This document shows, in pieces, positions 1 to 38,200 of a stretch of DNA of 38,200 nucleotides. The DNA comes from Candidatus Gastranaerophilales bacterium (GTDB lineage Bacteria > Cyanobacteriota > Vampirovibrionia > Gastranaerophilales > Gastranaerophilaceae): the NCBI GenBank assembly GCA_944322855.1, contig CALUQG010000020.1, positions 1 through 38,200 of the forward strand, in the 5' to 3' direction. Positions within the stretch are counted from its first letter, which is position 1, and every line of letters begins with the position of its first letter. Made by a program: the position numbers and the translations under genes. The notes under the pieces are model-generated. The model saw only the letters and a list, made by a program, of their open reading frames with translations. It did not search any database and was not told the origin of the DNA.

Positions 1-2
1 CA

Positions 3-107
3 AGCGAGGACATTCCAAAAGTCTGCATTGAAGGAAATGCCATCCATATATTAATTTCTGCTGTTTTTGGGGGAATATTGTATAAAACTTTTTCTTCCAT
101 TTATTGA
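3..107 (+). CDS. C-terminal end of an unknown protein (5' truncated by window edge)
   Basis: The frame is open from the window edge for 34 codons and ends in TGA. The visible tail has a polar start followed by a hydrophobic stretch (ILISAVFGGILYKTF), so it could be the end of a membrane or globular protein; I do not recognise the family. It converges on the AI-2E-type permease gene and overlaps its last codons by 7 bp, an arrangement repeated at other convergent pairs in this window. The short length and lack of a recognisable domain keep confidence low. Confidence 0.35.
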   Translation, partial: SEDIPKVCIEGNAIHILISAVFGGILYKTFSSIY

Positions 108-1141
108 TTGCTTTCATTGTTTTCATCATTCATTGTTTTTATATATATTTCATCAAACAAAGTTACGATTACTGCTGCAATTGCAGGGGCGATAAGTACT
201 CCTACCACTCCCAGAAATTTTGCAGCTATTACAAAAGAAAATATAACAACTAAAGGATGTAAGTCCATATATTTAGAAAAGAAATATGGTTTTGCCCAGT
301 TGTTTTCAAGAAATTGACCGAGAAGCAGTGATCCTATTGCGATAATTGTGATAATCCAGCCTTTAGGTAAAGCAATGAGTAATATCAAAACTCCTGATAA
401 TATTGGCCCTACTATAGGTACGAGGTCAAGTATTGCTGAAATAAAGCCCAGAAATATGGCATATTCAACTTTCATTGCCAGCAGAACTGCAGCAACAACT
501 ATTCCGACAATAGTTATTGACAAAATTTGTGCAGTTATGTATCCACCAACTTTTGTCTCAAGCTCATCAATTACTTCCGATGCTCTTTTTCTGAAATTGG
601 AAGGAAAAAGTTTCAGTATATAAGCTTTAATACTGTCTCTGTCATTGCTTAAGAAAAATACAATGATACCTATTGTTACAAGTATTGTTAGTACACCGAA
701 AATTCCTATAGTAAAATTTATTGATTTGTCTATAACTTCTTTAGCTATTGTTGATGAGTTGTTTAAAACAGTGCTTATATCAAGATATGAAGCAATATTT
801 TGTCCGCCGATTTTGAACGTATTTAAGAAATGCTGAATATTTTGAAGTTGTTGAGGAAGTTGATTTAAAAACTCTCGAATCTCGTTAAAAGACATGATTA
901 TTATCGGGATAAAAACACCGAGCGTAATAAGTATAACAATTGTAATCATTATTGTTGTCGCTAACGAGCGAGGGATTTTTTCAGACATTTTATCGATATA
1001 GGGATTAATTGCACAGGATATTACATAACTGCAGAATAATAAAAGAGCTATATCAGTCATTTTTATCAAAATAAAAATGAAGAACAAAACAAGAATAGTA
1101 AAACTTATATTTTTTGCTTTTATACAGTTTTTTATGTCCAT
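101..1141 (-). CDS. AI-2E / PerM family permease
   Basis: A 346-residue polytopic membrane protein of the AI-2E family transporter superfamily (PerM/YtvI/TqsA-like). It has two hydrophobic segments near the N-terminus (about residues 12-46), a pair around 60-90, a soluble segment at about 95-140, and a hydrophobic C-terminal half. The most telling part is the family core: GFISAILDLVPIVGPILSGV near residues 230-250 and HPLVVIFSFVIAAKFLGVVG near 295-315. Length is typical for the family. The ATG is preceded by AAAGGATATT, a good ribosome-binding site. Members export small molecules or act as ion antiporters; the substrate here cannot be read from sequence. It is divergent from hisS across 111 bp. 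Confidence 0.88.
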   Translation of the reverse strand: MDIKNCIKAKNISFTILVLFFIFILIKMTDIALLLFCSYVISCAINPYIDKMSEKIPRSLATTIMITIVILITLGVFIPIIIMSFNEIREFLNQLPQQLQNIQHFLNTFKIGGQNIASYLDISTVLNNSSTIAKEVIDKSINFTIGIFGVLTILVTIGIIVFFLSNDRDSIKAYILKLFPSNFRKRASEVIDELETKVGGYITAQILSITIVGIVVAAVLLAMKVEYAIFLGFISAILDLVPIVGPILSGVLILLIALPKGWIITIIAIGSLLLGQFLENNWAKPYFFSKYMDLHPLVVIFSFVIAAKFLGVVGVLIAPAIAAVIVTLFDEIYIKTMNDENNESNQ

Positions 1142-1199
1142 AATATCCTTTCTGGAATTATAAATATTCTGTGTTGATTTTACTATAAATTTCGCTATA

Positions 1200-1226
1200 T
1201 TGAAATAGCCGTTTTTTATATATAAT
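1200..1226 (+). promoter_or_regulatory. Candidate hisS promoter
   Basis: A TTGAAA (-35-like) lies 15 bp before a perfect TATAAT (1221-1226). The spacer is short, so the -35 assignment is weak. The inferred start near 1233 leaves about 20 nt of leader containing GAGAGG before the TTG start codon. Confidence 0.5.
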
Positions 1227-1252
1227 TAGTCTATGAGAATGAGAGGTAAATT

Positions 1253-2482
1253 TTGATTCAAGCACAAAAAGGTACAAAAGATATTCTGCCGCAAGATGTT
1301 GCTGCCTGGCAGCTAATGGAAGATAATGCAAAAAAAGTTTTTTCTTTAGCCGGATTTAATGAAATAAGAACACCGATATTTGAGGCAACAGAACTTTTTG
1401 CAAGAGGTGTAGGAGATTCTACTGATATTGTTAACAAAGAGATGTACACTTTTGAAAAAAGCGAACGCTCTTTGACTCTAAGACCTGAAAATACGGCAGG
1501 TGTTGTTCGTGCATTTATAGAACACGGGTTTTCAAGACAGCCCCAGCCTGTAAAACTCTGGTACAAAGGCCCTATGTTTAGATACGAAAGGCCGCAAGCC
1601 GGCAGACAAAGACAGTTTCATCAAGTAGGGGTAGAAATGTTTGGTTCAGCAGAGCCTTCTGCGGATGCCGAGGTAATCAACCTCGCAGTAAAATATTTGA
1701 ACAGTCTCGGGTTAAATAATCTCGAAATCCAAATTAATTCACTAGGCTGCCCTGAGTGCAGGAAAAAATATAGAGAAGCTATTAAAGATGTTTTGAAACC
1801 ATATTTAAAAGATTTGTGCGAAGACTGCAATTTCAGATACGAAAAAAATCCTTTAAGGATACTGGATTGCAAAGTTGAAGATTGCCAGAAAATTTTTGAA
1901 AAAGAAGAAGTTAAAAAAGTCATTCTCGGTGATTTTATTTGTGAAGACTGTCAAAAGCATTTTGATGATGTGAAAGAATATCTTTCAGCTTTGAATATAC
2001 CTTATTCTGTTAACAAGCTTCTTGTTAGAGGTCTTGATTATTACAACAGAACAGTTTTTGAAATAAAATCGAATAATCTTGGTTCACAAAATGCAGTATG
2101 CGGAGGCGGCAGATATGATTCTCTTGTCGAAACTCTCGGAGGTCAGCCAACTCCTGCTGTAGGCTGGGCAATGGGTATGGAAAGATTGTTCTCTTTAATT
2201 GAAAAAACACCTCAAAATAGACTTGATGTGTTTGTTGTTTCTGAGAACTTGCCTGAGACTTTTAAAATAGTAAATGAACTCAGGGAAAATAATATTTCAG
2301 TTGAGTTTGACTATGCTTGCAGAAAATTTAAAAAACAGCTGGATAAAGCTGCAAAATCCGCAAAATATGCACTTATTTTAATGGATGATGAGCTTAAGTC
2401 CAATACTGTTACTATAAAAAATCTTGATACCTCAGAGCAGATTAAGGTCTCGAGGAACGAATATATATCGCATATTGTTTAA
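1253..2482 (+). CDS. hisS: Histidyl-tRNA synthetase
   Basis: Class II aminoacyl-tRNA synthetase that charges tRNA-His. The 409-residue length is normal. Visible landmarks: LRPENTAG (76-83) after motif 1; motif 2 with RYERPQAGRQRQFHQ (110-124); the histidine-specific VRGLDYYNRTVFEI (about 260); CGGGRYDSLVETLGG followed by motif 3, PAVGWAMGMERL; and a C-terminal anticodon-binding domain from about residue 320. A Cys-rich insert (CPEC, CEDC, CEDCQ, about 165-225) may bind metal, as in many bacterial HisRS. The start is TTG at 1253, chosen because GAGAGG lies about 6 nt upstream and the protein begins with the usual QKGTKDILP. It converges with the next gene, with only 2 bp between stop codons. 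Confidence 0.97.
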   Translation: MIQAQKGTKDILPQDVAAWQLMEDNAKKVFSLAGFNEIRTPIFEATELFARGVGDSTDIVNKEMYTFEKSERSLTLRPENTAGVVRAFIEHGFSRQPQPVKLWYKGPMFRYERPQAGRQRQFHQVGVEMFGSAEPSADAEVINLAVKYLNSLGLNNLEIQINSLGCPECRKKYREAIKDVLKPYLKDLCEDCNFRYEKNPLRILDCKVEDCQKIFEKEEVKKVILGDFICEDCQKHFDDVKEYLSALNIPYSVNKLLVRGLDYYNRTVFEIKSNNLGSQNAVCGGGRYDSLVETLGGQPTPAVGWAMGMERLFSLIEKTPQNRLDVFVVSENLPETFKIVNELRENNISVEFDYACRKFKKQLDKAAKSAKYALILMDDELKSNTVTIKNLDTSEQIKVSRNEYISHIV

Positions 2483-2484
2483 AA

Positions 2485-3453
2485 CTAGAATTTGAATGAA
2501 GTTGAAAACTTCAATCTCTGACGGGTAATTATATTACTGGATTGATAATTTGCGGCCGTAAGTTCAAATTTTAAACGTTCAGTGTCTTTCAATGGTGAAT
2601 ATGTTATTCCGATTTCACCTTGGAGTTCATCTATATCAAAATTCTTTACAATTTTATTTTTCAAAGACAAATGGTCATTTACTTTGTAGGTTGAAAGAAA
2701 ATGTGCACTGCTTGAATTTTGATATCCTGATTGAGTGTATTCGGAGCGTGCAAGTTGTGCACCCAAAGACCATTTATCATTTTTATATTGTGCAAACATT
2801 CCTGATGTGTTCTTGTTAACATCATTCATCAGATTTGAAAATACACCGCCACCAACATAAAATTTGCCTTTTGAATTTAATATACTGGTTGGTTTTGTGC
2901 TTACTATTGCGGCAAGTTCTTGATTTTGGGTATCTGTTTCATTAAAAGCGCCTACAGAGTAGTTCATATATTTGCCCTGCCTGTCTAACCTTGCACCGCT
3001 GCTGTAGTATGAGCTGTTTGCGTATGCAAAATTGACAGTATCTCCGTTTATTGAGGATATTCCGTCCTGACCTATCATTACGCTGGTGTTGTCATCCAGT
3101 TCTCTGGTCAGGTAGCTGTTTAATGAACCGTAGCTTGGTAAAACTCTTAAGTTTGATTCATCTGAATAATAATTGTACAGAAACAACTTATCTTCTGACC
3201 ATGCCTGTCCTGTATTTTTTACATATTTAGGCGATTCCTCTTTTGAAATTTCCAGTTCAAATTTTTTATTTTTTTTATTCATTTGAGAGTAATCTGTTAA
3301 ATCTAAATCAACAGGTGCAAATATGTCATCTTGTTCAGCCTCGGTTGCCGGAATATTTTGAGTACTTCCTGACTGTTCTTCACAGTATCCAGTTGCTGTG
3401 AAATTCAGACAAATTATTAATATTATGAAAAAAATTTTTTGGTACTTTTTCAT
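2485..3453 (-). CDS. Exported protein, putative outer-membrane beta-barrel
   Basis: I recognise no family. The 322-residue product starts with a classic signal peptide (MKKYQKIFFIILIICLNF..., likely cut near residue 24), then an acidic polar linker, then about 230 residues of alternating short polar and aromatic strands (SYYSSGARL, YMNYSVGAF, KFYVGGGVFS, KWSLGAQLA, LKFELTAANY) ending in KFSTSFKF. A terminal Phe on an amphipathic strand is the classic mark of BAM-inserted barrels, so an outer-membrane location is inferred. The frame extends 23 codons further upstream to an ATG at 3522, but that start has no ribosome-binding site and would bury the signal peptide, so the internal ATG is preferred. 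A porin or autotransporter-like role cannot be assigned. Confidence 0.65.
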   Translation of the reverse strand: MKKYQKIFFIILIICLNFTATGYCEEQSGSTQNIPATEAEQDDIFAPVDLDLTDYSQMNKKNKKFELEISKEESPKYVKNTGQAWSEDKLFLYNYYSDESNLRVLPSYGSLNSYLTRELDDNTSVMIGQDGISSINGDTVNFAYANSSYYSSGARLDRQGKYMNYSVGAFNETDTQNQELAAIVSTKPTSILNSKGKFYVGGGVFSNLMNDVNKNTSGMFAQYKNDKWSLGAQLARSEYTQSGYQNSSSAHFLSTYKVNDHLSLKNKIVKNFDIDELQGEIGITYSPLKDTERLKFELTAANYQSSNIITRQRLKFSTSFKF

Positions 3454-3585
3454 AACTTTATTGTTTATCCTTGATTTTAATCTTTCAATAGATTTGCTTA
3501 ATATATTGTAATATTTTACCATTTTTGTAAATTATTTTCATCAAATATACTTTATTAATATAAGGGATAAATTTAGGAGATAATT

Positions 3586-4269
3586 GTGACTATAGATAAG
3601 ATTGATTTTAATAATTTATCTTATTTAAACGCAGGAACGACAAATTTCTTTTCGCCGTCGTCACTGCAGTCAAATGTGCCTTTATTTGATTTTACATCCT
3701 TTTCTCCCGGAAATTTTCAAGCGATGGATGTTTACGGTACAGGCATGAATTCGTTCTCAATGCCTCCGTTGTCTCAGCTTCAATCACCATTTTTTGGTAA
3801 TTTTCAGGCACCGAAAGTAGATCCTAATATTCTTATGCAGTTGTATAAGCTGACTTTAGATGGGTATAAGAATCAGTTGAGTAATTTCAAAGGATTTAAC
3901 TTCTGGCAGAACACACCTGTTAATACAGGAAATAAGTCAAACGATGAAAAAATAGCGGAATTAAATCCTGTAATGCAAAGTAAAGTGCAAAATTTGCTGG
4001 CCTATGCTCAATCGCAGGGTATGGAAGTAAAAATAACGAGTGGTTTTAGAACACAGGCTGAGCAGCAGCGGCTACAGGTAACAAGAGCCGGATATGCGGC
4101 AAAGAATTCTTTGCATTGTCAGGGAAAAGCTGTTGATATAAGCATAACAAACGGGACTGACGCTGATTATAAAAAACTTGGTGATTACGCAAAATCTATT
4201 GGAATGCGCTGGGGCGGAGACTTTAGCAGTGTTAAGGAACGGTGGCACTTTGATTTGGGATGGGCTTAG
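3586..4269 (+). CDS. M15-family peptidase (VanY / L-Ala-D-Glu endopeptidase type)
   Basis: The last 110 residues form an M15 zinc peptidase domain, which cuts stem peptides of peptidoglycan. The metal and catalytic residues are present: SLHCQGKAVD supplies His177 and Asp184, and ERWHFD supplies His221; SGFRT near 147 is the usual substrate-side motif. The first 120 residues are unlike known cell-wall binding domains: rich in Ser, Phe, Pro and Asn (SPSSL, FTSFSPGNF, LQSPFFGNF), with no signal peptide or membrane segment. The start is GTG with AGGAGA 5 nt upstream. Without an export signal the enzyme must act in the cytoplasm, be released by lysis, or use a non-Sec route. It is divergent from the putative barrel gene. 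Confidence 0.82.
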   Translation: MTIDKIDFNNLSYLNAGTTNFFSPSSLQSNVPLFDFTSFSPGNFQAMDVYGTGMNSFSMPPLSQLQSPFFGNFQAPKVDPNILMQLYKLTLDGYKNQLSNFKGFNFWQNTPVNTGNKSNDEKIAELNPVMQSKVQNLLAYAQSQGMEVKITSGFRTQAEQQRLQVTRAGYAAKNSLHCQGKAVDISITNGTDADYKKLGDYAKSIGMRWGGDFSSVKERWHFDLGWA

Positions 4270-4407
4270 TATTAAGTCAAATGTAGTGAATTATAGATTG
4301 AACACATTCTAAAAAAAGTCATGTGCTATATCCTGAAACACCATGATAATAGCATTGCTGCAGATTGAGTCTGCGAAAGTAGTATGTTTACAACAATTTT
4401 TTCAAAA
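4270..4407. other. Spacer between the M15 gene and tRNA-Thr
   Basis: No coding frame with a start signal was seen. It holds a short hairpin (GCAGA-CTCAA-TCTGC on the minus strand) downstream of tRNA-Thr with no T-run, so it is a weak candidate for 3'-end formation only. Confidence 0.4.
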
Positions 4408-4480
4408 TGCCGGTGACAAGGTTCGAACTTGCGACCTGATCATTACGAATGACCTGCTCTACCAGCTGAGCTACACCGGC
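4408..4480 (-). tRNA. tRNA-Thr (anticodon CGU)
   Basis: On the minus strand a complete 73-nt cloverleaf can be folded: acceptor GCCGGTG/CACCGGC, D-arm GCTC-AGCTGGTA-GAGC, anticodon arm GGTCA-TTCGTAA-TGATC with anticodon CGT (reads ACG), variable AGGTC, and T-arm GCAAG-TTCGAAC-CTTGT. The discriminator base is A and CCA is not encoded, unlike tRNA-Leu later in the window. Its first nine bases are the last part of the 90-bp tandem repeat that lies immediately 5' of it. It lies downstream of the GH32-like gene on the same strand. Confidence 0.96.
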
Positions 4481-4752
4481 AAAAATATTCAATTATCAAA
4501 GGAGCTGGCAGAGCAGGTGCTCTACAATCTAACTCCGTTCCGTTGTACTCCACTGGGGGCTTACACCGGCAAAAATATTCAATTATCAAAGGAGCTGGCA
4601 GAGCAGGTGCTCTACAATCTAACTCCGTTCCGTTGTACTCCACTGGGGGCTTACACCGGCAAAAATATTCAATTATCAAAGGAGCTGGCAGAGCAGGTGC
4701 TCTACAATCTAACTCCGTTCCGTTGCACTCCACTGGGGGCTTACACCGGCAA
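4472..4752. repeat. 90-bp tandem repeat, three copies plus an 11-bp partial, merging into the tRNA-Thr 5' end
   Basis: Copies start at 4472, 4562 and 4652, and an 11-bp partial copy starts at 4742. The three full copies differ by a single base (T to C at 4726). Read with the tRNA, each unit is GCCGGTGTA (the first nine tRNA bases), about 61 bp of GC-richer sequence containing ACCTGCTCTGCCAGCT, and a 20-bp AT-rich leader (TTTGATAATTGAATATTTTT). The 16-mer is the reverse complement of the tRNA D-arm segment AGCTGGTAGAGCAGGT, allowing one G-U pair. The array fills all the space between the GH32-like stop codon and the tRNA. Because 90 is a multiple of three, several frames stay open across it; they are not genes. 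Confidence 0.95.
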
Positions 4753-4753
4753 T

Positions 4754-6346
4754 CTAGTTGTGTATGGATTTTAGTTTATAAAAATTTAAACTCTCAATTT
4801 TTGTTTCTCCTTCAGAAGAAAATCTTATATCATTTGAGCCCTTATCAGGATATATTCTGCTGCTCATTGCAAGAGCTCCGTCATTTGCAAAAATTTCAAT
4901 TGAAGATTTATCTACAAATATTCGCAGTTTTATCTTGTTATTATCCATCAAAGGCAAAACAGCTTCTCTTTCTCCTTTAAGAACTTTTCCTGATTTGTCT
5001 CTATTGAGTTTAAGCATTTTTGTATTTTTATCATAACTCAAAAGCGTTTCTTGTGTATCAGAAGCTCTTAGTTTTATTGAAAAAGATTTTGCATTTGTCA
5101 TATCCGCAACAATCTCCATTTCGAAGACATCGCCTTTTATATTTGAATATTCTTTTTCAGATTTTATTGTTTGCTCTTTCAATTCATATTTTTCATTACG
5201 TAAGGTGTTCAATTCTTTAATAGGCATGGTAATTATTTTCCCGTTTGAGATGGTTAATTCTCTTGGTAAAGACATCATGCCTGCCCAATGGTCAGAACTT
5301 TCGGGATTAGGGTTTCCTTCCATAGAAAGTCTTCCAATAAATATGTGTCTTCCATCTGTAATTGTAATAAATTGTGGAGCATAAAAGTCAAAACCGTGGT
5401 CAAACAGCATAAATGCACTTTTTTGTGAAAATCGTCCGGTATTATAATCTAATTTTCCTATAAAAGCTCCGGAATTATATTTGTTCAAATATTTTTTTTC
5501 GTGAGGTTTAATACCGGCAGTTGTTATTGACAGCAGATCGTTTCCTCTAACATGAAGCAGTGCCGGTGTTTCCCAGGTGCTGCCCATTTCTCCTTTTTGT
5601 CCTAGTGCTGTAACATTTATGAAAACCCAGTTTCGTAAATCCTTACTTTTAAACAGTAATACTGCTCCATCATTTGTTTGCTCATACTTTGTTCCGATGA
5701 TTGCATAATATCTGTCTTCAATTTTCCAAACATAAGGATTATTAAAATTTTGTGAAGAAAATTTTAGAGATGAATAATGCGGAGCCATTTTTATTACAGG
5801 ATTGTTTGCTGATTTAGCAAAGTTAAGTCCATCATTGCTCATTGCAAGATTTTGAGTTTGATGCTTGTTCCCGTTAGTTTCTGTTGTATTGGCTGTGTAA
5901 ATTAAGTATAATGTATCACCTTCTGTGATTGCACTTCCTGAAATGATGCCATCTTTGTCATATGCTTCAGATGGTGACAGTGCAGTTTTTTGAGTTTGCC
6001 AATTAACTAAATCAGGGCTTGAAAAATGTCCCCAAACAGTTTTATTTCCATCAGCAAATTTTATTTCATTTTCGTAAAACAGATGATATTCATTCTTAAA
6101 AAGAGCAAATGCTGCAGGATTTTTCATTATGTATCCCGTTGATGCGAGATGATATTGCGGATACCATGCGCTTTTTTCAATTTTATGTTTCGAAATAGCT
6201 TTTATTGCATTGTCTGAAGATTTCAATAGATTGGACGTATCAACAGCATTCGCCATAGAATTCATTGAAAAAATCAGCATAGCAATAACAAATATTGCTA
6301 AATACTTCATTGAAAGCGACAGTGTATTTGCAGAAAAATTTTTCAT
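4754..6346 (-). CDS. Exported GH32-fold protein lacking both catalytic aspartates
   Basis: A 530-residue protein with a signal peptide (hydrophobic core about 15-30, ANA cut site near 34), a five-bladed propeller and a C-terminal sandwich of the GH32 family (levanase, inulinase, invertase). Family marks are clear: YPQYHL, SGSAI, DFYAPQ, WAGMMSLPREL (about 354-364) and LRIFVDKSSIEIFAND near the end. The catalytic positions are altered: the nucleophile motif WMNDPNG reads YIMKNPAAF (Asn76 where Asp is needed), the RDP motif reads NNP (Asn202-Asn203), while the acid/base Glu259 is kept in WETP. It is therefore probably a fructan- or sugar-binding pseudo-enzyme rather than a hydrolase. The start is ATG 6346 with GAGAG 8 nt upstream, preferred over an in-frame TTG five codons earlier. 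Confidence 0.88.
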   Translation of the reverse strand: MKNFSANTLSLSMKYLAIFVIAMLIFSMNSMANAVDTSNLLKSSDNAIKAISKHKIEKSAWYPQYHLASTGYIMKNPAAFALFKNEYHLFYENEIKFADGNKTVWGHFSSPDLVNWQTQKTALSPSEAYDKDGIISGSAITEGDTLYLIYTANTTETNGNKHQTQNLAMSNDGLNFAKSANNPVIKMAPHYSSLKFSSQNFNNPYVWKIEDRYYAIIGTKYEQTNDGAVLLFKSKDLRNWVFINVTALGQKGEMGSTWETPALLHVRGNDLLSITTAGIKPHEKKYLNKYNSGAFIGKLDYNTGRFSQKSAFMLFDHGFDFYAPQFITITDGRHIFIGRLSMEGNPNPESSDHWAGMMSLPRELTISNGKIITMPIKELNTLRNEKYELKEQTIKSEKEYSNIKGDVFEMEIVADMTNAKSFSIKLRASDTQETLLSYDKNTKMLKLNRDKSGKVLKGEREAVLPLMDNNKIKLRIFVDKSSIEIFANDGALAMSSRIYPDKGSNDIRFSSEGETKIESLNFYKLKSIHN

Positions 6347-6485
6347 AAATGATACTCTCAAATAATAAGCATATAAATAATATCATAAACATAAAATTTA
6401 CAAAGAATTTAAGCAAAGGCAATTTTTTTTTCAATAATGTTTTTATATATAGGTATGGTAGTAAAGTAATATAGTGTGTAGATTT

Positions 6486-7433
6486 ATGGCTGAAATTCCA
6501 AAATTTAATTCCATAATTAAATCTAATAGTCTTGATATATTACGTTTGGGTGAAATAAATTTTTATCCGAAAACAAAATTATTGGAACCACTAAAGCAAG
6601 ATTTGGCTGAATTTGCATCAAAAAAAGACTTTTTCACATTTGGTGAATCCTTACAAAAGGAACTGCTTTCTAAAACTGTATCAAAAGAAAATTTTATAGC
6701 AAAAGGGGCACAGGGAAAAGTTTATAGAATTCCGGGTACGGATTGTGCTGTTAAAGTTCCTTTGGATTGTGTTTCTATTCCCATCAAACCGATATCAAAA
6801 AATATTTCACCACAGGAAAAAGTAAATCTTGTCCTTGCTAAAATTGGAGATGATATTAATATAATAAAGTATGTTGATGGAAAAAATCCTTATCAGTTGT
6901 CAAGAAGAGGTGTGTCTGTTCCAAAGACTGTGCTGTCTCTGCCTCATGAAGCTTTTACAAATTATATAGAAAAAATTTCAGAAGCTTCAAAACTGAATAT
7001 GTTTCATGATATAGCAGGAGCTAATACACTTATAAATGAAAAATATCGTTATATAGTACCGATTGATTTTTATCATTCATTGACCAAAAAAGCAAATCCG
7101 GTTGAAGATTTATATTTTCAATTTGGCAATTATCTGAAAAATTCAAAAGAACAAGACATCTTTCTTGCGAAAAGTTCTTTGGCTTTTGTTGATTTGATAA
7201 GAACAAACAAAATCAATGCAAAAAGCTTAGCCAAAATGGATGTATCACTCAAAAAACTACAGGATTGTTTTTTGCCTGAGAACAGAAGATTTTTCTCTGA
7301 GGTAGAATACAGACTGAAAAAAATAACCGGCTTAAAGAAAATGGAATCACTCTCTTTGGAAATGTCACAGTCGCTGCAAGAAGAAATTGTTAAGTTTAAT
7401 GATTTTATAACCAGTGTTTTGACAAATGTATAG
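6486..7433 (+). CDS. Small protein-kinase-fold protein
   Basis: The 315-residue product has the layout of a eukaryotic-like or phosphotransferase-type kinase: a glycine-rich loop GAQGKVY (74-80), AVK with Lys90 as the ATP-anchoring lysine, FHDIAGANTLI giving Asp175 and Asn180 in the positions of the catalytic loop, and IPIDF-like VPIDF with Asp194 as the metal-binding Asp. The lobe between the lysine and the catalytic loop is short, as in bacterial effector-type or APH-like kinases. There is no signal peptide or membrane segment. ATG 6486 is preferred over an in-frame GTG at 6474; neither has a clear ribosome-binding site. The substrate is unknown. A GNAT gene follows after 24 bp, probably in the same transcript. 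Confidence 0.65.
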   Translation: MAEIPKFNSIIKSNSLDILRLGEINFYPKTKLLEPLKQDLAEFASKKDFFTFGESLQKELLSKTVSKENFIAKGAQGKVYRIPGTDCAVKVPLDCVSIPIKPISKNISPQEKVNLVLAKIGDDINIIKYVDGKNPYQLSRRGVSVPKTVLSLPHEAFTNYIEKISEASKLNMFHDIAGANTLINEKYRYIVPIDFYHSLTKKANPVEDLYFQFGNYLKNSKEQDIFLAKSSLAFVDLIRTNKINAKSLAKMDVSLKKLQDCFLPENRRFFSEVEYRLKKITGLKKMESLSLEMSQSLQEEIVKFNDFITSVLTNV

Positions 7434-7457
7434 TATTTAACGAAAATAATAAACAAA

Positions 7458-8141
7458 ATGAGAATTACTAATCAAATACAAGACTATAATATACACAAGA
7501 TTCATTATAACCCTAATTTTTGTGCAAACAGAATTGCGGTAGCAGAACCTGTAATAGATGGAGTTGCCAGAAAAATAGAAATTTTTAGTATCGGAAAAAA
7601 AGATTATCCATTCTTGAAAAAAATACTTGCTCGTATTGATTTAAAAAAGATGCTTCCGTCATTTGCAAACAAACCAAATTTCGATGTATGGAATGAACTA
7701 ATTGCAGTGGCAGGTGATGTTCTGGGACATACAAAAAAACAAAGAGCATATCTCGCAGTATGTGACAAAAAGACTTGCGGCATAATTATTACAAATAATA
7801 ACAGGAAAAAAGGCAATCTTGGTATTCTTGCATCAATTCCTGTTGATGTGGAAAAGCAGATAAAAGGAGCAGGGAGTTCTTTAATGACTGCCTATTTAGA
7901 TCTGGCCGCAAATAGAAAACTAAAATTTATTACCCTTGAGCCTATAATTAACGGGCCGACTAATGCTGTAGGTTTTTATGAACGGCATAATTTTTCTTTT
8001 CCTGATACAAGAGCTTCTCTGATGAAAATTGTGTACCGTGATATTTTAAAAACATTGAACAGAAATAAGGAAGAATTGAACTATCAATCTTTAAAAAATA
8101 ATAAAATAGATACAAATCTTGAATATTATCTGGATACATAG
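7458..8141 (+). CDS. GNAT-family N-acetyltransferase
   Basis: A 227-residue protein whose middle is a GNAT fold: motif A with the acetyl-CoA pyrophosphate loop KQIKGAGSSLM (133-143), then LDLAANRKLKFITLEP and motif B NAVGFYERHNF (169-179). GNATs transfer an acetyl group from acetyl-CoA to an amine. The substrate cannot be told. The first 40 residues are not part of the fold and contain NPNFCAN. It sits 24 bp after the kinase-fold gene, and its stop abuts the stop of the convergent next gene with no gap. Confidence 0.82.
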   Translation: MRITNQIQDYNIHKIHYNPNFCANRIAVAEPVIDGVARKIEIFSIGKKDYPFLKKILARIDLKKMLPSFANKPNFDVWNELIAVAGDVLGHTKKQRAYLAVCDKKTCGIIITNNNRKKGNLGILASIPVDVEKQIKGAGSSLMTAYLDLAANRKLKFITLEPIINGPTNAVGFYERHNFSFPDTRASLMKIVYRDILKTLNRNKEELNYQSLKNNKIDTNLEYYLDT

Positions 8142-9386
8142 CTAGCTGAAAAATGTTTTAAAAGTTTCATTTTGGGTGTTGCTTTTTATAGTAAATTGAT
8201 TAGTGTATAAGGTGTTTTTTTTCTCCTGATTATATCTGTATTTTGTAAAAAGGTTGGAAATTCCTGCAACAAAAAATCCCATAAAACCTATGCTGAATAA
8301 GAAAGGTACGCCTGATATAAGAACTTTTTGTTTTGCAAGCTTTTGGAATTCTTTCTCAACTGTTGTCCTATTCTTTTGCGCAAGAGATTTTGCAATTTCT
8401 TCAAGCTTTTCAAAAGACGGTGTCTGCAGATTTTTGTCAATAGTTTCTTTGCATTTTCCAGTTTTCAAAAGCAGTTTTTTAAATCCTTTTTCAAATAAAT
8501 CAGAACCGGTAATTATATAAAAGCCTACAAGCGGAAATCTAAAAAGAGTTTCGAGAAAATTTTGTCTGCCTCTGTCTTTTGCTGCCCCAAAATATCCTGC
8601 ACCTCCTATTACAACGGCAGAAGTTAACTGTCCTTTGCTTAATACAAGTTTCCCATTTTCGGAAGCAAAATCAAGCGAAAAATATTTGTTAAAGAAATTT
8701 GCTGCTTTGTGGTTATTTCTAAAAAACTTTGTACCGGGGGCAACTATTGCTTCTGATATATGCTGCAGAGCTTGAGAGCTTGCGCCTTTTTTAGAAATTA
8801 AACCTCCTAAAGCTGTTGCTGCCAGGAAAATTGATGCAGCTTTGCTTATATTTTTGTAGGCGCTTTTTTCAACCTGTTTTTGAAAATTTTTGTCTTCTTT
8901 ACTATTTTCAAGATTGGCAATATTGTTGAAATCACCTTTTTTAAAGACTTTTAAAGTCATCAAGTTTTTGAAATAGTTTAGTGTAAATTCCGTAAGCGGA
9001 ATAAAAAGTGCGCTTAAAGCGATTGCTGCTTTTGCAGGAAGTACTGTTTTATTTAATGCATTTTTTTCTTTTAATAAATCTGCTCCGCTTTTTGCAATTA
9101 GTTTCTTTGCTTCATCAGAAAGATTTTTTGAATATATCTTTCTGGCAATTTTTTCACCAATAAATGCTGGGGCAAAATAGACAAGTGCACTTTCTGATAA
9201 TTCCAAAAAGCTGTTTTCTGCTAAATCAGCTTTACTTCTTGAAAAAACAGCTTTTGGAACAAGACAGGTCGCTGTATCTTGAATAAATCTTGATGTAGAC
9301 AGACCTGAGGCATTTTCTTTATGTGCTACAAATTGTGATGCTGCTTTTAATGGTTGAGCCAGTGTATTTATTAAATTAATTGTCAT
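8142..9386 (-). CDS. Unknown protein with several hydrophobic segments
   Basis: A 414-residue, lysine-rich product that I cannot assign. It has hydrophobic stretches near residues 83-95 (ALVYFAPAFIGE), 116-133 (AAIALSALFIPLTEF), 182-196 (ASIFLAATALGGLIS), 258-268 (SAVVIGGAGYFGAA), 283-297 and 351-370 (VLISGVPFLFSIGFMGFFVAGI), consistent with membrane helices. There is no N-terminal signal peptide. The ATG is well supported by AAGGA 8 nt upstream. The upstream region contains a set of competing hairpins (9432-9498). It resembles the 857-residue protein later in the window only in general character (long, lysine-rich, hydrophobic hairpins). It could be an integral membrane protein of lineage-specific function. 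Confidence 0.7.
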   Translation of the reverse strand: MTINLINTLAQPLKAASQFVAHKENASGLSTSRFIQDTATCLVPKAVFSRSKADLAENSFLELSESALVYFAPAFIGEKIARKIYSKNLSDEAKKLIAKSGADLLKEKNALNKTVLPAKAAIALSALFIPLTEFTLNYFKNLMTLKVFKKGDFNNIANLENSKEDKNFQKQVEKSAYKNISKAASIFLAATALGGLISKKGASSQALQHISEAIVAPGTKFFRNNHKAANFFNKYFSLDFASENGKLVLSKGQLTSAVVIGGAGYFGAAKDRGRQNFLETLFRFPLVGFYIITGSDLFEKGFKKLLLKTGKCKETIDKNLQTPSFEKLEEIAKSLAQKNRTTVEKEFQKLAKQKVLISGVPFLFSIGFMGFFVAGISNLFTKYRYNQEKKNTLYTNQFTIKSNTQNETFKTFFS

Positions 9387-9431
9387 TTGAATAATCCTTA
9401 TAATCTTTTAACTGTAACTAAATCGTGAGAA

Positions 9432-9498
9432 GTACAGGTTAAAAAATATAAGATTTACTAATTGCAAAAACTATCAGCCTGTACTTTTTATTACAGGC
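9432..9498 (-). promoter_or_regulatory. Possible structured leader with competing hairpins
   Basis: Three segments can pair in two exclusive ways: GTACAGG (9432-9438) with CCTGTAC (9478-9484), or GCCTGTA (9477-9483) with TACAGGC (9492-9498). The set lies 46-112 nt upstream of the minus-strand gene that starts at 9386. It matches no riboswitch class I know, and no T-run marks a terminator. Confidence 0.35.
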
Positions 9499-9634
9499 GC
9501 CACCAGCAATTATTCAAATTTATTTTGTTTCGGTTAATCATAGTTTTACTCTACAGTGAAATAAAAAAAACGTCAATAGGAAAATTTGATAGTGTTATGT
9601 TGATTTTACAAAAAAATATATTAATATATAACAT

Positions 9635-10213
9635 ATGAAGAAACAGGTTATATACATATTAATTTTAATTGTTACAGGCTTTATTTTTCCTTCTGCCTCA
9701 TATTGTGCAACTGATTATGCGACTTTGTATAAAAATACAAATTCTGCAGATTTTGAGCTTGTTCATAATATTGATCCTTATCAAAATGAAGACTATCAAA
9801 AATATGCCTGGTCGCCGTTTCCTTTATTCAGATTAAGCTCTGATGTGTATTTTAAGGGACAAACAATTCCGGCTGGATATTATATTCTCACTCCACGTTC
9901 AATGAACGGAAAAGATTATGTATTTTTTAAAGAAGCAGGCAAAGTAAAATATATTATTCCTGTTGTAAAGAAAGAGCTTGTTCCGGTCGGATTTTATCAT
10001 ACAAATATACCTGAACCAAAGTACACAAAATGGCAAAGTTTTTGCAGAAAAGTGAGAAATGGTTTTTATACAATATTTCGTAATTCTTCTCAAAAAGCTC
10101 CGCCGCCGAGTTCTTATATTGTTACCGAAATACTTGAAGGAGATATGTATTTGATTGTTGTTTATTATGGTGAAACGAAATATTATCTTGTTTTCAAATC
10201 TGTAAAAAGCTAA
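9635..10213 (+). CDS. Exported protein of unknown function (IPxGYY paralogue 1)
   Basis: A 192-residue protein with a signal peptide (hydrophobic core 5-19, likely cleavage near YCA25). The mature part has TIPAGYYILTPRSMNGKDYVFFKEAGKV... (from residue 77) and ends with a strand-rich DMYLIVVYYGETKYYLVF. The same pattern occurs in the protein encoded at 13896-14483, so the two are paralogues. I know no function. The start is ATG with no ribosome-binding site; a TAATAT box at 9622-9627 would place the transcription start 1 nt before the ATG. The 3' end overlaps the convergent efflux gene by 4 bp. Confidence 0.72.
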   Translation: MKKQVIYILILIVTGFIFPSASYCATDYATLYKNTNSADFELVHNIDPYQNEDYQKYAWSPFPLFRLSSDVYFKGQTIPAGYYILTPRSMNGKDYVFFKEAGKVKYIIPVVKKELVPVGFYHTNIPEPKYTKWQSFCRKVRNGFYTIFRNSSQKAPPPSSYIVTEILEGDMYLIVVYYGETKYYLVFKSVKS

Positions 10214-11757
10214 TTATTTTTGGCTGCTTTCTTTCTCCTGTATAAAAGAAGCAGAGGAATACATACAAAACTAATTATTCCCCAAACTCTAAATGTTTCC
10301 ATATAAGCACATAAAGTTGATTGTTGAATAAGCTGATTATATATCATCCCCTGTGCTTTTTGCAGAGCAACGGCATATACGTCAAATTGCGCAAAATAAT
10401 TGGTTAATGCAGCCAGCTTTTCTGCATATACTGTATTTTGCATATCCAAAAAATCAACCAGATTATATTGAAAAGCCTGAGAATATCTTGATACCATTGT
10501 AGTTACAAGAGAAGTACCAATGGCCGCACCAAGATTTTTTATCAAATTTTGTACACCGCTTGCATTTGTCATTTGTGCGTTTGAAATGGTTTCCATTGAG
10601 GCTGTAGTCAGGACTGTAATTGTAAGTCCAACAGAAAATCCGAAAATTACATTCGGTATAATTATGCTCATCATAGACATTTCTAAATTTAAGAAACCAA
10701 ACATCAAACTTGAAACACCAAGTAGTGTCAGCCCTATGACCGTGTATATTCTAAAATCAATCATTTTGTTTGTTACACTGTATAAGGCAATCGCAAAAAC
10801 ACTACCAAATCCTCTCGGCATCAATGAATATCCGCTCCAAAATGCGTTATATCCAATCAAATTCTGTAAAAATAGAGGCATGATAGTTGTAGATGCATAT
10901 AAAACCATGTTCGCAATTACAAGAATTATTGTTCCAAGAACAAAACTCCTGTCTTTAAATACCGAAAGATCAATAATAGATTCTTTTTGAACAATTTGTG
11001 AGTATATAAATAAAATCATTGAAATCATAGAAATAGTGAATGTCCAGCATATCCATTCGGAACCAAACCAGTCTGCGTTATTTCCTTTATCCAAAAAAAC
11101 TTGAAATGTCACAAGCCAGATGATTAAAAAAGTAAATCCTATGTAGTCTATTTTGGGATTTTTTTGCTTTCTTGCATATGGGGGGTCATAAATCCATAAC
11201 TTCGAAGTGATTGCGGCAAGTATTCCAAAAGGAATATTTATAAAAAATATCCAGTTCCAAGACCAGTTGTCCGTAAGCCATCCGCCGAGTATAGGGCCGA
11301 TAACAGGTGCAACTACAACTCCAAAGCCAAAAATAGACATAGCGAGCGCTCTTTTTTCCTGCGGAAAAGCCTCCAGTAAAATAGCCTGAGCAACAGGAAG
11401 AAGTGCTCCGCCTCCAAGTCCCTGTAAAATCCTCGAAAATATCATCATTTCAAGAGATGTAGACATACCGCATAATAAAGATGCAATTGTAAAAAGTAAA
11501 ATACAGCCGATAAAAAAGTGTTTACGTCCGAATAATTTACTGAACCAGTCTACAGATGGCACAACTATTCCGCTCGCAATTAAATAACTTGTCAAAATCC
11601 ATGTAGCTTCATCGTTGCTTGAAGAAAAACTGCCAGCCATCTGAGGCAATGCAACATTTGCAATCGTTCCGTCCAATACAAAAATAAAGGCGGCACTCAT
11701 AACGGCTATTGTTGTGAGCCAGGGATTTATTTCATGTTTTTTTGTTATTTCTTCCAC
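10210..11757 (-). CDS. DHA2-family (EmrB/QacA-type) multidrug efflux permease
   Basis: A 515-residue major facilitator with about 14 predicted membrane spans. DHA2 marks are visible: FVLDGTIANVALPQMAGSF in span 1, WILTSYLIASGI in span 2, the motif A region GRKHFF, RILQGLGGGALLPVAQAI, and the antiporter motif C region GPILGGWLTDNWSWNWIFFINIPFG. Such pumps expel drugs or bile-like compounds by proton antiport, in diderms often with an HlyD-type partner; none is encoded next to it here. The start is GTG at 11757. Just upstream lies a (GAAA)n run where the ribosome-binding site should be. A MarR-type gene ends 26 bp upstream on the same strand, the usual arrangement for local control of the pump. 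Confidence 0.92.
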   Translation of the reverse strand: MEEITKKHEINPWLTTIAVMSAAFIFVLDGTIANVALPQMAGSFSSSNDEATWILTSYLIASGIVVPSVDWFSKLFGRKHFFIGCILLFTIASLLCGMSTSLEMMIFSRILQGLGGGALLPVAQAILLEAFPQEKRALAMSIFGFGVVVAPVIGPILGGWLTDNWSWNWIFFINIPFGILAAITSKLWIYDPPYARKQKNPKIDYIGFTFLIIWLVTFQVFLDKGNNADWFGSEWICWTFTISMISMILFIYSQIVQKESIIDLSVFKDRSFVLGTIILVIANMVLYASTTIMPLFLQNLIGYNAFWSGYSLMPRGFGSVFAIALYSVTNKMIDFRIYTVIGLTLLGVSSLMFGFLNLEMSMMSIIIPNVIFGFSVGLTITVLTTASMETISNAQMTNASGVQNLIKNLGAAIGTSLVTTMVSRYSQAFQYNLVDFLDMQNTVYAEKLAALTNYFAQFDVYAVALQKAQGMIYNQLIQQSTLCAYMETFRVWGIISFVCIPLLLLYRRKKAAKNN

Positions 11758-11760
11758 CGG

Positions 11761-11778
11761 TTTCTTTCTTTCTTTCTT
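11761..11778. repeat. Tetranucleotide repeat (TTTC)4 at the efflux-pump translation start
   Basis: TTTC is repeated four times, followed by TT and a T-rich tail. On the coding strand it reads GAAA repeats and ends 3 bp before the GTG start, so it provides the only purine-rich ribosome-binding sequence and could vary in length by slippage. Confidence 0.8.
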
Positions 11779-11783
11779 TTTTT

Positions 11784-12248
11784 CTAAATTTGTATGTTTG
11801 CTTTTTCACTTATTTTTAAAATAATTTTTTCCAGAGTATTTCTTAGACTTTGCAGTTCATCTTTATCAAATTGTGTCATAAGCATTTCCAGATCATTTTT
11901 TATTAATGGTGAAATTTGCGTTATAACTTTTTGTCCTTTTGGTTTCAATTTTAAAATTTTAACCGGACGATTATTTTTTACAGATATAAGACGCTCTATA
12001 TACCCTTTGTTTTCTAATATTGAAAGAATTCTGGTTACATTGGATCTGTCTTTCAAAATGATTTTGGCAAGATCTCTCTGGCATATATTGGGAGTATTTG
12101 CTATCGCATCAAGTGTAATGAATTGTTCAAGAGTCAAGTCTGATTTAGCTTTGTGTAAAAATACTGAACCATATAATCTAAGGTATACAGATGCTTTGTC
12201 CACAAGATAAGGGAGACAATCTGCGTAGCATTCAGGTATTTTACTCAT
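11784..12248 (-). CDS. MarR-family transcriptional regulator
   Basis: A 154-residue winged-helix regulator. The DNA-binding core is NICQRDLAKIILKDRSNVTRILSILENKGYIERLISVKNNR (about 54-94): helix-turn-helix followed by the beta wing, and a long C-terminal dimerisation helix (DELQSLRNTLEKIILKISEK). Family members usually repress an adjacent efflux gene and release DNA when a phenolic or bile-like ligand binds. The pump gene starts 26 bp downstream. The frame runs on upstream to TTG 12314, with another ATG at 12284. I prefer ATG 12248 because the protein then has normal MarR length and GGAG lies upstream, but the choice is not secure. Confidence 0.9.
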   Translation of the reverse strand: MSKIPECYADCLPYLVDKASVYLRLYGSVFLHKAKSDLTLEQFITLDAIANTPNICQRDLAKIILKDRSNVTRILSILENKGYIERLISVKNNRPVKILKLKPKGQKVITQISPLIKNDLEMLMTQFDKDELQSLRNTLEKIILKISEKANIQI

Positions 12249-12352
12249 CTGTGATGTAACTCCAACATGTTGTAATTCCAACATTATGCTAATGTTTTTT
12301 TTCCAAGAGGTCAAGTTGTAAAAATTTGATGTATAAAATTTATTAATTACGC

Positions 12353-12358
12353 TATAAT
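12353..12358 (+). promoter_or_regulatory. -10 box placed for a near-leaderless transcript
   Basis: A perfect TATAAT preceded by CGC. Its last base is 8 nt before the ATG at 12366, so initiation is expected at 12365-12366. No ribosome-binding site lies between. Confidence 0.6.
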
Positions 12359-12365
12359 AAATTCT

Positions 12366-12686
12366 ATGGATAAAGAAAATGAATTAAAAATTATAGAAGA
12401 CATGCAAGCCGTTGTGGAACAGATGCGCCTGGATGATATTGAAGAAAATCCTGATAGTGAATATGACATGTTTGAGTGTCAATGCTGCGGTGAAGAAAAA
12501 CCACTGGCCGGTTCTGTTGTCTATGAAGGAATTAGAGTTTGTAATGATTGTGTTTTGCTGGCAGAGACAGGTTTTGCTTTAGGGAAAATTAAATCAATAA
12601 ATGATTTGATGAAGAATATGGAAGATAAAAAACTGGAAGCGCAATGCCGTTTTATCCAGCAAGATGAAATTGAACATAATAATTAA
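12366..12686 (+). CDS. Small zinc-ribbon protein
   Basis: A 106-residue acidic protein with four well-spaced cysteines, C38xxC41 and C59xxC62 (FECQCCGEE...VCNDCVLL), that can bind one zinc. Helical acidic segments flank the ribbon. I do not recognise a family; ribbons of this size often mediate protein or RNA contacts. It precedes an LptF/LptG-type gene by 18 bp and is probably co-transcribed with it. The start is the ATG at 12366, apparently used without a leader. Confidence 0.7.
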   Translation: MDKENELKIIEDMQAVVEQMRLDDIEENPDSEYDMFECQCCGEEKPLAGSVVYEGIRVCNDCVLLAETGFALGKIKSINDLMKNMEDKKLEAQCRFIQQDEIEHNN

Positions 12687-12704
12687 CGGATTATCACAAT
12701 ACAA

Positions 12705-13883
12705 ATGCAAATAAAAGTACCGAAAGAAGCACAGGAACAAATAGAAAAAATTAATGCTGTTAAAGACAAGATGAGTATTCTTGACAGATATATATTGTTT
12801 CAGGTTCTTGAAATTTTTATTATGGGTATTATTATATTTACCTCAATAATATTTGCATCAGACACTTTTATTACATTGATAAAACAGATTACTCTTTATG
12901 GTATTCCATTCAATGTTGCTCTTATGATAGTTTTATTAAACTTGCCTCAGGTAATTGTTATGGCAATACCTATGAGCGTTCTGTTTTCAACAGTAATGAC
13001 ACTGAACAAACTCAGTCTTTCATCTGAAATTACCGTAATGAGAGCCTGCGGAATAGGTTTAAATCGTATAGCAAAGCCTATTTTTATTTTTGCGGCAGCA
13101 ATGAGTTTATTTACATTTCTCGTTAATGAAACAGTTGTTCCTATCACAAATTCCCAGTCAAAAACACTGGCTGTATGGGCTTTGGGACAAAAAAACATAC
13201 CCAACGGAAAGCAGAATTTTACCTTTAAAGAAACTCAGAATTTTGAAGATGGAACAAGCTTTATGAAACGGCTGTTTTTTGTTCAAAAATGTGAAGACAA
13301 TACTCTAAAAAATGTTACTGTTGTTGATTTTTCAGACAAGGACGCTCTTAGAGTTATTCAGTCTCAATCAGGAAAAACAAGCCCTGACGGCTGGCAGTTT
13401 ATAAAAGGTGCTGCATACACCATGACAAAAAAGGAAAATATCTTGAACAGTGTATGGTTTGCACAAACTACTGCTGATTTTGGTATGGATGTGAAAGATA
13501 AACTTACTGAAGATGAAGCTACGCAATATAATGTTATTGCTCTATGGAAATATGTTGAAAACAATTCCAAAAAGCATCATGATCCCAAAATGCAGTCAAT
13601 TTTTAAAATAGAATTGCATAACAAATTTGCTTTTCCTTTTACAACACTTGTTCTTGTCCTTCTCGGGGTTCCTCTTGCAATTACACCACCGAGAGTCAGA
13701 TATAACAGAGGCTTTTTATTTAGTATCTTAATTATATTTCTATATTATTTACTTAGAGCTTTATCACTTTCTCTGGGTGAAGAAATGAAAATTACTCCGC
13801 TTCTGGCTGCATGGATTCCGAATTTAATATTATTTATACTCGGCTCAATTCTGTATTACAAAAAAGTATATACAATTAACTAA
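12705..13883 (+). CDS. LptF/LptG-family permease (YjgP/YjgQ)
   Basis: A 392-residue inner-membrane subunit of the LptB2FG type, the ABC machine that pulls lipopolysaccharide from the inner membrane. The family order is visible: a short cytoplasmic N-terminus, DRYILFQVLEIFIMGIIIFTSI (span 1), two further spans with LPQVIVMAIPMSVLFSTVMTL and the conserved SSEITVMRACGI loop, a periplasmic jellyroll domain (about 145-300), then HNKFAFPFTTLVLVLLGVPLAI and two last spans. Whether it is the F or G type cannot be decided; only one is present here, and some lineages use a single gene. It shows that the organism has an outer membrane with LPS-like lipid. It converges with the next gene across 12 bp. 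Confidence 0.88.
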   Translation: MQIKVPKEAQEQIEKINAVKDKMSILDRYILFQVLEIFIMGIIIFTSIIFASDTFITLIKQITLYGIPFNVALMIVLLNLPQVIVMAIPMSVLFSTVMTLNKLSLSSEITVMRACGIGLNRIAKPIFIFAAAMSLFTFLVNETVVPITNSQSKTLAVWALGQKNIPNGKQNFTFKETQNFEDGTSFMKRLFFVQKCEDNTLKNVTVVDFSDKDALRVIQSQSGKTSPDGWQFIKGAAYTMTKKENILNSVWFAQTTADFGMDVKDKLTEDEATQYNVIALWKYVENNSKKHHDPKMQSIFKIELHNKFAFPFTTLVLVLLGVPLAITPPRVRYNRGFLFSILIIFLYYLLRALSLSLGEEMKITPLLAAWIPNLILFILGSILYYKKVYTIN

Positions 13884-13895
13884 CAAGGAAAAACA

Positions 13896-14483
13896 TCATT
13901 GTTTTATTTCCAATCCGGCTTCAATATTGCAGTCAATATCGCCATAGATTACTTTCATGTAGACATCACTTATAGGAATAACTTTTGCATAATTTAAAGA
14001 TTTTTGATTGTAGTCATTTCCTGTATTCAATGCTTTAACTTTAGCAATCAAAGAATTTCCCTGATAAAAATTTATAAAATATCCGTTATCATTTTTTGCT
14101 GAAAGTATTCTGTAATATCCGGGTGGAATTTCTGTATGTGATGGTGTAATCAATGTCACAGGTATCATAACTGTAGGATAATCCTGTTTTTGTTGTTTAA
14201 GAGCCCCTGATACCATATCCTGCGGTTCAGTATTTTCATCTATATTGTTATTTTGCCATACAGGATTGCCTTTTGGCTTTTTCTTTTCTTCTTTTTTTTT
14301 CTTTTTCTTTTCAAAAAATTTCATTACTTTTTCGAACTCTTGATTTGTAACTGATTTTTGCTGGCTTTTGGCAGCACTATCTATTTTCATTGGTTCATCC
14401 CAAAAATCAGTATCATCCGCAAATACAGGAATACAAAAAAGCGGCATGTTTAAAAGTAAAAACAATACATATAATTTTTTCAT
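13896..14483 (-). CDS. Exported protein of unknown function (IPxGYY paralogue 2)
   Basis: A 195-residue protein with a signal peptide (cut after VFA22), a low-complexity Lys/Glu block (about 57-71), then a domain with EIPPGYYRILSAKNDNGYFINFY (from residue 118) and DVYMKVIYGDID near the end. Both elements align with the protein at 9635-10213 (TIPAGYYIL..., DMYLIVVYYGE), so these are diverged paralogues sharing one small, strand-rich extracytoplasmic domain. The Lys/Glu block is an addition in this copy. The ATG has no ribosome-binding site but has a well-formed promoter whose start point is the ATG itself. Confidence 0.72.
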   Translation of the reverse strand: MKKLYVLFLLLNMPLFCIPVFADDTDFWDEPMKIDSAAKSQQKSVTNQEFEKVMKFFEKKKKKKEEKKKPKGNPVWQNNNIDENTEPQDMVSGALKQQKQDYPTVMIPVTLITPSHTEIPPGYYRILSAKNDNGYFINFYQGNSLIAKVKALNTGNDYNQKSLNYAKVIPISDVYMKVIYGDIDCNIEAGLEIKQ

Positions 14484-14489
14484 AATTCT

Positions 14490-14517
14490 ATGATAATGAT
14501 TTTTTCAAATTAGTAAA
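14490..14517 (-). promoter_or_regulatory. Leaderless promoter for the IPxGYY paralogue 2 gene
   Basis: On the minus strand TTTACT (14512-14517) and TATCAT (14490-14495) are separated by 16 bp. The -10 box occupies -12 to -7 relative to the A of the ATG at 14483, so the transcript should start at the start codon. Confidence 0.6.
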
Positions 14518-14566
14518 GTTTATTTCAAGTTAGTCAATGGAGCAGTATAAAAAAATTTAGAATTTA

Positions 14567-14575
14567 TGCTAAATT
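14567..14575 (+). promoter_or_regulatory. Leaderless promoter for the solute-binding protein gene
   Basis: Extended -10 TGC-TAAATT. Position +1 computed from the hexamer (last base 14575) is 14582, the A of the ATG. It is back to back with the leaderless promoter of the divergent gene. Confidence 0.5.
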
Positions 14576-14581
14576 GTTTAT

Positions 14582-16423
14582 ATGAAGAAAAAAGTCATAT
14601 ATTTGATATTGTTATTATTGTTTTTTGCATTAGTTCTTTCAAGCTGCATAAAAGCTGATATTCCTGTTTCTGAAACAGCTTCAATTCAATCTGAAAAATT
14701 TTTACAAGATGCATTTAAACCTTACCCAACAGCAACAAAAACTATAGATGGTACGGATTATTTGCTTTCAAGGTCTCCGGCCGGAAAGTATGGCGGAACA
14801 CTTGTGACAAGTACAATAGGTGAAGGCCCAAAAACTTTCAATTCTTGGAATTCTATGGATGCAACTTCTTCGGCTGCTGCAGATATTATGTTTGACGGAC
14901 TTGTTACAACTGATGCATATACAGGGGAAGTTATACCAAAGCTGGCCAAAACTGTTAAAATCATGCCGGATAATAAGACTTATATTATAGAACTCAGGCA
15001 TGGTTTAAAATGGTCAGACGGAAAAGAAATCACTTCTGATGATGTGTATTTTACCTGGAATACTATAATATTTGGCGGATATGGAAATACAAGCACTCGA
15101 GATGCTATGTATATTGGTGATGAGCTGCCTAAAATTGAGAAAATTGATAAATATACAGTAAAATTTACAACCCCAAAACCTTTTTCTCCTTTTTTGAGAC
15201 AACTTTCCGTTCCTATAGCACCAAAACATGTATTAGAACCTGTTACAAATAAGGGAAAGAGAGCATTTGCTTCCTTCTGGGGCTCAAATACAAATCCTAA
15301 AGATTTTGTCACAAGCGGAGCTTTTAAACTCGTAGAATATGTTCCAGCGCAGCGGCTTGTTTATAAAAGAAATCCTGATTACTATATGATAGATGAAAAA
15401 GGGCAGAAACTGCCTTATCTTGACAAGTATATTATCCTTATTGTCGGTGATTTGAATAACGAACTTTTAAAATTCCAATCAAAGGAACTTGATACAGTCG
15501 CACTTCGAGGTGCAAATGTTCCTCTATTTAAAGAAAAAGAACCTTTTTCCGATTACAAAATTTATAACCTTGGCCCTGATACAGGTACAATGTATTTTGC
15601 ATATAACCTTAATACCAGAAAAAATGAAGACGGGAAGTTTTATGTAGACCCGGTAAAACAAAAATGGTTTAATGATTTGAACTTCAGAAAAGCAACAGAC
15701 TATGCTCTCGATAGGGAAAATATGGTTTTTAATATTGCAAGCGGTGTTGCAAAGCCTCTTTTTACACCGGAGCCGTTGTCTTCTATATATTTGAACGAAA
15801 AAATCGCAAAGGGTCATTCTCGAAATATTCAAAAAGCAAAAGAATTTTTGAAGGCTTCGGGGTTCTATTGGAGGAAAAACAAGCTCTACGATAAAGACGG
15901 GAATAAAGTTGAGTTTAACCTGTTTACAAATGCAGGCAATACTGAAAGAGAATCTATTGGTGTTATGGTAAAGCAGGATTTGGAAGAACTCGGAATGACT
16001 GTAAATTTTAAGCCTATAGAATTCAATACTCTAGTAAGTAAACTTGTGAATTCCAACGATTTTGATGCCGTAATCATGGGATTTACCGGCAGCCCTCTGG
16101 AACCGTATGGCGGCAAAAATGTATGGTATTCAAACGGGACATTGCATGTTTTTAATATGAGAAAAAACCCTCAAGATAACAAAAAACTTTTCAAATGGGA
16201 GCGAGAACTCAATGATATATTTGACAAAGCTTCTTTAGAACTTGATTTTGAAAAAAGAAAAACTTTGTATGAAAGATATCAACAACTAATTTATGATGAA
16301 AAGCCTATAATTTATTTATATTCTCCAATTAGAATTTCCGCGGTGCGAAATAAATTCGGAAACATCCACCCGACAGAATTGGGGGGAGTAACGCATAATC
16401 TTGAAGAAATTTATTTAAAATAA
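14582..16423 (+). CDS. Family 5 extracellular solute-binding lipoprotein (peptide/oligopeptide type)
   Basis: A 613-residue periplasmic binding lipoprotein. The lipobox LSSC places Cys22 as the lipidated residue after a hydrophobic leader. The fold marks of the SBP_bac_5 (OppA/DppA) family are GLKWSDGKEITSDDVYFTWNTI, FVTSGAFKLVEYVPAQRLVYKRNPDYY, LNFRKATDYALDRENMV and a C-terminal YERYQQLIYDEKPIIYLYSP. These proteins deliver peptides, nickel or other ligands to an ABC permease; no permease genes are nearby, so it is an orphan subunit or serves one encoded elsewhere. Length is within the family range. Its stop abuts the stop of the convergent LysM gene with no gap. Confidence 0.92.
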   Translation: MKKKVIYLILLLLFFALVLSSCIKADIPVSETASIQSEKFLQDAFKPYPTATKTIDGTDYLLSRSPAGKYGGTLVTSTIGEGPKTFNSWNSMDATSSAAADIMFDGLVTTDAYTGEVIPKLAKTVKIMPDNKTYIIELRHGLKWSDGKEITSDDVYFTWNTIIFGGYGNTSTRDAMYIGDELPKIEKIDKYTVKFTTPKPFSPFLRQLSVPIAPKHVLEPVTNKGKRAFASFWGSNTNPKDFVTSGAFKLVEYVPAQRLVYKRNPDYYMIDEKGQKLPYLDKYIILIVGDLNNELLKFQSKELDTVALRGANVPLFKEKEPFSDYKIYNLGPDTGTMYFAYNLNTRKNEDGKFYVDPVKQKWFNDLNFRKATDYALDRENMVFNIASGVAKPLFTPEPLSSIYLNEKIAKGHSRNIQKAKEFLKASGFYWRKNKLYDKDGNKVEFNLFTNAGNTERESIGVMVKQDLEELGMTVNFKPIEFNTLVSKLVNSNDFDAVIMGFTGSPLEPYGGKNVWYSNGTLHVFNMRKNPQDNKKLFKWERELNDIFDKASLELDFEKRKTLYERYQQLIYDEKPIIYLYSPIRISAVRNKFGNIHPTELGGVTHNLEEIYLK

Positions 16424-17407
16424 TTATTCCTCGGTATCCAGTCCTGCAGCTTTGCTCATATTAGTTCTTATAATACCTGTGGATTGTTCAAGAATTTTTT
16501 GTTCTTCTTCAGTCAAATCAGCACCCTGCAGATATTTGTTAACAACTGCATTTATTTGTTTATCACGTGCATTCATACCCGTAATAGCGCCAAACATTGC
16601 GCTTTCACCTGCATTTGAAATAACACCGTCTGCAGCACCGTCTAATCCGTCAGCATTTTGATTAAAGAAAGCAAGTTCCTGTTTTGAAATAACACCATCA
16701 GCATTCATATCCAGATTTTTTGCGAATAGATTACCGGAACGTTCTGCAATTGTTTGAGTTGCTTCTTGATTATTAAATGATTCAAGATTGTATTTTTTTA
16801 ATGTTTCTCTATATTCATCAATACTGATTTTTTTGTCTCCGTCCAAATCATAAATTGAAAGAGCTTCATCGTCTTTTTCAAGCTGTGCAATTATATCATT
16901 ATCCAGTTTATCTCCTTGTATTTCTCCTGCTTTAGCGGCACCGTTTTTTTCAACTTCTGCAAATTCTTCTACTGTTACTTTTCCATCTTTATTTGTGTCA
17001 TAGTATTCATTAAGCAGTCCTTCTGAATAATCAAGATATGCTTGCTCTTTTTGAGCTTCCGTTTGTATTTCTGAACCAAAAATAGAAACACTTGATGATG
17101 CGAGCTTGTTTAAGTCATCGTATGAATTGATGTTGTTATAAGATATTCTTTGTTTGACTGCATTTGAAGCTGTATTGGCTGCATTTTCAGGTGTAGTAGT
17201 TTGCGTTGCAGTCTTTACATCTTTGTTATTTGAGGTATTAAACAATTCTATTTTCTGACCGATTTTAATTTTTTTCGGATCAGAAATATTATTCTTTTTA
17301 GCTAATTCATTTACTTTATTTGTAATATCCGTATTATTACTTAATTTATATTCTCTTTTTACAATATTCCATAGTGTATCACCTGAATTAACAGTGTAAT
17401 AACTCAT
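16424..17407 (-). CDS. LysM and EF-hand protein
   Basis: A 327-residue protein with one LysM domain at the N-terminus (residues 3-56: YYTVNSGDTLWNIVKREY ... KIKIGQKIELF), a Thr/Ala/Asn-rich linker, and calcium-binding EF-hand loops at 137-148 (DTNKDGKVTVEE), 187-198 (DLDGDKKISIDE) and 233-244 (DMNADGVISKQE), plus an imperfect fourth near 256-268. LysM binds peptidoglycan or chitin GlcNAc. There is no signal peptide in front of the LysM, so export would need another route. The ATG has GAGGAGAG upstream, and a longer N-terminus is not supported. The combination could serve calcium-dependent wall anchoring or assembly, but this is inference. Confidence 0.85.
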   Translation of the reverse strand: MSYYTVNSGDTLWNIVKREYKLSNNTDITNKVNELAKKNNISDPKKIKIGQKIELFNTSNNKDVKTATQTTTPENAANTASNAVKQRISYNNINSYDDLNKLASSSVSIFGSEIQTEAQKEQAYLDYSEGLLNEYYDTNKDGKVTVEEFAEVEKNGAAKAGEIQGDKLDNDIIAQLEKDDEALSIYDLDGDKKISIDEYRETLKKYNLESFNNQEATQTIAERSGNLFAKNLDMNADGVISKQELAFFNQNADGLDGAADGVISNAGESAMFGAITGMNARDKQINAVVNKYLQGADLTEEEQKILEQSTGIIRTNMSKAAGLDTEE

Positions 17408-17463
17408 AAAAATCTCTCCTCAATATATCGTATGTATATATAAAAACAATTTTTTCTAAAAAA

Positions 17464-17491
17464 TTGCCTAAATTTTTAAAAGTTGTATAAT
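17464..17491 (+). promoter_or_regulatory. serA promoter
   Basis: TTGCCT, a 16-bp spacer and a perfect TATAAT (17486-17491). The expected start near 17498 gives about 29 nt of leader holding the GGGAG site. Confidence 0.7.
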
Positions 17492-17526
17492 TGTTGACGT
17501 TGGACTTGTTTAAAAGGGAGTATCGG

Positions 17527-19119
17527 ATGAAAGTTTTAATAACAGACAAAATTAATGAAACAGCAAAAGAAATTGTTGATGAAGTTGCACAGGGTGTAAT
17601 ACTCCCGACAATGAGTGAAGAAGAATTGTGCAAAGTAATAGGTGAATATGATGCGCTAATGGTTAGAAGCCAGACCAAAGTTACACCTAAAGTTATAGAA
17701 GCAGGTAAAAATTTAAAAATCATCGGCAGAGCCGGAGTTGGAGTGGATAATATAAACCTGGATGCGGCTACTGCAAAAGGTATAATTGTTGTGAACTCTC
17801 CTGATGGCAATACAAATGCGGCAGCAGAACATACTGTTGCCTTAATGCTGGCTATGTCAAGAAATATAGCTAAAGCCGCAGCATCTACGAAACAAGGTTT
17901 ATGGGAACGTTCAAAATTCACAGGCCACGAAGTCTTCGGCAAGGTTTTAGGTGTTATTGGCTTTGGCAAAATCGGACATCACGTTGCGGAAGCTGCAAAG
18001 GCTCTCGGGATGAAAATTCTTGTTTTTGATCCATATACAACAAAAGAAGTTGTAGAAAAATTCGGTGCAAAATATGTTGAAAATCTTGATGATTTATGGC
18101 CTGTATGCGATTACATTACGGTTCATGTGCCGAAAAATAAAGAAACTCTGCATATGATAAATAAAGAGACAATTTCAAAAATGAAAAAAGGAGTACGCTT
18201 AATAAACTGTGCAAGAGGAGGAATAATTGATGAACAAGCTCTTGCAGATGCTCTTGAAAACGGTCATGTTGCTCAAGCCGCAGTTGATGTATATGAAAAT
18301 GAACCGGATATTTCTGGTTCAGCGCTTGTTAAAACATCAGGAGATATTCTTTTGACTCCTCATCTCGGTGCCAGCACAGAAGAGGCTCAACTCAATGTTG
18401 CAATTGATGTTGCCGAACAGATTAGAGATGTTCTTGCAGGCGGATCTGCGCGTTCTGCTGTGAATATTCCTTCTTTAAAACCTGAAAAACTTGAGCCTGT
18501 TAAAGATTATATGCAGCTTGCGGAAAACATTGGAGAACTTGCTATGCAGATGTCAACAGGTTCTTTAAAAGGTATTTATATTACAGTCAAAGGTAATCTC
18601 GCAGATGTTGATGTTTCACCACTTGAAACAGCTGTTGTCAAAGGTGTTTTGTCATCTTTTGTAAACGATGTAAATTTTGTTAATGCACCATTAATTGCTA
18701 AAAATAAAGGTCTTGATGTTTCAACAACAAAATCAAGAACATCAACGGACTACATTGGCTCTATTACACTAAAACTTGTTACGGAGGATCAGACAAATAC
18801 TGTTTCAGGAGCGCTTATTGCAAAAGATATGCCTAGAATTGTGAAAATCAACGGTTATAATGCAAGTATTGAACCTGAAAAACATATGCTGCTTGTTCCG
18901 CACGAAAACAAACCTGCAATGGTTGCTAAAGTTGCTACTGTTCTTGGTAATAAAAATATAAACATTACAAGAATGAATGTTGCTCAAAACCGTGCTGAGG
19001 CAGATAACATTTCTATAATGATTATAAACACCGGCAGTGAAGTTGATACAGAGACACTGAAAAGTATTTCAGCTATTGATGGTATAGGTTCGGCAAAATA
19101 TATTAGCTTAAATGCATAA
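17527..19119 (+). CDS. serA: D-3-phosphoglycerate dehydrogenase
   Basis: First enzyme of serine synthesis: oxidises 3-phosphoglycerate to 3-phosphohydroxypyruvate with NAD. The 530-residue length is that of the long SerA type with an intervening domain. Visible parts: the Rossmann loop VIGFGKIG (143-150), catalytic Arg230 in CARGGIID, Glu259 in VYENEP and His279 in TPHLGAST; then an allosteric substrate-binding domain (about 325-450) and a C-terminal ACT domain (HENKPAMVAKVATVLGNKNINITRMNV) that senses serine. The start is ATG 17527 with GGGAG 6 nt upstream; the frame runs 12 codons further but without a signal. Its product feeds the serine acetyltransferase and cysteine synthase encoded about 3 kb away. 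Confidence 0.97.
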   Translation: MKVLITDKINETAKEIVDEVAQGVILPTMSEEELCKVIGEYDALMVRSQTKVTPKVIEAGKNLKIIGRAGVGVDNINLDAATAKGIIVVNSPDGNTNAAAEHTVALMLAMSRNIAKAAASTKQGLWERSKFTGHEVFGKVLGVIGFGKIGHHVAEAAKALGMKILVFDPYTTKEVVEKFGAKYVENLDDLWPVCDYITVHVPKNKETLHMINKETISKMKKGVRLINCARGGIIDEQALADALENGHVAQAAVDVYENEPDISGSALVKTSGDILLTPHLGASTEEAQLNVAIDVAEQIRDVLAGGSARSAVNIPSLKPEKLEPVKDYMQLAENIGELAMQMSTGSLKGIYITVKGNLADVDVSPLETAVVKGVLSSFVNDVNFVNAPLIAKNKGLDVSTTKSRTSTDYIGSITLKLVTEDQTNTVSGALIAKDMPRIVKINGYNASIEPEKHMLLVPHENKPAMVAKVATVLGNKNINITRMNVAQNRAEADNISIMIINTGSEVDTETLKSISAIDGIGSAKYISLNA

Positions 19120-19148
19120 TTTTAAACTTGAGTATTTTGGCAGTGTAA

Positions 19149-19177
19149 TTTACTATACTCTCAAAAAGTAATATAAT
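19149..19177 (+). promoter_or_regulatory. Promoter of the M29 aminopeptidase gene
   Basis: TTTACT and a perfect TATAAT (19172-19177) separated by 17 bp, placing initiation near 19184, about 30 nt before the start codon. Confidence 0.6.
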
Positions 19178-19214
19178 CTATTAACAGGTTGCAATGAATA
19201 AAGGAGATATAGAA

Positions 19215-20321
19215 ATGGAAAATACACTGTGGTCAAAGTATGCGCAGGTTCTTGTTGAATATTCTGTTGATGTTCAGCCGGGAGATTTGACAATAATACG
19301 TGCAACAAGCCATGAGGCACAGCCGCTTGTAAAGGAAATATATAAGCAGGTTCTTCAAAAGGGTGGACATCCTGTTGTCCATGCAGCAATGGAAGGACTG
19401 GGCGAAACTTTTATTAAATATGCTTCCGATGAACAACTTTCTTATATTGACCCAATGATGGAGTTGGAGTATAAAACTGCAGACAAATTTATTTCTATAG
19501 GTGCTCCGACGAACACTAAAACAATGGCAAAAGCAGATTCAAAAAAAATGGCAAAGAGATCTGCGGCTACAAGAGAATTGTCAAATCTTATGCTTAAACG
19601 TTCTGCCGAAGGCAGTTTGAAATGGGTTATAGCAGATTTTCCGACGAACGCTCTTGCTCAGGAAGCAAAAATGTCATTGGATGATTATACGGACTTTTTG
19701 ATTAAATCATGTTATTTGCATCTGGACAATCCTATTGAAAAATGGCGAGAAATTGATAGAGAACAACAAAGAATTGCAGATTATCTAAATTCAACTACCA
19801 AACTTCATATAATAGGAGAAGAAACGGATATAACCTTCAATACAGAGGGTAGAAAATGGCTTAACTGTTCAGGACAGTGCAACTTCCCTGATGGAGAAAT
19901 ATATACTTCACCTGTGGAAGATAGCGCAAATGGTACAATATATTTTGACTTTCCGCAGATATACAGAGGTAACGAAGCACAAAAAGTAAGACTGCGTTTG
20001 GAAAACGGAAAAGTTGTTGAAGCTTCAGCTGAAAAAGGTCAGGACTACTTCCTTGATATGATAAATATGGATGAAGGTTCTCGCTTTGTCGGAGAAATTG
20101 CAATCGGAACAAATTATATGATACAGGATATTACTGGCAACATTCTGTTTGATGAAAAAATTGGAGGAGCTATTCATATGGCTCTTGGGGCTTCTTATCC
20201 TGAAGCCGGTGGAAAAAATGTATCAGGACTTCATTGGGATTTGATTAAAAATATGAAACACGGTGGAGAAATATACGCTGATGACAAATTGATATATAAA
20301 GATGGAAAATTTGTTATTTAA
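19215..20321 (+). CDS. M29-family aminopeptidase
   Basis: A 368-residue metallo-aminopeptidase of the thermophilic aminopeptidase group (AmpS, PepS, aminopeptidase T), which trims N-terminal residues from peptides in the cytoplasm with two divalent metals. Family marks: NFPDGEIYTSPVEDSANGTI holding the first metal-binding Glu, the second Glu in VGEIAIGTN, His in GGAIHMALGASYPE, and GLHWDLIKNM with the last His and Asp. Length is about 40 residues below that of many family members, mainly in loops. ATG 19215 is preferred over an in-frame ATG at 19194 because AAAGGAGA lies 8 nt before it and would be coding otherwise. It stands alone between serA and a gene-poor region. Confidence 0.93.
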   Translation: MENTLWSKYAQVLVEYSVDVQPGDLTIIRATSHEAQPLVKEIYKQVLQKGGHPVVHAAMEGLGETFIKYASDEQLSYIDPMMELEYKTADKFISIGAPTNTKTMAKADSKKMAKRSAATRELSNLMLKRSAEGSLKWVIADFPTNALAQEAKMSLDDYTDFLIKSCYLHLDNPIEKWREIDREQQRIADYLNSTTKLHIIGEETDITFNTEGRKWLNCSGQCNFPDGEIYTSPVEDSANGTIYFDFPQIYRGNEAQKVRLRLENGKVVEASAEKGQDYFLDMINMDEGSRFVGEIAIGTNYMIQDITGNILFDEKIGGAIHMALGASYPEAGGKNVSGLHWDLIKNMKHGGEIYADDKLIYKDGKFVI

Positions 20322-20521
20322 TATAACTATAGAATTTATCTTAATTCTTCATCCTCTCCAATCTGAAACAAAGCGAACCAAAATTTTTGTTATTCTGAAC
20401 CAGTTTTACTGCTTTTATAGAAATCTTTGATTTCGTGTAAAATGTCTGGTTTTCCACAGAATCTTGAAAATTTTGTGTGAGCCTGTTTCTGAAGTGACGT
20501 AGGAGAGGGTAAGGGTGAGGG
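20322..20521. other. Gene-poor stretch after the aminopeptidase
   Basis: No supported gene. It contains a G-rich run (GGAGAGGGTAAGGGTGAGGG, 20501-20520) unlike the AT-rich surroundings, of the sort found in interspersed repeats. No terminal inverted repeats were found, so it is not called an element. Confidence 0.4.
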
Positions 20522-20662
20522 TCAGCTCATAAGGGAAATAACAAGTTTGCTTTTACCAATGTCGTTGGTGCTGTTGGGCAGGTATGCCCAACCTACTTCT
20601 CCAACGGCACCGGCACCGGCCGCAGTAATAAGTGTATTTTTTATAAATTTTCGTCTATCCAT
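20522..20662 (-). pseudogene. Orphan Tat signal peptide, remnant of an exported oxidoreductase-type gene
   Basis: A 46-codon frame begins MDRRKFIKNTLITAAGAGAVG, a textbook twin-arginine leader (RRKFIK followed by a weakly hydrophobic Ala/Gly run), and then stops after about 25 unremarkable residues. Tat leaders normally precede folded cofactor enzymes such as oxidoreductases; no such domain follows in any frame, so the gene has probably lost its body. The upstream region is intact: AGAGG lies 11 nt before the ATG, and a MerR-type promoter is at 20685-20715. It could alternatively be a genuine tiny Tat-exported peptide. Confidence 0.55.
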
Positions 20663-20684
20663 GTAGTTTAAAACCTCTGTTCTA

Positions 20685-20715
20685 ATCCTAACATCTTAGA
20701 GCAGCTCTAAGTCAA
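20685..20715 (-). promoter_or_regulatory. MerR-type promoter with a perfect 17-bp palindromic operator
   Basis: On the minus strand TTGACT (20710-20715) and TAGGAT (20685-20690) are 19 bp apart, the over-long spacer typical of MerR-regulated promoters. The spacer holds the perfect dyad CTTAGAGC-A/T-GCTCTAAG (20695-20711), starting at the last bases of the -35 exactly as in known MerR-family operators such as those of SoxR and NmlR/AdhR-type regulators. A TG precedes the -10. No MerR gene lies in the window. Confidence 0.65.
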
Positions 20716-21028
20716 GCTGTTAAATAATAAAATATTACAGATTTACGTATCAAAGAAATTTGAACTTAAAACAACCTTTTTTTCTATAAAATAGTGCTCT
20801 TAAGGTTAAGAAAAATATTAAGCTAATTTTAGAAAAATTTGTTCATTAATTTCAGTTTTTAAATTTGATTTGCCCAGAATAATCAAACCATCTGTAACAA
20901 ATAATCAAACCATGTGTTCTTTTACAGCTATGCCAAACCTACAACTAGTTAGCTCTTTGTGGTGTGAAACATAACTAAACCTCAAAGAGATTCCCAAGGT
21001 TCGCTTCGCTGCGCCTGTTCATTTTGTC

Positions 21029-21060
21029 AAAAAAAAAGAGGCTTTTTTTATAATAGCCTC
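21029..21060 (-). terminator. Rho-independent terminator (minus strand)
   Basis: GAGGCT and AGCCTC form the stem on the minus strand, followed by nine T residues. It is the first terminator after cysE, about 300 nt downstream of its stop, or the end of an unannotated RNA. Confidence 0.75.
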
Positions 21061-21245
21061 GTGTTAAATACCTATTCCCGTTCCATTTATGTTTTAAGTT
21101 TATTAAAATCTATCAGTCTAGTCTTTTTGTCTTTCTCTTTATTTATCTCTTATGTTTATATAAAGTATATCCAAAGTAAATAATTGCTTCGACGTTTCAT
21201 AAGAAAAAATCTAATTGTTAACTTATATTACAAAATAATGATATT

Positions 21246-21297
21246 AGTATATACTTTTTCTAATTTTGGGCATTTATTTTTAGAATAAGTATATACT
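21246..21297. promoter_or_regulatory. Two identical 10-bp palindromes 42 bp apart
   Basis: AGTATATACT occurs at 21246-21255 and 21288-21297, four helical turns apart. Each also contains TATACT, a -10-like hexamer, so they may be operators, promoters or both. Confidence 0.4.
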
Positions 21298-21362
21298 CTG
21301 TGTATAAAAATTCTTTTGTAACAAAATGTTAATAGATGGAAAAATACATAAATATTCTCAAT

Positions 21363-22022
21363 TTAGTTGTTATTACTTTTTTCCTGTAAGTTTAGCTGTT
21401 CTTTTATTTCTGCTACTTCGTATGTAAGTCTGTTAAGCTGGCATTTAACAGGATCAGGCATTCTGTTATGCTGCAGCTGACCATCAATCATTACTCTTTG
21501 ATGAACTACTCGCCCCGGTATGCCGACAACAGTGCAATCTTCAGGAACATCATCTACGACAACCGAGCCTGCTCCGATACGTGAATTTTTCCCTATTCTA
21601 AGGTTCCCCAAAATTTTAGCTCCGGCTCCGACGATAACGTTGTCTTCCAAAGTAGGATGTCTCTTTCCATGCTCTTTACCGGTACCGCCAAGTGTTACCC
21701 CTTGGTACAGAAGGACATCGTCGCCAATATATGTTGTTTCTCCTATAACAACACCCATACCGTGGTCTATAAAAAATCTCCTGCCTATTCTGGCACCGGG
21801 ATGAATTTCTATTCCTGTGAATATTCTGCTCCAGTATGATATTAATCTTGGAATAACAGGTATTCCCCAGTAACGAAGCTTATGGGCAATTCTGTGTGCA
21901 ATTAATGCATGCAATCCCGGATAACACAAAAAGACTTCTACTATATTATCGGCTGCAGGGTCTTTTTCATAAATTGTTTGTATATCTTCTTTTATTTGTT
22001 TTATTGCACGTATAAAAAGCAT
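21363..22022 (-). CDS. cysE: Serine O-acetyltransferase
   Basis: Acetylates serine with acetyl-CoA to make O-acetylserine for cysteine synthesis. The 219-residue product is the short CysE/EpsC type: a helical N-terminus ([37 protein letters not shown]) and a left-handed beta helix of hexapeptide repeats ([27 protein letters not shown] ... [28 protein letters not shown]) with the catalytic His in the DHGMG segment, then a short charged tail. The frame runs 21 codons upstream into cysK, but ATG 22022 follows GAAGGA and gives the usual family N-terminus. It lies 10 bp after cysK, so both are translated from one message, and the enzyme pair probably forms the cysteine synthase complex. Confidence 0.95.
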
Positions 22023-22032
22023 ATTTCCTTCT

Positions 22033-22980
22033 TTATATTGATACCTTTTTATCAAAAAGCGGTGTTGAGAGATATCTCTCTCCATAGTCGCAAGTCATTG
22101 CAACAATCAGTTTCCCTTTGTTTTCTTCTCTTTTTGAAAGCTCAATTGCCTCATAAACATTTGCTCCTGATGATATTCCACAGCAAATACCTTCTTTTTG
22201 AGAAAGTTTAATTGCTGTTTCGATTGCATGTTTTGTTGATACAGTAACAAATTTATCTATAACATCTTTATTTAAATTTTGAGGAACAAAATTTGCTCCA
22301 ATTCCTTGTATTCCGTGGGCTGCGGAGAAGCCTTTTGTTATAAGCGGACTTTCTTCCGGTTCAATCGCAATTATTTCTATTTTCGGATTGAATTTTTTTA
22401 ACGCTTTAGCTACCCCTGATACTGTTCCTCCGGTGCCAAAAGATGCGACAAATATGTCTATTTTTCCGTCAGTATCTTTTATAATTTCCTGTGCTGTTGT
22501 TAGCTCATGTATTTTAGGGTTATCAGGGTTTGAAAATTGCGAAGGTATAAAGGCTTTTTCGTATTCTTCTGAAAGCTTTAATGCTGCATTGACAGCTCCT
22601 TTCATGCCTGCGTCTGCAGGAGTTAAAACAATCTCTGCTCCATAAGCAGAAAGCATTTTTCTTCTTTCAGCGCTCATGCTTTCTGGCATAGTCAGGATAA
22701 GTTTGTATCCCTTGACAGCGCAGACAAGAGCAAGACCTATACCTGTGTTTCCGCTTGTCGGTTCAATAATGACAGTATCTTTATCTACAAGCCCTTTTTT
22801 TTCGGCTTGTTCTATCATATACAAAGCAGGTCTGTCTTTTACTGAATTAGCAGGATTAAAGTACTCCAATTTTACGACAACATCAGCAAAACCATCATTG
22901 ATTTTGTTCAGTCTTACCATTGGAGTATTTCCTATAAGTTCTAGAATGCTGTTTTTTATATTTGCTCCGGTTTTTTCCAT
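22033..22980 (-). CDS. cysK: Cysteine synthase (O-acetylserine sulfhydrylase)
   Basis: PLP enzyme that joins sulfide to O-acetylserine to form cysteine. Within 315 residues: the PLP lysine Lys48 in NSVKDRPA, the substrate loop [11 protein letters not shown] (about 72-82), the phosphate cup FGTGGTVSG (about 176-184) and CGISSGANV near the end. The length matches CysK. ATG 22980 is chosen because GGGAGG sits 5 nt upstream; the frame extends nine codons further without a signal. It lies between tyrS and cysE on one strand with 16 bp and 10 bp gaps, so all three are probably one operon. Confidence 0.96.
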
Positions 22981-22996
22981 AAGAACCTCCCGAAAA

Positions 22997-24226
22997 CTAT
23001 TTTTCAAGTTTTTTAAATTTCCGTTTTCCTGCCTGTATAATTATAGCCTCTTGAGGAACTGAAACAACAAAAGCTGTATCTGATATTTTTTCATTATCTA
23101 TTTTTACACCGCCTCCGGCAATTAGTCTTTTGGCTTCCCCTTTGCTGGCAACAAAACCAAGTTCCAAAAGTAAGTCAAGAATATTTTTTTCAGATGTCAT
23201 TTTGTATGTTTCAATATCTTCAGGAATACCTTTGTTCTGTACAACGTTAACAAATTCCTCCTGAGCTTTTTTTGTGTCTTCGTCGCTGTTGTATTCATTT
23301 GTAATCATATATGCAAGCTGCATTTTTATATCACGGGGGTTTTCTGTTTTGAGTCTTTCTTCAATATTTTTAAGTTCTTCGTCTGTTACATCTGTCAGCA
23401 GACTGAAATATTTTAAAATCAAAGTATCAGGAATAGACATTAATTTTCCATACATATCTTTTGCACTGTCTGTTAACGATATACAATGCTCTGGGTGGGT
23501 TTTTGACATTTTGACAAGTCCGTCTGTTCCTTCAATCAGCGGCAGAAGCATAACCATTTGTGGATTTGGTTTGCCATAGGCTGTCTGGATTTCTCTTCCT
23601 AACAACACATTGAATCTCTGGTCTGTACCGCCCAGCTCTATATCAGCATCAATGGCAACTGAGTCATATGCCTGCATCAATGGATAGAAGAATTCATGTA
23701 TTGCAATAGGTTTTCCTTCTGCATATCTTTTTGCAAAATCATCTCTTGTCATCATTTGTGCAACAGTTACATTTGATGCCAGCTTCAGAAGCTCTGTAAG
23801 TTTCATCGGGTGAAGCCAGTCTGCATTGTTAACAACTTCTGCTTTGGAAGTATCGAGCACTTTGGACATTTGTTCGAAGTATGTCTTTGCATTTTCTTCC
23901 ACCTGTTCTTTTGTAAGTGCAGGCCGTGTTTCTGATTTTCCGGAAGGATCTCCTACCATTGCGGTTGCACCGCCGACAAGAAGTACAATCTGATGACCGA
24001 GTTCTTGAAATTTTTTGAGTTTTTTCATTACAACTGTGTGTCCAAGGTGCAGATCCGGTCTTGTTGGATCCATACCTAATTTAACTCTGATAGGTTTTCC
24101 TGTTTCTTTTGATTTTTGCAATTTTATTGCAAGCTCTTTTACACCGCCGGGCAATAGTTCTGCTCCTCTTGAAATTTCTTGAGCCTGTTTTATAAATTCT
24201 TCTTTTAATACAAATTTTTCTTCCAT
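22997..24226 (-). CDS. tyrS: Tyrosyl-tRNA synthetase
   Basis: Class I synthetase that charges tRNA-Tyr. The 409-residue product carries the HIGH-type motif HLGH (60-63, after GMDPTRPD), the tyrosine-binding and dimer region ELGGTDQRFNVLLGREIQ, the KMSKS loop as VKMSKTH, and a C-terminal S4 RNA-binding domain (GFVASKGEAKRLIAGGGVKIDNEKI). The spacing is of the bacterial TyrRS subgroup with an HLGH start and a full S4 domain. ATG 24226 has AGAGGA upstream. It heads the tyrS-cysK-cysE run, an unusual coupling of tRNA charging with cysteine synthesis; no T-box-like leader is visible in the short upstream region. Confidence 0.96.
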   Translation of the reverse strand: MEEKFVLKEEFIKQAQEISRGAELLPGGVKELAIKLQKSKETGKPIRVKLGMDPTRPDLHLGHTVVMKKLKKFQELGHQIVLLVGGATAMVGDPSGKSETRPALTKEQVEENAKTYFEQMSKVLDTSKAEVVNNADWLHPMKLTELLKLASNVTVAQMMTRDDFAKRYAEGKPIAIHEFFYPLMQAYDSVAIDADIELGGTDQRFNVLLGREIQTAYGKPNPQMVMLLPLIEGTDGLVKMSKTHPEHCISLTDSAKDMYGKLMSIPDTLILKYFSLLTDVTDEELKNIEERLKTENPRDIKMQLAYMITNEYNSDEDTKKAQEEFVNVVQNKGIPEDIETYKMTSEKNILDLLLELGFVASKGEAKRLIAGGGVKIDNEKISDTAFVVSVPQEAIIIQAGKRKFKKLEK

Positions 24227-24263
24227 TTATCTGTTAATCCTCTGTTTATATTTGCATAATGTT

Positions 24264-24272
24264 ATTGTAGCA
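24264..24272 (-). promoter_or_regulatory. Extended -10 promoter for tyrS
   Basis: TGCTACAAT on the minus strand, the same nonamer as upstream of the DUF2582 gene. It leaves about 31 nt of leader with an AGAGGA site. Confidence 0.55.
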
Positions 24273-24342
24273 AAAAATATTTTGTGAGTACTTATTTAAT
24301 AATATATATTAATTTATTTGCTTAAGATGTTTTTAATAAAAT

Positions 24343-24371
24343 AAAAGAGCAGACTATTTATCTGCTCTTTT
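24343..24371. terminator. Bidirectional rho-independent terminator
   Basis: AAAAGAGCAGA and TCTGCTCTTTT form an 11-bp stem around a 7-nt loop, with T or A runs on both sides. It ends the DUF2582 transcript on the minus strand. Confidence 0.85.
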
Positions 24372-24393
24372 GATATTTATTGTTTTTTATAAA

Positions 24394-24603
24394 TTACATA
24401 TTTGTTAATTTAACTTTTGTTCTTGCACCTTTGCCTGACAAATCAGCTTTTCCTTCATGTGCAAGCCAGCCGATACCCATAGAAACAAAATTTTGTTCGA
24501 GATCTAAATCTTTTTCCAATTTAGAAATTGTTGCTTCGTTATTTTTTTGATCTGCCAAAAATTCATAAACTTTTCCTGCTGCTTCACCGATGAAATAGTT
24601 CAT
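24394..24603 (-). CDS. DUF2582-type winged-helix protein
   Basis: A 69-residue winged helix-turn-helix protein. MNYFIGEAAGKVYEFLADQ...ATISKLEKDLDLEQNFVSMGIGWLAHEGKADLSGKG matches the pattern of the small DUF2582 family, found in many anaerobes with no settled role. It has no partner domain, so it could be a DNA-binding or protein-interaction module. The ATG is well supported by AAAGGAG 7 nt upstream. It is a single-gene unit between its own promoter and a strong terminator. Confidence 0.8.
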   Translation of the reverse strand: MNYFIGEAAGKVYEFLADQKNNEATISKLEKDLDLEQNFVSMGIGWLAHEGKADLSGKGARTKVKLTNM

Positions 24604-24650
24604 AGTTAATCTCCTTTTTATACCCTATACAAAATATAAACTTCCTGTTT

Positions 24651-24659
24651 ATTGTAGCA
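24651..24659 (-). promoter_or_regulatory. Extended -10 promoter for the DUF2582 gene
   Basis: TGCTACAAT on the minus strand, identical to the tyrS promoter nonamer. The expected leader of about 40 nt contains AAAGGAG. Confidence 0.6.
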
Positions 24660-24693
24660 AATTTTTTTTTAATTGTCATACAAAATTTACATA

Positions 24694-24720
24694 ATAAAAA
24701 AATTATTTTATAAATAATTT
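24694..24720 (-). terminator. AT-rich terminator after the 857-residue gene
   Basis: AAATTATTT and AAATAATTT form a 9-bp stem around a 3-nt loop directly after the stop codon, followed on the minus strand by a T-run. It contains no GC pairs, so strength is uncertain. Confidence 0.5.
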
Positions 24721-24723
24721 TTT

Positions 24724-27297
24724 TTATTTTATTTCAGGTGTTAAGAAGAAATCTTCATTAAAATTATTTTTTGTATCAGATGTATTAGTTATTTGTTTTT
24801 GTGTGTTGCCTGATGATGTTTTCTTCCCTATAGAATAAGCCAGTGCTTTTTTTATCGGGCTTTTTGAACGGGCATTCTTTTTATCAAGTTCAATTAATTC
24901 ATCCTGTGATTTTGCTCTCAAAGGTACTCCGACAACCTGTCTTGAAATTGAATCATTTATACTTGATGTTAATGCTGTCAATGTAAAGGCTCCGGCAAGA
25001 CTTGAGTTGCAAAGTTTTGATAAAAGATTATGAACAAAAGCGAGCATATAAGCCGAAACACTTATTCTTGAGATTTCTTGTGCTGCTCTGTTTTTCGCAC
25101 TTTTAGCTGCATCTTTTCTATTGTCATTACTATACTGCATCGTCAAATTGTATGCATCAGTCATCAAAAATAGTGTCGTTATTGCTCTTGACAGATTAAT
25201 ATTTGTTTGAGCGAGTGTGTTTCCGTCATATTCAACATGTTTTGCATTATCTGCTTTCAGTACTGAATTTTTTAATATATCAGAAACTTTTTGCAATGAT
25301 TTTTCGTCAATTGTTCCGTCTTCATTCAGTTTGATATTTTCTTTTTGTAGTTGTTTATCCATCCATAGAAGAAAATTCTTTGCTCCTTCTATATTCTCTT
25401 GTTCTTTACTTTCAATTTCGCAAAATTCACGATATAACCTTGCTCTTTTTTCTTCATCATTCAAAGGTGATTTTTGCCATGCATCAAGCTTCAATCTTTT
25501 TTGTGCAAATTTTTCGAAAGAATTAAATCTTTCTATATCTTTTTGAGTTTCTTTTTTAGAAATTTTTATGAGTTCTTTTGTGAATTCATCTTCATTTTTT
25601 CCTGCCATGATATTGTATATTTTTTGCAAATTTTTATAAGATTTGACAAATAGATTTTTTACAAATCTTACAGGAACCAGTATACTGGTAGTCCACAAGC
25701 CCCAGGTCGTTTTTTTGCTTCCTACAGGAATGTTTGTATTAGTTTTTGAGCTAACAATTTCGTCAAATGATTTTGGTATTTGGGAAACTTGATTTTTATA
25801 AATTTTATTCTTTGTGACTGATTTTACAACTGCTTTTTTCAATGTTTCAGCTGTTTGTTTGTCTGCTTTTTCAATAATTTTTATTATTGAAGAAAGTTTG
25901 TTTTTATCAAAAATGTAATCAACTTTGTAGTAACCTTTAAAAGAAGGTCTATTATTAAAATTATCTGGTTTTAACGGTGTATCAGGCTGGGAATTTTCTT
26001 TATTATTAGCAGCAAATGATTTGAAAGTTTCTCTTGCTGATTGAGTTTTTTTGTAACTTACTGATAAAGTTGTATCTGTTTTTGTATTTGTTGATGTATC
26101 TTTTTTCTTGACGTTTGTTAGCAATCGTCCTATAGCCGGTAATATTCCTTTTTTTTCATACATTTCTTTTTCTAAGCGGTCTAATGTATCTTTATCAGAT
26201 GGCATTATTGGCTTTCCAACCAGTTTTCTGCCAAGTATTTCAGAAAAAGCTACTGTTGAACCGGATACAAACATTGCTGTAGGAAGGCTTCTGTTTACGG
26301 CTTTTTCAAATGTACCAAAAAGTAAATTCTGAATGTACATATTCATGCCGATTCTTGAAAATTCCTGTGCAACACGGGAAGTTCTTTGTGCCGATGCTTC
26401 TTGTTTGTTGTTGCTGTATCTCATTGTTGTGTTATATGCATCGGTACCGAGAAAATATGAATAGATTATTCCAGATATAAGTCTGTTTCCGAGCATTAAA
26501 GAGGTAGATGAATATTTACCTTTGTTTGGGTCTACAACTTTATTTCTTCTTCTTTGAAGCTTATCAATTAATACATCATCAGGAATTATAAACTTGTCTT
26601 TTTCTGTCCATTTTGGCTGTTTACATAGTTTTCTGTATCCACGTTCCCATATCTCATGAGACTTTAGCAATCCTTGTAAACTCGCAAACTCTTTTAATAC
26701 CTTTTCTTTATATGCAACTTGTTGTGCTTTGATAGTGTTTTTATTTATAAATATTTTTTTTGTATTTTTGTATAAAAATGTAAAAGGAGCAATCAGCTGC
26801 TGTGCAAAATTTGCAAGAACAGTTTTTTGCGGAAGAAAGTATAAATTGTCTTCTGTTATGTTTTGTGCAATTTCATCAGTTATTCCGTTTGCTTTTCTGT
26901 ATGAAGCAGCGATTTGTCTTCTTATTTTTTCAGTTTCATTAGCAGGTTCGTCTGTATGCAGCTTAATAAAATCTACATAGTTCTTTCTAATATTATTGTA
27001 ATACTCTAATTGTGTTTTGCTGACAGCTTTGAGTGTTTTGAAAGTTCTTTCTGTCAGTTTTTGGGGTACGGGTTTTATAATCGGTTTTAGTAAGTTTGAT
27101 GCAATATTAAAATTAAAACCCTTGAAAGATATGTGCGTTTGAACGTTTCCTTGCAAGGGTTTTTGTATACTATTATTTTGTATGAAGTTATGTTTGCCTT
27201 TGTAGAGCGAACTTCCTGCCAAATAGTGAGACTGGCGGAATTCTTTTCGCTTCTGAGCGTATTGAGTTTTTGTTTCAATTTGCCCTGTAGTTATCAC
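24724..27297 (-). CDS. Large protein with an internal duplication, family unknown
   Basis: The 857-residue lysine-rich product is built from two related halves. Repeat 1 (about 261-380) has LMLGNRLISGIIYSYFLGTD followed by AYNTTMRYSN...RVAQEFSRIGM; repeat 2 (about 690-806) has TNINLSRAITTLFLMTDAYN followed by LTMQYSN...RAAQEISRISV. Each ends in a hydrophobic hairpin and a (R)xLVG/QVVGxP(I/L) segment. Each half also begins with an SFKG motif (57-60 and 452-455) and has a basic PVxFV/LYKNxKKI hydrophobic patch. There is no signal peptide. The start is GTG with a weak ribosome-binding site; a -35/-10 pair TTGAAA/TAAGAT with 17 bp spacing lies upstream. Paired hydrophobic hairpins suggest membrane insertion. 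No known domain was recognised. Confidence 0.75.
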   Translation of the reverse strand: MITTGQIETKTQYAQKRKEFRQSHYLAGSSLYKGKHNFIQNNSIQKPLQGNVQTHISFKGFNFNIASNLLKPIIKPVPQKLTERTFKTLKAVSKTQLEYYNNIRKNYVDFIKLHTDEPANETEKIRRQIAASYRKANGITDEIAQNITEDNLYFLPQKTVLANFAQQLIAPFTFLYKNTKKIFINKNTIKAQQVAYKEKVLKEFASLQGLLKSHEIWERGYRKLCKQPKWTEKDKFIIPDDVLIDKLQRRRNKVVDPNKGKYSSTSLMLGNRLISGIIYSYFLGTDAYNTTMRYSNNKQEASAQRTSRVAQEFSRIGMNMYIQNLLFGTFEKAVNRSLPTAMFVSGSTVAFSEILGRKLVGKPIMPSDKDTLDRLEKEMYEKKGILPAIGRLLTNVKKKDTSTNTKTDTTLSVSYKKTQSARETFKSFAANNKENSQPDTPLKPDNFNNRPSFKGYYKVDYIFDKNKLSSIIKIIEKADKQTAETLKKAVVKSVTKNKIYKNQVSQIPKSFDEIVSSKTNTNIPVGSKKTTWGLWTTSILVPVRFVKNLFVKSYKNLQKIYNIMAGKNEDEFTKELIKISKKETQKDIERFNSFEKFAQKRLKLDAWQKSPLNDEEKRARLYREFCEIESKEQENIEGAKNFLLWMDKQLQKENIKLNEDGTIDEKSLQKVSDILKNSVLKADNAKHVEYDGNTLAQTNINLSRAITTLFLMTDAYNLTMQYSNDNRKDAAKSAKNRAAQEISRISVSAYMLAFVHNLLSKLCNSSLAGAFTLTALTSSINDSISRQVVGVPLRAKSQDELIELDKKNARSKSPIKKALAYSIGKKTSSGNTQKQITNTSDTKNNFNEDFFLTPEIK

Positions 27298-27457
27298 GTT
27301 AATTCCAGTAATTTTGAAAACACTATCTTATCTCGAACAAAAACTTTTTTCAAAGTCTTTGCCATGCTCTGAAAGAAAAATCTCTCAATTATTTAACGTT
27401 ACTCAAAAAAATTTTTGCTAGTCTGAATTATTTTGCTATACAAAAGTTAACCATTTT

Positions 27458-27498
27458 ACACACAAAAAGACGGACATAAAGACCGCCTTTTTGTGTGT
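27458..27498. terminator. Rho-independent terminator downstream of gyrB
   Basis: ACACACAAAAAG and CTTTTTGTGTGT form a long stem with inner CGG/CCG, active in either orientation and placed just after the gyrB stop codon. Confidence 0.8.
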
Positions 27499-27513
27499 AT
27501 AAGTATATGATTT

Positions 27514-29982
<2,469 letters not shown>

Positions 29983-30072
29983 CTATCTGTATCAATATTG
30001 TACTACAAACAAGCAGATTAAACTAATTTGTTAAGATTGAAAAATATCACAGCAAAAAACAATATTTCTTAT

Positions 30073-30201
30073 TTATTTTGTTAATTTATCTAATTCATTT
30101 ATTTTTTTCAGGATAATGTCTATTTCTTTTTTCCAAATTTCAAGCAGAGTTTTTAACTCATTTTTAAAGCTGTATGCACCGGGCCACAATGTGTTTTCCA
30201 T
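30073..30201 (-). CDS. 42-residue helical microprotein
   Basis: A short frame (MENTLWPGAYSFKNELKTLL...) not longer than 42 codons but with a textbook AAGGAG site 8 nt before its ATG. The C-terminal half (LLEIWKKEIDIILKKINELDKL) is an amphipathic, heptad-like helix with leucine and isoleucine at a/d positions, suited to a coiled coil or a peripheral membrane contact. The gene sits between gyrB and the GH13-like gene on the same strand. No family is known to me, and start signals plus regular helix character are the main support. Confidence 0.6.
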   Translation of the reverse strand: MENTLWPGAYSFKNELKTLLEIWKKEIDIILKKINELDKLTK

Positions 30202-30301
30202 TATTATGCTCCTTATTTTTCATTCCCTGTAATATCTATAATGTTTTTATCGGTTAAATAAACATAATCTTTAATTGGGTAATATAGAATTTTATAAAAA
30301 T

Positions 30302-31627
30302 TTACAAAAAAAGTGCATGAGCAAATATTTCTCCGACCTGATGGTTGTAAAAACGGCCGTCATCTTTTGTGAATAATTCTCTCCAGTGGCTTTCCTTGGA
30401 ACCGTCAATTGAATAGGACGGATTGCACATCATAAGGTTATGAGTGCTCGTGTCATATCTTAGTGGAAATAAATCTTCCATTTGCATAAAACTGGGAAGT
30501 TTATCGCTGGCGAGCTCAAAACCGAACAGTGCATTTTTTATCCTGTTTAATCTTACTTCATACGGGGTTCCACCTTCTGTGTTGTCATTGGAAACTTCTA
30601 CCCCAGGTGCATATTCTCTTGAAAATTTTAGTTTATCAGACCAGTATTTTACACTCTCAAAATCATCAATACTCACAAAAGCTGTGCCTGCGTTGAGTCC
30701 CATATTTTTATATCTTTCAAAATCATCTGAACTTTTTTCTCCTACAAAACTAAGAGTTGTACATCCAGAGCGTTTTCTTATTTCATCTGTTATATATTGC
30801 ATCTGGCTATATTCAGGCAGCGCACCGACTCCTGTATAATTTTGCAAATCGTATCCGCCTATATGTTTTGCCGAATCTACAAATATTGCTTCAAATCCAA
30901 GTTTAACCATTTTCGTCATTTCTTGAATATACAATTCAACATGTTCAGGATTGTTCCATCGAAAATTTTCATCTTCTTTGTAAGGCTTTGAAATTTTAAG
31001 CTGGTCTTCTGATATTATAGTTCTGAAACCTGTTTTTAGTCCTCTAAAATGAGCAAGGTTGTTAAAAGCCTGGAATTGTTCTTCAGCAGAAATTTTGTCA
31101 ATATTTTCATAATCAATTATATTTTCACTGTAACCATTGCCTAATTTTATACCGTATATGGAGTTTTCTTTCCAGGGGGCTTTATTGTATCCGTCACCGT
31201 ATATGTTTGGCCATATTTGTGACAAAATTACGCAGTTAGCCCAGCTTTTTGCAGACGGCGGTAATGCCGGAAGAAGTTTTATTGTGCTGAGAAGGCCTTT
31301 TCTGCATTTGTTGCCTTTCATTTCTGCGATTGCCCTATTGTTAATTTCAATATAATTGGCAAGTCTTCCCCATTTATCTCCATAGTCAGGTGATTTTACA
31401 TTATCAGGGAAAGTTCTGTAAAATGTAGTGCATTCGCATAGCGACACTATTGAATCTACAGCTCTTTTTAGACTTCTTTCTAACAGTTCATAAGGTAAAA
31501 TATTAGATACCCACTGCTTTAAATATCCTTCATTCAATGCTCTGTATTTGTGCAGTTCCGTCCATTTGTCATAATGAAGAATATGATTTCCTGTATATAC
31601 ATCAAGCAATTTGTTTACTGTGTTCAT
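30302..31627 (-). CDS. TIM-barrel protein resembling alpha-amylase (GH13-like)
   Basis: A 441-residue cytoplasmic-type protein without signal peptide. It has the pattern of the alpha-amylase superfamily barrel: NLAHFRGLKTGF (about 191) corresponds to conserved region I, GFEAIFVDSAKHIGG holds region II with Asp251 and the KH pair (254-255), and SFVGEKSS gives Glu297 as region III acid/base. Region IV with the third Asp (NHD) is not clearly seen; VSNDNTEGG is the nearest. The first 110 residues are helical and unlike the usual barrel start. It may be a divergent glucan or sugar-modifying enzyme, or an inactive relative. The ATG is apparently leaderless. Confidence 0.5.
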   Translation of the reverse strand: MNTVNKLLDVYTGNHILHYDKWTELHKYRALNEGYLKQWVSNILPYELLERSLKRAVDSIVSLCECTTFYRTFPDNVKSPDYGDKWGRLANYIEINNRAIAEMKGNKCRKGLLSTIKLLPALPPSAKSWANCVILSQIWPNIYGDGYNKAPWKENSIYGIKLGNGYSENIIDYENIDKISAEEQFQAFNNLAHFRGLKTGFRTIISEDQLKISKPYKEDENFRWNNPEHVELYIQEMTKMVKLGFEAIFVDSAKHIGGYDLQNYTGVGALPEYSQMQYITDEIRKRSGCTTLSFVGEKSSDDFERYKNMGLNAGTAFVSIDDFESVKYWSDKLKFSREYAPGVEVSNDNTEGGTPYEVRLNRIKNALFGFELASDKLPSFMQMEDLFPLRYDTSTHNLMMCNPSYSIDGSKESHWRELFTKDDGRFYNHQVGEIFAHALFL

Positions 31628-31633
31628 TTAGAC

Positions 31634-31639
31634 AATATA
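31634..31639 (-). promoter_or_regulatory. -10 box for a leaderless transcript of the GH13-like gene
   Basis: TATATT on the minus strand occupies -12 to -7 relative to the A of the ATG at 31627. No ribosome-binding site precedes the start codon. Confidence 0.5.
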
Positions 31640-31759
31640 AATTAAGCCTTTTTAAAAAACATTCTGCTTAACGGTTATTTGAAATTTTATAATTATGTAT
31701 AATTTTTTAAGTGCATTTCATTTCATTTTATTAATTTAATAGCCACTGATTAAGCAGTA

Positions 31760-31768
31760 TGCTAGAAT
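31760..31768 (+). promoter_or_regulatory. Extended -10 promoter for a leaderless histidine-kinase transcript
   Basis: TGC-TAGAAT, close to the TGCTACAAT nonamers of tyrS and the DUF2582 gene. The hexamer ends at 31768, so position +1 is 31775, the A of the ATG. Confidence 0.7.
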
Positions 31769-31774
31769 ATAACT

Positions 31775-33868
31775 ATGTCGAAAATACTTTTAGTATCTCA
31801 AGATACTCAGCAAAAAGAATTAATAGTCAATGTTTTAACAGGGGCAAAATCCTCTGCTACTCTTATTACATCCGTTGATGAATCTGCTATTTTGAACTAT
31901 GTTGAAAAAGGTCAGGTCGACATGGTTATTATAGACGAGGATACGACTTCACCAGATACTGTTATTCTTGCAAAGAAGCTTCATTCTTCCGCAATAAAAG
32001 AAAATGTCGCAGTTGCCGCTCTTGTTAATTATGACACATGTAATACCGATTTATTAAGGCTTGCAAATGTTTATATTACAAAACCGATAAATGAGAAAAT
32101 TCTGTGTTCTTGTGTGAATGGAAGTCTTAAATTAAAAAAAGCTATTGATACTTTATCGACAAATAACAGTGAACTTGCGAAAAGTCTTTATCAGCTGGAT
32201 GTTTTATATAATACTTCTATGCAGCTTGCAGGCTCTCTCGACAAGCAAAAGTTAATCAATATTATGCTCGATGGACTTGAAAAAAGTTTGAGTTTCTCTC
32301 TTTCTTATATTCTTGTTTTCAACGATGAACACAATATCGATTTAATTATAAATTCTCTTTACAATATTTCTCCAAGGCTTGAGCATTCCTTAAAACTTAG
32401 AGCGATACTCAGCTATCGTGCTTTGTTTGATAAAAAAAGAATACCCTACAATTTGAATGTTAATGACATAAAAGTTATAAAAAATATCAAACATCCGATT
32501 GAAGAGTATGACTTGAATATATTAAAATTTGACAATCTTTTTGCTCCGATAAATGTTGGTGAAAAATTCTTCGGGCTGATTGAAGTCTTTAGAGATTCTG
32601 ATTTTACTCAAGAAGATACAACATGTTTTCAAACTCTTTCACGACAAGTCTCTTTGCCGTTGGAAAATGCATCTTTGTATGAGGAAATTAAAAATACAAA
32701 TACAAAGCTTGAAAGGCTAGAAAGATTGAAATCAGAGTTTATTTCTATTGTTTCTCATGAACTAAGAACCCCTCTGACAGCAATTAAAAATTCTCTGGAA
32801 ATATGTCTTAGCGGAAAAGCCGGTGATGTCAGCTCAATTATGGACAATTTTTTGAATATGGCTCAAAGAAATGTCACAAGACTTTCCGGGATTATAAATG
32901 ATTTGCTTGATTTGTCAAAAGTTGAAGCAGGAAAAATGGATTTCAAATTTGAGAAAGCAAATATTAACACTCCTGTTGAGTTTATGAAAAATACTTTTGA
33001 CAGCGTTGCAAAAGACAAAAATATTGATTTAATTCTTGAAAAAGATGAAAATCTCTCTTTAACATATTTCGACAATCAAAGAATAGAACAGGTTATGTCT
33101 AATCTCATTTCAAATGCAATTAAATTTACAAATGAAAACGGAAAAATAGTCGTAAAAACAGAAAATATTAATGAAGCTGATATTGACAAGTCGCTTATAT
33201 TCGGGGTCGAAAATCCTGTGTTCTATAAACATTATGTGAAAATCTCTGTAAAAGACAGCGGCATCGGTATTGCTCCTGAAGATTTGAAAAAGGTCTTTGA
33301 CCAGTTTCAACAAATTGAAAATCCGCTAAACAGAAAAAACGGCGGAACAGGACTAGGGCTTCCTATAGCGAAACAATTGATTGAGGCTCACAGAGGTTTT
33401 ATCTGGGTTGAAAGTGAATTAAATCGTGGAACAACTTTCTCTTTTGTGATTCCTGTATTAAGCGAAAAAGAAAAATTTATTATTGATATGGAAAAAGATA
33501 TTTCTAAAGCAAAGTCTTGTTCCCATAGTCTTCTTTTACTGCTTATTGAAGAAAAAAAAGATGCGGAAAATTCTTTTATTTCCAAGATTAGAGAAGATAA
33601 AATATCAATTATCAGAAAAACTGCTAATACAAAAATTGTCTACTATGACGAAGATGATAATAATTATCTGGCTATATTAATTCCAGAAGCTGACAAATTT
33701 GCCCAGAGCTTTATAGAAAAAAAGATTGAAAGTTTTGTTGTCGATGAACAAGATAAAGAAAAATATGATATATTGTACTCAACGGCACTTTTCCCAGATG
33801 TTGGCAATAGTGCACAGGACTTGATGAGTAGTGCAAAAAAATTATTGAAAGAAAAGGTGGAGGCATAA
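31775..33868 (+). CDS. Hybrid-type sensor histidine kinase: receiver-like, GAF, HisKA, HATPase, degenerate GGDEF-like
   Basis: A 697-residue cytoplasmic kinase with no membrane span. In order: a receiver-like domain (1-115; Asp54 and Lys103 kept, but the DD acid pair is reduced), a GAF-type sensor domain (about 140-300), a coiled linker, HisKA with His328 in SHELRTPL, and the ATPase with N-box NLISNAIKFT (443-452), DSGIGI (494-499) and GGTGLGLP (523-530). The last 130 residues (about 565-695) align with GGDEF cyclases: SLLLLLIEE, NYLAILIPEAD, and YSTALFPDVGNSAQDLMSSAKKLL, but the signature is DNNYL (628-632), not GGDEF, so cyclase activity is unlikely. It leads an operon with a receiver and an ATPase-like gene. 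Confidence 0.9.
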   Translation: MSKILLVSQDTQQKELIVNVLTGAKSSATLITSVDESAILNYVEKGQVDMVIIDEDTTSPDTVILAKKLHSSAIKENVAVAALVNYDTCNTDLLRLANVYITKPINEKILCSCVNGSLKLKKAIDTLSTNNSELAKSLYQLDVLYNTSMQLAGSLDKQKLINIMLDGLEKSLSFSLSYILVFNDEHNIDLIINSLYNISPRLEHSLKLRAILSYRALFDKKRIPYNLNVNDIKVIKNIKHPIEEYDLNILKFDNLFAPINVGEKFFGLIEVFRDSDFTQEDTTCFQTLSRQVSLPLENASLYEEIKNTNTKLERLERLKSEFISIVSHELRTPLTAIKNSLEICLSGKAGDVSSIMDNFLNMAQRNVTRLSGIINDLLDLSKVEAGKMDFKFEKANINTPVEFMKNTFDSVAKDKNIDLILEKDENLSLTYFDNQRIEQVMSNLISNAIKFTNENGKIVVKTENINEADIDKSLIFGVENPVFYKHYVKISVKDSGIGIAPEDLKKVFDQFQQIENPLNRKNGGTGLGLPIAKQLIEAHRGFIWVESELNRGTTFSFVIPVLSEKEKFIIDMEKDISKAKSCSHSLLLLLIEEKKDAENSFISKIREDKISIIRKTANTKIVYYDEDDNNYLAILIPEADKFAQSFIEKKIESFVVDEQDKEKYDILYSTALFPDVGNSAQDLMSSAKKLLKEKVEA

Positions 33869-33876
33869 TAGTTATT

Positions 33877-34251
33877 ATGAGCGTTTCTAAAAAAATACTT
33901 ATTGTTGATGATGAACAAGATATTGTCGAAACCCTTAAATTTATGCTCGAAGCTCAAGGGTATGAATGTTTTTGTGCTTATGACGGTGAGGCCGGTTTGA
34001 GTCTGGCTAAAGAAATTATTCCGGATTTGATGATACTTGATGTAATGATGCCCAAAATTAACGGGTATAAAATCAGCAGGTTGTTAAAATATGACACAAA
34101 ATACAAAGATATTCCTATTATTATGGTAACTGCACGTTCTCAGGAAGATGACAAAATTATCGGGCAGGAAACAGGTGTTAATGAATATATCACTAAACCG
34201 TTCGAATTGGATGAAGTCATATCTAAAGTTAAAGAATATCTTGATAAATAA
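33877..34251 (+). CDS. Stand-alone response-regulator receiver
   Basis: A 124-residue single-domain receiver of CheY type. All key residues are present: Asp11-Asp12, the phospho-acceptor Asp55 in MILDVMMP, Thr85 in IIMVTARS and Lys107 in YITKPF. It has no output domain, so it must act by protein contact; the obvious partners are the kinase encoded 8 bp upstream, which supplies phosphate, and the ATPase-like protein encoded 18 bp downstream. The ribosome-binding site is the GGTGGAGG within the end of the kinase gene, about 17 nt before the ATG, so translation may be coupled. Confidence 0.95.
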   Translation: MSVSKKILIVDDEQDIVETLKFMLEAQGYECFCAYDGEAGLSLAKEIIPDLMILDVMMPKINGYKISRLLKYDTKYKDIPIIMVTARSQEDDKIIGQETGVNEYITKPFELDEVISKVKEYLDK

Positions 34252-34269
34252 TTTATCGGAGTTGAGATT

Positions 34270-35664
34270 ATGGAGTTTGTTAGGAATAAAACACTCGAAA
34301 AACTTAAATATGATTTAGTAAGAGATAATATAATTAAGTATGAAGATTTGGAGACAGCCCAGCAGGTGGCTGAAGCTCAAAACGTAAATATTGGTCAGGT
34401 TTTGATATCTTCCGGTATTATTTCAGAAGAAAAGCTTCTTAAATTTTTGGAAAGCAAGCTTCATATCCCTTATGTAAATCTCGATGATTATTCTCTCGAT
34501 AAAAAATGTCTTAGTTATATAAATTTTAACAATGCGCAAAAATATAAAGTTATTCCTCTTTTTGAAATAGAAGGAATATTGACTGTTGCTATGGCGGATC
34601 CTCTTGATTTGTTTGCTATTGACAGAATTGTTGAAGATGCAAAATGCGAAATTGAACCCGTGATTTCTTCAGAGAGTGCTGTGTTAAAAAAGATTGAAGA
34701 ATATTACCACAGTAATAGTTCTGTAGGACAAATTTATATGGATGAAAATCGTCCCAAATATGATTGGAGAGAGGTTCTTAATAACGAAAATATTTCCTCA
34801 AGTCTTTCAGATGAACATATGCAAAAGCTTATTAGAGCTATTTTAAAACAAGCTATTTCAGAAGATATACATGAATTGTTTTTTGAACATACACCGGACG
34901 GCTTAAGTGTAAATTTCAGAAAAGAATCTCAAAGTATTTCTACGGGTGAGATTCCATTAATGCTTATATCTTCATTTATTGCAAAGCTGAAAACACTTTC
35001 AAATCTTGATCCTACAGTTTCAGAACTTCCTCAATTGGGGAAATTGAGCTTTAGAGTGGATGACATGGCCTTGATTGCAAGTATTTCTGCTTTTCCAACA
35101 ATCCATGGTGAAAGAATTTCAATAAAGATTTACAAACCCCCAAAATCTCTTAAAGACAATGGCTTTGATACAAAAAAAATTAATATAATCCGCAGTGCTA
35201 TGCAAAAACCGGGAATTGTTCTTGTATGCGGTTCTTCTTTAAGCGGTAAAACTCATATTATTTATTCGATTTTGTCAGATATTGCTCAGAAAGATAAAAA
35301 TGTTATGACTATAGAGTCTATAACAAAATATGATCTGCCTAATGTTAATCAATGTGAACTAAATGAACATATAGGCTTTAATCTTGATAAAGCAATGCGA
35401 TTTATTGAATTTCAGTCGCCAGATATTTTGTATTTTGAAGGGATAAATACAAAAGAGGGGCTTGATTATTTTACATCTCTCGTGTTCAAAGACAAAACTC
35501 TTATCACTGAATTTTTGGCTGAAAATATTGCAGACTTAATGAAAAAACTTGCAATAAGCGATTTTTCAATGTTTAAATCAATGCTTACCTGTTTAATTTT
35601 TATACATAACAAAGATAGTATAGAAGTGTTTGATAAAATATCTCTGGAAAAATATTTTGCTTAA
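34270..35664 (+). CDS. Degenerate GspE/PilB-type ATPase with MshEN domain
   Basis: The 464-residue product has a GspE/PilB N-terminal (MshEN-like) domain at about 10-145 (IGQVLISSGIISEEKLLKFL, VIPLFEIEGILTVAMADPLD), the fold that binds cyclic-di-GMP in PilB/MshE proteins. A GspE-type core follows: AISEDIHELFFE at the place of ASDIHIEP, HGERISIKIY at the position of GERVVIRIL, Walker A GSSLSGKT (321-328), Walker B region SPDILYFEG (383-391). The Asp box, the His box (STLHTN is ITEFLAEN) and the zinc tetracysteine site are missing. It could be a regulator or a slow motor subunit of a type IV pilus or secretion machine. GGAG lies 8 nt before the ATG. Operon with kinase and receiver. Confidence 0.82.
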   Translation: MEFVRNKTLEKLKYDLVRDNIIKYEDLETAQQVAEAQNVNIGQVLISSGIISEEKLLKFLESKLHIPYVNLDDYSLDKKCLSYINFNNAQKYKVIPLFEIEGILTVAMADPLDLFAIDRIVEDAKCEIEPVISSESAVLKKIEEYYHSNSSVGQIYMDENRPKYDWREVLNNENISSSLSDEHMQKLIRAILKQAISEDIHELFFEHTPDGLSVNFRKESQSISTGEIPLMLISSFIAKLKTLSNLDPTVSELPQLGKLSFRVDDMALIASISAFPTIHGERISIKIYKPPKSLKDNGFDTKKINIIRSAMQKPGIVLVCGSSLSGKTHIIYSILSDIAQKDKNVMTIESITKYDLPNVNQCELNEHIGFNLDKAMRFIEFQSPDILYFEGINTKEGLDYFTSLVFKDKTLITEFLAENIADLMKKLAISDFSMFKSMLTCLIFIHNKDSIEVFDKISLEKYFA

Positions 35665-35732
35665 TTTGTTGTTAACAAATATTGCAGCTTTGTAAAATTA
35701 TATTAACAATATCCCAGAAACGGTCAATTTCG

Positions 35733-35760
35733 TTGAAAAAATCTTTTTTATAAGTATATA
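35733..35760 (+). promoter_or_regulatory. Promoter upstream of the 147-residue gene
   Basis: TTGAAA and TATATA separated by 16 bp, with initiation expected near 35767 and a 22-nt leader holding AAAAGGA. It would free the last two genes from the kinase operon. Confidence 0.5.
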
Positions 35761-35788
35761 GGAAACCGAAGGGAAAAGGAATATAATT

Positions 35789-36232
35789 TTGGCAGCAGTA
35801 GAAAAAGTTACTGTTCAGCAAGCCTCAGGGGACCTGACAAAAACTGGTACAACAGAAAACTTGCTGGATAATAATAGCTTTAATACAAAAATTAATCCGT
35901 TTGAGAGCGGAGCAAAACAGCTTGCTCAATCTCAAAATGCAAATAGCCAGTATTCTGCTACAAACCGAAAAGGATTGATTTTTGGCAACCAGATTATTGA
36001 AGAACCCAAAGTAAAAGAAGCGGCTTCTGAACTCCCTAAAATTAATCCTGCAGGTACATTTGGAGCTTTGTCCAATTATTTCAAAAAGATTGGCTCCAGA
36101 GTCAATGAATATGATGCAGCAGTTGATATAGTCTCAAAATATTTAATAAAAGAAGGAGATTTGGAAGATATTGTTAGATCTAATCCAAGAATAATGGCTA
36201 TATTGACAGAAGCCGGATTGGTTCAGGGATAG
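35789..36232 (+). CDS. Unknown small soluble protein
   Basis: A 147-residue protein that I do not recognise. The first 85 residues are polar and Asn/Ser/Thr/Gln rich, probably unstructured (NSFNTKINPFESGAKQLAQSQNANSQY). The last 60 residues (LSNYFKKIGSRVNEYDAAVDIVSKYLIKEGDLEDIVRSNPRIMAILTEAGLVQ) look like a compact helical domain. The start is TTG 35789 with AAGGA 8 nt upstream. It lies between the ATPase-like gene and the HD-type gene (31 bp gap), so it is likely a member of the same signalling neighbourhood, but no role can be assigned. Confidence 0.65.
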   Translation: MAAVEKVTVQQASGDLTKTGTTENLLDNNSFNTKINPFESGAKQLAQSQNANSQYSATNRKGLIFGNQIIEEPKVKEAASELPKINPAGTFGALSNYFKKIGSRVNEYDAAVDIVSKYLIKEGDLEDIVRSNPRIMAILTEAGLVQG

Positions 36233-36263
36233 TAGAGAATTTATTTAATAGGACTATTTTGGA

Positions 36264-36815
36264 ATGAAAGATAAAGTTAAAGAAGTTTTACATTACGACA
36301 ATTTAAAGACAATTAAGTATACACATCTTGCAACAACTATTGCTTATGCAAAAGCTATTGGTGAAGAGTTGGGCTATACTCAAGAGCAGCTTCATGTTAT
36401 GGAAGTTGGTGCTGCTTTGCATGATATAGGCAAATCTCTTATCCCATCAGAAATATTAAATAAAAAAGGACGTTTGGACGATGAAGAAAGACGAATTGTT
36501 AATCTTCATTCTGTTCTAGGCTATGAAATATTGAAATCTGCAGGTTTTGGGGTAAATGTTGCAGAAATAGCAAGAGATCACCATAATCCTTCATCAAGAA
36601 ACCCTATGGCTCAGATAGTCAGGGCTGCTGATATTTATTCTGCGATGAGGGAAGAACGTTCTTATAAAAAAGCCAAAAGCCATGAAGAAGCAATGGAGGT
36701 TTTAAGATCTGCAAGAGTTCCTCAAAAGATTTTGAATGCGCTTGATAAAAAATACGGTAAAAAGACAGTAACAAATCCTATTCAAGGCTTTTCAACTCAA
36801 GCTGCAATTGCTTAA
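36264..36815 (+). CDS. HD-GYP-like phosphohydrolase without the GYP motif
   Basis: A 183-residue metal-dependent HD domain protein. The first metal ligands are His53-Asp54 in HDIGKSLIPSEIL, followed by His82 in LHSVLGYEIL, the His106-His107 pair and Asp123 in AADIYSAM, the full set seen in HD-GYP cyclic-di-GMP phosphodiesterases (HDIGK..IP...L...E). Where HD-GYP proteins have GYP in HHExxDGxGYP, this one reads HHNPSSRNP. It may hydrolyse another nucleotide, or may be a structural relative. It has no partner domain. AGGA lies 9 nt before the ATG. Its 3' end overlaps the convergent TPR gene by 38 bp. Confidence 0.85.
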   Translation: MKDKVKEVLHYDNLKTIKYTHLATTIAYAKAIGEELGYTQEQLHVMEVGAALHDIGKSLIPSEILNKKGRLDDEERRIVNLHSVLGYEILKSAGFGVNVAEIARDHHNPSSRNPMAQIVRAADIYSAMREERSYKKAKSHEEAMEVLRSARVPQKILNALDKKYGKKTVTNPIQGFSTQAAIA

Positions 36816-37707
36816 GACTGGTTGATAAAGTTTCATAGTTGTTCATTGCTTCTTTTAAATGATATTTGTATTGTTCAGTGTTGTCCAGCTCTTTGTATAC
36901 TTGAGCGAGTGTATAATTTACATCGCCATTGTATGGGTTGTTATTTAGGGCTGTTTTGAGTATGTCCAATGCATTGTCAAAATCTTTGTCTTTTGCAAAA
37001 ATTTTGGCGAGTACGACATAGGCATTATCATCTTTGGGGTTTAGCTCAAGTGTTTTTTCCAGATAATTTTTAGCTTTTTCTGTATCTCCTTCTTCAAAAT
37101 AAATAGAAGCAAGATTAAAGTATGCCCAGCTGTAATCAGGAGACAATTCAAGAACTTTCTGATAATGTTTTTTGCATTCTTCTCTTTTGCCTGTCCGGTC
37201 TAGTTCATATGCAATATAAAAATGTGCAAGATGATCTTCAGGATTGAGTTCAATGGCTTCTTTCAGGCATGCTATTGCTGCATCATGTTCTTGTTTTTTT
37301 GAATATAGATAGCCAAGATTAAAGTAGCAATTTGCGTCGTCGTTTTCGATTTGTAATACCCGTTTAAAGAATGGTATAGCTTTGTCATATTCATTAATCT
37401 GTAGATATGCATAGCCTAGATTATAGAGTATATCCGGCTCCTCAGGACTGATTTTTAATGCATTCTGGTAGGAAATAATAGCTTTGCTGAATTCTTTTAA
37501 ATTTTCAAGGACAATACCTGCGTTGTAGTGAAGTCTCGGGTCTTCCGGAAATCTTTTGAGCAGGTAATACAATTGTTTTAGGGCATCTTCATTGTATCCA
37601 TTTTCCATTAATTCAATAGCCAGTTCACGTCTGGTCTGAAAATCTGTCGGATTTTTTTCGAGCTGTTCATTGAGTTTGTTAATTTTATTATCTAAATTAT
37701 TATCCAT
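36778..37707 (-). CDS. TPR-repeat protein
   Basis: A 309-residue soluble protein made mostly of about eight tetratricopeptide repeats (for example PDILYNLGYAYLQINEYDKAIPFFKRVLQIEN, residues about 93-125, and ANCYFNLGYLYSKKQEHDAAIACLKEAIELNPED), a scaffold for protein contacts. There is no signal peptide or membrane anchor. The repeats are near consensus, so the fold is sure but partners are not. The upstream region has TAATAT about 8 nt before the ATG and no ribosome-binding site, again suggesting a very short or absent leader. The last 38 bp overlap the convergent HD-GYP-like gene. Confidence 0.92.
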   Translation of the reverse strand: MDNNLDNKINKLNEQLEKNPTDFQTRRELAIELMENGYNEDALKQLYYLLKRFPEDPRLHYNAGIVLENLKEFSKAIISYQNALKISPEEPDILYNLGYAYLQINEYDKAIPFFKRVLQIENDDANCYFNLGYLYSKKQEHDAAIACLKEAIELNPEDHLAHFYIAYELDRTGKREECKKHYQKVLELSPDYSWAYFNLASIYFEEGDTEKAKNYLEKTLELNPKDDNAYVVLAKIFAKDKDFDNALDILKTALNNNPYNGDVNYTLAQVYKELDNTEQYKYHLKEAMNNYETLSTSLKQLQLELKSLE

Positions 37708-37837
37708 AGTAAATATATTAGCTGTTTTGGTTTAGATTTGCAAAAAGAAAATGATAAATATAAATACTTGACAATATAGTAATTTTAAAAGAATATAAGT
37801 ATACTATTTGTAACTGTTGGGGCAAAAATGTGAGATG

Positions 37838-38015
37838 AGTGCTCCGCCACAATACACGTAGTTGAAAATTAAATAATCTGCCCTGGTGGCAAGAACCGGA
37901 GAGGGGCAGAGCAAGCAAAAACAATTGAGTATTGTTTTTGCCGAGGCGGTCAGAACGCACGAAGTGCTCCGCCACAATACACGTAGTTGAAAATTAAATA
38001 ATCTGCCCTGGTGGC
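37838..38015. repeat. 53-bp interrupted direct repeat that includes the tRNA-Leu 5' end
   Basis: The 53 bp from 37838-37890 recur at 37963-38015, 125 bp apart. The second copy ends with the first 11 tRNA bases, GCCCTGGTGGC; the first is followed by a diverged continuation (AGAACCGG against GGAATCGG of the tRNA). Each copy has TCCGCCAC (37843 and 37968), the reverse complement of GTGGCGGA (38011-38018) in the tRNA. The last 18 bp before the tRNA, TTGAAAATTAAATAATCT, resemble the tRNA-Thr leader. Confidence 0.9.
37915..37941. other. Perfect 11-bp hairpin between the repeat copies
   Basis: GCAAAAACAAT and ATTGTTTTTGC form a perfect stem with a TGAGT loop inside the 125-bp repeat interval. No T-run follows it in either orientation. 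Confidence 0.7.
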
Positions 38016-38093
38016 GGAATCGGTAGACGCGTCGGACTTAAAATCCGATTGGACTCACCTCCAGTGCCAGTTCAAGTCTGGCTCAGGGCACCA
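38005..38093 (+). tRNA. tRNA-Leu (anticodon UAA)
   Basis: An 89-nt leucine tRNA with long variable arm. Acceptor GCCCTGG pairs with TCAGGGC; the anticodon arm is TCGGA-CTTAAAA-TCCGA with anticodon TAA (reads UUA); T-arm TGCCAG-TTCAAGT-CTGGC; and CCA is encoded (38091-38093), unlike tRNA-Thr. A strong terminator follows at once. The first 11 bases belong to the upstream 53-bp repeat. Confidence 0.97.
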
Positions 38094-38096
38094 TCC

Positions 38097-38128
38097 AACA
38101 GCTCCAACAGAAAGTTGGAGCTGTTTTT
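38097..38128 (+). terminator. Terminator of tRNA-Leu
   Basis: AACAGCTCCAAC and GTTGGAGCTGTT form a perfect 12-bp stem with a 5-nt loop, ending in a run of five T. Confidence 0.95.
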
Positions 38129-38129
38129 A

Positions 38130-38200
38130 TATTGAGAAAAGCAGACTTTCACACGCATTTCTAGGCACCAGTGTGCCAGAACTGCGGTTTACCTGCAGTT
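38130..38200. other. Window-edge stretch with two adjacent hairpins
   Basis: GGCAC-CAGT-GTGCC (38164-38177) is followed by AACTGC ... GCAGTT (38180-38200). No gene is supported. It may be the start of another repeat cut by the window edge. Confidence 0.35.

What the first reader, a model, noticed from the sequence alone, without database searches (positions are those of the whole stretch)
4408..4752. Tandem repeat upstream of tRNA-Thr carries an anti-D-arm sequence
Three 90-bp units, identical except for one base, lie immediately 5' of tRNA-Thr. Each contains the first nine tRNA bases and ACCTGCTCTGCCAGCT, which can pair with all 16 bases of AGCTGGTAGAGCAGGT in the tRNA D-arm (15 Watson-Crick pairs and one G-U). 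In a precursor transcript the unit next to the tRNA could sequester its D-arm and block folding or RNase P cleavage. Copies this similar imply recent amplification or ongoing conversion.
Basis: partly seen in the sequence, partly recalled or inferred. Interest (0 to 1): 0.8.

Follow-up and report, generated by a model that had tools for sequence, protein, structure and literature searches.

The report
Tandem tRNA-linked repeats before tRNA-Thr
The three 90-bp repeats in front of this tRNA gene belong to a genome-wide set of arrays in a gut bacterial lineage (Gastranaerophilales), in which copies of a tRNA's own end plus small DNA hairpins pile up beside tRNA genes; they match a little-understood repeat type known from E. 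coli (tRNA-linked repeats), but here also at the 5' end, and they look more like a DNA-level by-product than a switch for the tRNA.

Summary
In detail: three 90-bp units (one substitution among them) lie directly 5' of tRNA-Thr(CGU), each with the tRNA's first nine bases and a 16-base antisense of its D-arm. It is not an isolated oddity. In this genome 15 of 33 examined tRNA genes carry a duplicate of their own end within 400 bp (swap control mean 0.49; outgroups 1 of 34), at 5' or 3' ends. Units share one plan: tRNA-end copy, a hairpin core where the D- or T-loop should be, often a tRNA-specific antisense of that arm, then the native flank. Cores (types A and B) recur at different tRNAs across the family; type B also occurs away from tRNAs and on a phage contig, so cores spread. 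Array-less congeners have a plain tRNA-Thr just behind the same gene. The same plan is in the E. coli tRNA-linked repeats (TLRs: tyrT, argQZYV, lysV), which have no known function as a class. The 5'-linked form and the family-wide scale were not found in the literature searched. D-arm sequestration as regulation is weakly supported: the predicted cost to the cloverleaf is small here and not conserved in relatives. Best reading: a new 5'-linked variant of TLRs, made and amplified at DNA level.

The parts
4407..4481 (-). tRNA-Thr(CGU), intact
   Evidence: ARAGORN and Rfam RF00005 66.7 bits
4481..4570 (-). unit 1, next to the tRNA: copy of the tRNA 5' end (4562-4570), type A core (about 4520-4561), hairpin with antisense D-arm (4503-4518), leader TTGATAATTGAATATTTTT (4481-4499)
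4571..4660 (-). unit 2, identical to unit 1; antisense D-arm at 4593-4608
4661..4750 (-). unit 3, outermost; one substitution at 4726; antisense D-arm at 4683-4698; starts 3 nt behind the stop codon of the GH32 gene
4754..6361 (-). GH32-like glycosidase gene directly upstream and co-oriented; in array-less congeners its end is about 10-25 nt from the tRNA
   Evidence: the name rests on sequence knowledge, relatives found
38005..38093 (+). tRNA-Leu(UAA), second tRNA of the window, also with a 5'-linked unit
37880..38004 (+). 5'-linked unit of tRNA-Leu: copy of the 5' end GCCCTGGTGGC, hairpin core, GCACGAAGTGC hairpin, antisense TCCGCCAC, leader TTGAAAATTAAATAAT; the tail of an earlier unit lies at 37838-37879

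Best explanation
The feature is a 5'-linked tRNA-linked repeat (TLR) array, one of many in this genome and family. Shown: each unit is a copy of the tRNA's own 5' end whose D-loop is replaced by a hairpin core, usually followed by a tRNA-specific antisense copy of the arm and a pre-tRNA leader, so the real tRNA next to it stays intact; cores recur at unrelated tRNAs, and type B also occurs away from tRNAs. Inferred: units arise at DNA level. A hairpin core enters (or a replication template switch occurs at) the hairpin-forming D- or T-arm; the fold-back copies the arm as antisense, and re-use of the flank duplicates the tRNA end. The resulting direct repeats then expand and contract by slippage or unequal recombination, giving near-identical tandem units. 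The antisense D-arm is then mainly a scar of this fold-back, not a regulator.
For: Own-end duplicates at 15 of 33 tRNA genes here versus swap control 0.49 and 1 of 34 in outgroups. Same unit plan at Thr, Phe, Lys, Met, Arg and others, with mirror-image 3' versions. Type B core 18 times in the genome, 0 in the reversed control, in all 23 genomes of the genus and 71 of 118 relatives. Type B also inside a dispersed repeat, with and without the core at a given site, and on a phage contig without a tRNA. Type B arms pair at 88.7% against 47.2% for mismatched arms, with only 12 of 621 cells G-T. Array-less congeners show the plain tRNA-Thr behind the same gene. Antisense arm specific to its own tRNA in 29 of 48 5' and 20 of 39 3' units. 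E. coli tyrT, argQZYV and lysV repeats have the same order of parts.
Against: No enzyme or event was observed; the fold-back step is inferred. The type A core at Phe and Thr is alike over most of the unit while the tRNA-specific parts differ, which simple slippage does not explain. The order antisense - core - end copy is kept from E. coli to Gastranaerophilales, which could mean selection or a dedicated machinery. The 5' leader motif (TTGAAAATTnAATA) is kept in units and could serve transcription or processing.
Confidence: 0.55

Rival explanations
1. Dedicated mobile hairpin system: a trans-acting enzyme, perhaps an HUH/Y1 REP-associated transposase (RAYT), moves hairpin cores into tRNA arms with duplication of the tRNA end.
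For: RAYT genes (NF047646, E 1e-35 to 1e-42; PDB 4er8 TnpArep 6e-24) lie within about 1.1 kb of a tRNA gene in 8 of 12 cases in the genus (chance 0.057 each, P about 5e-8) and within 1.5 kb in 7 of 18 elsewhere. In L253 the RAYT sits inside a type B hairpin beside tRNA-Phe; in L252 a RAYT-type REP sits inside a tRNA-Arg unit that lacks it in G016.
Against: The window's genome has no Y1 gene, nor have most congeners with arrays. RAYTs carry their own REP (GTAGGTTGGG..CCCAAC), unlike the cores, and look like passengers. G001 has 44 type B copies but only two PF00589 hits, taken to be the XerC/XerD housekeeping pair; IS110 is nearly absent.
Confidence: 0.22
2. Regulatory leader: the antisense D-arm of the nearest unit sequesters the tRNA D-arm in the precursor and blocks folding or RNase P cleavage.
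For: Own-tRNA specificity of the antisense. For Met, Arg and Lys the predicted cost to the cloverleaf rises by about 9-14 kcal/mol with units. Precursor with one unit folds 3.2 sd better than shuffles.
Against: Cost small and not conserved for Thr and Phe; local hairpin competes; mirrored 3' arrays; many congeners lack the array; plain units without antisense exist (L231, L222).
Confidence: 0.12
3. Ordinary tandem duplication at one locus or an assembly artefact.
For: The window genome is a 33-contig assembly; copies are nearly identical.
Against: Independent assemblies of several congeners show arrays at the same tRNA; 15 of 33 tRNA genes affected.
Confidence: 0.04

Closest known systems
tRNA-linked repeats (TLRs) of E. 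coli, e.g. tyrT/tyrV 178-bp repeats with RttR and Tpr, argQZYV, lysV
   Same: Tandem or single units beside a tRNA gene, each ending in a copy of that tRNA's own end; shared hairpin core across tRNAs (GGCCCGAAGGGC type); tRNA-specific antisense of the T-arm in tyrT and lysV, weaker in argQZYV. As a class no known function (PMC8144298).
   Different: E. coli units lie 3' of the gene and carry 18-19 bp of the 3' end; the window's array lies 5', carries the 5' end (9-11 bp) and an antisense D-arm. Cores are unrelated in sequence. Here nearly half of the tRNA genes are affected, at both ends.
REP sequences and RAYT (REP-associated tyrosine transposase)
   Same: Small palindromic cores in multiple copies; RAYT genes cluster beside these tRNA genes in relatives.
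   Different: Cores lack the RAYT's own REP motif; no RAYT in this genome; copies concentrate at tRNA ends.
Att sites of tRNA-integrating phages and islands
   Same: A copy of a tRNA end restores the gene and leaves a direct repeat.
   Different: Units of about 90-130 bp without genes; G001 has no integrase hits beyond two taken to be XerC/D; tandem identical units; 5' ends used.

Membership tests
tRNA-linked repeats (TLR) | Unit abuts a tRNA/rRNA gene and contains a copy of that gene's own end | tested here: met
   GCCGGTGTA in each of three units; 15 of 33 tRNA genes in the genome
tRNA-linked repeats (TLR) | Copy is of the 3' end (18-19 bp) and lies downstream of the gene (PMC8144298) | tested here: not met
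   Window array is upstream with the 5' end; 3' versions exist at other tRNAs of the same genome, e.g. Gln, Glu, Leu-CAA. So filed as a 5'-linked variant, not as a strict member
tRNA-linked repeats (TLR) | Hairpin core shared between different tRNAs plus tRNA-specific antisense arm (derived here from E. coli loci) | tested here: met
REP/RAYT system | Y1 transposase in the genome | tested here: not met
   0 matches of PF01797 in the 98% complete window genome
REP/RAYT system | Palindrome with 5' GTAG foot related to the RAYT's flanking REP | tested here: not met
   RAYT REPs are GTAGGTTGGG..CCCAAC; the window core is different
T-box or other known leader RNA | Match to an Rfam family | tested here: not met
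   Only tRNA at gathering score in the window; no leader family at its cut-off in 11 array loci
IS110 bridge-RNA element | DEDD/Transposase_20 recombinase present | tested here: not met
   0 in the window genome, 3 of 25 genomes searched
Integron attC cassette | IntI integrase acting on folded single-strand sites | not tested
   Integrase hits were counted but not typed as IntI

The most novel reading that the evidence does not exclude
tRNA gene ends are the target of a dedicated, so far unrecognised hairpin-based insertion process that copies the target's arm in antisense and duplicates the tRNA end; it works at both ends of tRNA genes, spans at least Gastranaerophilales and Enterobacterales, and explains the origin of E. 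coli tRNA-linked repeats.
Probability: 0.3. Interest if true: 0.85.

Novelty: new variant of a known kind. Interest (0 to 1): 0.62.

Why it matters
TLRs have been known in E. coli since 1978 without an accepted origin or function. A lineage in which nearly half of the tRNA genes of a genome carry them, at both ends, with many species to compare (array present or absent at the same tRNA), makes their origin testable. The mirrored 5' form argues that they are not simply 3'-trailer sRNA genes. They may also bear on why assemblies of this gut lineage break at tRNA genes.

Tried and rejected
Isolated local duplication: rejected. Phage or plasmid repeat: no match for the unit; a longer query with the tRNA met only tRNA-like matches among the plasmid rows listed. 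IS110: nearly absent. Tyrosine integrase as a general cause: G001 has only two hits. RAYT as the direct cause in this genome: absent. Known RNA family: none. Promoter in each unit: only one promoter-like match in the region, upstream of the array, within chance. Type B as a common viral element: of 80 viral-contig matches read, one was palindromic. The library holds no paper with all of 'tandem repeats', 'tRNA genes' and 'Melainabacteria'.

Full report
Observation. tRNA-Thr(CGU) lies at 4407-4481 on the minus strand and is preceded by three 90-bp units that differ by one base (4726). The window is one whole contig (C20) of a 2.01-Mb, 33-contig, 98% complete genome.

Not unique. A search of relatives found the same kind of array 5' of tRNA-Thr(CGU) in several congeners and a related one 5' of tRNA-Phe in others, including other genera. 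In congeners without an array the tRNA follows the end of the same GH32 gene by about 10-25 nt, so the array is an addition between the gene's stop codon and the tRNA. In the window genome 15 of 33 tRNA genes examined carry a copy of their own 5' or 3' end within 400 bp outward; swapping ends among tRNAs gives 0.49 on average (maximum 3 in 200 rounds), and two outgroup genomes give 1 of 34. 13 of 36 tRNA genes lie within 500 bp of a contig end, against 0.59 expected, which suggests that arrays break assemblies and that copy numbers are lower bounds. The window's second tRNA, Leu(UAA), has such a unit too.

Anatomy. Reading along the tRNA, a 5' unit is: copy of the acceptor 5' strand to about position 10-11 (..GGC/AGC); a hairpin core where the D-loop should be; a sense piece of the D-arm; in many units an antisense copy of the arm; and a leader with TTGAAAATTnAATA just before the true tRNA, a motif also seen before array-less tRNAs. 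3' units are the mirror: flank, often a terminator, antisense and/or sense T-arm, inverted core, copy of the 3' end. Cores come in types. Type B (ACTCTGCCGA..GAGAGG) occurs 18 times in this genome, beside tRNA genes or at contig ends, with none in the reversed control; it is in every genome of the genus, 71 of 118 relatives, and in none of the class-level outgroups. Its arms pair at 88.7% against 47.2% for arms of random others, with several pair types per position and very few G-T pairs. It also sits in a dispersed repeat with and without the core at a given site and in an intergenic stretch of a phage contig, so it spreads. The window carries type A, which is alike at Thr and Phe apart from the tRNA-specific parts.

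Antisense arm. The antisense is specific to its own tRNA: it scores above every other tRNA in 29 of 48 5' units and 20 of 39 3' units. It is not universal, and in the window it can form its own local hairpin. Enforcing the cloverleaf costs 2.2 kcal/mol in the bare tRNA-Thr and 4.6, 4.8 and 6.1 with one, two and three units; in congeners the change ranges from nil (L012) to about 6 kcal/mol, in Pro it is nil, in Met, Arg and Lys larger. These are energies of unmodified RNA without tertiary contacts. So the sequestration model is possible for some tRNAs but is not a conserved property.

Closest known. The E. coli tyrT locus, fetched here, has 178-bp repeats (3.1 copies), each with the tRNA-Tyr 3' end, an antisense T-arm, a sense T-arm piece, hairpins and again the 3' end. 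The argQZYV and lysV trailers show the same plan with a shared core GGCCCGAAGGGC. These are the tRNA-linked repeats: 22 at ten loci, 18-19 bp identical to the 3' end of the gene upstream, and as a class no known function (PMC8144298). The window's array shares the plan but sits at the 5' end with a D-arm antisense; I found no description of that in the literature searched, which covers open-licence papers only.

Mechanism. I favour a DNA-level origin: fold-back at a hairpin-forming tRNA arm combined with entry of a spreading hairpin core, then expansion between the direct repeats. Shown are the anatomy, the specificity, the spread of cores and the presence/absence pattern; the copying steps are inferred. 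A dedicated enzyme is not excluded. RAYT genes cluster beside these tRNA genes in relatives, and in two loci RAYT or its REP sits inside a unit or core, but this genome has no Y1 gene, so RAYT looks like a passenger of the hotspot.

Verdict. Observation confirmed; regulatory reading weak; amplification reading right. A new, 5'-linked and family-wide variant of tRNA-linked repeats.

Noticed in passing
37838-38004: The window's other tRNA, Leu(UAA), carries its own 5'-linked unit (125 bp) and the tail of an earlier one.
   Followed up: yes
G000, 33 contigs: 13 of 36 tRNA genes lie within 500 bp of a contig end (0.59 expected): tRNA-linked arrays seem to break assemblies.
   Followed up: yes
L221-L228, L233, L271 (G106, G030): A dispersed repeat (TGTCCGAGAAAG..GAGTGGC..TAGACAGC..GAACTGCTTTA) with 0-2 type B cores; one copy lies inside a RAYT gene (L271).
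   Followed up: partly
L253 1186-2050: A RAYT gene with its own REPs sits inside a type B hairpin beside tRNA-Phe, with a tRNA 3' end copy at its far side.
   Followed up: partly
4407-6361: tRNA-Thr directly follows a co-oriented GH32 gene in many congeners with only about 10-25 nt between: possible mRNA-tRNA co-transcript.
   Followed up: no
L127 (G000:C4, tRNA-Arg CCG): The Arg unit holds two mutually exclusive hairpins, one followed by a T run, resembling a terminator/antiterminator pair.
   Followed up: no
L337 3448-3493: A palindromic type B core in an intergenic stretch of a viral contig, without a tRNA gene.
   Followed up: partly
L098 (G013:C32): A 347-aa integrase gene lies directly beside the arrayed tRNA-Phe (C32:14707-15180).
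   Followed up: no
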